This document shows positions 1 to 64,000 of a stretch of DNA of 64,000 nt, one piece after another. Below the pieces are notes generated by a model, which saw nothing but the letters and a program-made list of their open reading frames with translations, was not told the origin of the DNA and searched no databases. Source of the DNA: Basidiobolus meristosporus CBS 931.73. Its lineage: Eukaryota; Basidiobolomycota; Basidiobolomycetes; Basidiobolales; Basidiobolaceae. The position numbers and the translations under genes were made by a program. The stretch is taken from positions 35,403 through 99,402 of the forward strand of contig MCFE01000302.1 in assembly GCA_002104905.1 (NCBI GenBank), read 5' to 3'. The first letter of the stretch is position 1, and each line of letters begins with the position of its first letter.

Positions 1-628
1 CTCGCGGTCTGTATTCTTCCTCCTGAAGCTCACCATCTGATTCCTCAAGGTATTCACTTACCCTCTGTCTGATACTTTGGAGCTGTTGCCTGGATGAGTC
101 CTGTGTATATTGCTCTTGGAAGCCACTTAGCTCTACTAATATATCACGTAGTACATTAGTCATTTGAGGCAAAAACTCATTCAAAATCTCTTTGGTTCCC
201 AAAGTTGAGGCACGAACGGATGCGTCCGGCCTGTACTGTGCAAATTGCGCGCGAAATTGTTCCCGCGTGGCTTCCTCGTCAAATCCCCTCACTCTCAGCT
301 CATTCTTGATTTCAATACTTGTCTTGTTATATATCTTTTTACATACATCGGCTGGCATCTTGATGTAGAACTCATGCCACAGCTTTCTACTCATATTCTT
401 CCATCTTTGTCAACTCTCTGAGGTATCTAGTTCTGCTAGATTAATCAGTAGTGCCCAAATATCTGTATGAAGGCTCATCATAGACACTTGGGCCATACTA
501 AAATCATTTGGCAAGAACTCGAAAGGATCCAACATCGACTTTTCTGGTCCGGACCGCGCTTGTGAGCTGGGGGATGGGTTTTGTCTGGGTTGTACTAAAG
601 ATGAGTTGAGACTTGGTATGGGGACCAT
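1..628 (-). pseudogene. Harbinger ORF1 (accessory protein), copy 1, one in-frame stop, runs off window
   Basis: The frame starts at ATG 626-628, runs to an in-frame TGA at 410-412, and continues in the same frame, open, to base 1. The part after the stop is acidic and helical-looking (residues such as MSRKLWHEFYIKMPADVCKK, later a Q/E-rich stretch). I recognise no named domain. Harbinger elements usually carry a second DNA-binding (often Myb/SANT-like) gene next to the transposase, which is why I call it ORF1. A homologous copy at 4563-5567 has the same TGA at the same codon, so the stop is either old or avoided, for example by a very short intron or readthrough. An ancestral CGA (Arg) decaying to TGA would also fit. 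The gene is divergent from the transposase with a 359-bp spacer. Confidence 0.55.
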
Positions 629-987
629 AGCAACGGATTTGGATACTTATACAGCAGTATATTGGCATCAACCTGGTCTTATATGAAATATATATGAAAA
701 CTAAAGTGATTGTTGAATTTTCCATATATTATGCATGATGCATCTCGGATGGCGTTGACATGGATCAGATCACATCAATCGCAGATTTCCTATTTGATTA
801 TAGACCTATGATTAAAGCATCAATAAAAGTACCAATGCATTGTTTGCGGATGATTTTTGCGACATAATGATGGGATACATGGCAATTGATGGAGATTTAA
901 CCATAATGTGTTAAAAATCAGATAAATAACGCAGATCACGCCAAATCAATTCAAACCGCCTCCATACAATCATCCATCAATTTTAAT
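629..987. promoter_or_regulatory. Divergent intergenic spacer between Harbinger ORF1 and transposase
   Basis: AT-rich spacer between two start codons pointing away from each other, so it probably holds both promoters. A related spacer is present in Harbinger copy 2 (about 5568-5924). A TATA-like run (gaaatatatatgaaaac) lies near 685. No other element is recognisable. Confidence 0.35.
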
Positions 988-1872
988 ATGACTTACTCAT
1001 CTGAATGGTCTTTTCTCATCAATCCCATCACTACCACTGGATTTCCTTTTGACACACTGGAGGAGATCTATTCCAAGTACTGTGGACCATCAACCCCAAT
1101 TTACTCAAGGAGATCCCTTGTTAAGCTTCTCTGCTATTACAAGAACTATTGCCCTACAAGGTTTCATCCCACCATCCATGGCAACAAAAGTCCTAGAAGC
1201 TTTCATTCCCAGCTGACAGCAATGGAGAACCACCTTGCAGAGGGTATGAATGACTTAGAGCAAGCTTGGAATACTAGGTTCAGAAGCTCCAATAGACTTC
1301 CATATCCCAGAGTGTTCAGCAACAGGTTCCATATCAGGAGTATTTTGGATACCTTCCCAGTGAGGATTAACAGACCTTCTAGAGGGCAGAGGCACTTTTA
1401 TTCTGGCAAGTACAAGGCACACTGTGTGAAGTTTCAAGCACTGTCTGACATTGAGGGTAACATCATCTGGTTTAGTGGGCCATTTGCTGGAAGTAGGCAT
1501 GACAAAGCACTCTGGGTAGAGAATCATCCTGAATTCAGTAGAGGGGAGAAATGTATGGCAGACTTGGCCTATATAGGAGAGGATTGTCAGAGATTAGGAT
1601 GTATTACAGCTTATAGGAAGCCAAGAAATTGTGTGCTTAGCAGGAAGCAGAAGCTCTACAATGAGATATTTAATCATTTCAGAGTAAGGGTAGAGCACAC
1701 ATTTGGATATCTGAAGAGATTCAGCATATTGGCAGGTAAATACAGAGGAAAGTCATATATAGGAGAAAACAGCAGAATAGGTAAAATAGTTAAGATACTT
1801 ATCAATACACAGTATGTTCATACAAGAAGACATCCACTGAGAGAAATGTGTCTGGAGCATTATGAAGAGTAA
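988..1872 (+). CDS. Harbinger-type DDE transposase, intact ORF (294 aa)
   Basis: Uninterrupted ORF from ATG 988 to TAA 1872. The N-terminal ~80 residues form a helical region. The catalytic core follows, with D121 in ILDTFPV, the SRHDKALW motif at 169-176 (family SxxHD-type motif), D192 in MADLAY and E236 in RVEHTFGYLKRF. Order and spacing match the DDE_Tnp_4/PIF-Harbinger transposase family (endonuclease and strand transfer at the element ends, nuclear). Length is slightly short for the family (300-400 aa), so an upstream exon or extension is possible. Copy 2 lacks this start (its ATG is followed directly by TAA) and copy 3 lacks the first ~80 residues, so this is the only intact copy here. 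The identification rests on the DDE triad and flanking motifs; activity is inference. Confidence 0.85.
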   Translation: MTYSSEWSFLINPITTTGFPFDTLEEIYSKYCGPSTPIYSRRSLVKLLCYYKNYCPTRFHPTIHGNKSPRSFHSQLTAMENHLAEGMNDLEQAWNTRFRSSNRLPYPRVFSNRFHIRSILDTFPVRINRPSRGQRHFYSGKYKAHCVKFQALSDIEGNIIWFSGPFAGSRHDKALWVENHPEFSRGEKCMADLAYIGEDCQRLGCITAYRKPRNCVLSRKQKLYNEIFNHFRVRVEHTFGYLKRFSILAGKYRGKSYIGENSRIGKIVKILINTQYVHTRRHPLREMCLEHYEE

Positions 1873-1962
1873 ATAAAGCAAGGAAAGCACTATTCTGAGC
1901 AACATAAGTAAGATTGAGTAAAATTACCAGTAACTGTATCATACCACTGGCATCATGGTAGA

Positions 1963-2055
1963 AATTATAGTGCCAGATAGTGCCGTAGAGTGCCAGATTG
2001 ATCCGGCACTATAAACCGGCTGGCACTATGTGGCACTATCCAACGGAACAAGTCT
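1963..2055. repeat. Harbinger right subterminal repeats and terminal inverted repeat
   Basis: The stretch holds several copies of ATAGTGCC or its complement GGCACTAT in both orientations, then GGAACAAGTCT at the extreme end. The equivalent zones at 12320-12396 and 17140-17222, both arms of the foldback element and the MITE hold the same motif. Clustered subterminal repeats of this kind are typical binding sites for a transposon-encoded DNA-binding protein (inference). Confidence 0.7.
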
Positions 2056-4023
2056 AATATATTCCTTTGCCCTGCTGGATTCTAGTCCCCCTTATAGGTG
2101 CATTCTGGCTCTTGTTTGTGTGAGCTCAGCAATGGATGGTGAGGAAGCTGACTTGTGACCAAGAGAAACCTGGCATACTTTGGTAAAGATATACTATTAA
2201 AAATTGTGTGCTTGTTGTGCCCAAGTCACTTTGCATTAGGCAACTTATTACACACACATTGAGGCTGCTTAGCTTCTCAATGCAAAAATTCTGTCCTTGC
2301 ATTTGTATTGCTGGATATGTATATGAATGTTGATGGGGCCTATGAGAAATACACTGGGTAGCAGATACTCTGTAATATCTGGCCAATTCATTCAAATCTT
2401 GCTGGTATCTTGAAGGACTCAATTAGCCTGAAATATCTCAGGTACAACTAGGTGATCAATATAGGGATATTGTTGAAAAGCAGATGTATTACTCCCAGAG
2501 GAAAGCTCTTGCTCCAAAAGATACCATCTTTCCAAAGTTTCTCCAGTTTCTAATTAACTCAATATTCTGCCCAATTGCTTATAGCTTGCCAACTTTGCTG
2601 CAATTGCATGCTTACTTTAGTATGTTCTCTATGTGGGAAGCTGATGCTTATAGTGTTGGTGTTTGTATAATAATAATGAGTGTGAATTATAGAGTAAATC
2701 CCTGGGATCTCACACATTTGACAGCAATACTATCCATTGTGCCCAGAAAAGCTGGCTATCTTGCCAATGGACAGGGTATCTCCAATGCCAATAATAATAT
2801 GCACTTTGATATGATGGCTATTTACTGTTATCCTGCTGGAAAGCCTACAAAATTCATCCAACAGTGGATACAGGTAGCTATCCAGGTTAGACAGTGATAT
2901 GGGCCCAGATACCGGTGAGACTACTATCAGATTTCTGCTCTGATACCATAAGACAGGTGGTAGATTAAGGTTGATGAGAGTCAGCAGCTGGCACAATTTG
3001 CTGGCAGAGTAATTGTTCACTCAGAATCCATCAAGTACCTAGGCAAAGGTATGGTCATACATGCCTTTATAGTAGCCCTTGCATCTTAGTTGTTTGTGGT
3101 GATTGCCATCAAACATATCAAAATGTTTGTGCTTCATTTATGCTGAGTGCAGTACTTCATAGTTTAAAAATATTTGTTGAACTGCATAAGCTTCTCTAGA
3201 TGGGGTATTACTGGAATATATCTGGAGTGTGAGCAATATATTCCTTCAATTATGGTTGATTCCTGACAAGTTGTGCACCTTGCAACTATGGCATTTCCTG
3301 ATGTCAATGCCATGCAACTGTTGACACTTGCTTGTATCAGAATGGTGTCTGGGTCATATGTTGCCAGCTGCATGATGGTTTCCATTTGTACCACATACAT
3401 GGTAAGTAACATTCTGGAGTGATTTTAGCAAGAAGCAGGAGTAAATTCTCAAAGCCCCATTACTGATATTAGTGCACATACACAACTTCTCTAGCCACAA
3501 CATTACATCATTCACCAGTAGATGGATTACTGGGCTCACTTGGCTCCATAAAGTATTCTTGGCATTTTTTTCACAGGTATTGTCTCATTGCAAATTGGGA
3601 TTTTGCTAGGCTTATATAGTGTAATGTTGTTGGGGGAGATAGGCTCACAATCCATCAATGAGCCTTATTCTTCAGAGCTATTGCTCTGTGTGCTATATTC
3701 AGAAGGCTATGGTGAGCCTTAAGGCATCACAAACTCACCTGACTCAGTTTGCACAAGGTCATAAATACAGCTAGGTACCTTTATGGAAGTATCAAGTGGC
3801 TGGCAAGATATTGCTGGTACAGTAGTGACTGATGAATGATTAAATATGACTTGTGTTGCAAAACACTGGTTTTGATCCATGTGATACTACCTATGCTGTC
3901 TGCATACTGCATGGCCAAGAAGCTTGTCACAATAGCCACATGGTCTTTTTTCTCTTCTCTGAAGATGTCGGGTCAAAGTGGTCTTCACCCTGGGGCAAAC
4001 AGGCTTAAACTCAACAAAACAAT
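2056..4023 (-). pseudogene. Tnp2-type (CACTA/Plavaka-like) transposase relic, copy A
   Basis: Read on the minus strand, the N-terminus is near 3990, with a Cys/His motif (KRPCGYCDKLLGHAVCRQHR) at about 3960-3890. A central part follows (CQESTIIEG..., then HLEKLMQFNKYF), and then the Tnp2 core at about 3020-2730: LINLNLPPVLWYQSRN, NLDSYLYPLLDEF, IIGIGDT and SFSGHNG. The C-terminal part, ending FSWSQVSFLTIHC, reaches 2126. Many stops and frameshifts break it. The core order (NLPP, YPLLDE, GDT, GHNG) is that of the transposase family tnp2 found in plant CACTA and basidiomycete Plavaka-like elements. Harbinger-1 interrupts the C-terminal end at 2055 and Harbinger-2 the 5' leader at 4024. The leader resumes at 12397. 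Confidence 0.7.
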
Positions 4024-4562
4024 AGACTTGTTCCATATACCATGCCTGAGCATGCGCCACAATCCATGGTTGCAAAGAACAATTGGGTGCAATATTGCAG
4101 CTATCAGTAGGCAGGATTGCTCTTGGAAAATATTACACCATGTGGGACAATCTCTCACACTATGGCACAATCTGACACAATCAGATTGTCATAGATGATT
4201 GCACCAACTTGTAATGTTTGCATCACAAGCACAACTGGATACCACTATTGTGGTAGGTAAAATCCAGTATATGGATATGTTTCTTCAATGTAAATGGAAA
4301 TAAATGTGTATCACACTATAAACCACACTGATACTTACCATTTTGGTTACCAATACTCCAATTGGATGGTATGTCAATGGTTGATTGGTCTAAAAGTATC
4401 CTGAAGCTGCCAGCCCCCAATTGGCTCAATGGCCAATACACAAGCCACCTGATTTGCTGTCAAATATCCCATTTTGCCCATTGAGCAAGTGAATCCCTGA
4501 TCATAGTTATTGGACAAGGTGTTGTAGCAAGCACATAACCAATTGTGTAGGTGCAAATCAGA
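4024..4562. repeat. Harbinger-2 left terminus and subterminal zone, no gene seen
   Basis: The stretch starts with the terminal sequence AGACTTGTTCCAT, followed by loosely repeated CACTATGG/CACAATCTGACAC motifs near 4150-4190. No reading frame with family resemblance is visible. It is the 3' side of ORF1. Confidence 0.5.
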
Positions 4563-5567
4563 TCAAGTAGTTGCACTGGCATTACAGATGATGTATACAT
4601 ATGCATGGTGTTTATTATATGGGCTCTGTCTCAAATATGAGACCACATTGATATTACTTATAACAAAAATTGGCATAGCCCTTGTTTGAGCTTGATGTAA
4701 TGTTACATATTGACACAACTTGACCTGCTCAAACAAACTTGTGTCTAAATGAGCAGTTTGGTGAGCTCTGGTAGTTTTGCTCTGAAGCACACACATTGAT
4801 CTGAGGCACATTGACTTAATGCAGGGTGCTCTTGTGAAGGGTGTTGGCATAGATTGGACTGATCTGCACCTGTGCACCAACATTGGAAGGGATGGTAAGG
4901 AATCCAGCAAGGCATGCTGGTGCAGTCTAGACACAATTGCTTGTGGTCTGTGTTCTTCCTCTTGAAGCTCACCTTCTGATTCCTCAAGGTATTCACTTAC
5001 CCTCTGTTTGATGCTGTGGAACTGTTGCCTTCATGAGTCCTGCTTATATTGCTCTTGAAAACCACTTAGCTCTACTAATAGACTGTATAATACATTAGTC
5101 ATTTAAGGAGAAGACTCATCCAAAATCTCTTTGGCTCCCAAAGTCAAGGCACAAACAGACACATCAGGCCTGTACTGTGCAAATTGCATGTAGAGTTACT
5201 GGTATACAGCTTCCTCATTGAATCTCCTCACTCTGGGCTCATTTTTGATTTCAATACTTGTCTTGTTATATATCTTCTTACATACTTCTGCTGCCATCTG
5301 GATGTAGAACTCATACCACAGCTTTCTACTCATATTTGTTGATATCTGTCAACCCTCTTAGGTATCCTGTTGTTCTAGATTAATGAGTACTGCCCAAATA
5401 TCTGTATGAAGACTCATTAAAGACACTCAGGCCATACTGAAATCATTTGGCAAGAACCCAAATAGATCCAACATCAACTTTTCTGGTCCAGAGTGTGCTT
5501 GGGAGCTGGGGGATGGGTTTTGTCTGGGTTGTACTAAAGATGAGCTAAGCCTTGGTATAGGGACCAT
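4563..5567 (-). pseudogene. Harbinger ORF1, copy 2, decayed
   Basis: Homologous to 1-628, from ATG 5565-5567 through MSRKLWYEFYIQMAAEVCKK to VSEYLEESEGELQEEEHRPQ. It has five or so in-frame stops, including the TGA that copy 1 also carries, just before QISTNMSRKLW. From about 4996 the frame stays open to 4563, beyond the part of copy 1 visible in this window, but that tail is Cys/His-rich and may be fortuitous. Compared with copy 1, CpG sites are replaced by CpA or TpG, for example four CpGs in copy 1 at 211-229 against four CA at 5150-5168. Confidence 0.55.
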
Positions 5568-5924
5568 AGTAATGGATTTGAATACACATGCAGTAGTGTG
5601 CTGATATAAACCTGGTCTTATATGAAATATATATGAAAACTAATGCAATTGATGAATTATCCTTATATTATGCATGATACATCTTGGATTGCATTGATAC
5701 AGATCAGATCACATCAATTGCAGATTTCAAATTTGATTATAGGCACGCAAATAAATCATCAATAGAATCACCAAGTCATTATTTGAGGATGATTTTTGCA
5801 ACATAATGACGGGATACATGGCAATTGATGGTGACTTAATCATAATGCATGGAAAAGCAGATAAATTAAGATGATTGTGCCAAAGTGATTCAAATCACCT
5901 CTATTTGATCATGTACCAATTTTG

Positions 5925-6522
5925 ATGTAACTTACTTATTGGAATGGTCTTTTCTCATCAATCTCATCACTTCCACTGGATTTCCTTTTGACTCATTGAA
6001 GGAGGTCTATACCAGGTACTGTGGACCATCTACCCCAATCTGCTTGAGGAGATCCTTTGTTAAGCTTCTCTTCTATCACAAAAGCTATTGCCCTACAAGG
6101 TCTCATCCCACCATTCATGGTAAGAATTTCCTAGGAGCTTTCACTCCCAGTTGACAGCAATGAATAACCACCTTGTGGAGAGTATGAGCAAATTAGAGCA
6201 AGCTTGGAATATTAAGTTCAGAAGCTCTAATAGACTTCCATATTGCAGAGTGTTCAGCAACAGGTTCCATATGAGGGTATTTTGGATACCTCCCCAGTCA
6301 GGATTAACAGACCTTCCAGAGGGCAGAAACACTTTTATTCTGGAAAATACAAGGCACACTGTGTGAAGTTTCAAACACTGTTGGACATTAGCATAGCATC
6401 ATCTGGTTTAGTAGGCCACTTGCTGGAAGTAGGCACAACAAAGCACTCTGGGCAGAGAATCATTCCAAATTCAGTAGAGGGGAGAAGTGTATGGCAGACT
6501 TAGCTTAAGTAGGAGAGGATTG
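5925..6522 (+). pseudogene. Harbinger transposase copy 2, 5' part
   Basis: Aligns with residues 1-199 of the 988-1872 transposase but is frameshifted: EWSFLINLITSTGFPFD, then another frame from 6151, then a third from 6243. The start is lost because the ATG at 5925 is followed directly by TAA. The copy stops at 6522, where the copia element inserted after ...GGAGAGGATTG; the coding sequence resumes at 11945. Confidence 0.75.
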
Positions 6523-6871
6523 TGTTGTAAGAGTCTTGGAGATATTGGAAGTGATTGGGAGAACAAGTAGATTATGTGGTTTTCACTTAATGATTTATTG
6601 AATGTAAAAGTAGTATTTATACTTTTACCTGGTCTTGACATTACAAACACGTAGAATAGGTTAAGGAAGGTCCCAAGAACATGTGTGCAAAGTTTGGGGC
6701 TGTTTGGAAAACTTTGAGAATTTTCATGTTCTGGGTACCTGGTATTTTAGTGAAAATATTCCAAGTAAATCCCAACAAGGGATTTGGTCAGTATTCTCTA
6801 GGATTTGAAGGTGATGATCTAAGTGACTAAGTTAGATGAATATTTAAGTGGAAATACAAATTTTTACAACA
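6523..6871 (-). repeat. copia 3' LTR and polypurine tract
   Basis: The minus-strand LTR starts TGTTGTAAAAATTTG and ends ...CTTACAACA. The adjoining internal sequence, read on minus, is GAGTGGGAG (6872-6880), a standard copia polypurine tract directly before TGTTG. Confidence 0.9.
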
Positions 6872-6882
6872 CTCCCACTCAG

Positions 6883-7761
6883 CTAAATGTTCATACTGAC
6901 TAGTCCTAATTTTGACCTAAGATATTCAAACTTGTCTCTAGCTAATGGTTTGGTAAATAAGTCTGCAAGCATTTCATCTGTAGGACAGTAAACTAAGCTA
7001 ACTAAGTTATTCTCTATAGCTTCTTGTATGAAATGATGTCTAATATCTATGTGCTTGGTTCTAGCATGAAAAGTTGGATTTCTACCTAATTGTATACATC
7101 CTTGATTATCTTGAAATAAAGTAATAGACATTTTTTGACATAGGCCTTAATCTGTAAAGAGCTTTCTTAACCACATTGCTTCTTTTGTAGCTTCACAGGC
7201 TGCCATATACTCTGCCTCTTTAGTAGAAAGTGCTACGGTTGGTTGCTTTCTTGAATTCCATGAAATGGCTCCTTTACAGTAAAGAAAGGTGTATCCTGTG
7301 GTGGATCTTCTGTCTTCCAAATTTTGTCCCCAATCAGCATCAGAGTATCCCACAAGATCCTGTTCTGAATCCTTATAAGTGTATCTTAAGCAGATATTAG
7401 CAGTTCCTTTTAGGTGTCTAAAAATCCGCTTAACTGCTGCAATATGATCAGATCCATAGTTCTGATTATGTTGGCTGACAACTCCCACTGAATATGAGAT
7501 ATCTGGACGTGTTCCAAGCATGATATACATCAGACTGCCGACCATAGATTGATAAGGAAAGTCAGGGCTTTCAGATGGCACCAAGCTCTCTTGATTTGGT
7601 TGAGTTTTGACCAAGTCAAGGTTTGTCTCCATTGGGGTAGCTGCCGGTTTACAGTCTTCCATTTTGTACTTCTTTAGTATATCTTGAATATACTTGGATT
7701 GGCTTAGGGTAATAGTCTGGGTACTTCTGTCTATGGAGAACTTAATCCCTAAGTAGTAACT
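6883..7761 (-). pseudogene. copia pol, 3' part: RT end and RNase H
   Basis: Starts in RT directly after the foldback insertion (SYYLGIKFSIDR) and continues through the connection (QSMVGSLMYIMLGTRPDISY) into RNase H, with DADWGQNLEDRRSTTGY, STKEAEYMAACEA, DNQGCI and RTKHIDIRHHFI. The final DLFTKPL is the usual copia C-terminus. The only in-frame break is TAA at 7145-7147, probably from a Leu codon in LFTDxGL. It degraded the RNA template and completed the RT product in the virus-like particle. Confidence 0.88.
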
Positions 7762-8497
7762 AGACTTGTTCCATTGGATAGTGCCACATTGAGCCATGAG
7801 TGCCAAATAGTGCCATTGCATGCCAGAGAGGCATAGCAGACCTAAATTTGGCCCCAGAGTGTGAAACATAGCTCTTCATCTTCATGCAAAGCAACCCCTG
7901 CGTTTCACCCATTATGATGGAGAAAATCCATTTTTTGATCTTTTTTTTTTGGATCAGTGTTGTGCAGGATGTGTAAGAGGACAGAAGGACTGAAGACATG
8001 CATCTGGTACTCAATACCCATGGCACTCTGAATCTAGCTTCTGTAGCTTGCATCATGTCACAAAAATGAATGGCACTATCTTGGTCCACTGGTACTATCT
8101 GGCACTATATTTAAATATTAGCCCTAAAGTAAGACCTATACAAAGCACTTATAGTGCCATATAGTACCAGTGGACCAAGATAGTGCCATTCATTTTTGTG
8201 ACATGATACAAGCTACAGGAGCTAGATTCAGAGTGCCATGGGTATTGAGTACCATATGCATGTCTTCAGTCCTTCTGTTCTCTTACACATCCTGCACAAC
8301 ACTGATCCAAAAAAAAAAGATCCAAAAATGGATTTTCTCTAACACAATGGGTGAAAGGCAGGGGCTGCTTTGCATGAAGTTGAAGAGCTATGTTTCACAC
8401 TCTGTGGCCAAGTTTAGGCTCACTTGGCCTCCCTGGCATGCTATGGCATCATTTGGCACTCATGGTTCAATGTGGTACTATCCAACGGAACAAGTCT
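7762..8497. mobile_element. Foldback (long-inverted-repeat) Harbinger-type element, 736 bp
   Basis: Begins AGACTTGTTCC and ends GGAACAAGTCT, with target duplication ACT at 7759-7761 and 8498-8500. It is an almost perfect palindrome: left arm about 7762-8109, right arm about 8150-8497, 348 bp each, around a 40-bp spacer. Each arm holds GGCACTAT-type subterminal motifs. A mirrored ORF of ~110 codons lies in each arm, starting MDQDSAIHFCDM on both strands; I take these as coincidental. Excision restores copia RT at NLGEL/SYYLGIK. It encodes no transposase and would depend on a Harbinger source in trans. Confidence 0.9.
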
Positions 8498-10852
8498 ACT
8501 AAGTTCTCCTAGATTGGACATCTTGAACTCCTTGGATAGGCTGGATTTAGTTTCTTCCAATGTTTCAAGGTTAATGGCGGCTATAATAAGATCATCCACA
8601 TATAGAGCTAATAGAACTGGATTTGCTCTATCTGGCTTATAGTATATACCATAGTCAGCATTACTTCTTTTGAAACTCAAAGATTCCAAATAAGAATCTA
8701 TCTTGCAATTCCAGGCTCTTGGTGATTGTTTGAGACCATATAGTGACTTTTTAAGCTTGCAGACCAAATGGGGGTTTTCTTGGTCAACAAACCCATCAGA
8801 CTGGTCCATATACACCTCCTTGTCAAGTTCTCCATTCAAAAATGCAGTTTTTACATCCATTTGATGAATAAAAAACTTATATTTGGCTGCAATAGCCAAT
8901 ATTAATCTGATGGAATTAAACTTGGCTACCGGTGCAAAGGTCTCAGTATAGTCAAGTCCTTTTGTTTGAGAGTATCCTTTGGATACAAGTCTTGCTTTGT
9001 ATCTTTCAATTGTACCATCAGCCTTGTATTTTGTCTTGAAGACCCATCTGCATCCAATTGATTTTTGGTTGATTGGTAATTTGACTTAGTCCCAAGTTTG
9101 ATTTTCCATCAGGGCCTGATATTCCTCAGTCATTGCAGATCTCCAAAACTTTGTCTGAGGGCTATTTAGGGCCTCTTTTACAGTCTGGGGTTCATCAATA
9201 TAGACTGAATAGGCATAGGCTAAGTTTGTACCCTCATTGATATAGTAATTTGGGCTATTTCTTGTCTGATTTGATCTCTGGGCATTTGATACTGGAATGA
9301 TAACTTCTGGGATATTCCTGGGCACTGATTCTGGCTGAACCATGGTTGTAGAGTCCTCTGGAGTGAAAAAATTTTCATTGTTTTGCTCTGATTCAATCCT
9401 GACAATTGGTGGACTTGAGATCTAATTTTTGTCATCATCTGATGTCATTTTTTGTGAAATTTTTGAATTTTCATCAAACAACACATCCCTGGACTTGATC
9501 AGCTTCTTTGCTTTGGTATTGTAGAGTCTGTATGCCCTACTCTCACTACAGTAGCCCAAAAATATGCATTTTACACTTTTTGGCTCAAATTTTGACTGAT
9601 TTCCGGCCAGTTTTTTGGCATATGCTGTGTACCCAAATATTCTTAGATGTTCTGCACTTGGTCTGTATCCATACCATGCTTCAAATGGAGTAGAATCACA
9701 AAGTATTCTGTTATAACTCCTATTTTTCAGGTATTCAGCAGTGGCAACTGATTCCTCCCAAAAATCATAGGATAATTTTTGATCATGGATCATAGATCTT
9801 GCCATATCAGTTATTGATCTGTTAGCTTGTTCTGCTACTCCATTTTGCTGTGGGGAGTATGGTACAGTAGTCTCTTGCTTTATCCCATGAACTTTGCAGA
9901 AGTGGATGAAGAGTTTTGAGGTATATTCTCCACCATTGTCAGAGTGTATTTTCTTGATTTTTTCACCAGTTTCTCTCTCCACCATGGCTTTAAACTCCCT
10001 GAACTTAGACAGAGCTTCTTCCTTTCTCTCCATGAAGTAGACCCATGTGTATCTTGTATAATCATCAATAAAAGTGATTAAATACTTCATCCCGCCTAAG
10101 GATGAATTTTGCATAGGTCCACACAGATCTGAGTGAATTGGAACTAATTTTTTCTTAGTTTTGATTAACCCAGAGCTCTTGAACAATTGTCTGGCTTGTT
10201 TCCCATATATGCAGGCTTCACAGTGCTCCAAACTAGCTGGGGGATCAATTTTCACTGCAGAAATTAGCTGATCTTTGATCATTTTACGCAGATAATCAAA
10301 ATTGATGTGCCCAAATCTCCTGTGCCAAAGCATTGGTGTTTCTTCATTTAAGTTACTTATATTGGCTTCCAAATATGATGGAATATAAGTCAACTTGTAT
10401 AGATTTTGATCTCTGATGCCCAAAGCAATATGGGCACCATTTTGATCAGTGATCCTGCATCCAGAATTGTCAAAACTGAAACTGAGTCCTTCTGCTGTGG
10501 CCTTGCTTACAGAGAGTAGGTTCTTGGCTATTTCTGGTACATAGAGTACTTCTTTAAAGGTCAGTGTATGGCTTCCTTCACTGCTTCTAAGGTTTACTTG
10601 GATAGTTCCTTCTCCCACTGCATCAAGTGTTCTATTGTCACCCATGAAAACCTTCTTAATTGGAATTTCTTGATATTGGGTAAAAAGTTCTTTTTGGTGT
10701 GTAAAGTGTTGAGATGCTCCAGAATCAATATACCACGTCTGAGAATCCTTGTTTGTGGTCATATTTAGTGCAGATATGAATAGTCTATCTTCAGTTGTTG
10801 CAGCATTTCCATATTCAGGCTTCTTTTCCTGATTATCTTTCTTTTTGAGACA
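8498..10852 (-). pseudogene. copia pol, 5' part: protease, integrase, RT
   Basis: In order: aspartic protease WYIDSGASQHFTH (near 10730); integrase zinc region with HRRFGH and CEACIYGKQ; integrase core with D in HSDLCGPM, D in IHSDNGGEYTS and E in NGVAEQANRS; and RT with CRWVFKTKYKADG, DVKTAFLNGELDKEVYM, KSLYGLKQSPRAW and the YVDD active site in LALYVDDLIIA. All four segments are in one frame, broken by TAG 9422-9424 (DDDKNxISSP) and TAA 9086-9088 (TWDxVKLP). RT is cut by the foldback element. Confidence 0.9.
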
Positions 10853-11564
10853 TCAGTCTGATGTGTGTCCTTTCCTTTTGCAGTAGTTACAAAACAGGTT
10901 GCTGTTGCCTTTGTAGGGTCTTGGGTACCTCCTGTGTTGGTTATCATTGCTTATTAAAGCATTTTCTTCTTCCTTCTTATTTGCGCTTGATTTTCTTAAT
11001 TCTTCATCCAGGAGCCTTCCATATACATAATTTAAGGTCAAATCTTCAGTTCTGGACTCTAGGGCTGATACAAGGCCCTGAAACTTGTCTTTCAGGCTAT
11101 TAAGGATGGTAACTATCACATCCTCATCAGTAGTTGGTACACCCACAGATTCCATCTCATCTACCAGCAGGGTAATTCTGTTAATTAGATTTTTCATTTC
11201 TTCTCCTAGCAGCATCTTTGTAGTAAAGAATTTTTGTCTCAGATACATTTTCTTGGCAGCTGAACATGACTGGTAGGTGTCTTCTAATGCTTTCCAGGCA
11301 TTCTTTGCCGTTTTTGCTCTTGAGCATTGAATTAGCAATTTGTCCTTGACATTAAGGCAAATGCAGTTAAAGGCACTTTGTTCTTTCTTCTGGTACTTCA
11401 AGGCTTCCTCTCCCACGTTTTTTGGAGGGCATTCTTCCCCCATTACAATATCCCAAAGGCCTCTTTCTTGTAGCAGCATCTTCATCTTCACCTTCCACAC
11501 TTGGTAGTTAGATCCATCCACTTTTCAGCAGAGGGAAAATTCCAGTAATAGCAGTAGTAGACAT
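10853..11564 (-). pseudogene. copia gag
   Basis: Likely start ATG 11562-11564 (MSTTAITGIFPLLK). A one-base frameshift near 11523 then leads into VDGSNYQVWKVKMKML and the copia gag polypeptide, through KNAWKALEDTYQ and a zinc knuckle CNYCKRKGHTSD. The knuckle is interrupted just before its last Cys by TGA 10853-10855, so a terminating product lacks a complete CCHC. Gag packages the element RNA in virus-like particles. The stop fits decay of a CGA codon, since the next codon is the expected Cys. Confidence 0.85.
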
Positions 11565-11580
11565 TGCAGAGAGTGACAGC

Positions 11581-11944
11581 TTGGGGCTCATAACCTGTTG
11601 TAAGAGTCTTGGAGATATTGGAAGTGATTGGGAGAACAAGTAGATTATGTGGTTTTCACTTAATGATTTATTGAATGTAAAAGTAGTATTTATACTTTTA
11701 CCTGGTCTTGGCATTACAAGCACATAGAATAGATTAAGGAAGGTCCCAAGAACATGTGTGCAAGGTTTGGGGCTGTTTGGACAACTTTGAGAATTTTCAT
11801 GTTCTGGGTACCTGGTATTTTGGTGAAAATATTCTAAGTAAATCCCAACAAGGAATTTGGTCAGTATTCTCTAGGATTTGAAGGTGATGATCTAAGTGAC
11901 TAAGTCAGATGAATATTTAGGTGGAAATACAAATTTTTACAACA
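11581..11944 (-). repeat. copia 5' LTR with adjoining primer-binding site
   Basis: 349-bp LTR (11596-11944), same length as the 3' LTR. Read on minus, the internal sequence right after CA is GGTTATGAGCCCCAAG (11580-11595), where the tRNA primer-binding site lies in copia elements. I did not assign the tRNA. Confidence 0.8.
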
Positions 11945-12234
11945 GATTGTCAGTGATTAGGACATATTACGACTTGTAGGAAGCTAAGGAATGGTGTGCT
12001 TAGCAGGAAGCAGAAGCTCTACAGTGAGATATTCAATTGATCCAGAGTGAGAGTAGATCATACATTTGGATATCTATAGAGATTCAGCATATTAGCAGGC
12101 AAATACAGAGGAAAGTCATGTACAGGAGAAAACGGCAGAATAGGTAAAATAGTTAAAATACTTATCAATGCCAGTATATTTGTACAAGAAGACATCCACT
12201 CAGAGAAGTGTGTCTGGAGAATTATGAGGAGTAA
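11945..12234 (+). pseudogene. Harbinger transposase copy 2, 3' part
   Basis: Continues the copy cut at 6522, starting with the duplicated GATTG then TCAGTGATTAGG. It holds the third catalytic region (VDHTFGYL-like around 12055, with the Glu codon changed) and the C-terminus to a TAA at 12232-12234. Stops and frameshifts are present. The right subterminal zone and terminus follow to 12396. Confidence 0.75.
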
Positions 12235-12396
12235 ATAAAGCAAGAAAAGAACTGTTCTGAGCAACATAATTAAGATTGAGAAAGATAGAAGTAACTGTAT
12301 CCTACCATTGGCATTATAGTAGAAACTAGAGTGCCAGACCAATCCAGTACTATAAACAGGCTGGCACTATGTGGCACTATACAATGGAACAAGTCT

Positions 12397-13204
12397 GATA
12401 TTGTTATATCACTTTTTTATCAATATTTTAGGAATTCAAGACAGTCTTGTATTTTCCTATGAGAAATTATTGTGATGATCCCATCAAAAGGCTGTCACAG
12501 ATTTGAAGTTCTGTGACTAAGCGGTACTGATCCTGTCAGGACACTGTGAAGAGACCATTGAAAAACAATTGCACCCATGATTTCACAAAAACTTGTTCAG
12601 AATTTTTCATCACAGTAGTATATAAGTGGCTTTTGACTGGTTCCCTGCCAATATGCTGACTTTCTGATACCAGACACTTGATAGTCTCCTACATTTGTGA
12701 GCAATGATTGGCTGTTGCCTCTATTTCACACTCCTTACTTCCTGACTGTTGGAAAAATTTGTAATTCCACCTAAATATTCATCTAACTTAGTCACTTGGA
12801 TCATTACCATCAAATCCTAGAGAACACTGACCAAAATTCCTTGTTGGCACTTACCTAGAATATTCTCACAAAAATACCAAGTACCTGGAACATGAAAATT
12901 CTAAAGTTGTGCAAACAGCCCCAAACTTTACACACATGTTTTTGGGACCTTCCTTAGCCTATTCTATGTGTTTGTTATGCCAAGACCATGCAAAAGTATA
13001 AATTCTACTTTTATATTCAATAAGTCATAAAGTGAAAACCACATAATCTACTTATCCTCCCAATCACTTCCAATATATCCAAGGCTCTTACAACAGACTC
13101 AACCATTTCTCTTACTTGTCATGTGTACAAGCTGATTTAGTTCTGCTGAAACTTCAGTTGTATCTCAATTGCCAATTGTATTGACCTATACAAGTCCCTA
13201 TACC
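12397..13204. other. Tnp2-A leader remnant, then 3' flank of relic X1
   Basis: 12397-12445 matches, reversed, the leader upstream of Tnp2 copy B (near 21090-21150). From about 12455 the sequence joins a segment starting ATTATTGTGATGATC that is also found at about 29603 and 40437 (as TTATTATGATCTC), each time at the downstream end of an X relic. The segment contains a CCAAT-like ATTGATTGGCTATTGCCTC block in the other copies and may be an LTR or 3' untranslated region. A copia solo LTR lies inside it (12747-13095). Confidence 0.5.
12747..13095 (+). repeat. copia-family solo LTR
   Basis: 349 bp, from TGTTGGAAAAATTTG to CTCTTACAACA, the reverse complement of the LTRs at 6523 and 11596 with moderate divergence. 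There is no internal sequence beside it, so it is a solo LTR left by LTR-LTR recombination. Only GAC remains shared between the flanks (12744-12746 and 13096-13098); relic X3 shows the uninterrupted target (CCTGACTCAA). Confidence 0.85.
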
Positions 13205-13911
13205 CTACACTAACATTAAGCCCAACCCCACACTCACAAGTATCTCCATTAAAATCCACCAATCAATAAGTATTTCTGCTGTAACACTTTGCTTCCATGA
13301 CTCTGGTGGGAGCCCAACAGCTTTATGCCACTGTTCATTCACTGGTTCCCACACATCCTGGCCTTCAGCCAGCACAGCCAGGTCTAGCACCTCTTCTGCC
13401 AGTCTTTGCAATAAATCCTTGCAATATTCAAGTGCATTTTCTTGAGCACTACTCTTGAAGAAGTGCTGCAACCTCTTGGTGTACCTATTAATGTTCCAAA
13501 ATTCAACTGAAGGTATTGTGATAGTCTTACAAGTTCTTGATGTTGTAGCCTTGTCTGTTGGTGGGATCACCACTCTGTCAACAATGGAGGATGTGGAGGC
13601 TGTGGTAGACAAATTGCCTTTCTTTGCAAACCCATTGACCTTACTGGATTGTAGCTCAACTGGCTGCACTTCCAAATCTTGTGAAAACAGCTATTTTCTT
13701 GTTGGTAATTTTTCTTTGCTATGATGGAATTCAGTCTGTTCTGGGCTTGTAACATTAATTGGCAAGAACTGCAATTTTTTTGCATGCTTCCCTGTCTCAG
13801 GCTTGAGTAGACATTTTTCCTATTTCCTTTTCCTGTATCACTGCCAGGTCTTTCACTGCTACTTTGTCTGAGTGCTTCTTGTAATGAATACATTTTCTCC
13901 TTGATAAATTC

Positions 13912-15049
13912 TGTTGTGTTGTATTATGATTATTTTAGGGCTTGTTCTACAATATAGAGGCTAATCAACAATATAAAACAACTTTCAGTAAGCTATTACT
14001 GAAATAGTTTGTTGGGAGTTTGATATACCAATAGAAGATATAACTTTCACTAATATCCTCAATCTTAGGCTCAAAACATACTATAGACAGTGATTCTCAC
14101 TTCTACAGCAGTGTTCTGACCTTCTGTTGGCTAATGGGCTTATTTACTTTTATAGTAACTTTTACTTATTAGGAAGTCACTTTCCTTTCTGAGAAAATAT
14201 TTCCTAATATGGAAATTTTGAACTCCCCTTTAACCTAAAGGGGTATCTTACAGTGTTCTCTAAAGTGGCCTTTACACTAAAGGGGTGCCTTAAAGGGGTC
14301 TCTAAAGGGGTCTTTGGACTAAAGGGGTGTCCAAAGGGGTGTCTTTAGAGTAAAGGGACTTCTTAGCGGGGACTTTTCCAACAGAAAAGTAGTGGTTTCT
14401 TGTAGAACTTAGATTGGATTCTTGTGAGCTTTGCAGTCTCTTTACTGATGTAATACCAATCAAAGTCAGAATACTCAACAGTGCAAGTGATGCAGGGGAA
14501 GTCTTATAACCTTTGAACTTGTAATTGTAGTGTGGAGATTCTGGAAAGTGAGGCTCTCTTTTATTTTTCAGCTGGGCAAGTCATATATATGAAATTTCTG
14601 AAGGATCAAAGTGTTTGGGCAATTGCACAAGCAATACATATGATACAAAGCTCAAATCTTGCAGAGTTGCAGATGGGACATAGGCGCAGCACCTTTGAGC
14701 ATTTCACGTGATTTGATTGGCTGGTCCAAAAGTTACATGTGATCAAAGTCACCATAGTAATCCTAGCAATAGAGACCTAGTATATATAATAATTGGACTC
14801 TTTAGGTCATAACTCCTTAAGTACTGCTTCAGATGGGCTGCAATTTGAAACATGTGTTGGCTACTGTGTGTTCTGTATGACATAATATTCCTGGGTGGAT
14901 TGCTTGTCAGGGTCTGGAGTGTTTGTCCTTCAAAGTTTTAAATTCTTGATCTTTCACCTGTGTGTTACAATAGCAAAAAGCAAAATAAAGAAATGAGTGC
15001 AATATTGATTTTGAGATATTGTAGTAATGGAATACTCTCCAATACCACA
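13912..15049. repeat. Solo LTR, ~1.14 kb family
   Basis: Starts TGTTGTGTTGTATTATG and ends CCAATACCACA, with ATTC on both sides (13908-13911 and 15050-15053). Removing it rejoins gene X. The first 726 bp recur at 49802-50527. The right end rests on one copy only, so it is less certain than the left. Confidence 0.6.
14236..14357 (+). repeat. Degenerate G-run array inside the LTR
   Basis: About seven imperfect units of the type CTAAAGGGGTGTCTTT in tandem, with GGGG runs 10-20 bases apart. A related array is in the second copy (about 50130-50290). It looks like an internal minisatellite of this LTR family. Confidence 0.65.
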
Positions 15050-16404
15050 ATTCTTCTCTGACCCATCTGTTTTGGCCTGCTTGTCCCTTGCTAATACTCT
15101 CCTGGCAACCTGATATTTCTTTTCCACTTGTTTCAAGCTCTCAGCTGTAGTTGTGGCAGGCTCCTGAGAAAGCTGCTTATTTTTATCACTGCCAGGCCCT
15201 TCACTGCTACTCTGACTGAGTGCTTCTTGAGTGGTACTACTCTTTTTCCTTGATAAATGTTGTGCTGGTGAATCTGTGTCTGCCTGCTTGTCCCTTGTTG
15301 GCACTCTTCCAGCTACCTGACAACTCTTTGATGCTTGTTTGGAGCTTTTGGCCCTGCATGTAACAGCCTCTTGGGAAAGCTGCTGGTTTTTAGCCACAGC
15401 ACCCTTGTTCTTATGCCTTTGATAGTTTCTATTATTCTTAAGATACTTTCTTAGCATACCAATGCTGACCTAAAATCCATTTGCCTGTTTGAATCCAGGA
15501 TAATGCTGATGAAGCAAGTCAAGCAAATTTAGCTTGGCCTTGAGTTCTTGATGGTCCAATGGTATGCTGGCCTTAAGGTGATGGCGTGCTAGACTTCTAA
15601 TGGTCTCTGGAATATTAGCCCACTCTTTATTATTGCACTTGGCAGCTTCATAGATCTACAGTTTCTTTTGATTTTAGGATATGGTATAAACACTGCATTG
15701 TCTCCCACCCATGCTGTGATAGGCTTTTCTGTGGGCTTTATCTTTGTGCACTGTTATTGTGCTTCAAAGACTGTACAGTGTTCCTGTGCTGTTGCATTAC
15801 ATATGGCACAATTCTTAGCTGTGATATTGAGCTACTTGAGTTCCTTTGTTGCAGCAAAGACACTGCTTTTTCTACCTGGATTATCAATTGCTCCACATGA
15901 ATTATTTGCTCATGTTATTTCTGGACTATTTCCTGATTTTTCTGGGTCATTGTATCTATCCTATTGGCCACTGCACCTAATTGCATCATTAATGCATTGG
16001 TATGAGCTGACAACATACTTGCTAATATGGGTGGTGGTGATATTATGACTGCCACTTGCTGGTCTTTAACTGAGGGTATTGTGTTTTCTACTTTCTCATC
16101 TACCTGAGCAAAATGATCAGCTTGCAGCTCAGCAGAGGTACTTGTTTGCCTACTTGACCAAGTGCCTGAGGAATCCACATTATTACCTTCAGTGGGCACA
16201 CTTTCAACATGGCCTATTTTGGATAAAGCCCAGCCTGCTGCACTAAATGTCAAAGCAAGCTCTTGTCTACCTGTTCTTCTGCCACCATCAGCAGTGGGGT
16301 TTGGTCTGGAACTAGGTGACTCTTATCTATTTTTTGGTGGCATATATATGGAAGTGAGTCAAACCAAAGGGGAAATGGTGCTACATATATGTATATATAT
16401 ATAT

Positions 16405-17222
16405 AACCACCTTGCAGAGGGTATGAATGACTCAGAGCAAGCTTAGAATACTAGGTTCAGAAGCTCCTATAGACTCCCATATCCCAGAGTGTTCTGCAAC
16501 AGGTTCCATATAAGGAATATTTTGGATACCTTCCCAGTCAGGACTAACAGACCTTCTATAGGGCAGAGGCACTTTTACTCTGGCAAGTACAAGGCACACT
16601 GTGTGAAGTTTCAAGCACTGTCTGACATTGAGGGTAACATCATCTGGTTTAGCGGGCCATTTGCTGGAAGTAGGCATGACAAAGCACGGTGGGTAGAGAA
16701 TCATCCAGAATTCAGTAGAGGTGATAAATGTATGGCAGACTTAGCTTATATAGGAGAGAATTGTCAGAGATTAGGATGTATTATAGCTTATAGGAAGCCA
16801 AGGAATGGTGTGCTTAGCAGCAAGCAGAAGCTCTACAATGAGATATTTAATTATTTCAGAGTGATGGTAGAGCATACATTTGGATATCTGAAGAGATTCA
16901 GCATATTGGCAGGTAAATACAGAGGAAAGTCATATATAGGAGAAAACAGCAGAATACGTAAAATAATTAAGATACTTATCAATGCACAGTATATTCATAC
17001 AAGAAGACATCCACTGAGAGAAATGTATCTGCAGTAGTAGGAAGAGTAAATAGAGCAAGGAAAGCACTACTTTGAGCAACTTAAGTAAGATTGATTAAAA
17101 TTACATGTAACTCTATCCTACCACTGGCATTATGGTAGAAATTATAGTGCCAGATGGTGCCATAACAATCTGGCACTATAAACAGGCTGGTACTCTGTGG
17201 CACTATCTAACAGAACAAGTCT
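16405..17222 (+). pseudogene. Harbinger copy 3, 5'-truncated transposase and right end
   Basis: Begins abruptly after a (TA)n run in the leader of X1, at the point matching residue 80 of the intact transposase (NHLAEGMNDSEQA). From 16489 the ORF is open to TAG 17035-17037 and keeps D (ILDTFPV), SRHDKARW, D (MADLAY) and E (VEHTFGYLKRF). The subterminal repeats and GGAACAAGTCT-type end (here CAGAACAAGTCT) finish at 17222. The next bases AAT are the expected target-duplication position. The C-terminus is shortened by an earlier stop. Truncation presumably came from break repair at the TA repeat. Confidence 0.8.
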
Positions 17223-18902
17223 AATATATTTGGTGAAAGATCTGAACAGACCTTGGTCAATGGCAGCTTTAGAAGTGATAACACCATCTTCTTGATTATA
17301 TCCAGTGTAAGACTGTATCATAACAACCAAGTTAACCCTGTTGGGTTGTTCCTCCATCTTTAAGGTGTCACACATCAAAGTATTAACAAGAGGAACTTGT
17401 GCATATTCAAAGAAATTGATGCCACCAGAAGTAATAGTAGAAGGAAAGTAAAGTTGCATACCTTGCTTAATTATGGCAGAAGCAAAAACATTACAAACTG
17501 ACTGGCTGTGATTGGCATAAGGAACCATAGAGGCAGAAATACCCACCATAACCCAAGGATGAATTTGCATTTGATTATACATTAGGTAGTGGCCATGATA
17601 CCCAATGTCACCCAAAAAGACTTGAGATTGCTCATCAAGATCAACAAATTCTATCTTACCAGTATCAAGAAGTTGAGACCAAGAGAGGCAAGTTAATTTG
17701 TTCCAATCTAAGGGGGGACCACAAAGTTTAAGCAAAGGTCTCATAAATTGGCCAGAAGAGGATTTAACATAGAAGATGCAGGGGATGTACCAGCATAAAA
17801 CCCAACCATGGATTCATCAAAAAGTACAAGATACTTAACGTCACAATTATCATAGGATAAGTTTTCTTTCAACTAACTCCAGACATCAGAAAGTTGTGTG
17901 TCAGAAATGGTAGGAAGAAGGCAAGTGAGGGCAAGATGTTTGATAATACAAATGTTTTTACCCCTGGGAACTTCACACATATAGACATATCCTAACTAGG
18001 ATGAATGTGGAGAAGCTGTTGACCTTCTTTAAGCATATTGACAAGTTCATCTTCCAAAAGAGTTCAAAGTCAATATTTGGAATTGGCGACTTTAATAGCA
18101 CAAGTTAAGATTTGGTTGAGAAGGAGATTGGAAGCTTTACCAATCTTGTTACCATAATTGTCACAGTCCATAGGTTGAAGGAGACCCATTGCAGTCATGA
18201 GAGCAAGATAAGTCAACAATATTGGGAGAGTGGGAGGGGAGGTATTTAGATTCAAGAATGCTTAGTTCATCAGGGGAGATGGTATTATCAGATTTGGTCA
18301 TAGAAACTAAAAAGATAGTAGAGACAGTATTAACATGAGATCTGTTGGTGACAAGAAGGGCAAGGATCTTGTATATTTTACCAAAGCCAAAACCTGAACT
18401 ATTTATGACCCAATAAATAGAAAGACATTTGAGACCATTAAGATCATTGTGGGAGGAGGAGACATCAAAATAGAGATCAACAGAATTATTGACACAGACA
18501 CGTAAAGGAAGTGTGGAACCTTTAAGGCAAGTTTTGGAAGAGACAAGATTATCAGCAACAGAGATGTAAGGGATGAAGATGTTGTGTAATTCTTGAATAA
18601 GAGCAACACATTTGATGCCATCAATGATGTAATAACCTTTGTTGTTGATGAGGGGAATATTGCAGACAGGTTTGCCATTGCAGTGGATGTGATGTCCTTT
18701 GTAAGTAAGTTGATGAATGATAGCATCATCAGAAGTTATTTTTAGGGGATGAATTTATGCCATAACCAAATTTATCTTCAAGTTTGGATTTGAATATTTC
18801 TAAGATGTGAGTATGGGAGCGCAAGATGTTAGCATCAAAACTGTATTCAAGGAAGAATTTTTGTAAATGGTTGGAGTAAAGATCAAAGAGGGAGGGAGGC
18901 AT
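17223..18902 (-). pseudogene. Divergent RNA polymerase second-largest subunit (RPB2 family), N-terminal half, decayed
   Basis: Read on minus from ATG 18900-18902 (MPPSLFDLYSNHLQKFF). After a frameshift near 18732 comes the RPB2 protrusion/lobe with IPLINNKGYYIIDGIKCVAL. After a shift near 18220, CDNYGNKIGKASNLLL (family DxDHYGNKR motif). Then CEVPRGKNICIIKHLAL (family E-PEG-N-G motif, near 17970). From 17744 comes RPLLKLCGPPLDWN, then VDLDEQSQV, QIHPWVMVGISASM, ANHSQSVCN (family HNQSPRN) and SYTGYNQEDGV with AIDQGLFRSFTKY, cut at 17223 by Harbinger-3. There are at least three frameshifts and stops at 18729, 18161, 18070, 17873 and 17741. These motifs are diagnostic of DNA-directed RNA polymerase subunit 2. 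The distance from conserved eukaryotic Pol II, changed key residues and lack of visible introns argue against the host gene. A nucleocytoplasmic large DNA virus or linear-plasmid polymerase is the likeliest source (inference). About 560 of ~1,150 residues are present. Confidence 0.8.
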
Positions 18903-19226
18903 AATAGGGTGCTATATATTAGTGGTAGAGCAAGGATGAAGAGCTGCAAAATAATTCTAAGTAATAAGTTTAAATGTAATTAGTCAGCACAAGTAAATTT
19001 AAACTGGGACTAATTGTGGTTTTGAAATTAAAGGCAAACTATCATGTTACCAAAAATACAATCTATTAATAGGGTTATGTCAGAGTTGTTTGATGAATCA
19101 AAGGTATATTTGTCAGAGCCATTAGCAACAGGAGGGCCATATATAAGAAGATTGGTAATGTATATATACAAAGGGTAGACAGATCCAAAGGGTTTGTGCA
19201 TTACAACAGTAAGAAGTCCAGAGGGG
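18903..19226 (-). other. Upstream flank of the RPB2 relic with a ~65-codon open stretch
   Basis: Next to the RPB2 start is a ~120-bp AT-rich spacer. Before that, on the same strand, a reading frame (ISPSGLLTVVMHKPFGSVY... NSDITLLIDCIFGN) ends at TAA 19028. It matches none of the transposon families repeated in this window, and repeat homology begins only at about 19227, so it may belong to the same foreign insert. I do not recognise it. No ATG lies at a convincing start. Confidence 0.3.
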
Positions 19227-19573
19227 CTAATGTTATGATACAGTGGATTATATGAATTGCACAAGGGGAGACAGAAAAAGGAAAAACCTTTTGGTTAACT
19301 AGAATAGTAACATTATACAGTACTAGCGGTAGGCTGCCATATTGCCACTGAAATACTGTCAGGTTTTTTGCCGTATAAGGCAATTGGATGTCCTGGCTGG
19401 TTGGATCCAATTAAAGTAGTTGTAGAGTGCAATAAAATTGCAACAATGCCATGCAATTATCATCACAGCACCTATCAAATCTTGTCAAGTTTTATAACAT
19501 TATTGGGCAGTAAAATTAGCAAAACACTGTTGTAATCTTGTCATACAATTGTTAAGAGGGTCACTAATTCCAA
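19227..19573. repeat. 3' segment of Tnp2-type element (repeat Y)
   Basis: Matches segments at about 62030-62400 and 63430-63640, and more weakly 28540-28760 and, inverted, 29480-29600. All contain a run encoding YGSLPLVLYNVT-like and HPIA-YGKK-like peptides on the strand opposite to Tnp2. It lies downstream of the Tnp2 C-terminal region in copies B and E. Coding status is unclear. Confidence 0.45.
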
Positions 19574-19884
19574 GCTGTGTAACATAAGGATACCATATAT
19601 GGTATGAAAGTGTTAGGGATAATGATGTGGCTTTGTCATGTGTTACATGTACTGGAGCAGGTACTTGCCTAATATAGAAGCACTAACATCAAGTAATCTT
19701 ACATAAAGTGAGGGATAACATATGCAATAAGGTAAGCAGTTGTGATAATCAGCCAGCTTATGGGAGAGTCTGATCAAGTAAGACAAATAGGATAAAACTA
19801 ATATAAGGGTAGTAAAAAATGGGGTAGTAGAAAATATTGGAATGAGCACATCTGTCAGTGGGTGTCACTGTGACCCCACTATAC
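19574..19884. repeat. Ty3 LTR fragment (family of 50.5-60.5 kb elements)
   Basis: From GTGTAACATAAGGATACC to GTCACTGTGACCCCACTATA. It aligns with the right-hand third of the LTR at 59445-60548. Confidence 0.7.
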
Positions 19885-20954
19885 ATTGTTTGCCTGCTTG
19901 TCCCTAATTGGCACTCTTCCAGCTACCTGACATCTCATTGATGCCTGTCTGGAGCTTTTGGCTCTGCTTCTAACAGGCTCTTAAGGAAGCTGCTGGTTTT
20001 CATTTGTGGCACCCTTGTTCTTCTGCCTTTGGTAGTTTCTGCTATTCAAAGGATACTTTCTTAGCATACTAATGCTGGCCCAAAATCTGTTTGCCTGCTT
20101 GAATCTTGGATAATGCTTATGGAACATGGCAAGTGCATTCTGCTTGGCCTTGAGTTCCCAATTGTCCCATGATATGCTGGGCTTAAAGTGATGGCATGCT
20201 AGACTTCTGTTGGCCTATTGAATATTAGATCCCTCTTCATTATTGCACTTGATGGCTTCACAGATCTACAACATCTTTTGATTCTTAGGCTTTGGTATAA
20301 GCATCAGATTGTCTCCCTCCCAAGCTGTGATAGGTTTTTCTGTGGGCTTTATCTTTGGTCACAGTTGTTGTGCTTCAATGACTGAACATTATTCCTCTGC
20401 TGTTACATCAGAAAATGACTCAATTCTTGTATGTGAGATTGATTTACTTGAGTTCCTTCCTTGCAGCAAAGATACTGCTTTCTCTACCTGGAATATTGAT
20501 TGCTCTGCATGTATTATTTGCTCATCCTGTTTTTGGACTATTTCCTGATTTCTCTGGGCTATTGCACTACCCTATCTGCCACTGCACCTAATTGCTTAAT
20601 TAATGCTTTGGTATGAGCTGGCAACATACATGCCAATATGGGTAGTGGTGATGTTATGACAGCCACTTTCTGGTCTTCAACTGAAGGCACTGCACTTGCT
20701 AAATTTTCATCTACCTGAGCATAACAGTCGGTTTGCAGCTCTGCAGAGGTTCTCAATTGCCTACTTGACTCAGTGACTGAGGAGTCTGCAATATGACCTT
20801 CAGTGGGCACACTGCTAGCATGGCCTTTGTTGGATGTAGCCCTGCTTGTTGCACTCAATGTCAAAGCAAGCTGCTGTCCAACTGTTCTTCTGCTGCCATC
20901 AGCAGTGGGGTTTAGTGGGGAACCAGGCAACTTTACTTTATTTTTTGGCAGCAT
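19885..20954 (-). pseudogene. Gene X, copy X2 (N-terminal two thirds)
   Basis: ATG at 20952-20954 gives MLPKNKVKLPGSPLNPTADG, then SVPTEGHIADSSVTESS, CYAQVDEN, PSVEDQKVAVITSPLPIL and MLPAHTKALIKQLGAVADRV, open to 20559. The frame then breaks but similarity to X1 continues through a coiled-coil-like part to a basic segment (RKYPLNSRNYQRQKNKGA) and the first repeat unit near 19900, where the LTR fragment cuts it. Best-preserved N-terminus of the family. Confidence 0.5.
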
Positions 20955-21176
20955 ATATATGGAAGTGAGTCAAACCAAAGGGGAAATGGTATTACATATA
21001 CATGTGTATACAGTGCCAAAACTTTATTAGTAATGCTCACTTTGGCAGGTCATCATTGAATCCTACATTGATGTAGGTGCAATGTCTCAAATACAATACT
21101 GTCTTAAGTTCCCATGAGTATTGACCAAAAAGTGATATAATAGCATTTTGTTGTTGACAGTCAAACTGTTTGCCCT
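20955..21176. promoter_or_regulatory. Head-to-head spacer between X2 and Tnp2-B
   Basis: 222 bp between the X2 start (minus) and the Tnp2-B start (plus). The same spacer, diverged, separates X3 and Tnp2-C at 31217-31430, including GTGAGTCAAACCAAAGG- and CATTGATGTAGGTGCAAT-like blocks. It is a candidate bidirectional promoter of a two-gene element. Confidence 0.4.
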
Positions 21177-21567
21177 ATGGACAAGACTACTTTGATTAAA
21201 CAACATAAGAGAAGGGGAAAAAGACCATGTGGCTATTGTAATAAACCTCTCAACCATGAAACATGCAGACAGCATAGGAAGTATCACAAGGATCACGGCC
21301 AGTGTTTTGCCACACAAGTCATATCTGACCATTCATTGGTCACTACTGTACCAACATTATCTGCCTGGCCAGTTGATACTTCTATATTATCACCTGGCCA
21401 TCTTTGTCACCTTGCACAAACTGAGTCAGGTGAGCTTGTGATGCCTTTAGGCTAACCTCAACCTTCCAAAAATGGCACACAGAGTGATAGCTCTGACAAA
21501 GATGGTTAACAGATGGATTGTAAGCCTATCTCCCCTAACAGCAGTACCACATATGTGCCTGGTCAAG
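21177..21567 (+). pseudogene. Tnp2-type transposase relic, copy B, N-terminal part
   Basis: ATG 21177 (MDKTTLIKQHKRRGKRPCGY). The Cys/His motif RPCGYCNKPLNHETCRQHR follows, then HGQCFATQVISDHSLVTTV and LCHLAQTESGELVMP. A Cys2-His-type finger at the N-terminus would suit binding to the transposon ends (inference). The frame is open to 21455. The Ty3 element at 21568 splits the gene; it resumes at 26508. Confidence 0.6.
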
Positions 21568-21936
21568 TGTTATGATCTACCACTTAAATGTTTAAGTTAG
21601 ATTAGTTTTTAGTTAAATTAATTAGTTTTATGTTTAGCCTATCAGTACATCAGTGTTATCTCTCAAATCAGTAGTATTAGTCAGCAGATGAATTAGCAGA
21701 TCATGATCAGACAGAAATAGTTATATTAAATAGGATCCAATTGGGTGATGATGATGCAATCAAATGAGTCATCAGCCACAGCCTACATTAGGAAATACAA
21801 TTAGTCAGCAAATGATCTGGCAAAATGTATATAAGGAGCTGCTGGAACCTCAATAAAAAGCAGTTCAAGTTTTAGTGAATACAATACTAGCTAAACTCCC
21901 TATTCCTCTACAACTCTTATACCAAGACTTGTAACA
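21568..21936 (+). repeat. 5' LTR, Ty3 family 1 copy 1
   Basis: 369 bp. It differs from the 3' LTR mostly in the first ~160 bp; the rest is nearly identical, which suggests a patchwork (gene conversion or recombination) rather than uniform ageing. An AATAAA-type signal (CAATAAAAAGCAG) is near 21850. Confidence 0.9.
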
Positions 21937-21994
21937 TTGGTAGCAGCAATAACCAGAAACCTCCCTCCTGAAGAAAGAAGAAACCACCCTCAAG

Positions 21995-23017
21995 ATGATG
22001 GACAATCAAGAATGGAAGAATGCCATGCAGCAAATCCTGGCCCAACAGCAACAGTTACTCCAGATCCTCAGCCAACAGCAACAAGGAATGACTACCATAG
22101 CTCAGAGCCAGCAAAGCCCTGTCATGAGCAACTTTAGTGTAAAGGTCAACCGGTACCATGGCAGAGTCAACAAAAACCTGGGAACTTGGCTCTTTCAGAT
22201 TGAAGAAGCTTTTAAAGCTAAAGGAATTGCTCCAGAAAGCAAGTTGCTTTATGCAGCTTCTTACCTGGCAGATTCAGCTTTACAGTGGTACCACAACAAG
22301 ATCAGGTCAGCCACTATGATGGGATGCTCTACAATCTCTACCTGGGATGAGTTTGTGTCAGAAATTCAGGATGCCTTTGAGCCCCCACACCAACAGACAC
22401 TACTAAGAAGAAAGTTGAAGACACTCAGATAAAAAGGAATGATCCAAGAGTACATCTATGAATATAGATGTCTACTTAGGCAAATTGAAAGAATGGACCC
22501 TCTGGATCAAGTTGAATACTTTATTGATGGATTGAAAGAAAGAACTTGTAAGGAAGTGAATTATTGAAGACCTCAGACTATTGAAGAAGCCATCAAGATT
22601 GCCATTGACTATGACTCAGCTATGTTTGGAGTTGGGAAGCCTACAATGACTAATCAGATAGGCTACAATCACTATGAGAGAAAACAATCAGAAGCAGCGC
22701 CAATGGAAATAGATGCTATGCAGAAGAATCCTACCTCAGAAGAATGTAAGAAGTAAGGACTTTGCTTCAATTGCCACCAGCAAGGACATATTGCAAAGTA
22801 CTGCCCTCAGAGAAGAAATGGACACCAGCCAACAAGAACCTTCAACCATATTGAGTCCCATGAACACAGTAATGTGGAAGATGAGCATGAAGAAGACTTG
22901 GAACTCACCTTCCATATGACAGAAGAGTACTTGTCCCAAATGACCTCAAACTCAGGGAAGTTATTGTACTTGAATGGAGTAATCAATGGAGTACCTGGCA
23001 ATATCATGATTGACTGA
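21995..23017 (+). pseudogene. Ty3 family 1 copy 1 gag and protease start
   Basis: ATG 21995 starts a Gln-rich N-terminus (QQILAQQQQLLQILSQQQQG), then the retrotransposon gag core (NRYHGRVNKNLGTWLFQIEE ... ALQWYHNKI) and a CCHC knuckle CFNCHQQGHIAKYC near 22765. Stops in frame: TAA after KLKTLR (22430), TGA in NYxRP (22565; the other copy has CAA, Gln), TAA in CKKxGLC (22754). It ends at TGA in the protease active site MIDxGALHEY, a stop also present in copy 2. Confidence 0.85.
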
Positions 23018-26000
23018 GGAGCATTGCATGAGTACATGTCAGAGCAATTTGCTCTGAAAGCTGGAATCAACTTGGAACCTACCAAATCAACCTCAGTCTG
23101 AACAGCTGATGGGAACTCTGACATAATCAACCGTATTACTCAGCCAGTAAGAATGAGGAGCAATGACTATGAAGAAGACCTACAGGCTTATATATTTGGG
23201 AACTGCAAGTTTGACCTTGTACTTGGAAAAACCTGGCTATTTTGTTGTAATCCATCAATCAACTGGAGAACCCATGCTACTCAGATCCAAAAGGACAACA
23301 AGACCTATGAGCTAATACCTGCCAGGCTGGATTTCAACTTGGTCAATTCCAGTATGTGTGAGACAAGTGAACTTAGCAAGACCCAGTTCTGTAGAGCACT
23401 TAGAAAAGGTACTCAGATGTTCCACATGGCAGTATTACATGAGGATTCCTCTACCCCAGCACCCCAGCAGGTCCAGACTCTCTTGAAAAAATATTCACAT
23501 GTGTTTCCAAATGAGCTTGTGAGCCCACCACCAGACAGAGATGTGGATCATGCCATTGACACAGGAGATAGCCCTCCAGTGAGCAAGACACCTTACAGAA
23601 TGAGTCCATTGGAATTGGAGGAAATGAAGAGACAAATTGATCAGCTATTGGAGCAAGGATATATCAGACCCAGCAAGTCACCTTGGGGAGCACCAGTGCT
23701 TTTTGTGGAGAAGAAGAATGGAACACTTAGGATGTGCGTTGACTACAGAGCCCTGAACTCAGTTACCGTCAAGAATGAGTACCCCATACCTTGGATTGAT
23801 GAGCTTTTGAGCCAATTTAATGGAGCCACCATATTCAGCAAGATTGACCTCATGTCAGGATATAACCAGATTAGGGTGAAACCAGAAGATATCCCTAAGA
23901 CAGCATTCAGGACCAGATATGGACATTACAAGTACTTAGTCATGAGTTTTAGCCTTACCAATGCCCCTGCAACATTCATGACCCTGATGCAGACTGTCTT
24001 CCCAGAGTACTTAGACAAGTTTGTGATAATCTATCTAGATGACATATTGATATACAGCAAGACAGAAGAGGATCACTTGGTACACATTGAAAAGGTCTTG
24101 AAGAAGCTAAGAGAGAACAAGCTATACGGAAAGCTAGCTAAGTGTGAATTCTTCAAGGAACATGTTGAATATCTGGGACTCATAGTGACTAGCACAGGAG
24201 TGACCTTAGACCCTAAGAAGGTTGAAGTTATCAAGAATTTGAAGCAGACCCATAGCATATCAGAATTCAGATCATTCCTTGGAATAGCATCCTATTATTG
24301 GAGATTTGTCAAGTCCTTTGCAAGCATTGCAGCCTCTTTAACTGATATCCTCAAGAAAGACAACACCTATAAGTGGGACATAGCCTGCAAGACTGTGTTT
24401 CAGATGCTCACAAATGAACTCGCTAAGCCGCCAAGCTTAAGAATACCAGACTTCAGAAAAGAGTTTACCCTGTGCACAGCTGCTTCAGATTATGCAATGG
24501 GTGGAGTACTAAGCCAAGAACACAAGGGAAAGGACTACCCAGTTGCCTTTGAGTCCAGGAAACTGAACTCAGCAGAACAAAATTATGCTGTGCATGAGAA
24601 GGAGATACTTGCTATAATACACTGCCTGAAGACATGGAGATGCTATATTGGAGGAGTCAAATGCACTGTAAAGACTGATCATGTCTCACTGAAATATATA
24701 TTTAATCAGAAGGTTCTATCCAGAAGAATGACAAGATGGAGTGAATACATTCAGCAATTTGACTTGGACATTGCCTACTGCCAAGGGAAAAACAACACGG
24801 TTGCTGATGCCTAATCAAGACTAGAACAAGTGGCACAACTCAACTTGGTGCATGAATTAGATTGGCCTAGCTTATTACCACAATACTTGGAGGACCAAGC
24901 CATTCCTAATGAGGTGGATGAAGAGATACAGAAGATAACCTGGGATGAAGCCAGCAAATTTGTTGTACAGGACAAAACACTCTACCAAATTGTTGATGGA
25001 AGCCCTATTGCCCATTGTCCTTATGTTGCTTGCCTGGATTTAATACATAAGCTACACAATGGATAAGGACATCTTGGGATTGAAGGAACTTATAGCCTTG
25101 TGAAAGCCAAAGCATGGTAGCCCAGAATAAAACAAGATATTGAGAAGTTAGTGAAAACATGACCAAACTGCCATATCAATCAAGGCCAGCTACAAAGAAT
25201 TGCCAAACTCTTCCCTTTGGAGCCTATAGACCATTTGAGAGATAGGGAATTGACTTTATTGGAAGACTGCCAACCACCAGGAAATACAACTGTTGGATCC
25301 TGCTAGCAATTGACCATGCCACTAGATGGTCAGTTGCTAAAGCTGTACCAATAGCCAGTGAGCACGAAGTTGCAAGTTTCATTTACCATGAGATCCTGAT
25401 GAAGTTTGAATGCCCTGTGGAAATCTTATCTGATAGAGGAGCAAACTCTATGGCAAAGACATTAGAGGCTTACCTGGAAATGCAGCAGGTTAAACACTTG
25501 AAAACCTTGGCATATCACCCCAGAACTAATGAAGTCACTGAACACTTTAATGGATTATTTGGAAAAATGCTGACCAAGTATGCAAATGGAGCTGTCAGTA
25601 GATGGGATGAGTATATAGATCAAGCACTTTTGGCCTGCAGAGTTAGAGTGCACAACACTACCCAATAATCACCATTATACTTAGTGTATGGATGTGAACC
25701 AAGGATTCCAGGAGATCTCACACAACCCAAGCTTACAGATGCCTTAGAAGATAAACTTAGTCAGCTCAGTAGACACCAGCAATTTGAAACAAAGATGACA
25801 AGAGGCACAGGCCAAAGTATCTCAAAGTGCAGAAAAGATGAAGCAGAGATTTGATAAGACTATAGCACCAGAAGCATTGACAGTTGGGAACTTTGTATTA
25901 CTAAGAAACAACATTTGGAAGAAGTTTGAGCCACAATGGACAGGACCATTCAAGATCATCTGAGAATGTCCATTTGCAACTAACCAACTAGTGGATAAAC

Positions 26001-26100
26001 AAGGGAATATCTGGGAAGATTTATTTCACAGAGACAGACTCAATCTTGCAAGACTTGCTGACAATACTGAACCATCACAATATTGGTATCACAAGAAAAG
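23018..26100 (+). pseudogene. Ty3 family 1 copy 1 pol: protease, RT, RNase H, integrase
   Basis: After the protease (KFDLVLGKTWLFCC) comes a 553-codon open part from 23153, with RT motifs [34 protein letters not shown] and the active site [13 protein letters not shown]. RNase H follows with CTAASDYAMGG, where the first catalytic Asp is Ala (copy 2 has [11 protein letters not shown]), ending VADA then TAA. Integrase keeps CPNC-like and HHCC remnants, ILSDRGAN and the TNEVTEHFNG end of the core, but has stops at TAA 25064 (shared with copy 2), TAG, TGA and a one-base frameshift near 25230. It is dead. Confidence 0.9.
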
Positions 26101-26138
26101 AGATTCAAGAGAACCCTCTCAACTTTGGTGGGGGAGAA

Positions 26139-26507
26139 TGTTATGATCTACCGCTTGAATATTTAAGTTAGATCAGCTTTTAGTTAAGTCACTTATTTTT
26201 ATGTTGAGCCTATCAGTACATCAGTGTTATCTCTCAAATCAGTAGTATTAGTCAGCAGATGAATTAGCAGATCCTTATCAGGCAGAAATAGTTATATTAA
26301 ATAGGATCCAATTGGGTGATGATGATGCAATCAAATGAGTCATCAGCCACAGCCTACATTAGGAAATACAATTAGTCAGCAAATGATCTGGCAAAATGTA
26401 TATAAGGAGCTGCTGGAACCTCAATAAAAAGCAGTTCAAGTTTTTGTGAATACAATACTAGCTAAACTCCCTATTCCTCTACAACTCTTATACCAAGACT
26501 TGTAACA
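26139..26507 (+). repeat. 3' LTR, Ty3 family 1 copy 1
   Basis: 369 bp, preceded by the purine tract GGTGGGGGAGAA at 26127-26138. Ends TTGTAACA and is followed directly by Tnp2-B sequence. Confidence 0.9.
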
Positions 26508-28440
26508 AAAGTCCCAATATGCAATGAATAACACCCATTGAGACAAATGCCAAGAATTCTCTGTGGAGCCAAGTGAGTCCAGTAATCCATCTACAGGTGA
26601 ATGATGTAATGTTGTTGCTAGAGAAGTGGTGTGTTTCCACAAAATTCAGTGCTGGGTTTTTGAGGATTTATTATTACTTCTTGGCTAAGTCATTCCAGGA
26701 TGCAACTTAAAATTTACATGGTACAAGTGGACAACTGTCAAGTGGTTGGCAACATATGACCCAGAGACTGTCCTGATTCCAGCATGTGTTAACAGTTTCA
26801 TGGCACTCAAATTCAAAAATGCTACCATTTAAACGTGTCCAAATTGTCAGGAATCCAACCCATTGAGGTAAAACATTGTTCACACACCAGATAAATTCCA
26901 GAAATACCCTCTATAAAGTAGCTAATGCAGTCTAACAATATTGTAAAGCTACACCATACCGCATTCAGTATCAATGAAGGGCAAACATACCCAACATGTT
27001 CAATGGCAATTATTACAAACAGCTAAAAAGCAAGGGCTACTTTGAAGGTATGTATGACCATATCTTTGCTTTATCACTTGATGGATTCTCACTAAGCAAG
27101 TACTCTACCAGCAAATCCAGCTGGCCACTGATTCTCATCAATCCAAATCTGCCACCCATCTTGCGGTATCCAAGCAATAATCTGATGGTAGTCTCACTGG
27201 TATCTGAGCCTCAATCACTGTCCAGCCTGATTAACTGCCTGTATTCATTGCTAGATAAATTTTATATGCTTTCCGGCAGGATATCAGTAAATGGCCATCA
27301 TGTAAAAGCACATATTATTGTCTGCATTGGAAATACCCCAGCTATTAGCAAGATAACAGGTTTTTCTGGGCTCAATGGATAGTGTTGCTGTCAAATGTGT
27401 GAGATTCAGGGAACTTACATCATAAATCACACACACTGTCATTACCCAGATACCAGCACTAAGTACATCATATTGCCACAGAAAGAATGTACGGAAGCCA
27501 GCATGCAGTTGCAGCAAAGTTGGCAAGCTATAAGCCATTGGTCAGAATATGGAATCAATTGGAAACCTGAGATACTTAAGATAGAGGGTATCTGTTGGAG
27601 CAAAAGCTTTCCACTAGGAACAATGCAATTGCTTTTCAACAATATTCCTGTACTTATGACCAAGCTGTATATGGGCATTTCAGCTAAATGAGCCCTTTGA
27701 GATACTGGAGAAGTTTGAAAGAATTGGCAAGATGCCACAGAGTATCTGCTACCCTAAGTACTTCTCATGGGCTCCAATCAATATTCATACACATTTGCAA
27801 AAATACAAATGCAAAAAATTGAATGAACTGGATACATATTTATTCAAGTGACGTTCTGAGGCCATTCCTACCAAGATTACATTGAAAACATTGGGAGTCA
27901 TATGCGGACATTGTAGGAATATTTATCCAGAAGCAGATCACTAAAGCCAACCTGATGCATCTACAGCTGTAGTGCAAGCAGTTTGTAACAGGTTTTGAGC
28001 GGCTATACTACAGATATTTAGCAGAATGCATGGATATTCTGCTGTTACTGTACCCTCTCTGCACTCTATCTTGCACAGTGTGTGGAGAATATTGGGCCTG
28101 CTTCACCTTTTCAGAATTTACTATGGAGTTGATTTGCGAGGAGATAGGAAGACAAGTCAAGTTGCAGGTACTACCATATCCCAATCTCATCAAGAATATT
28201 ACCTCCATGTAGGACTTGAGTTGAGCAGGGAGAGGGAATACACTGGCCGGGTTCCAAAAAGTACTCTGCAGTTATTCAAGAGAAATTCATTGCAAAGGTG
28301 GTGGCAATCAAGTATATGTTTGCAGGATCTTTATGTTAACAGAAGTACAAGATGTATGGCAGCTTTGCAGGTATTATACTGCAAAGCCATAAAGTTGCAG
28401 TGTAGGAAATGTGTCAATTGCAGCAGGTATGTGTCTGTGT
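26508..28440 (+). pseudogene. Tnp2-type transposase relic, copy B, main part
   Basis: Continues the gene split at 21567. It holds a central segment with CPNCQESN-like remnants (26830-26880), then from 26996 MFNGNYYKQLKSKGYFEGMY and the core ALSLDGFSLSKYST, WPLILINPNLPPILRY, LINCLYSLLDKFYML, HIIVCIGNTPAISK (the usual Asp of GDTP is Asn here) and GFSGLNG. Next come CCCQMCEIQGTY and GMQLQQSW-type C-terminal parts and YFTF..MEQ-CEEIGRQVKLQVL near 28110-28200. Tnp2 transposases cut and join CACTA-like termini. Stops at 27382, 27691 and elsewhere make it a pseudogene. Confidence 0.75.
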
Positions 28441-29600
28441 GATGGTGTCTAGGCAGGAGATGGTAATTTTTTTTGATTTTAATTATATGTGGAATATTCA
28501 CAGTTGTAGTGGGTTGGCAAAAAAGTTGAGGTGAATCAACAATGATAGATATAAATGGCATAAGGGAAGGTAGCAAAATGAAATACCCTTTGGCAAATTG
28601 GTACTGTAGCATTCAGCAATATTATATGTAGGCTGCAGTGCTGCTATTATAATGCCAACAGATATCATTATCAAGGCTGTTAAATACCATCATGAATTTT
28701 CCCATATATGGCATTTGCATGTACTGGCTGCTTGGGCTTCCTCAAATAAGTGTAAGCCTCAATACAACTGTCATTATGCCATCAAAATTTGGTCAATGAC
28801 CCACCTCAACACTATCCAGTTTACTTACCTGTAGAGCAATAGAATCAGCATATCACCATGATAATCCTACTGTAGCATTGTACAGAGGGTCAGCAATTCC
28901 CAGCTGCCTGCATTATGATGGCATCATTGCAGAGCGTTGACAGCTGATCTGTATTGGACCTACCTGCGGAAGCAAGTTTTGTTCTCAGGGAGTATTGCAG
29001 CTCATAGCTAGTCCTGTATAATGCTCCTGTAGCAATATACTAAATAGTATTCTTGTTTGCTGCCTTCACTTGCCCCACTCATATGCTCTGTTACAAAGTT
29101 GGCCCTATTTTCCTGCTTACCCAATACTTTGATGAGATTTCCACATATAGATCAAGCCAAAAAAACTATGGCCTTGGCAAATCAACACTTACAAATATGC
29201 CTAGAAGCCTCAATAAATCCCTATGATGAGTAATTTAGTCTAACAGGTGGATCCAATCCAGATCAGCTATCAAGATTGTTTGAGGAGACCACCATTGTAC
29301 TTACAGCTTGGAATAATGACCATCTACACAATCTCATGATGCAATCACCATAGCATTTGGATAATTTTACAGCCAAATAGAATTAAAAAACAAATCAGTG
29401 TTTGTGTGGTTTGTTACCAAGAGCGGCATGGCATTGTTGCAGTCTTAGTACCCTCTACAACTATTTGCGTGGATCTAACCAGCCAGTGCATCCTATTGCC
29501 TTATATAGCAAAAAAGATGACAGTGATTTAATGGCACTATACCAGCAGTATGACAGCCTACAACTAGTTGTGTACAATGCTACTGAACCAATTCCTATGA
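28441..29600. other. 3' region of Tnp2 unit B, no clear gene
   Basis: Holds a diverged copy of repeat Y (about 28540-28760) and, on plus, short conserved peptides such as ALANQHLQICLEASINPYDE near 29180 and GSNQPVHPIALYSKKDDSD near 29485. The last of these is the same Y peptide in inverted orientation, so the segment probably joins the ends of two elements. Nothing is intact. Confidence 0.4.
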
Positions 29601-29607
29601 AAATTAT

Positions 29608-31216
29608 TGTGATGATCCCTTCATACAGCTGTCACAGATTCTAACTCCTGTGACTAAGAGGTATTGATACAGCCAAGACACCATGCAAAGATTGACAAGA
29701 AATAATTGCACCCCAGATTTCACAAAAAACATGGTCAAAATTTCTCACCACAACAATACAACAGTGCCTTGTGATTGGTTCTTATCTAACTTTCCTATCT
29801 TTTGATCTCACACACTCTGTTATCTCCTACACATGTCTGCATTGATTGGCTATTGCCTCTTTTTCTCACTTTTTACTACCTGACTCAATCTTTTCTCCAC
29901 TTTTCATTTATACATATTGATTTATTTATATTGAAACTTCAGCTGTACCTCAATTGCCAATTGTACTGACCTCTACAAGTCCGTATACCCTACAGCAGAA
30001 TTAGGCCCAACCCCACACTCAACAAGTAACTGCATTAAGATCCACCTTATAATAAGTGTATCTGCTATTATGCTCTATATCCATGACTTTGACAGGAACC
30101 CTATAGCCTTGAGCCACTATTCACTCACTGGTTCCCATATATAGTGGTCTTCAGACAGCACTGCAAGGTCTAGCACCTCATCTGCCAGTCTTTACAATAA
30201 ATCCTTTCAAAATTCAAGTGTGTTTTCCTGAGCGCTGCTCTTACAAGAATGCTGCAACATCTGGGTGAGCCTATTAATGTTTCAAAATTCTACCAAAGGC
30301 ATTGTGGTAACCTTTTGAGCTTTTGACACTGTTACTTTGTCAGTCAGTGGGATCTACACTTGGTTGGCAATAGATGATATGGAGGCTGTGGTAGCCAAAT
30401 GGCCATTCTCTGAAAACTCATCTACCTTGCTGGAGTGTAGCTCAACCGGCTGCACTTTTGACACTTGTGAAAGCAGCTGTTTTCTTGCTGGTAACTCCTA
30501 TTGGCCATGATGGGATTTGGTCTTTTATGGGCCTATGGCCTTAATTGGCAAGAACTGCAGCTTTTTTCTCATGGTTTGCTGTCTCTGGCTTTAGTACACT
30601 TTTACCTTTACCTTTTCTTTTATTGCTGTCAGGTCTTTCTCTGCTAATTTATCTAAGTGTTCATTATATTGAACTATATTTTCTCTTCAATAAATGCAGC
30701 TCTGATATATTGGCTTTGAGCTGCATATCTCTTGCTAGCACTCCAGGGCAACCTGATGCTTCTCTTCTGCTTGTTTTGAGCTCTCAGCCAATGTCGTGAC
30801 AAACTTCTGAGGTAACCACTTGTTTTTATAACTGCTAGGTCCTTCACTGCTACTTTGACTGAGTGCCTTTTGAGTCAAACCTCACTTTTTTCTTGGTAAA
30901 TATTGCATCAGTGCATCTGTGTCTGCCCACATTTCCCTTGCTGGCACTCTTCCAGCTACCTGATTTCTCTTTGATGCCTGTTTGGAACTTTTGCCCCTGG
31001 TTGTAACATGTTTTTGAGGAAACCATAGGTTTTTAGCCATTGCACTGTTTTTCTGCTGCCTTTGATAGTTTCCGCTATTCTTGAGATACTATCTTAGTGT
31101 ACCAATGTTGTTGCACTGAATGTCAAGGCATGTTGTTGTCAAACCTTTTTTCTGCAGCCATCAGCGGTGGGGTTTGGTTGAGTACCAGATAACTTTTCTT
31201 TATTTTTTTGTGGCAT
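29608..31216 (-). pseudogene. Gene X, copy X3, with 3' flank
   Basis: Start ATG 31214-31216 (MPQKNKEKLSGTQPNPTADG). A deletion removes most of the N-terminal and coiled-coil blocks, joining to RNYQRQ-like and the K/Q/S-rich repeats (QKALSQSSSEGPSSYKNKWL). The C-terminal block is frameshifted. The flank from 29608 (TGTGATGATCCC...) matches that of X1 and X4 and contains ATTGATTGGCTATTGCCTC. Confidence 0.45.
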
Positions 31217-31877
31217 ATATGGAGGCAAGTCAAACCAAAGGGGGAATGATGCCACATATTCATTTGAATATGGTGACACAACATTATTTATATTGCTAAC
31301 TTTGGCTGGTCACCATTGAATCTACATTCATGTAGGTGCAATATCTGAGACACAAGACTGCCTTATATTAACATGATTGTTGACAAAAAAGTGATGCAAT
31401 AGTTTATTTCCAAGTTTGAGATTTTTCATAGGGTATCAGCCATGAAGCATGCACACAGCATACAAAGCATAAAAGGATTACAGTTGGTGTTTTACCACAC
31501 AAGTCATATTTGACCATTCATTGGTCATTACTGTACCTATAATATCTTGCTGGCTGCTTAGTACTTCATAACAGCACCTATCCATACTTCTCACCTTGCA
31601 CAAACTGAGTCAGGTGGGTCTGCGATGCCTTCAGGCTCACCCTAGCCTTCTGAATATGGCATGCAGAGTAATAGCTTTGTAGAAGTAAGCTCACTGACGG
31701 ATTGTGAGCCTATCTTCCCTAGCAACAGTACCCTGCTTGAGCCTAGTGCAATTCCATTATGCAACAAGACATCACCCACAGATAAAATACCAAGGATGCT
31801 TTAGGGAGTCTGGTGAGCTCAGTAATCCATCTACTGGTGAATGATATGATGGTGTGACTAGAGAAATGTCATGTTCC

Positions 31878-32244
31878 TGTTGAAATATTGGACTATTTGG
31901 TATCATTCAGCAGCTAAAAATTACTTAACAATTCTAGGCTAGTCTTAGTCACCGTAAACTCATTTACTGCCTTAACTTTGCCACTTTCTCCAGATATTTG
32001 ATCTTATGATTATTCCCCTATAGTCAGGATCAAATTAGCACTATTACCAAACATTATGTACTAACCCTGAAACTGTTACAGAATGCTCCTGAATATTGAG
32101 AAACCCTCCCTACTTAGTGTTGCAGCTGTATTACTTCTACAAAGGTATAAATACTGAGCTTCTTTATGAATAAATAACAGTTCAACTATTATCACTATTT
32201 CTTGATAAGTTCCTTATATCCAAATCACTTCTTAAATTGCAACA
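31878..32244. repeat. Solo LTR (367 bp) with perfect target duplication
   Basis: TGTTGAAATATTGG...AAATTGCAACA, flanked by GTTCC on both sides (31873-31877 and 32245-32249). No internal element sequence. Confidence 0.88.
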
Positions 32245-32955
32245 GTTCCTGCTCATATATGTCATGAGAGCCTTGAGCATTTAATGCTACTCCTAGCCAG
32301 AATTATCCTTGGATGCAACTTACCATGCACATGGTGTAAATGGACAACCTTCATGTGATGGGTAATATATATACAGAGACTATCCATATGCCATCATGCG
32401 TTAGCAGTTGCATAGCACTCTTATCAGAAAATGCCACCATTGCAGGTGCCCAACTTCTCACCAATCCACCACCATAGGAAGAAAACATCACTCACATTCC
32501 ATATATATGCTGTAATCCAATGCCAAGCTCATGGAGTCCAACAAATACTGTGAAGCCACAGAGTGCTGCACTCAGTATCAATCAAGTGCAAACAGTTCCA
32601 ACATACTTGATGGCAAAGATTACAAATAACTAAGGAGCAAGGGCCACTCGGAAGGTATTTAGGAATGTGTCTTTTCCATTGCACTTGATGGACTCCCATT
32701 CATCAAGTACTCTATCAGCAAATTCTGCCAGCTACCAATTCTCATCAGCCTGAATTGGCTGCCTAACCTATGGTATTGCAGCAGAAATCTGATTGTTGTC
32801 ACAATGATATTGCGGCCTAAATGGCTATCCAACCTGAACAGCTACCTGTGTTTGTTGCCTGATGAGTGTTTAATGCTTTTTAGCTGGAAACCACTACATG
32901 TCTGTCATATCAAAGCATATATTATATCTGCATTGGAGATATCCCAGCAATCAGC

Positions 32956-33328
32956 TGTTAAAATATTGCACTATGTGGTACCATTCAGCAGTTAAGAGTT
33001 TACCTAACAATTCTGCTAGACTAAGGACTGGCCACTGTAGGACTAACCTACTGCCCTAGCTTTATCACTCTCCTCAGACCTATGATCCTATGAGTATTCC
33101 CCCACAGTCAAAATAAAGTTAGCACTTTTACCCAACAATAGGCACTTACCCTGAAACAGTTACAGAATGCTCCTGAGTGTTGAGAAGCTCTCCTTACTCT
33201 GTGTTACAGTGGTATTACTTCTACAAAGGTACAAAAACTGGGCTTCTTAACAAATAAACAACAGTTCAACTATTACTGTTATATATTGATATGTTCTTCA
33301 TATCTAAATCACTTCTTAAGTTGCAACA
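32956..33328. repeat. Solo LTR (373 bp), same family
   Basis: TGTTAAAATATTGC...AAGTTGCAACA, clearly related to 31878-32244. Flanks TCAGC (32951-32955) and TCAGA (33329-33333) share four of five bases. Confidence 0.85.
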
Positions 33329-34770
33329 TCAGATACTCAGCTGGCTTTTCTGTGTGCAATGAGCAGCATTGCTGTTCAATGCATGAGATCCAAGGGATTT
33401 ACTCCATAGCTTACATACATTAGTATTCTCTAAACACTAATACCAAGATCATGATCTTCCCTCAGAGAGAATGTACAGAGGTCAACATGCAATTACAACA
33501 ATGCAGGCAAGCAGTAAGTCATTGGTTAAATATGGAATTAATCACAAACTAGAGATAGATAAGAGTGAGGGTGTCTGCTGGAACAGAAGTGTTCCACTGT
33601 CAGCAATGCATTTGCTTTTGAGCAATATCCATATAGTGAGGACCAAGCTCTACATGGGGCATTTTGAGCTTAATGAGAACCTTGGGACACCAGAGACATC
33701 TTAAAAAAATTGGCATGATAGTACAGTATTTCTGCTGCCTAAGGCATTTTTTAACAGCACTAATCAAGATTCATGTGCATATGCAGCAATGTAAATGCAA
33801 GGACAGGATGAACTTGAACTATATTTATCCAAGCAGCTTTCTGTAGCCATTTCTATGTAGAGTACTTCAGAAGCATTGTGAGTAATGTGTTGACATTGTA
33901 GGAGTATTTATTCAGAAGCAGATCACCAATTCCAACTTAATGCATCTACAGCTTTAATGCTAGGAGTTGTGACAGAATTTGAGCAGTTATACTTCTAGTA
34001 TAAAGCTGAAGGTTTATATCTCTGCCTTAACCGTTTTCTTAGTATGCTCTTTTTTGCTTATGTAAGGAGAATAGTGGGCCTTGCTTCACCTTTGAGGAGC
34101 TTCATTTGGCACAGATACAGGGATGAAAAGGAATCCAAGTCAGCTACAGGTACTACCATATCCAATCTCTTCACAAATATTACCTACAAGTCCAGCATGG
34201 ATGCAGTGAGTTTGCACATGGAGGCATCTATAACTTTGGCATTAAGAAGCTAAGCATCCCCAATCCATGTGTAAGCAGTAAAGTAATACAAACTGGGTGC
34301 AGGTACAGAAGTAACTAACTTCTATTAGCACAGCTTTAGCAATATACACTGGGTTTCTCTTGGTCACAAGCCATTTTTGCACCATTTAATGCAGAATTTG
34401 CACAAACAAGAGCCAGAGAGCATCTAAAATGGGGCTGGAACCCAGCAGGGCAAAGAAATAAATTAGCTGAATGCCAAGTAGCTCTTTGCAGATATTCAGG
34501 AGGGATTCATGGAAGAAGTGGTGACAACCTGGTAAATGTTTGCAAGATGTATACATTACCCGTGATACATGGGAAACAGCAACTTTGCAGGTATCCTACT
34601 AAAATGCCGTAAAGTTGAGGTGATTGAAGTGTGTTGATTGCAGTTGGTGCGCATACATGTAGAGGCTAGTAAGCAGGAGGCCATAGCTTTTTTTGAATCA
34701 AGCAATATATGGAGTACCTAAGGTAGTTTTGGGTGGCAAATAAAGAGTTGTGATCTAAAAGTGGAATACA

Positions 34771-35140
34771 TGTTTTATGATCTGCCGCTTGAATGTTTAA
34801 GTTAGATCAGTTTTTAGTCAAATCAATTGGAATATACTTAGGTTATCAGTATATCAGTATTATCTATGAAATCAGTAGCATTAGTCAGCAAATGAATCAG
34901 CAGATCCTTATCAGACAGAAACAGATATATTAAGTAGGATCTTATTAGGTGATGATGATGCAATAAAAAGAGTCATCAGCCACAAACTACATTAGGAAAT
35001 ACAATTAGTCAGCAATTGATCTGGCAAAATGTATATAAGGAGCTGCTGGAACCTCAATAAAAATCAGTTCAAGTTTTAGTGAATACATTACTAGCTAAAC
35101 TCCCTATTCCTCTACAACTCTTATACCAAGACTTTTAACA
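34771..35140 (+). repeat. 5' LTR, Ty3 family 1 copy 2
   Basis: 370 bp, TGTTTTATGATCTGCC...ACTTTTAACA, then TTGGTAGCAGCAATAACC as in copy 1. Confidence 0.88.
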
Positions 35141-35198
35141 TTGGTAGCAGCAATAACCAGAAACCTCCCTCCTGAAGAAAGAAGAAACCACCCTCAAG

Positions 35199-35952
35199 AT
35201 GATGGACAATCAAGAATGGAAGAATGCCATGCAGCAAATCCTGGCCCAACAGCAACAGTTACTCCAGATCCTCAGCCAACAGCAACAAGAATGACTACCA
35301 TGGCTCAGAACCAGCAAAGCCCTGTTAAGAGCAACTTTAGTGTGAAGGTCAACCGGTACCATGGCAGAGTCAATGAAAACCTGGGAACCTGGCTCTTCCA
35401 GACTGAAGAAGCTTTTAAAGCTAAAGGAATTGCTCCAGAAAGCAAGTTGAATACTTTATTGATGGGTTGAAAGAAAGAACTTGCAAGGAAGTGAATTACC
35501 AAAGACCTCAGACTATTGAAGAAGCCATCAAGATTGCCATTGACTATGACTCAGCTATGTTGGGAGTTGGGAAGCCTACAGTGACTAATCAGAAAGGCTA
35601 CAATCTTTATGAAAGAAGACAATCAGAAGCAGTACCAATGGAAATAGACACTATGCAGAAGAATCCTACCTCAGAAGAATGTAAGAAGAAAGGACTTTGT
35701 TTCAATTGCCACCAGCAAGGACATATTGCAAAGTACTGCCCTCAGAGAAGAAATGGACACCAGCCAACAAGAACCTTCAACCATATTGAGTTCCATGAAC
35801 ACAGTAATGTGGAAGATGAGCATGAAGAAGACTTGGAACTCACCTTCCATATGACAGAAGAGTACTTGTCCCAAATGACCTCAATCTCAGGGAAGTTATT
35901 GTACCTGAATGGAGTAATCAATGGAGTACGTGCCAAGATCATGATTGACTGA
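35199..35952 (+). pseudogene. Ty3 family 1 copy 2 gag, internally deleted
   Basis: Starts like copy 1 but has a one-base loss near 35288. It also has a 268-bp deletion whose breakpoint at 35444-35449 (AAGTTG) is a direct repeat flanking the missing segment in copy 1 (22241-22246 and 22509-22514). After the deletion the frame is open from 35467, with NYQRPQTIEE, CCHC knuckle CFNCHQQGHIAKYC and EHEEDLELTFHMTEE, to TGA 35950-35952 in MIDxGAL. Gag function is lost because the core domain is missing. Confidence 0.85.
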
Positions 35953-38900
35953 GGAGCATTGCATGAGTACATGTTGGAGCAATTTGCTTTGAAAGCTGGA
36001 ATCAACTTGGAACCTACCAAATCAACTTCAGTCTCCACAGCTGATGGGAACTCTCACATAATCAACCGTATTACCCAGCCAGTAAGAATGAAGATCAATG
36101 ACTATGAAGAAGACCTACAGGCTTATATATTTGGGAACTGCAAGTTTGACCTTGTACTTGGAAAAACCTGGCTATTTTGTTGTAATCCATCAATCAACTG
36201 GAGAACCCATGCTACTCAGATCCAAAAAGACAACAAGACCTATGAGCTATTACCTGCCAGGCTGGATTTCAACTTGGTCAATCCCAGTATGTGTGAGACA
36301 AGTGAACTTAGCAAGACCCAATTCTGTAGAGCACTTGGATAAGGTACCCAGATGTTCCTCATGACTGTAATACAGGAGGATTCTGCTACCCCAGCACCCC
36401 AGCAGGTCCAGACTCTCTTGAAGAAATATTTGGACATGTTTCCAGATGAGCTTGTAAGCCTACCACCAGTCAGAGATGTGGATCATGCCATTGACACAGG
36501 AGATAGCCCACCAGTGAGCAAGACACCTTACAGAATGAGTCCATTGGAATTGGAGGAAATGAAGAGACAAATTGATCAGCTATTGGAGCAAGGATATATC
36601 AGGCCCAGCAAGTCACCCTGGGGAGCACAAGTGCTTTTTGTGAAAAAGAAGGATGGAACACTTAGGATGTGCATTGACTACAGAGCCCTGAACTCAGTTA
36701 CCGTCAAGAATAAGTACCCCATTCCTTGGATTGATGAGCTTTTGGACCAACTTAATGGAGCCACTATTTTCAGCAAGATTGACCTCATGTCAGGATACAA
36801 CCAGATTAGGGTGAAGCCAGAAGACATCCCTAAGACAGCATTCAGGACCAGATATGGACATTACAAGTACTTAGTCATGAGTTTTGGCCTCACCAATGCC
36901 CCTGCAACTTTCATGACCCTGATGCAGACTGTCTTCCAGGAGTACTTAGACACGTTTGTCATAATCTACCTAGATGATATACTGATATACAGCAAGACAG
37001 AAGAGGATCACTTGGTGCACATTGAAAAGGTCTTGAAGAAGCTAAGAGATAACAAGCTTTATGGCAAGCTACTCAGGTGTGAATTCTTCAAGGAACATGT
37101 AGAACTTCTGGGACACATAGTGACTAGCACAGGAATAACCGTAGACCCCAAGAAGGTGGAAGTAATCAAGAATTTGAAGCAGCCCCATAGCATATCAGAA
37201 CTCAGATCATTCCTTGGAATGGTTTCCTATTATCGGAGATTTGTCAAGTCTTTTGCAAGTATTGCAGCCCCTTTATCTGATATCCTCAACAAAGACAATA
37301 CCTACAAGTGGGACATAGCTTGTGAGACTGCCTTCCAGATGCTCAAGAATGAACTTGCTAAGCTGCCAAGCTTAAGAATACCAGACTTCAGAAAGGAGTT
37401 CACTCTGTGCATAGATGCTTCAGATTATGCAATTGGTGGAGTGCTGAGCCAAGAACACAAGGGAAAGGACTACCCTGTTGCCTTTGAATCCAAGAAACTG
37501 AACTCTTCAGAACAAAACTATCCAGTCCATGAGAAGGAGATGCTTGCTATAATACACTGTTTGAAGACATGGAGATGCTATATTGAAGGAGTCAAATGCA
37601 CTGTGAAGACTGATCGTACCTCCCTCAAGTATATATTTACTCAGAAGGTACTCTCTAGAAGAATGACAAGATGGAGTGAATATATTCAGCAATTTGACCT
37701 AGAGATTGTCTACTGTCCTGGAAAAAACAACACGGTTGCTGATGCCTTATCAAGATTAGATCAAGTTGCACAACTCAACTTGGTGCATGAATCAGATTGG
37801 CCTAGCCTATTACCAAAATACTTGGAGGACCAAGCCATTCCTAATGAGGTGGATGAAGATATCAAGAAGATGATCCATGATGAAGCCAGCAAATTTGTTG
37901 TACAGGACAAAACACTCTACCAAATTGTTGATGAAAGCCCTATTGCCTATTGTCCTTATGTTGCTTGCCTGGATTTAATACATAAGCTACACAATGGATA
38001 AGGACATCTTGGGATTGAAGGAACCTGTAGCCTTGTGAAAGCCAGAGCATGGTGGCCCAGAATGAAACAAGATATTGAGAAGCTAGTGAAAACATGCCCA
38101 AACTGCCAAATCAATCAAGGCCGGCCACTAGGAATTGCCAAACTCTTCCCTTTGGAGCCTGTAAGACCATTTGAGAGATGCGGAATTGACTTTATTGGAA
38201 GACTGCCAACTACCAGGAAATGCAACCGTTGGATCCTAGTAGCTATTGACCATGCCACTAAATGGCCAGTTGCTAAAGTTGTACCAATAGCCAGTGAACA
38301 AGAAGTTGCAAGTTTCATTTACCATGAGATCCTGATGAAGTTTAGATGCCCTCTGGAGATCTTATCCAATAGAGGTGCAAATTTTATGGCAAAGACATTA
38401 GAGGCTTACCTGGAAATGCAGCAGATCAGACACTTGAAAACCTTGGCATATCACCCCAGAACTAATGGAGTCACTGAGCGGTTTAATGGATTATTTGGAA
38501 AAATGCTGACCAAGTATGCAAATGGAGTTGTCAGTAGATGGGATGAGTATATAGACCAAGCACTCTTTGCATGCAGAGTCAGAGTACACAACACCACCCA
38601 GCAATCACCATTTTACTTAGTTTATGGATGTGAACCAAGGATTCCAGGAGATCTCACACAACCAAAACTTACAGACACCTTAGAAGATGAACTCAGTCAG
38701 CCAAGTAGACACCAGCAACTGGAACAAAGACTTCTAGAGGCACAGACCAAAGTATCTCAAAGTGCAGAAAAGATGAAGCAGAGGTTTGATAAGGCTATAC
38801 CACCAGAAGCATTGACAGTTGGGAACTTTGAATTGCTAAGAAACAACACTTGGAAGAAGTTTGAGCCACAATGGACAGGACCACTCAAGATCATCAGAGA

Positions 38901-39244
38901 ATGTCCATTTGCAACTTACCAACTGGTGGACAAACAAGGCAATATCTGGGAAGACTTAGTAGACTTGTTCCATTGTGCCATTGATCATAGTGCCAGAAAG
39001 TGCTGTATATTTTGTTATTAATTTGATATTTTAGGGTCATATGCATGTCAATTTTGATCCCAAATTGGCACTGTATGGCACTATTTGGCACTCTGTGGCA
39101 TGATCAGGCACCATCTGGCATGCTATGGCACTATTGGGCACTATGATCAGCTGGAATGATGGAACAAGTCTAGTGCATAGGGACAGACTCAAGCTTGCAA
39201 GACTTGCTGATAATAATGAACCATCAAGATATTGGTATCACAGC
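35953..39244 (+). pseudogene. Ty3 family 1 copy 2 pol
   Basis: Protease part after the shared TGA (GALHEYM ... LVLGKTWLFCC), then TAA at 36340-36342 (copy 1 has AAA). The RT-RH frame is open for 549 codons, with [29 protein letters not shown] and [12 protein letters not shown], to TAA 37999-38001 in LHNGxGHLGIEG, also shared with copy 1. Integrase is open from 38035 to 39021: CPNCQINQ, GIDFIGRLPT, ILSNRGANF (catalytic Asp changed to Asn; copy 1 has ILSDRGAN) and TNGVTERFNGL. The last ~20 codons before 39021 come from the MITE. RT and RNase H look intact, integrase does not. Confidence 0.9.
38961..39171. mobile_element. Harbinger-type MITE (211 bp)
   Basis: Terminal inverted repeats AGACTTGTTCCAT / ATGGAACAAGTCT, target duplication AGT (38958-38960 and 39172-39174). 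The interior has at least six (T)GGCA(C/T) motifs spaced 8-12 bases. No coding capacity. The ends match Harbinger-1. Confidence 0.92.
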
Positions 39245-39251
39245 TCTAATG

Positions 39252-40384
39252 ACTAAATCTTCCTGGATAATACCTTATTTGTCCTCTGGTCAGTAAGTTG
39301 CAAATACACATTTTCTGATAATTTTGAAAGGTCCTGTCCATTGTGGCTCAAACTTCTTCCAAGTATTGTTTCTCAGCAGTACAAAGTTGCCAACTGTCAA
39401 TGCTTCCGGTGATATAGTCTTATGAAATCTCTGCATCATCTTTTGTACACATTGAGATACTTAGGCTGTGCTGCTTGACATCTTTGTTTGAGTTGCTGAT
39501 GTCTACTTGGCTGACTGAGTTCATCTCCTAATGGTATGAGGCCAAGACATGTGACTAGGTACTTGTAATGTCCATATTGGGTCCTGAATGCTGTCTTAGG
39601 AATATGTACAGGTTTCACCCTAATCTAGTTTTATCCCAACAGGAGGTCAATCTGGCTGAATATGGTGGCTCCATTGAGCTGGTCAAAAAGCTCATCAATC
39701 CAGGGTATAGGGTACTTATTCTTAACCATAACTGAGATGAGGGCTCTGCAGGCAATGCACATCCTAAGTGCTCCACCATTCTTTTTCACAAAAAGTACTG
39801 GTTCATTCCCAGGTGACATGCCAGGTCTGATATATCCTTGCTTCAATCACACATCTATTACTCTCTTATCTCTTCCAAATCCAATGGACTCATTGTGTCA
39901 GGTGTCTTACCCACTGGAGGGCTATCTCCTGTGTCAATGAATTGATTGACATCTCTGTCTGGTGGTGGACTTACAAGTTCCTTGGGGCACATGTCTGAAT
40001 AATCCTTTGATAGAGTCTGTACCTTCTAGGGTGCTGGAGTAGAGGAGTCCACCTGTAATACTGTCATGAGGAACATTTGGGTACTTTTTCTAAGTACTTT
40101 ACCAAATTGCATCTTTCTAAGTTCACTTGTTTCACACACACTGGAGTTGAATGCATTGAAATCCAGTGTGGCAGGTGATAGCTTGTAGGTCTTGTTAGGT
40201 AGTTCCCAGGTCTTCATTGACTCTACCATGGCACCAATTGACCTTTACACTAGAGTTGCTCTTGACAGAATTTTGCAGGCGCTGGTTCATTGTAATCATT
40301 GCTGGTTGCTGCTGTCTAAGAATCTGGAGTAACTGTTGCTGTAGGGCCAGGATTTGCTGCATAGCATTCTTCCATTGTTAATTT
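39252..40384 (-). mobile_element. Ty3 family 1, copy 3: inverted, multiply deleted fragment
   Basis: On minus: gag N-terminus (QQILALQQQLLQILRQQQ near 40370-40300), jump to protease/RT linker (CETSELRKMQFGKVL), RT start ([38 protein letters not shown]) to 39631, a short piece of RT, jump to the integrase C-terminus (NNTWKKFEPQWTGP-like, 39400-39340). The gag core, RT active site, RNase H and integrase core are gone. No LTR is attached. Confidence 0.85.
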
Positions 40385-40429
40385 TTCTGTATCTAACAGG
40401 GAGAACAAATATACTGGATAACCTTATGA

Positions 40430-41730
40430 AAAATAATTATTATGATCTCATCATCAGGCCATTATAAGATTTAGGTCCCATGACTGATAGGTATTGATCC
40501 CATTAGGACACCATGGAAGCACTGTTTAAAAATAATGGAGTCCCACATCCTACAAATTGACCTGGTTAACTGTTTCATAACAATCCATGAGTAGCTTTGA
40601 TAGGTTCCCCCAATTCTCTCACTTTCTAATCCCAGCACTCCATCACCTCACATGCTTTTGTACATTGATTGGCTATTGCCTCCTTTGGCACTCCTTACTT
40701 TCTGATTCAAACAATATTCTTACTTTTTGTGCAATAAATTAGTTTACTTCCTCTTGGTCCTCAGTTATAAATTGAATTAAAGTTGCACTGAGCTATATGG
40801 GTCCTTATACCCCAAACTAGCACTAAGCTCAATCACATACTAGGCAGGTAACTCCATTCTAATCTACCATTTAATTAGTATATTTACCAAAATGCCCTGA
40901 TACCATGATTTTAGCAGAGACCCCACAGCATTATACCATTGTTCATTTACTAGGTCCCATACATCCTGGTCTTCAGTCAGCACTGCCAGGTCTAGCACCT
41001 CATCTGCCAGTCTTTTCAATAAATCCTTGCCATGTTCAAGTGCATTTTTTTGAGCACTGCTCTTGACAAAGTGCTATGATTTTTTGCTGTGCCTATTATT
41101 GCCACAAAGCACCACTGTAGGCATTGGAATAGTCTTTTGAGATCTTGATATTACTGTTTGCCTGTTGATAGGATCTTTATTTTGTCAACAATGGAGGACT
41201 TGGAGGCTATGGTAGATAAGTTACGTTTCTCTGAAAACTGATTCACCTCACTTGAGTGCAGCTCAACTATCTGTGCCCCCCACTCTTGAGAAAACAGCTT
41301 TTGTCTTGTTGATGATTCTTCTTGGCTATGACCAGACTTAGCCTGTTCTGGGCTTAGGTCATTAATTGGCAGGAACTTCAGCCTTTTTCTTATACTTTCT
41401 GTCTCTGACTTGGGTAAACTTTTTTTCCTCTTGCCTTCCTTAACCACTGCCATGTCTTTCACTGTCACTTTTTCTGAGATGTTTTTGTCTTCAACTTTAT
41501 TTTCTTCTTAATTAATGCTACACTAGTGCATTTGCCTCTGCCTTCTTGCCACTTGTCTTGAGCTTTCAGACTCACTTTGAAGGGGTCCTGAGGGGGCTGC
41601 TAGCCTTGATCTCTGCCAGGTCCTGCACTGTTACAATGACTCAGTGCCCCTTGAATGGAACTATGCTTTTCCTTGGTAAGTGCTGAGCAGGTGCATCCCA
41701 GATTGCCTGCTTGTCCATTATTGCACAAGT
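40430..41730 (-). pseudogene. Gene X, copy X4 (C-terminal two thirds)
   Basis: The flank at 40437 matches the X1 and X3 flanks (TTATTATGATCTC). C-terminal block near 41060-40900: FVKSSAQKNALEHGKDLLKR and DQDVWDLVNEQWYNAVG. A 105-codon open piece (41151-41468) includes LFSQEWGAQIVELHSSEVNQ and LPINDLSPEQ. Similarity ends near 41730. Confidence 0.45.
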
Positions 41731-42682
41731 GGTGGTGATGCTATGTATGTCATAATCAAATGACATCCCTGGTCTCTGATATTTAAGATAAATCAGGTTG
41801 GTGAAGAAATCCCAGTTCCTTCTATATTCTTTTACTACATTCTAGCAACTTCTTGAACACTTCAAGTCAACATTACACATTGGAACATTCTATGGAAGCT
41901 CCTCTTTGTAGTTTATGTAGATCAATGCCATATATGGTAATTGGATGCAACATGATCAGCTGACCCCTGACATATCCCCATTTGATATTCTAGTCTGTTC
42001 TTTAGTATATTTCTATGTTGACACACTTGTAGTGCCTCACCCCAAAACCCCATCAGTATTTGCTAATATCTCTTGGCATCCATATTGTCAAGAAGTCCAT
42101 ATAGTCTTCTCCCCCCCTATGTATTTTCTAGTTTCTTAAACACAGGTCTTAAATAAACAGTCTTGCCTTGGAAATCCACATAGCCTTTTTGATCCTCACA
42201 CAAGTCCTTTCCTGGTCCTGCCTTGCCTAGCTCTACTCTCCTGCCTTGTGTCTACTCACAGCAGTTTTATCAGACTGCTATTGACATACCTGTGGATCTC
42301 TGCCTTCTACCCAAGGTTCTTGAGAAGAACTTGAAATCAAATATTTACTGTAAGTATCACCCTGAATCTTTCCCTACTCTTGTCCTCTCAGAGTAAAGAG
42401 ACTTTATCTTTGTAAAATTCTTGGCCAAAGCTGTACTTGCTTTATTACCCTGCTGGTGCAGCTTACAATTGTTACAGAATTGGATGCTCTAGTGAAATAC
42501 TCTATCAATGGACATTACAGCCAGTGCCTTCTTAAGTAACACTAACTTATTCAAAGTCAGGGATTGCAGTTGAATAATTGTATTCTTGACACACTAGTGG
42601 CTTTATAACCCACATGTTAGCTAGTAGTATCCAGTATTCTTGAGCAAGATTAAGAAACCTCTCCACCTCCTGCTACCCCTAC
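41731..42682. other. Unassigned stretch before the Tf1-like element
   Basis: The first bases resemble the N-terminal part of X in diverged form. On minus a peptide run CNVDLKCSRSC, then KEYRRNWDFFTNLIYLKYQR is visible near 41880-41770 without a usable frame. The part from about 42110 is C/T-rich and probably contains the 5' LTR and leader of the following element, but I could not delimit LTR ends. Confidence 0.3.
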
Positions 42683-43084
42683 ATGTCCAGTACAGAGAAC
42701 AATTTTGCAAGCATCAGAGATGCCTTTGCCCAGCTGCAACAAGACAAAGGAGATCTCAGAAACACTGTTGCTCAGCTTCAGAGTCAAAATAATCAACACC
42801 CTATCCATACTCCTTCCTACCATGATCCCAAGATCACTTCTACTAACAAGTTCAGTGGCTCACAAAATGAGTTCCAAGGCTTCATCAACATAGTCAAACA
42901 CCACTTGTTACTACAACCAAATTGGCTCCCAACAGATCAAGCAAAAGATGGATATATCTCTAACCTGCTCACAGGAACTGTGCAGAAATTGTTCTCCCCT
43001 TTGGTGGAAACCATCTCCCCTCTGCTCAGTGACTACCATGCCTTACTCACAGAAATGGAGCTAACATTTGGCAATATTGAATGA
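42683..43084 (+). pseudogene. Tf1-like element gag, N-terminal part
   Basis: 133 codons from ATG 42683: coiled-coil-like start (FASIRDAFAQLQQDKGDLRN), then KFSGSQNEFQGFINIVKHHL and LTEMELTFG. This is the layout of Ty3 gag capsid regions. A TGA ends it before any zinc knuckle. Confidence 0.7.
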
Positions 43085-43149
43085 GCAAGAACTACTGCCA
43101 GTGAACAGCTTTCTCTAGAATTGTTGGGAAACTCCAGTGTCCAGTTACA

Positions 43150-43842
43150 ATGACAGGCTTGCAACTGGACCCTCCAATGAGAATTCAGCACAGTCAAGAA
43201 GCATCATATGCTACCAAGTCAATCCAGTCCTTAAGAATGCCTGTCAACATCCATATCCCTGAATCCTATCCTGTTCATGTCCTTACCCTCATAGATTCTG
43301 GTGCTTTTTCCTGGTTCATTGACCAGTCCTTTGTCCAGAAGCACAAAATCCCCACTATCCTGAAATCCTGTCTTGTCCAAGTAGAAGTTATTGATGGAAG
43401 ATTCCTTTCCTGTGGTGCTGTTACCCATGAGACATGTCTGCTCCGGCTGTTCAGTGCTGGTTACCATGGGACAATAGCCATTAACTTCATCAACTCTCCC
43501 CACTACCCCATAGTCCTTGCCAGCTCATGGCTTAGTTATCATAAGCCTGGTTTCAACCGGAAGACCAGAGTCCTAACATTCCCCAGAGTCCATCAGGTTA
43601 ACTCCCTGGACACACCTGACTTCCCAGGTGAAGAAGTATCTTTTCCAAGCTACCCCAAACCCAGGAGCCCATCATCAGTGAAGGAACACCCTGCAATGCA
43701 TCACCTGCCAAGTATCAAGAGTGTGCCCATGTCTTTGATAAGAAGAAAGCAGAACTACTCCCAGCACATAGACCCTATGATTGTCCCATTGACCTTGAGG
43801 ATAGAAAACCCCCATTTTTTGGCCTTATCTACAACCTCTTGA
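43150..43842 (+). pseudogene. Tf1-like element protease region
   Basis: Open 230-codon stretch with an intact aspartic protease motif LTLIDSGAFSWFIDQSFVQ, then HYPIVLASSWLSYHKPGFN (family ...LG.sWL..HnP.idw). It processed the polyprotein. It ends in a stop before RT. Confidence 0.8.
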
Positions 43843-44690
43843 AACATTAGTTGAGAGAACTCCATAGCTATATCCAAGAAAACCTCCTGAAAGGCTTTAT
43901 TCAGCACTCTAATTCCCCAGCTGATGCCCCAATCTTCTTTGTCAAAAAAAGGATGGTACCCTAAGAATGTGTGTAGACTACCATACACTGAATAAGATCA
44001 CAACCAAGAACTGGTACACTTTGCCCCTGATCAACACCTTGTTAAATCAGCTGTCTGCTGTCAAAGTATCTACTAAAATTGACTGCAGAGAGGCTTGTAA
44101 CCCTGTCAAGATCAAGCCTAGTGATGAATAGAAAACTGCCTTCAGAACCAGATATGATCACTTTGTGTATAAAGTTATGCCACTTGGACTCACTAATGCC
44201 CCAGCTGTCTTTCAACACTTGAAGAATGACAAATACTGTGAGTACCTTAACCAATTTGTAGTTATTTATCTGATGATAATCTGATCCACTCCAAGACTGA
44301 AGAAGAACATAATTCCCATGAGAAGAAAGTCTTGACCAAGCTAGACACTCCTGGCCTCTTTGCCAAACTGAAAAATGTCAGTTTGAGCAGAAAGAAGTTG
44401 AGTTCCTAGGTGCTCTTATAAGCCCAAATGAAGCAAGAATGGACCCAAAGAAAGTAGCAGCCATCTAATCCTGGAAAACTACCTGTTCTGTAAAAGAAGT
44501 GCAATTCCTCCTTGAATTTACCAGATCTTCTGTGACCACCAAAACCTGAGTACTTACCACCTCAAAAGTACTGAACCAGAGGCAAGCCAGATGGTCCCTC
44601 TTACTGTCTAGCTTTGACTTTATTGTCACCTACAGACCAGGTATGATATAGGGAAAACCTGATGCCTTGTCCAGATAGGTGGAGTATTCC
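43843..44690 (+). pseudogene. Tf1-like element RT and RNase H remnants
   Basis: Frameshifted RT pieces: FFVKKRMVP-like near 43940, [20 protein letters not shown] near 44175, QFVVIYL followed by a damaged DD site, HSKTEEEH near 44300. After 44515 the sequence jumps to the end of RNase H ([21 protein letters not shown]), so most of RNase H is deleted. Confidence 0.75.
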
Positions 44691-46150
44691 CTTGAAGAAG
44701 AGCATGATGCCTTGGCAAATGAAAAACCCTGTACTTAACAAAATACATTTTCAACTCTGCAAGCCAGTCCTCTGGTATTATAGCTGCCTTACTCCTTGAG
44801 AAAGTCAAGCCCAGCTGAACCACTAACTCCACAGTGGCAACAATTAAAAGATACCTCAAGTCTTCCACTGACCCACCACACAAGTTCTCAAACCTCCAGC
44901 ACCTACATCTAGTGAATGACCTCATCTATCATTGGCACTAACTGCTTGTCCCAGACTTTGATACCCAGTTAGATATTATCCATTCTTGCCATGATTCAAT
45001 GGCTACAGGACATTTTAGTACTGCCAAGACCATGAATGCAATCAAGCAAGACCTCTGGTGGCCCAGGATGATATCCCTTTTCAAGGAGTACCTCCAATCC
45101 TATGATACATGTATTTGTGCAAATTCTGCCAGACACCAGTCATATGGACTTCTTCAACCCTTGTTAATTCCTGACCAGCAATGGAAGTCAATTGCAATGA
45201 ACTTCATAGCCAACCTCCCAGAATCCAGCCCATTCAACTCAGTCCTGGAAGTGGCAGATAGACTTGTAAAGATGGCTTGCTTCATTCCTTGCTCCAATAA
45301 TATAGATACCAAGGAGACTGCCCACCTAATAATCAAGAATATCTTCCAGCACCATGGTATCCCAAGTGACATTGTATCTGATAGAGGATGTCAGTTCATA
45401 TCAAAATTCTGGAAGACTTTATGCAACATCTTGGTGTGCAAGTCAAGCTCTCAGCTGCTTTTCATCATCAGTTAGATGGTCAGGCAGTGAGAATGAAATA
45501 GATCCGTGAAGAATACCCCAGGTGGTACATAAATTATCAGCAAGACAACTGGGCCCAGCTGCTACCACTTGCAGAACTGGCCTACAACAGCTCATGTCAT
45601 AGTGCAGCTGGTCTCATTCAATTCTACGCAAGCTCTTGTTTTCATCTGTATCTTGATATTCAGATCCCAACAAACCCTATGAGCCCCCAGCAGCCAAACA
45701 TGCATTAACAGTTCTAGAAATCCAAGAAACACTCAAGAAGGAACTATCCTTTGCCCATAAGGGGTACAAGAAGTATGTTGACAACAAATTATAGCCTGGC
45801 CCCAAGCTTAATGAAGGAGATTTAGTATTGCTCATAACAAGAAACATTGTAGCCAGCCACACTTGTGACAAGTTAGACTACAAGCAACTAGAACCATTCA
45901 TGATCAATCAAAAACTTAGCCCAATTGAATACCAACTACAGTACAACCAAGTATGAGACTAATGACTCATTCCACATAACCTGCCTAGTACCATTCCATA
46001 TGAGTACTCTACTCAGTTGGCACCCAGCAAATCCCCCAGCCATCCAAGTAGACAAAAAGCAAGAGTTTGAAGACTTGCTGACTCCTATATGTTATATTAC
46101 AGTTTGTGTAGAAAATGTCAAGGACACTTATGGAGCAAAGAAAGCCCAGT
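44691..46150 (+). pseudogene. Tf1-like element integrase and C-terminal linker
   Basis: ATGHFSTAKTMNAIKQDLWW and YDTCICANSARH are remnants of the HHCC region. The core has AMNFIANLPES (catalytic Asp changed to Asn), DIVSDRGCQFISKFW with its Asp, and a destroyed Glu region near 45480. The tail from 45925 resembles the linker to a chromodomain, which itself is not visible. Confidence 0.78.
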
Positions 46151-48000
46151 AGTCCTCTCATTGGTGATTAATGTAATATTGCAGCTAGAAAAGAGGTAAG
46201 TTTCCATCAATATCAGTGATGGGTGCTTGGAGGTTCTACTACTTCTTCTTGCCAGTACTTTTCTGGGATTCAGCCTATCATATAATTAATATAAATGGAA
46301 ACCATCATGTAGCTGACAACATATGGCCCAGAGACCATCCTGATACCAGCATGTGTTGACAGCCCTATGGCACTGACATCAGAAAATGCCACCATTGCAA
46401 GGTGTCAAATTTTTCAGGAATGCACCATCTCAGGAGGAAAACATCATTCACATGCAGTATATATTCCAGTAATACCCTATCTAAAAAGGTTCATGCAGTC
46501 TGACAAATATTTTGAAGCCATAAAGTTCCACATTCAGTATTAATCAAGCTCAAACATTTACAATATAACTGATAGTAAGCACTACAACAACGGAGAAGTA
46601 GGGGCTACCTTGAAGGTATTCATGACCATACCTATGACTAAGCACTTGATAGGCTCTGTTGAACAAGTTTTGTTATGCATCAACACTTAAAACTTAGCCA
46701 ATTTGAATACATTAGAGAACCTAGTGCCCTAGCTGAATTTCCCTAACCCAAACGTAACTAATCCCAGTTATGATTATTTTATCACTTCTCAAAATCTCTT
46801 TTTAGCTGGCACATCTATCAGCTTTCACATGATCATTATGTCCAATACTGATCTGCTAAGCCTTTCAAGTTGAATAGTCACTGGAGATCTATCCAACCAC
46901 TTAGCAGCAACCAAGACATCAGCTGACTGATGATGTAATTTTTATTATCCTATGCACCTATCAGCATCCCAACTGTGCTCAATTAGCCCAGTTTATTAGT
47001 GCTGGTTAACTCAACTTGATCAGAAAAGTATAAACAAAGCTTACTGAACCTTTTTACTTAGTGTTTATTGCAACAAAATTAAGATGGTGTCTCAGCAAAA
47101 TTAAAACTCAACAATTACATTCTAGGTTCTACCCAAGCCTGACTCATCTAGTGCTCTCAAGAACACCAAGCCTAGCCTGCATAGCAAACTAAACTTGTTG
47201 CCTTTATAGCCAAACTCAGTTATATACAGGACCAATATTACACCATACCCTCTCTGCTAATAATTCCACCACTCACTGACAATTATATGATTCTGCACTT
47301 AGTTGTCACTTAGGCTCAGGTAAATGAATCTAAAGTCTGATTACACTTTACTCTTAGATACTACATGTACTCTGCAAGCATATCCTACTGGCCACTGATT
47401 CTTATCAGCCTGAATCTGCTGCTAATCTTATGGTATTACAGCAGAGATCTGTTGATTGCCCCACTGATATCTGAGCATATATCACTGTCCAACCAGGAGA
47501 GCTACCTGTCTCCATTTCTGAATAATCTCTTCTTGCAATCCAGCAGGATATTAGTAAATAGCCATTATATAAAAGCACACAATATTATTAACATTGGAGA
47601 TACCACAGTAATCTGTAAAATACCAGGCTTTTCTGGGAACAATGCACAATATTGCTGTCAGATCTGTGTGACTCATGGGACTTACTCCATAGCTCACTCA
47701 CATTATTATTATCAAAACACTAATTCTAAGAATATTGTCTTTCCTCTGAGGGAACATACAGAATTTGGCATGCAATTGCAGCAAAGCAGCACGCTATAAT
47801 CCATTCACCAGAAAGTGGGTAAATCTAAGAACTAGAGATACTGTAGATAGAAGGATTTAATTAGAGCAAAAGCCTTCAACTGGGAATGACACATTTGCTC
47901 TGTGAGAGTATCCCTATACTAATGACAAGGTTGTATATGGGGCATTTCAGGCCAGATGAGCACTTTGAGATTCCAGAGAAATTTGAAAGAATTAGCAAGA
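46151..48000 (+). pseudogene. Tnp2 relic D1, split by an LTR
   Basis: Starts within the middle of the gene (CCTCTCATTGGTGATTAATG aligns with Tnp2-B near 26590) and reaches the core start at 46640. A 695-bp LTR interrupts it; from 47366 it continues with SKSYWPLILISLNLLLILWY-like, YLSPFLNNLF, IINIGDTTVI and GFSGNNAQYCCQICVT. Ends near 48000 at FERISKI. Confidence 0.65.
46671..47365. repeat. Solo LTR, ~0.7-kb family
   Basis: TGTTATGCATCAACAC...TTAGATACTACA, 695 bp. Flanks AGTTT and TGTAC both resemble the uninterrupted target AGTAC seen in Tnp2-B. Related pieces lie at 60549-61074 and 63659-64000. Confidence 0.75.
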
Positions 48001-49443
48001 TATAGATGTCAAACTTGTCAGGAATCAACAATCACCAGGGGAAAACATTGTTCACACTCCATATATATTGCAGTAACACCCTGTCTAAAGAAGTTCATGC
48101 AGTTCAACAAATATATTAATGCTATAAAATACCACACTCAGTATCAATCAAGCAAACACATATCAGATATGTTTGATGGCAAACATTAGAAACAGCTAAC
48201 AAGCAAGGACTACCTTGAAGGTATGTATGGCCATGCCTTTGCCTTGGCACTTCAGGCACATCCTGCTGGCCACTGATTCTCATCAACATTAAACTGCTGC
48301 CTATCTTATAGTATCAGAGCAGGAATCTAATGGTAGTCTTATAGGTATCTGGCCTAAATTACCTTCCAAACTGGAAAGCAACCTGTATCCATTGCTGGAT
48401 GAATTGTGTATGCTTTCCAGCAGGATAACTGTAAATGGCCATCATGGCAAAGCACATATTATCATCTACATTGGAGATACCCTAGCCATCAGCAAGATAG
48501 CTGCCTTTTCTGGGCACAATGGATTGTATTGCTGTTAAATGTGTGAGATCCAAGGGACTTACTTCACAACTCACACACATTATTATTACCCAACACCAAC
48601 ACTAATAACATCATGTTTCCTCAGAGAGAGCATACAGAAGTTAGCATGTAGTTGCAGCCAAGTTTGCAAGCTATAAACCATTGGCCAGAATATGGAATGA
48701 ATTGGATACCAGAGATACTTGCAATAGAAAGTATATGTTGGAGCAAAAGCTCTCCACTGGGAACTTTGCATTTACTTTTCAACAATATCCCTATACTGAT
48801 GACCAAGTTGTACATGGGAAATTTCAAGCTAAATGAGCCCTTTATAATGCTGGAGAAGTTTGACAGAACTGGTAAGATATTGCAGAATATCTAGTACCCT
48901 AATTACCTCACACAGGCTCCAATCAACATTCATATGCATATGCAACAATACCAGTGCAAGAGCTAGATGAAATGGATATGTATTTATTCAAGTGGCCTTC
49001 TGGAGTCATTGCTTCTATGAGTGCATTGGAAGCATTGGGAGTCATAAGTGGACATTGTAGAAATATTTATCCAGAATCAGATCACAAATGCTAAATTGAT
49101 GCATCTACAGCATGTGTGCAAAACGTTTGCAACAGGATTTGAGTGGCTATACTACAAACATAAAGCTGAATGCATAGATCTCTGCCACTACTGTATCCAG
49201 TTGCTACTCCATCTTACTTGTCATGTTGAGAATACTGGACCTTACTTCACCTTTTGGGTGTTTCCTATGGAGCAGATGTGTGAGGAGATAGGAAGACAAG
49301 TCAAGTTGCAGGTACTACAATATCCCAATCTCATCAAGAATACTACCTTCAAGTCTGTCATTGATGTCATGAGTTGGCATATGGAGGACAGCCAGGAAGA
49401 TTTGGAAAACACTAAGGACAGATGTGCACATCAGTGTTCACAC
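48001..49443 (+). pseudogene. Tnp2 relic D2
   Basis: Restarts upstream in the gene relative to where D1 stops: RCQTCQESTITRGKHCSHSI, LKKFMQFNKYINAIKYH, MFDGKH. The core follows (HIIIYIGDTLAISK, AFSGHNGLYCC), then AINHWPEYGMNWIPEILAIE and a well-preserved C-terminal part from 49048 (VENTGPYFTFWVFPMEQMCE, IGRQVKLQVLQYPNLIK). Confidence 0.7.
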
Positions 49444-49801
49444 TAATCAACACATTGGTGTATTGATAAAAGGGATGATGACTAATTGCTCAGAAATTGC
49501 TTCCTTTATATACTTCTCTCACTGGCTAAGTGATTACTGATCATGGTGTATTGGAAGGTTCTGGAGTACAATGGAAATCTTGATGACATCAAAACAAGCT
49601 AAGAATACTCAAAGTAGATGCCAGAAGGTTCTAAGAGGCACAGCTCATCCAACCCACTAGAGATCAGTACTCTGAGACCTGCATAACATGGGACACCATA
49701 TACAGTATGATAATGGTAGGGACAGAGACATGGCTTGATCATGTGCCATGGGTCCTGGCGCAGATACTTACCCAATACAGAAAGACTTACATCTAGTAAT
49801 C
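49444..49801. repeat. Ty3 LTR fragment (same family as 59445-60548)
   Basis: Aligns with about 60001-60360, including GCCAGAAGGTTCTAAGAGGC and the TACATCTAGTAATC end. It joins the next LTR directly. Confidence 0.7.
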
Positions 49802-50527
49802 TGTTGTGTTGTATGATAATTAGTTTAGTGCTTGTCAATAATGTAAAGGCTAATCAATAATATAAACAACTTCCACTATGCTCATACTGAAGTAGCTTAT
49901 TGGGAGTTTGATATATTGGTAGAAGATACAACTTTCACTAATATCCTCAATCTTAGGCTCAAAATATACTATAGGCAGTGTTTCTCACTTCTACAGCAGA
50001 GTTCTGACCTTCTGTTGACTATTGGGCCTATTTACTTTTGTAGTAGCTTTTCCTTAGTTGGGAGCTGCCTTCCTTTCTAAGGAAATAACTCCTAATAAGA
50101 AAACTCTGAACTCCCCTTCAACCTAGAGGGGTGTGGTGTAGGAGTCTCTAAAGGGGTATATAAGGGGTGTCTTTAAAGTAAAGAGGCTTTTTGTAGTGGT
50201 CTCTAGAGTGAATTTACACTAATGGGGTGCCTAAAGGGGCTTCTCTACAGAAAAGGGGTTGCTTAGAAGGGACTTGTCCAACAGTAAAGTGGTAGTTATC
50301 ATGTAGAGCTTAGATAGGATTTGTGTGAGCCTTGCAGTCTCTTTACTTATATAGTACCAATCAAATTCAGAATAGTCCACAGTGCAAGTGATGCAGTGGG
50401 AGTCTTATAGTCTTTAAACTTGTAATTGAAGTGTGGGGATTTTGGAAAGAGAGGCTCTCCTTTATTTTTTCAGCTGGGAAGTCATATAGGAAAATTCTGA
50501 AGGATCAAAGTTTTTAGACAGTTGCGC
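49802..50527. repeat. LTR fragment of the 13912-15049 family
   Basis: Starts TGTTGTGTTGTATGATAA and follows the solo LTR through the G-run array to CAGTTGCGC, where the Ty3 element at 50528 cuts it. The missing remainder is not present right of 57719, so that side was lost or rearranged. Confidence 0.75.
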
Positions 50528-51610
50528 TGTGGTGGTGTATAAGTCCAAAGGGCAAAATACGGCCAACACTTCTCAAGTGTGAATGTGTGTGGGGTGCTCA
50601 CTGGGTGCGATAACCTCTGGCAAAAGCTTGCTAGGAATACTGGGTCTTTTGTCTAATCTAATGTGATGGGGGATAAAGCCTCAAGCTTGTCAAGGGAAAA
50701 CTATTGAACTACAATCCCCAACTTAGTTGGCATCTTAACAAAAGCTTATAATGGCTTCGACGTCCTTTGAGATGACAATGTACTAAAGCTTCCAAAGTCA
50801 AAACAACTGTAAACTCCACCAACAGGGACTTGATAAGAATGCAGCTTTGACCAATAGTTACAAAGACTGGAAAGTATCTTTGCCTGTACAAGAACAAACT
50901 TGGGAAAACAAACAAATATAATAAAATATACCTACTCTGAGTATTCCTCACAAGTAGTGCCTCCAAGGTCAGTTGGCTGTCAGCGCGGTTTCCTGGGAGT
51001 GTCGTCAGGTCTGAGTCAGAAAATAGTGGCAACAGGTAGCGGTGATCTCACTAATCAATAAGTCGGAATATTGGAAGAGGGATGACTTATTTTAAGGGAT
51101 AGCCTCCCTTATATACTTTTTTTTTTGCTGCTCAAATTCTCGCTAGAAAATACTTTCTGGAAGTTTCCAGAAGGTAGTAGACAACCAATCATGTCTTTGT
51201 GTACTAAAAATAGTGCAAATTCTTGGCGGATTATTCCATGAGACATAGTAGCACCTAGCCAATCAGGTAGTGGTAATATGAAACCTCTGTGTCATGTGGT
51301 TGCCTCTTATGGTAGTGAGATGGGGGGTTATGAAACCAAGATGGTCACGTGACATGGGCACTGTTGGGGTACTTGCCTTATAAGGTAACTATCTTATCTT
51401 GGCATCTTGGCAAGGAATAAGAATAGCTTGTGCAATGGGTTAATAGTGACAAATAGTTTGTCAGGTTGCATAGTAATAATCACATAGATAAAAATAGGAA
51501 ATATTGCAAATTTGGGATGATAATAATATAGGCGGGGTAGTCCTTTTTAGGGAAGTGAACGCATAAGAGTGAGCACATCTGCCTGTGGGTGTCACTGTGA
51601 CCCCACTACA
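50528..51610 (-). repeat. 3' LTR, Ty3 family 2
   Basis: 1,083 bp. It differs from the 5' LTR by a few small indels and mostly transitions, several at CpG (for example GTGCGATAAC against GTGCAATAAC). It holds a T-run with a TATA-like TTATATAC near 51109-51116. Confidence 0.92.
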
Positions 51611-51649
51611 TCCACCCCCCTCTCAGCTTTGAACTCAGGTCAAAGCAAA

Positions 51650-54544
51650 CTAAATGTGATGTGCAAAATTCCGGTGCTTGAATAGCTTAAGTTGGTTTCC
51701 TGCCACAGGTGCTCTTAGCGGTGTTCCATCAAGTTCAGACAGGTAGTAGCTCCCATTTCCAATCACCTTAGAGATAATATATGGGCCAGACCACTTATTG
51801 TCAAATTTGCGACTCCATTGCTTGTCTAAAGTAGAATCATAGAGCAGTACTGGATCTCCTTGCAGTAATGGCTTTGGTCTAAGGCTATGTGACTTGTCAA
51901 ATGGTTCCTTGTTCTGAAGTCTTGTCTCTTTGAGTTTAGCAGCTGCTTGGGTAATATCAAGTTCATGGTGATCAAGCTGTTTGATGCGTGTAGTCAGTAG
52001 TTCTTCTGTACTCATCGTAGTTCTCCACTCTAGCACATTCCAGGATGTTGAGTCAAGCTCTATGGGAAGAATGCAATCATGTCCATAAAGCAATTTGAAT
52101 GGAGATAGACCTGTGCTGCGTTTTGTAGTGATTCTATCTGCCCAGAGTGCTAGATGAAGTTGTGTAGGCCACTGTAGTGTCATGTTGTTGCAGCTCTTGA
52201 CTAGGGAGTTAACCAATGGGCCATGGCCTCTTTCAACCATTCCATTGGCCTGTGGGTGATAAGCGGTGGTGAAAGCAATATGAATCTTGTATTGTGAGCA
52301 GAGTTCCTGGATCAAATTTGAAGTCATTTCTCCTCGGTCAGCAACAAACTGGCTGATGCAGCCAAATCTGCATATTATATCTTCAAGAATAAATCTCCAT
52401 ATGGTGTGGCTTTTGTTATTGGATAGGGCTCGAGCTTCTACCCACCCACTCAGATCATCTCTGGCAACTACAAGGTACTTCTTGGTTCCAGCAGTTGGCA
52501 TGTGGACCAGGTCAATGCCAACCTTCTGCCATAAACAAGGTGTGTAGGTTGGATGGAGCGGCTCCTCATATCTCTTGGTTGACCTTCTTTGGCAAATGTC
52601 ACAAGATTCAACAAAGTGTCGGACATCATGATACATATGCTCCCAGTAGTATCTACTGGAAACAACATTGTAAGTGGCGTCTCTGCCTCTATGGCCACCG
52701 GGTCTTCCTTCATGAAGGCTTGAAATAATAGTCAGTTGTTCCTGGGGCTCAACTATAACTCTCCTTGGTGTCTGTCCAGGCTTTACTTGTTTGAAGAGGA
52801 GGCCATCCTTTATGTAGAAATGATGGGCCTTCTTCCTGAGCTTTCTGAAATCAAGTGGGCTCATTCCTGGTGGCTTCTCTAAGGTTCTCAGATAGTCTTG
52901 AATGGTGTTCCACGTAGAGTTGCTGGGCTTCTTCACATGTAGTTGTTGGATTTCTGCATCAATCATGTCATCAAAGTCAGGGTCCATATCTTCAGACAAC
53001 TGTGGTCCCTTCCTAGAGAGTGCATCGGCCACAACATTTGTCTTGCCAGGGATATGTCTGACCTCAAAGTCAAACATCTTCAGCCATGCCATCCACCAAT
53101 TTGTGGCATCATCAGGTAGGTCAGGCTTGTTGATCATTCCTATAAGTGGCTTAGCATCTGTCTCTAGGATGAAATGTGTCATGTAGAGTTGTGATTTCAG
53201 CTTTCTCAGCATCTTCACAACTCCTAGTAGCTCTCTCTTAATCTGTGAGTATCTTTGTTCTCTAGGAGAGAAGAGGCAGCTCTCATATCTGCAGGCATAG
53301 CGGTTGCCATCTTCATCATCTTGGCCAAGTAGTGCTCCAGCTCCTATAGGGCTTGCATCCACTGTCAAGATAGGTGGGCATTCAGTGCTCTGATAGTCAA
53401 GAGGTCTCAGAACTGGTGGAGATACTAAGGCCTCTTTTAGTAGTTGCATGGCTTCTTCTTGCTCTTCTCCCCAGTTAAATGGGGCATTCTTTCTCTGTAG
53501 TCGGTAGATTGGTTCTGCTATCTCAGAAAATCTTGGGATCCAGATCCTAAAGAACCCACAAGCTGCCACAAAGCCACGAGCTTGTGTTAGATTTGTGGGG
53601 GTAGGCCAGTTGCATATCTTTTGTGTCTTGGAGTCTCCGGGTGAACGACCAAAGGTGTTGCATTTTTGTCCAACAATGGATATCTCTGATACACCAAAGC
53701 TGCTTTTCTCACCACTGATGGTGAGCCCAGCTTCTTCAATGGCTCCTAATATGGCATCATTGTCTGAAATATGGTCATAGACAAACTTTCTTACTCCAGG
53801 CATAACTTCAGTTGTGTCCCAGAGTTTTGGTCCTTTGATGCCTATGTCATCAACAAAGACAGCAAGTTTCTCAGGTATAAACCGGTAGAGCACATTTACC
53901 ATGCACCTCTGGAACTGAGCCACGGAGTTTGTTGCCCCTTGGCTAAGTCTTGTCATTCTTAACAGTCCAAATGGTGTCTGGAGTGCAAACATATCTCTTG
54001 ATGTCTCATCTAGGGGAATCTGGTCGTATCCTGAGTAGAGATCATATGTTGAGTAGATGGAGTGACCACTAAAGCTTTCTGCAAAGTCATCAATAGACGG
54101 AGGTATTGCGGCATCTCTGATAGTGACAGCATTTGCAGGTTGCATGTCTTGAATGAATTGGAGCTTCCCATTCTTCTTTTTGGTCACAAACCATCTGTTA
54201 GCATAAGGTCCATGGCAAGGTTCTAGGATACCAGCTTCAATCTTCTTCTTAAGTAGGTCATGCACATCAGCTTGGAGTCCTCTAGGCAGTGGGTAAGGTT
54301 TAAATGACCAGGGTGTGTGGGGCACTGTATGAATTTTGATAGGTTTTTCAACCGATGTCTTTAAGAGTCCCATCTCCTTGTCGTTATATGAGAAAACCTT
54401 ATCATGCCTTTTCAGGGTTTCTTCAAATAGTAAGATCTCCTCCGGTGTTAGGTTTCCATCACCAATGATAAGTTGCTTAAGTCTCTCAGGTGTAAGTCGT
54501 ATATCTTCTGGTGTTCCTTCTGGTGGTCTGATGTAATCAGCAGG
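51650..54544 (-). pseudogene. Ty3 family 2 RT-RNase H-integrase (964 codons open)
   Basis: The frame reads on directly after TGA 54545-54547. RT has RWFVTKKKNGKLQFIQDMQP, YSTYDLYSGYDQIPLD and the active site AVFVDDIGIKG (near 53850). RNase H has LTVDASPIGAGALLGQ and ends TNVVADALSRKG. Integrase has a complete zinc region (HEGRPGGHRG...CDICQRRSTKR), core Asp in VGIDLVHMP, Asp in FVADRGEMTS and Glu in ANGMVERGHG, then a GPY/F module (KWSGPYIISKVIG) and stop TAG. All catalytic residues I can check are present. It reverse-transcribes and inserts the element. FVDD and the GPY/F module are usual for fungal Ty3 elements. Confidence 0.93.
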
Positions 54545-55462
54545 TCAAGACCCATCAGTTAAAGGTGTAAGTGATGGTCTAATCTTCTGTTCCACTGTCT
54601 TGTATTTTGTGCGAACCATAGCTGACTGCTCCTGTATACCTAATGAGCAGCTCCAACTGTTAGGGTGTATACTGTCAGGCTCCTCATCTTCTTCTATAAC
54701 AAGATGTGTCTTCTGGCAAGCGGTATGTGTCCTCTTATTGTTGGGTGTTACCCCACAGAATGTTGACTGTAGTCCTGGGTTGGATCCTTGTATAGTGTAC
54801 CACACTGACCCATCAGAATAGTTGGTAGTTGTAGCCTTAGTACTGGTCTCCCATGGTCTGCCTAACAGAAGGTCAAAGTTTGCCTTCTGGCAGATAAAGA
54901 GGGGAAGCCAGACCTTGATTCCTTGTACCTCAATAGGGAACTTGTGCACTACACTATAGAGTGGGCTAGACCCTGAGTTTGCATCAGTCATGTTCCATCC
55001 AATATCTCTATCAACAGGCAGTAGCTCCTTGCTTCTAAGTGTCTTCCAGAAGTCTAGCGGCATAACACAAATCTCTGAACCACTGTCAATATGGCAGTCA
55101 ACAGGGTCATCATATATGTACCCTTTCACCACAGCAGTTGCAACTGAGTAAAAGGTCTTGTATTTGGTAGCGGTGTCATCCTTTTTGTGGTCTTCATGGT
55201 TTGTCTGGATTATATGGGTGTCCATATGTTCAACAGCTTGTCTTCTTGTTCTAAGCTGCTCATCAAAGGTCTTCCTAACAGACGGTGATACACTCATGAT
55301 TTCTCCAACTGACAAAGTGAGGTTCTGCTTCAGTAGTTTCTCAGTAATCAATTGGGGGCTTGAGTAGCCTGCTATCTTTGAGGTCATCTGAAAGTGAGGT
55401 AATGGGTCTTGGGTAGGCAGTGTTCTAGGCCTCTTGTCAATAATAACCTCAGGCTCTTCAAA
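54545..55462 (-). pseudogene. Ty3 family 2 protease region
   Basis: Lies between the two TGA codons in the same frame as gag and RT. It holds an intact aspartic protease site VDCHIDSGSEICVMPL, then FPIEVQGIKVWLPLFICQ and ANFDLLLGRPWE. The C-terminal linker ends LTPLTDGS before TGA 54545-54547, where PADYIRPPEG continues the frame. A single Arg codon (CGA) would restore SRPADY; this is inference. Confidence 0.88.
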
Positions 55463-56503
55463 TCATGGTCTTCTAAGGATGGGTTTGACAGGTTCTTCAG
55501 GAAGGTGTCTCTTAGTAGCAAAGGTGTCTACTTCGTATTTTCTGTTGTCAGGGCTGTTTGGACTCACTGTATGAGTCTCAATAGGGGCATCAACAGTAAT
55601 CTTTCTAGTTGCTGAGTCAGACTTCTGGAAAAGGGTTCTCATTCCGCCTCTTTGGAAATTAGTGGGAATCCTTTTTCCCTCCTTATCAGCAAGCATTCCA
55701 TCAGCATCAAACTGTACTGTTCCTTCTCTAAGTAGCTGGCTAAGCTCTGAGCATTCACGTCTGGCATGCTGAGTAGAGTCACACCAAATGCAGTGTCTAG
55801 GCAGAGCTCTTTGGCCCTCAGTAGCTACTTTGGCTGAGCCGTTAATCTTGAGGGCTAGCTTTTGTAGCTGTTCAGCAAGTTGGTCAATTCTGTCGGTAGT
55901 GTAGGTCTGATTGTCAGCAACAGCACTCTTTGGCTCCTTAGTTGGTTGGTCTGGCAGATTAGATGTCAGGAGTCTCATAAAGGTAGAAGTTTGCTTTGCC
56001 TCTAGGAGTACACGTTTCATCTCTGCAAAGCAAGGAATGCCAGACTTGTCATCCTTGGCTGCATGTAGGTCAACTTTCCTTGCTAATTCCTGGGGAAGCC
56101 CTTGTGCAAGGTAAAGTGTCATGGTAAACTCAGTTATTGCCTGGGACTCTAGGAGTGGCTTGGCCATATCTTCATATTGTTGAATGAACTCTTCAAGTGG
56201 TAGCTTGGAGAGTCCCATCCTCCCAAAGTGTCTGAGGTCCTCAATTCCATAGTATATCTGGGGTCTGCCATACTCGGTCTGTAGGTAGGTCTTCATTAAG
56301 GTCCAGTCAGTCAGAATGTCTCCTTGTCTGAGAAGATTAGTAGTAATATCATCGGTGCAGTAGTAGGGGAAGTCTTCAGCCATTTCTTGTTCAGATAGGC
56401 TGCACATCTTGCAGAGCTTCTCCCATTTGAATATGAAGCTCTCCACATTCTTTCCATCAAACTGTGGGGCTCCATGTGAGAGTGGTAACGGCATAGAGTT
56501 CAT
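55463..56503 (-). CDS. Ty3 family 2 gag (346 aa)
   Basis: ATG 56501-56503 (MNSMPLPLSHGAPQFDGKNV) starts a 346-residue gag with the usual capsid region (SFIFKWEKLCKMC ... LPLEEFIQQYEDMAKPLL). The zinc knuckle is CIWCDSTQHARREC (CX2CX4HX4C, near 55790). The ORF ends at TGA 55463-55465 in LRRPxFEEPEV. The older relative at 57943-60548 has CAA at this codon, so the ancestor probably had CGA and no stop. Gag alone could still be made. It forms particles and binds element RNA. Confidence 0.88.
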   Translation of the reverse strand: MNSMPLPLSHGAPQFDGKNVESFIFKWEKLCKMCSLSEQEMAEDFPYYCTDDITTNLLRQGDILTDWTLMKTYLQTEYGRPQIYYGIEDLRHFGRMGLSKLPLEEFIQQYEDMAKPLLESQAITEFTMTLYLAQGLPQELARKVDLHAAKDDKSGIPCFAEMKRVLLEAKQTSTFMRLLTSNLPDQPTKEPKSAVADNQTYTTDRIDQLAEQLQKLALKINGSAKVATEGQRALPRHCIWCDSTQHARRECSELSQLLREGTVQFDADGMLADKEGKRIPTNFQRGGMRTLFQKSDSATRKITVDAPIETHTVSPNSPDNRKYEVDTFATKRHLPEEPVKPILRRP

Positions 56504-56643
56504 TTTGGGTAGGTAGGTTGGTGTTGTAGTCTTGATAATATTGGTAGTCTTGTTTCAATAAATGGGTAACGGCTCAAATCTTCAGGTAAATCTTGTTGGG
56601 TCCTAGGGAGCTTGTATGAACCCCCCACGTTGGGTGCCAAATA
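56504..56643 (-). other. Leader and primer-binding site of Ty3 family 2
   Basis: 140 bp between the 5' LTR and gag. Minus-strand TTGGCACCCAACGTGGGG is placed 3 bases from the LTR and starts TGG as tRNA-primed sites do. The primer tRNA is not assigned. Confidence 0.7.
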
Positions 56644-57719
56644 TGTGGTGGTGTATAAGTCCAAAGGGCAAAATACGGCCAACACTTCTCAAGTGTGAAT
56701 GTGTGTGGGTGTTCACTGGGTGCAATAACCTCTGGCAAAAGCTTGCTAGGAATACTGGGTCTTTGTCTAATCTAATGTGATGGGGGATAAAGCCTCAAGC
56801 TTGTCAAGGGAAAACTATTGAACTACAATCCCCAACTTAGTTGGCATCTTAACAAAAGTTTATAATGGCTTCGACGTCCTTTGAGATGACAATGTACTAA
56901 AGCTTCCAAAGTCAAAACAACTGTAAACTCCACCAACAGGGACTTGATAAGAATGCAGCTTTGACCAATAGTTACAAAGACTGAAAAGTATCTTTGCCTG
57001 TACAAGAACAAACTTGGGAAAACAAACAAATATAATAAAATATACCTACTCTGAGTATTCCTCACAAGTAGTGCCTCCAAGGTCAGTTGGCTGTCAGCGC
57101 GGTTTCCTGGGAGTGTCGTCAGGTCTGAGTCAGAAAATAGTGGTAATAGGTAGCGGTGATCTCACTAATCAATAAGTCGGAATATTGGAAGAGGGATCAT
57201 TTATTTTAAGGGATAGCCTTCCTTATATACTTTTTTTTTGCTGCTCAAATTCTTGCTAGAAAATACTTTCCGGAAGTTTCCAGAAGGTACTAGACAACCA
57301 ATCATGTCTTTGTGTACTAAAAATAGCGCAAATTCTTGGCGGATTGTTCTATGAGACATAGTAGCACCTAGCCAATCAGGTAGTGGTAATATGAAACCTC
57401 TGTGTCATGTGGTTGCCTCTTATGGTAGTGAGATGGGGGTTATGAAACCAAGATGGTCACGTGACATGGGCACTGTTGGGTACTTGCCTTATAAGGTAAC
57501 TATCTTATCTTGGCATCTTGGCAAGGAATAAGAATAGCCTGTGCAATGGGTTAATAGTGACAAATAGTTTGTCAGGTTGCATAGTAATAATCACATAGAC
57601 AAAAATAGGAAATATTGCAAATTGGGATGATAATAATATAGGCGGGGTAATCCTTTTTAGGGAAGTGAACGCATAAGAATGAGCACATCTGCCTGTGGTG
57701 TCACTGTGACCCCACTACA
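56644..57719 (-). repeat. 5' LTR, Ty3 family 2
   Basis: 1,076 bp, pairing with 50528-51610. The right flank GCGGTGTTGTATAAGTCCAAA looks like the start of another LTR of the same family, so the element probably landed in or recombined with an older copy. Confidence 0.92.
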
Positions 57720-57942
57720 GCGGTGTTGTATAAGTCCAAACTGAGCTATAAGAGCTACTAGGAGATAAACTTGGGCAACTTAAGTCTGAACTTGCAAAAG
57801 ATGAATATATAACAGAGAGTATTTTTGTGTCATGTGAACTATATAGATTCAAGACAAAAAAAGATGTAGTAGAAGCCCATGCAAAAGGTATGCACAAAGA
57901 TAAACAAAAGCTGTATAGCAATGTTGTTGAACTACTCTCCCA
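57720..57942 (+). other. Non-transposon patch with a 66-codon charged open stretch
   Basis: After ~20 bp resembling the LTR start, a frame without stops reads ELLGDKLGQLKSELAKDEYI then SIFVSCELYRFKTKKDVVEA and NVVELLSQLQ. It is rich in K/E/L like a coiled coil and resembles nothing else in the window. It may be a captured piece of a host exon. No start, no splice sites that I can defend. Confidence 0.3.
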
Positions 57943-59305
57943 ACTGCAGTTGCAACTGAGTAACAGGTCTTATACCTAGTACCCTCATCATCCTTTTGGT
58001 GGTGTTAGTGGCTTGTTGGAATTATATGAGTATCCATGTACTCAATGGCTTGTTGTCTTGTTCTAAGCTGCTCATTAAAGGTCTTCCTAATAGATGGGGA
58101 TACACTCATGATCTCTCCAACCAGCAAAGTGAGGTTTTGTTTCAACCACTTCTCAATGATCAGATGAGGGCTTGAGTAGCTTGCAATCTTGAGGTCATCT
58201 GAAAGTGAGGTAATGGTTCTTGGGTGGTCAGCATACTGGGCCTCATGTCAATGGCAACTTCAGGCTCTTCAGATTGTGGTATTATGAGGATGTGTTTGAC
58301 AGCTTCTTCAAGAAGGTGTCTTTTGGCAGCAAAGGCATCAACTTCATATTGTCTGTTGTCAGGACTGCTTGAGCTCACTGTAAGACTCCCAATAGGGGCA
58401 TCAACTGTAATCTTTCTGGTTGCTGAGTTGGAAATCTGGCAAAGGGCTCTCATACCTCCTCATTGGAAATTGGTGGGGATCCTTCTTCCTTCCATGTCGG
58501 CAAGCATTCCATCAGCATCCAACTGTACAGTTTCTTCTTTGAGCTGTTGACTAAGCTTAGAGTATTCTCTTTGGGCATGCTGAGTGGAATTACACCTGAT
58601 GCAGTGTCTGGGCCAAGGTTTTTGGCTCTCAGTAGTTATTTCAACTGAGCCATCAATCTTGAGGCTAGCTTTGCGGCTGTTTGGCAAGTAGGTGATTCTT
58701 TTGGTAGTATAGGTTTGTTTGTCAGCAACAGCACTCCTTCACTCCTTGCTCAGCTGGTCTGGCAGATTAGACTTCCGGAGTCTCATAAAGATGGACATCT
58801 GTTTTGCTTCTAGGAGAACATGTCTCATCTCTGCAAAGCATGGAATGCTGGGCTTGTCACCCTTGGCTGCATGTATGTCCACTTTTTTGTCATGTCTTGG
58901 GGAAGTCCTTGTGCAAGGTAAAGTGCCATGGTAAACTCAGTAATAGCTTGGGAATCTAGGAGTGGCTTGGCCATGTCTTCATACTGCCAAATGAACTCTA
59001 CATGTGGTTGCTTGGAAAGTCCAGTTCTTCTAAAGTGGCTCAGATCTTCAATTCCATAGCTTATTGGGGGTCTACCATACTTGGCTTGTAGGTAGATCTT
59101 CATTAAGGCCCAGTCAGTGAGTATTTTCCCTGTCTGAGAAGCTTGGTGGTATCTTTAGTGCCAGTGGTAGGGAATTCTTCAACCATTTCTTGTTCAGAGA
59201 GGCTGCACATCTTGCAGAGCTTCTCCCACTCAAATAAGAAGCTTTCCACATTCTTCCATCAAACTCTGGGGCTCTGTGTGAGTGTGGTAATGGCACAGAA
59301 TTCAT
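57943..59305 (-). pseudogene. Ty3 family 2 older copy, gag and protease start
   Basis: MNSVPLPHSHRAPEFDGRMW starts at 59303-59305. Frames shift several times (ISYGIEDLSHFRRTG, FIWQYEDMAKPLLDSQAITE). The knuckle CIRCNSTQHAQREY has lost its last Cys. The gag/protease junction reads PQSEEPEVAIDM with CAA where the younger copy has TGA. Ends within the protease leader (QLRTRQQAIEYMDTHI-like near 58050). Confidence 0.82.
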
Positions 59306-59444
59306 TCTGTGTAGGTAGGTTGGTGTTGTAATCTTGATAATATTGGTAATCTCCTTACAATAAGTGTGTAATGGCTCAAATCTTGGGTAAATCTTGTTGG
59401 GTCCTAAGGAGCTTGTATGGGCCCCACATGTTGGGTGCTAAATA

Positions 59445-60548
59445 TGTGGTAGAGTATAGTGTAAAGGAGAAATATCTCATATGTTGTAGAGTATAAGTGT
59501 AAAGGAGAAATATCTCCAACACTTCTCAAGAGTTTGTGTGTGGGGTGTTCACTTGGTGCAATAACCTCTGGCAAAAGCTTGCAGGAATACTTTGGTTCTG
59601 TCTCTAATCTAATGTGATGGGAATAAAGCTACAAGCTTGTCAAGGAAAACTATTGAGCTACAATCTCCATGTTAGTTGGCATCCTTAACAAAAGTATTAG
59701 CTGGGTTCAGTATCCTTTGAGATGACAGTGTACTAAAGCTTTCAAAGTCAAAACAGCTGTAAACTCCTCCAGCAGGGACTTTATTAGAATGCAGCTGTAG
59801 TCAATAGTTACAAAGACAGAAAAGTATCTTTGCCTGTGCAAGAACAAACTCAAGAAAGAATCAAATACAACAAAACATACTATATCTGAGTATTCCTCAC
59901 AAGTAGTGCTTCTATGGTCAGTTGGCTGTCAGTGCAGCTTCCTGGAGTGTCCTGTAGTCTGGAATTGGAAGTTCAGGTAGCAGTAGGTAGCAGTGATCAC
60001 ACCAATCAACAAGTTAGTATACTAATAATAGGATGATAATTTATTGTGGAGGGATTGCCTCCCCTTATATACTTTTCTCACTGGTTAGGTGATTACTAAT
60101 CAAGGTATTCCAGAAGGTTCCAGTGGTCAAATAGAAATATTATTGACATCCAAATGAGCTAAGAATGCTCTAAGTAGGTGCCAGAAGGTTCTAAGAGGCA
60201 CAGCACCCCAACCAATCAGGGATCAATATATTGGAGCCTGTGTAACATAGGAATACCATATATGGTATCAAAATGGTAAGGATAGTGACACAGCTTGATC
60301 ATGTGTTACAGGTACTGGTTTGGATACCTGCCTAACATAGAAGCACTTACATCCAGTAATCTAACTTAAAGTGAGGGACAACTTATGCAATAAGGTAAGC
60401 AGGTGTGATAGTCAGCCAGCTTATGGGATAATACTGATCAAGTAAGACAAATGGGATAAAACTAATATAAGGGTAGTAGAAAAATAGGGAAGTAGAAACT
60501 ATGGGAATGAGCACATCTGTCAGTGGATGTCACTGTGACCCCGCTTCA
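59445..60548 (-). repeat. 5' LTR of older Ty3 family 2 copy
   Basis: 1,104 bp, TGTGGTAGAGTATAG...CCCCGCTTCA. Its first ~80 bp contain a tandem duplication of a ~40-bp unit around GTGTAAAGGAGAAATATCTC (59461-59480 and 59494-59513). The right side cuts an older LTR of the 46671-47365 family. Confidence 0.82.
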
Positions 60549-61074
60549 ATGTCCTCAACTCATCTGTTAAGCTGTTCCATTGATTAGTCATCTGAGATCT
60601 ATCCAACTACTTAGCAGTTTCCAAGACATCAGCTGATTATTGAAGCAATTTCTCATTTATCTTATGCACCTATGAACACCCCAACATATTCAATGAGTCC
60701 AGTCACTTGGTGCTTACTAATTCAACTTGATCAGAAAAGTATTGATAAAGTTTACTGAACCTTTTGGTTTAGTGAGTGTCTCAACGAAAACAAGATTGTG
60801 CCTCAGCAAAATTAAGAATTCAACAACTCTGGTTTAGTTTCCATCCAAGTCTAGTATATCTAGCACTCCCAAGAAACCAAGCCTAGCCTACATAGCTAAC
60901 CAAATCTGTTGCCTTTATAGCCCAGCTTGGCTATATACAAGACTATTATTAGACCAGAGCTTCTCTGGTAATATTTCTGTCACTCTTGACAATTGTAAGA
61001 TTTTACGCTTAGTTGCTACTTAGGCACAGTTAACTCATTCAAGAGTTTATTACACTTTTATCTTGGAAACAACA
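60549..61074. repeat. 3' part of an LTR of the 46671-47365 family
   Basis: Starts at ATGTCCTCAACTCATC (internal to the LTR) and ends CTTGGAAACAACA, aligning base for base with CTTAGATACTACA at 47353-47365. Its 5' part was displaced by the Ty3 LTR. Confidence 0.72.
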
Positions 61075-62390
61075 AAGTGACCTTCTGAAGCCATTTCAAC
61101 CAGGAGTACACTGGAAGCATTGGGAATCATATGTAGACCTTATAAGAATATTTATCCAGAAGCAGATCACCAATACCAACTTGACACATCCAGAGCTTTT
61201 GAGTAAGGAGTCTGTGATGTGATTTTAGTGGCAATACCTCAAATATAAAGCTGAATGCAGAGATCTCTGCTGCTACTATATCCATTCTCTATTCTATCTT
61301 GCTAGGTGTGTAGAGAATACTGGCCATTGCTTCATCTTTTGAGAGTTTCCTATGGAGCAGATGTGTGGGGAGATCAGTAGACAAGTCAAGTTGCAGGTAC
61401 TACCATATCCCAATCTCATCACAAAGATACATGGAATTCATTAAGGAAGACTTAGAAAATACTGAGGAGATATATGCACATGGCAACACCTATACCATGG
61501 CAATAAGAAGCTAAGCAGCCGCAATGCCTGGGTAATCAGTTAAGTAATGCAAAGTTGAGCTAGCAGCAACTGGCAACTAATTTACATTAGAAACACTCTA
61601 CCAAAGTATGCAGGGTTTCTCTTGGTTGCAAGCCAGTTTCTACATCATTGAATATGAAATTTACACAAACAAGTGGCAGAGCGCACCTTTAAGGGGGACT
61701 AGAATCTGGCAGGGAGAAGGAATATATTGGCTCAATTCCAAAAAGCTCTTTTTGGATATTTGGGAGGAATTCATGGCATCAGTGACAGTAACCAGGCATA
61801 TGTTTGCAAGATGCATATGTTACCAGCAATACAAGGTCTATGGTAACTTTTGAAGTACCATATTGAGCAGATACATAGGTAAGGTGATAGAAGTGTGCTA
61901 GTTGTAACAGGTGTGCATGTTTGTAGAGGTTAATAAGCAGGAGGCCATAGTTTATTTTTTGATTTGAGCTATTTGTGGCATACCCAAGGTAGTGGTGGGT
62001 AGGCAAATAAACAGGGGTGATTATACAATGGAATATATTAATTGCATATGGGGAGATACATAATAGTAAATTGGTATGGTAGCATTATACAGAGCTAGCT
62101 GTAGGCCACCATACTGCTGTAATAATATCATCAGAGGCTTGCAATGAGGCCATCAAGATACTATCAAGTTTTTTGCCATATATGGCAATGGGATGTACTA
62201 GCTGGTTAGATCCACTCAAATAGCTATAAAGTGCAGTAAGACTGCAATAATGCTATGCCACCCTTGGCCAAATACCACCCAAACACCATAGTGTATTTGA
62301 GCATTGGTTGGCAGTAAAATTGGCCAAACACTGTTGTGATCCCATCTTAAGACTACATAGAGTGTCATGCATTCTAAGCTACTAGTATAA
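61075..62390 (+). pseudogene. Tnp2 C-terminal relic E1
   Basis: Matches Tnp2-D2 from its C-terminal part on: GSIGNHM-type region near 61110, MEQMCGEISRQVKLQVLPYP near 61350-61410, then GFSWLQASFYIIEYEIYTN and REGIYW-like near 61610-61730. Repeat Y follows (about 61880-62390). All frames broken. Confidence 0.65.
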
Positions 62391-63658
62391 GTAGTATTCA
62401 ACAATGACAATGCAAGTACTGGATGCACTGGATATGTATTTGGACAAGTGGCCTTTATAAGCATTTCTACCCAGAGTACATTGGAAGCATTGGGAGGCAT
62501 ACATTGACATTGTAGGAATAATTATGCCAATGCAGATCACCAATGACAACTTGATCATCTGCAGCTTTTATGCAAAGGGCTTGTGACATGATTTGCGTAG
62601 CTATACTGCAAGCACAAAGCCAAACATGCAGATCTCTGCAACTACTGCATTCATACTCTAATCCATCTTGCTTAATGTGCAGTGAATATTGGACCTTATT
62701 TCACCTTTTTGGAGTCTCTTATGGATTGGATGTGTGTGCAGATAGGTAGACATGTCAACTGGCGACTACTACCAGATCTCAATCTCATTACTAATGTGAC
62801 CTTCAATTTTTTTATGCGTATGATGAGTTTGCACTTGGAGGACACCCTGGAAGAGTTGGAATACATTGGGGAGCAATGTGCACATGGAGACACCTATGCC
62901 ATTGGCATTAAGAAGCTAAGCAGCCCCAATGCATGGTGGAATAGTTAAGTATTGCAAAGTTGGGTTGGACATAACAAGCAACTAGTTTTTATTGGGAAAA
63001 CTTTGCCAAAGTATACTGGGCTTCAATTGGGTATAAGCTGATTCTACACTATTCAATATTGAACTAATACAAACAAGAACCAGAGTGTACCTGGAAGTGG
63101 GAGTTAGATCTAGAAGGGAGAAGGGATATATTGGCCAAGTATGAGAAAGCTTTATGAGGATATTACACAAGTGTTCATGGCAAAAGTGGTGGCAACCTAG
63201 CATACCTTTGCAAGATGAATATGTAACCAGCAATACAAGCTTTATAGCAACTTTGGAAGTACTATGCTGAACAGATATATAGTTGAGGAGATAAAAGTGT
63301 GTCAATTGCAGCAGGTGTGTTCTTATGTTGGGGTTAGTAGGCAGGAGGCCATATTTGATTTGATTTAAGCTATACATGACATACCCATGGTAGAGTGGGT
63401 AAGCAAATAAATTGGGATGATTCTGCAATGGTGTATATGAATGGTGTAAGGGGAAGTTGCTAATGGAAGTACCATTTGGTAAATTGGTAAAGTAGCATTA
63501 TACAAAATTGGCTGTAGGCTGCCATACTGCCATTTTAGTAACAATAGATGTCTGCAAGAGGGCCATCAAGATACTATCAGTTGTTTTCCATATATTTTAA
63601 TTGGATGTACTAGCTGGCTGGAACTGCACAAACAAGTATAGGCCAACATGGAACCATG
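62391..63658 (+). pseudogene. Tnp2 C-terminal relic E2
   Basis: Repeats the same C-terminal segment: NIGPYFTFLESLMDWMCVQI, MMSLHLEDTLEELEYIGEQC and DTYAIGIKKLSSPNAWW in an 88-codon open stretch (62682-62948). The GFNWV-type block and repeat Y continue to about 63640. E1 and E2 are head-to-tail. Confidence 0.65.
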
Positions 63659-64000
63659 TGTTGTGCATCAACATTTAACACTTAGCCAACTTCACTCCAT
63701 TACAAAATCTAGTACTCTAACTGATTTTCCCTAACCCAAACATAACTAATCCCTGTTATGGTTTATTTTATCACTTCTCAGAAGCTATTTTTTAGCTGTC
63801 AAACCTGATCAATTTTTGAGTGGTCATTATGTCCTCAACTGATCTGCTAAGCCTTTCCAAAGGATTAGTCATCTGATATCTATCCAACCACTTAGTAATT
63901 GTCAAGATATTAGCTGATTAATGATGCAATTTCTCATTTATCTCACGCACCTATCAACACCCCAACAGATTTCATTTAGTCCAGTCTCTTGGCACTTACT
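63659..64000. repeat. 5' part of an LTR of the 46671-47365 family, runs off window
   Basis: TGTTGTGCATCAACATTTAA matches TGTTATGCATCAACACTTAA at 46671. It continues aligned to the window end. Confidence 0.75.

Follow-up and report, generated by a model that had tools for sequence, protein, structure and literature searches.

RPB2 gene pieces in the window

The window, i.e., the whole stretch of 64,000 nucleotides of DNA of Basidiobolus meristosporus CBS 931.73 (phylum Basidiobolomycota) that was analyzed (contig C539:35403-99402 of an 89-Mb assembly), was crowded with transposon pieces of the Harbinger type, identified with Pfam, and of the Copia and Gypsy types, identified by eye. Many of these pieces recurred on a second contig, C180, whose homologous open frame served as reference for the gene described here. 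On the minus strand of the window, between approximately positions 17224 and 18983, lay a series of pieces coding for the RNA polymerase subunit RPB2. Motifs recognized by eye and the frames of the open reading frames (ORFs) showed that the pieces followed the order within RPB2, and Pfam and PDB E-values confirmed the ordered RPB2 landmarks that had been reported earlier for this strand.

In gene order, the first piece (18729-18983, minus strand) was matched by the N-terminal frame of C180 over positions 18983-18744 (tblastn, 57.5% identity) and included an ORF at 18729-18911. It was followed by a piece with the motif GYYIIDGIKCV (18236-18712, minus strand; C180 residues 1-159), contained in ORF 18161-18754(-). 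This ORF alone showed no match in Pfam or PDB and was linked to RPB2 by tblastn, in which 159 residues aligned to the C180 open frame with 69% identity. The next two pieces, also on the minus strand, carried CDNYGNK (18007-18219; C180 residues 172-242; 66% identity by tblastn) and CEVPRGKNICIIKHLAL (17786-18007; residues 285-358; 62% identity by tblastn), with residues 243-284 absent at their junction near position 18007. The last piece (17224-17813, minus strand; C180 residues 369 to approximately 570; 70% identity by tblastn) carried QIHP, ANHSQS, SYTGYNQED, and GLFRSFTKY. Its ORF, 17142-17813(-), matched RNA_pol_Rpb2_6 (PF00562, E=2.9e-16) in Pfam and solved Pol II RPB2 chains in PDB (E=8e-25), E-values that ruled out a chance match to RPB2.

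Relative to the 879-residue C180 frame, the window copy spanned residues 1-573 and, in addition, the N-terminal piece at 18744-18983, and it therefore represents approximately two thirds of the gene; its earlier description as a partial subunit was correct, but the estimate of about half was too low. C180 residues 160-171, 243-284, and 359-368 were unmatched, stops occurred at five codons of the reference frame, and seven frame-shifting gaps were found within aligned blocks.

The fossil was truncated by a piece of a PIF/Harbinger-type transposon (16405-17223, plus strand), which was 92% identical over 829 nt to C180:73793-74621 and contained a DDE_Tnp_4 domain (E=3.3e-22) in ORF 16447-17037. 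Position 17223, given in the preliminary description as one limit of the fossil, thus coincided with the end of this element. On the other side, where 18902 had been given, the coding remains extended further and were followed by a broken piece of a second gene (19035-19250, plus strand). This piece showed 66% identity to residues 2-72 of a 213-aa protein encoded head to head with RPB2 on C180 (C180:70061-70699, or L038:61-699), with one TGA and one TAG inside the match and a collinear match at the DNA level. The head-to-head order of RPB2 and its neighbor was therefore common to the window and C180. Further broken pieces of the neighbor gene occurred on contigs C514 and C869. Its protein matched no Pfam family and had a single relative, 86% identical, among 5.8 billion proteins. 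Since the neighbor gene was present, although broken, and the head-to-head order was kept, the inserted DNA was a block of foreign DNA rather than a single cDNA.

Additional RPB2 copies and their decay

A search of the genome yielded 123 matching places, the majority of which matched only the Harbinger end of the query. Virus-type RPB2 copies other than that in the window were found on C180, C1, C662, and C504, and two further pieces of 37 residues on C341 and C480. The C180 copy consisted of an intron-free open frame of 879 aa, in which Rpb2 domains 6, 7, and 3 scored above, and domains 4 and 5 below, the Pfam cut-offs; its own NCBI record (P0001) is a 485-aa "beta and beta-prime subunits" protein. 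An in-frame stop separated the 879-aa frame from the N-terminal frame, so that the C180 copy was also broken. The C1 and C662 copies were 96% identical, and both were situated amid Copia-type pieces (by eye).

Differences between the window copy and C180 at codon positions 1, 2, and 3 amounted to 21.9, 11.8, and 40.8%, with a dS of 1.09, a dN of 0.18, and a dN/dS of 0.16 (572 codons). A similar dN/dS of 0.13 (105 codons) was obtained for C504 and C180. In other pairs, differences were distributed nearly evenly over the codon positions: 12.3, 11.3, and 15.2% for the window copy and C504 (dN/dS 0.62), 10.9, 9.1, and 12.9% for C180 and C1 (dN/dS 0.45), and 3.3, 3.7, and 3.7% for C1 and C662 (dN/dS 0.78). 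An excess of third-position differences was thus confined to pairs that compare two lineages, one comprising the window copy and C504 and the other C180, C1, and C662. Because dN/dS was 0.13-0.16 between and 0.45-0.78 within these lineages, they must have diverged under selection on the protein. These codon patterns indicate that each lineage was first a working gene, which was later copied within the genome and decayed. In C1 relative to C180, 104 of 226 CpG bases had undergone C>T or G>A changes, compared with 46 of the 790 remaining C or G bases, as would be expected if cytosines had been methylated.

A quick protein tree (tree 1, see below) instead grouped the window piece with C1 and C662 (97) and not beside C180. 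In that tree, the rows of the window, C1, and C662 had 18-23% of their columns filled, and the codon-based grouping probably deserves more trust than the placement of such short, decayed rows.

Phylogenetic placement of the virus-type RPB2

A search of the protein database with the C180 protein gave 3,520 matches, of which the best 120 were listed. Among these 120, the nearest relatives besides C180's own record were metagenomic proteins (47 and 44% identity), and three records were filed under Linnemannia, Podila, and Mortierella. Tree 1 (78 rows, LG+G4) included 43 of these 120 proteins, 14 of the 24 loci from IMG/VR, and 13 of 80 loci from archaea. The copies of the window, C1, and C662 were entered as pieces, and C504 was left out. 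A more careful tree 2 contained 30 of these 78 rows; asfarvirus sequences were in neither tree. In tree 1, the pieces of the window, C1, and C662 joined C180 with a support of 100, a result for which the program warned of long branches meeting. In tree 2, C180 and 12 homologs formed one clade with a support of 100/100 and a long stem, apart from four host polymerase loci, six archaea, and six of seven viral rows from IMG/VR. The seventh of these rows, L062, neighbored the clade (support 96/92).

Members of this clade, hereafter the short-RPB2 clade, were proteins of 866-1,101 aa that originated from metagenomes and from the three Mortierella-group records, i.e., those of Linnemannia elongata, Podila clonocystis, and Mortierella sp. 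GBA30 (P0084, P0090, and P0092). Like C180, with which they shared the 100/100 clade, the metagenomic and Mortierella-group proteins were short RPB2s in which all catalytic columns were invariant. They differed from C180 in forming a separate sub-clade, at 36% identity in the database search.

A fast-evolving duplicate or a retrocopy of host RPB2 would account for the intron-free C180 frame and for the best PDB match of the fossil being solved Pol II, and would agree with the presence of a second Pol II-type RPB2 locus in the genome. However, a topology in which C180 was constrained with the four host loci was rejected by the AU test (p-AU 5e-75), and one in which the whole short-RPB2 clade was constrained with two Pol II loci was rejected less strongly, at a moderate level (p-AU 0.008). 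The metagenomic affiliation of the nearest listed relatives and the transfer of the neighbor gene together with RPB2 also argue against a host origin, which we regard as extremely improbable. The fossil thus fell outside fungal Pol I, II, and III, and the trees, the AU tests, and the end of the transposon at position 17223 jointly support its description as an RPB2 that is divergent, of virus type rather than host origin, and disrupted by a Harbinger-type element.

Against the viral reading, a profile of the clade matched Pol II RPB2 in PDB with 1e-168, ahead of asfarvirus (2e-93) and poxvirus (8e-73) RPB2. A fold search with the RPB2 model (mean pLDDT 65.7) gave, by E-value, a pithovirus protein as best match (24% identity, with up to 30% on shorter alignments), and an asfarvirus fragment ranked 32nd. 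No relative of the C180 protein was found in IMG/VR with the protein itself. Profile A1 detected 24 IMG/VR loci, and all 14 that were entered in tree 1 fell outside the short-RPB2 clade. A phage or bacterial plasmid source was also considered and rejected: tblastn of the C180 frame in phages returned 18 records, none of which covered 80% of the query, and the helicase of the related viral contig described below matched one plasmid record, at 25.5% identity.

In L062, RPB2 was found in two frames on opposite strands, approximately 7 kb apart, one with domains 1-2 and the other with the remainder (1-1317 and 8510-12085), and with a MutS-HNH gene between them. From this layout, the L062 RPB2 itself appears to be divided or rearranged.

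Host polymerase genes had been assumed to be single copy. This did not hold for Basidiobolus, whose genome contained two Pol II-type RPB2 loci, on C683 (L006) and C462 (L007). RPB1 was represented by three long frames and by an additional RPB1-type locus in several pieces at C602:187054-190168. The extra RPB2 and RPB1 loci may be allelic or may form a second Pol II-type set of large subunits.

Other viral-type genes in the genome

Contig C367 contained a divergent RPB1 in two frames split by a stop, adjoining an RPB5 gene (PF01191, E=8.6e-10). Beside these genes lay a 305-aa frame in which primase-like and zinc motifs were recognized by eye. With the RPB2 copies, the genome therefore held RPB1, RPB2, and RPB5, all multisubunit polymerase genes of the type found in nucleocytoplasmic large DNA viruses (NCLDVs). 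The primase-like gene was matched at 10 places on eight contigs, and on C575 matches to the primase-like gene and RPB1 occurred in the same order as on C367. Its protein had five database matches, comprising its own locus and proteins with 80, 73 (B. ranarum), 33, and 32% identity, and one relative, P0126, was encoded on a contig of 37 kb; the protein gave no Pfam family at cut-off, no NCBIfam match, and no useful PDB match, and its structural model was poor (pLDDT 44). In the stretches examined, the RPB2 loci were not physically joined to those of RPB1, RPB5, and the primase-like gene. These two groups of genes would nevertheless derive from one kind of virus.

Three broken copies of a family B DNA polymerase gene, with a YGDTDS motif and shared stops, were found at C757:158822-159515, C127:6124-6808, and C1248:20901-21521. 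Their shared stops suggest that they multiplied after inactivation. In the stretches examined, these copies were likewise not joined to an RPB2 locus.

Capping family PF01331 gave only weak matches, on C1202 and C693. Major capsid families PF16903 and PF04451, VLTF3 (PF04947), and Herpes_UL52 had no match in the Basidiobolus genome and likewise none in the control genomes. D5_N (PF08706) was also without a match in Basidiobolus, while 3 of 14 control genomes were positive; a broken or lost gene is possible. Of the viral hallmark genes envisaged in the preliminary description, capsid and D5 primase genes were thus not found, while RPB1, RPB5, and a primase-like gene came to light.

A related viral contig and the division of RPB1

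Alignment of the primase-like protein led to one partial IMG/VR contig (L158), which encoded a helicase, a B-lectin protein, RPB1, a primase-like protein, uracil-DNA glycosylase (UDG), and TFIIS. The best PDB match of the helicase was poxvirus VETFS (1.7e-14), and NPH-I gave 5.9e-9. A 606-aa frame had a cap methyltransferase as its best, weak PDB match (0.097); based on its motifs, we take it to be a probable three-domain capping enzyme. In gene content, L158 represents a transcription set of poxvirus type. Neither RPB2 nor a capsid gene was found in the part of the contig that was examined. The B-lectin protein (L158:4094-7507; 1,138 aa; PF01453) possibly binds to the host surface.

RPB1 of C367, with the catalytic motif NANFDGDE, and that of L158, with NADFDGDE, both ended just after the bridge-helix region. 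On C574 and C754, Rpb1 domain 5 was matched from position 66 only, on C754 below the Pfam cut-off; within 301 bases at C574, the opposite strand carried a frame that was not preceded by A' sequence. Other IMG/VR RPB1 loci were single frames of at least 1,381 aa in 6 of 14 cases, and shorter or cut in the remainder.

RPB1 is described as divided between the bridge helix and the trigger loop in some Archaea and in the pGKL-type virus-like elements (VLEs) of yeasts, which encode a capping enzyme and a helicase of their own, a short RPB2 part, and a polymerase that is placed with poxviruses (PMC6211774). These likenesses, and the lack of capsid gene matches for PF16903 and PF04451 in Basidiobolus and control genomes alike, would fit a source among early VLE relatives, namely a linear plasmid of the cytoplasm that lacked a capsid and from which the nucleus captured genes for the polymerase, the helicase, and capping. 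However, the account in PMC6211774 describes VLE RPB2 as fused to RPB1, whereas the C180 frame ended with the Rpb2_7 zinc domain at residue 878 of 879 and was not fused to RPB1. Of 12 genes, none carried the ATNTGA promoter described for VLEs in the same source in its 60 upstream nucleotides (0.93 in shuffles). Moreover, short-clade proteins were situated on contigs of up to 137 kb (P0050), the longest contig for P0005 measuring 124 kb. UDG, TFIIS, and RPB5 are not known among the genes of VLEs. A linear plasmid is accordingly considered an unlikely source. Where the preliminary description had left the choice between an NCLDV and a linear plasmid, RPB1, RPB5, and the primase-like gene, together with the VETF-type helicase, TFIIS, UDG, and probable capping enzyme of L158, now lean toward an NCLDV-like source, with the division of RPB1 and the lack of matches to capsid families as the features that point to a plasmid.

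Origin of the fossil and comparison with known systems

Taken together, these data indicate that the source was, with high probability, a large NCLDV-like DNA virus infecting Basidiobolus, a broken copy of whose RPB2 gene is held in the window. Such a virus would bring its own multisubunit RNA polymerase and transcribe its genes outside the nucleus, presumably in the cytoplasm. Its polymerase would include a short RPB2, RPB5, and an A'-like RPB1 ending after the bridge helix, with the A''-like remainder encoded elsewhere, and a primase-like protein would be encoded beside RPB1. It presumably formed particles. Two or more related viruses would have been involved, of which pieces entered the genome separately and some were copied inside it; all pieces would then have decayed by CpG-type mutations, stops, deletions, and transposon insertions, and the genomic copies probably do nothing now.

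The viral DNA could instead have come from a virus of prey or gut protists, via feeding or contamination, without infection of the fungus, a possibility that has been raised for Gonapodya and Allomyces (PMC5294986). Against this stand the two separately selected lineages within one genome, the presence of the primase-like gene under B. ranarum (73% identity) and of short-clade RPB2 under three Mortierella-group fungi, and the position of the pieces amid host-type transposons, one of which cut the fossil. We therefore consider this explanation very unlikely and retain infection of Basidiobolus by an NCLDV-like virus as the preferred reading.

According to the account in PMC10640383, no double-stranded DNA virus of fungi is known. 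The same source reports a 1.5-Mb asfarvirus-related insert in Rhizophagus irregularis 4401 that, as observed here, places genes of a large DNA virus, among them those for the two large polymerase subunits, within the genome of a fungus, and in which no major capsid gene was found either. The Rhizophagus insert is described as single, recent, continuous, poor in transposons, and near Asfarviridae (PMC10640383), whereas the Basidiobolus pieces are scattered, broken, and cut by transposons. Viral replication genes in other early-diverging fungi, reported for Gonapodya, Rhizophagus, and Allomyces, resemble the present case but are DNA polymerase, MCP, or D5 genes and were placed with phycodna- or asfarviruses (PMC5294986). 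Within the poxvirus set of VETFS, NPH-I, TFIIS, and UDG, the first two are matched by the L158 helicase, and TFIIS and UDG are encoded on L158; these poxvirus-like genes were seen on L158, where RPB1 is divided, and not in Basidiobolus.

If the pieces belong together, the fossil is a remnant of an NCLDV-like lineage with a short RPB2 and a divided RPB1. Giant viruses endogenized in fungi have been described before; the present lineage appears to be new. Among the matches listed in a literature search, none referred in its title or the start of its abstract to a DNA virus of Basidiobolus. A 2020 survey of basal fungi by Gong et al. may include Basidiobolus.

The remains of two related viruses in one Basidiobolus genome, with relatives filed under the Mortierella group, mark a lineage that is worth seeking. 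Its divided RPB1 and short RPB2 make it a candidate for an intermediate stage between viruses of poxvirus type and the killer plasmids of yeasts. It is conceivable, albeit rather doubtful, that the fossils represent a previously undescribed large DNA virus lineage of early-diverging fungi, characterized by a short RPB2 and an RPB1 divided in the archaeal style, and that the cytoplasmic killer plasmids of yeasts descended from this lineage by losing the capsid and fusing RPB2 to RPB1. The origin of the killer plasmids, which have been placed near poxviruses, can now be tested with trees and gene content.

Repeats adjoining the viral-type genes

Tandem arrays of unlike units (82-263 bases), spanning approximately 3 kb, adjoined the RPB2 copy on C180 (C180:63859-67044, or L037:3859-7044). 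Shorter tandem arrays adjoined the cluster on C367.
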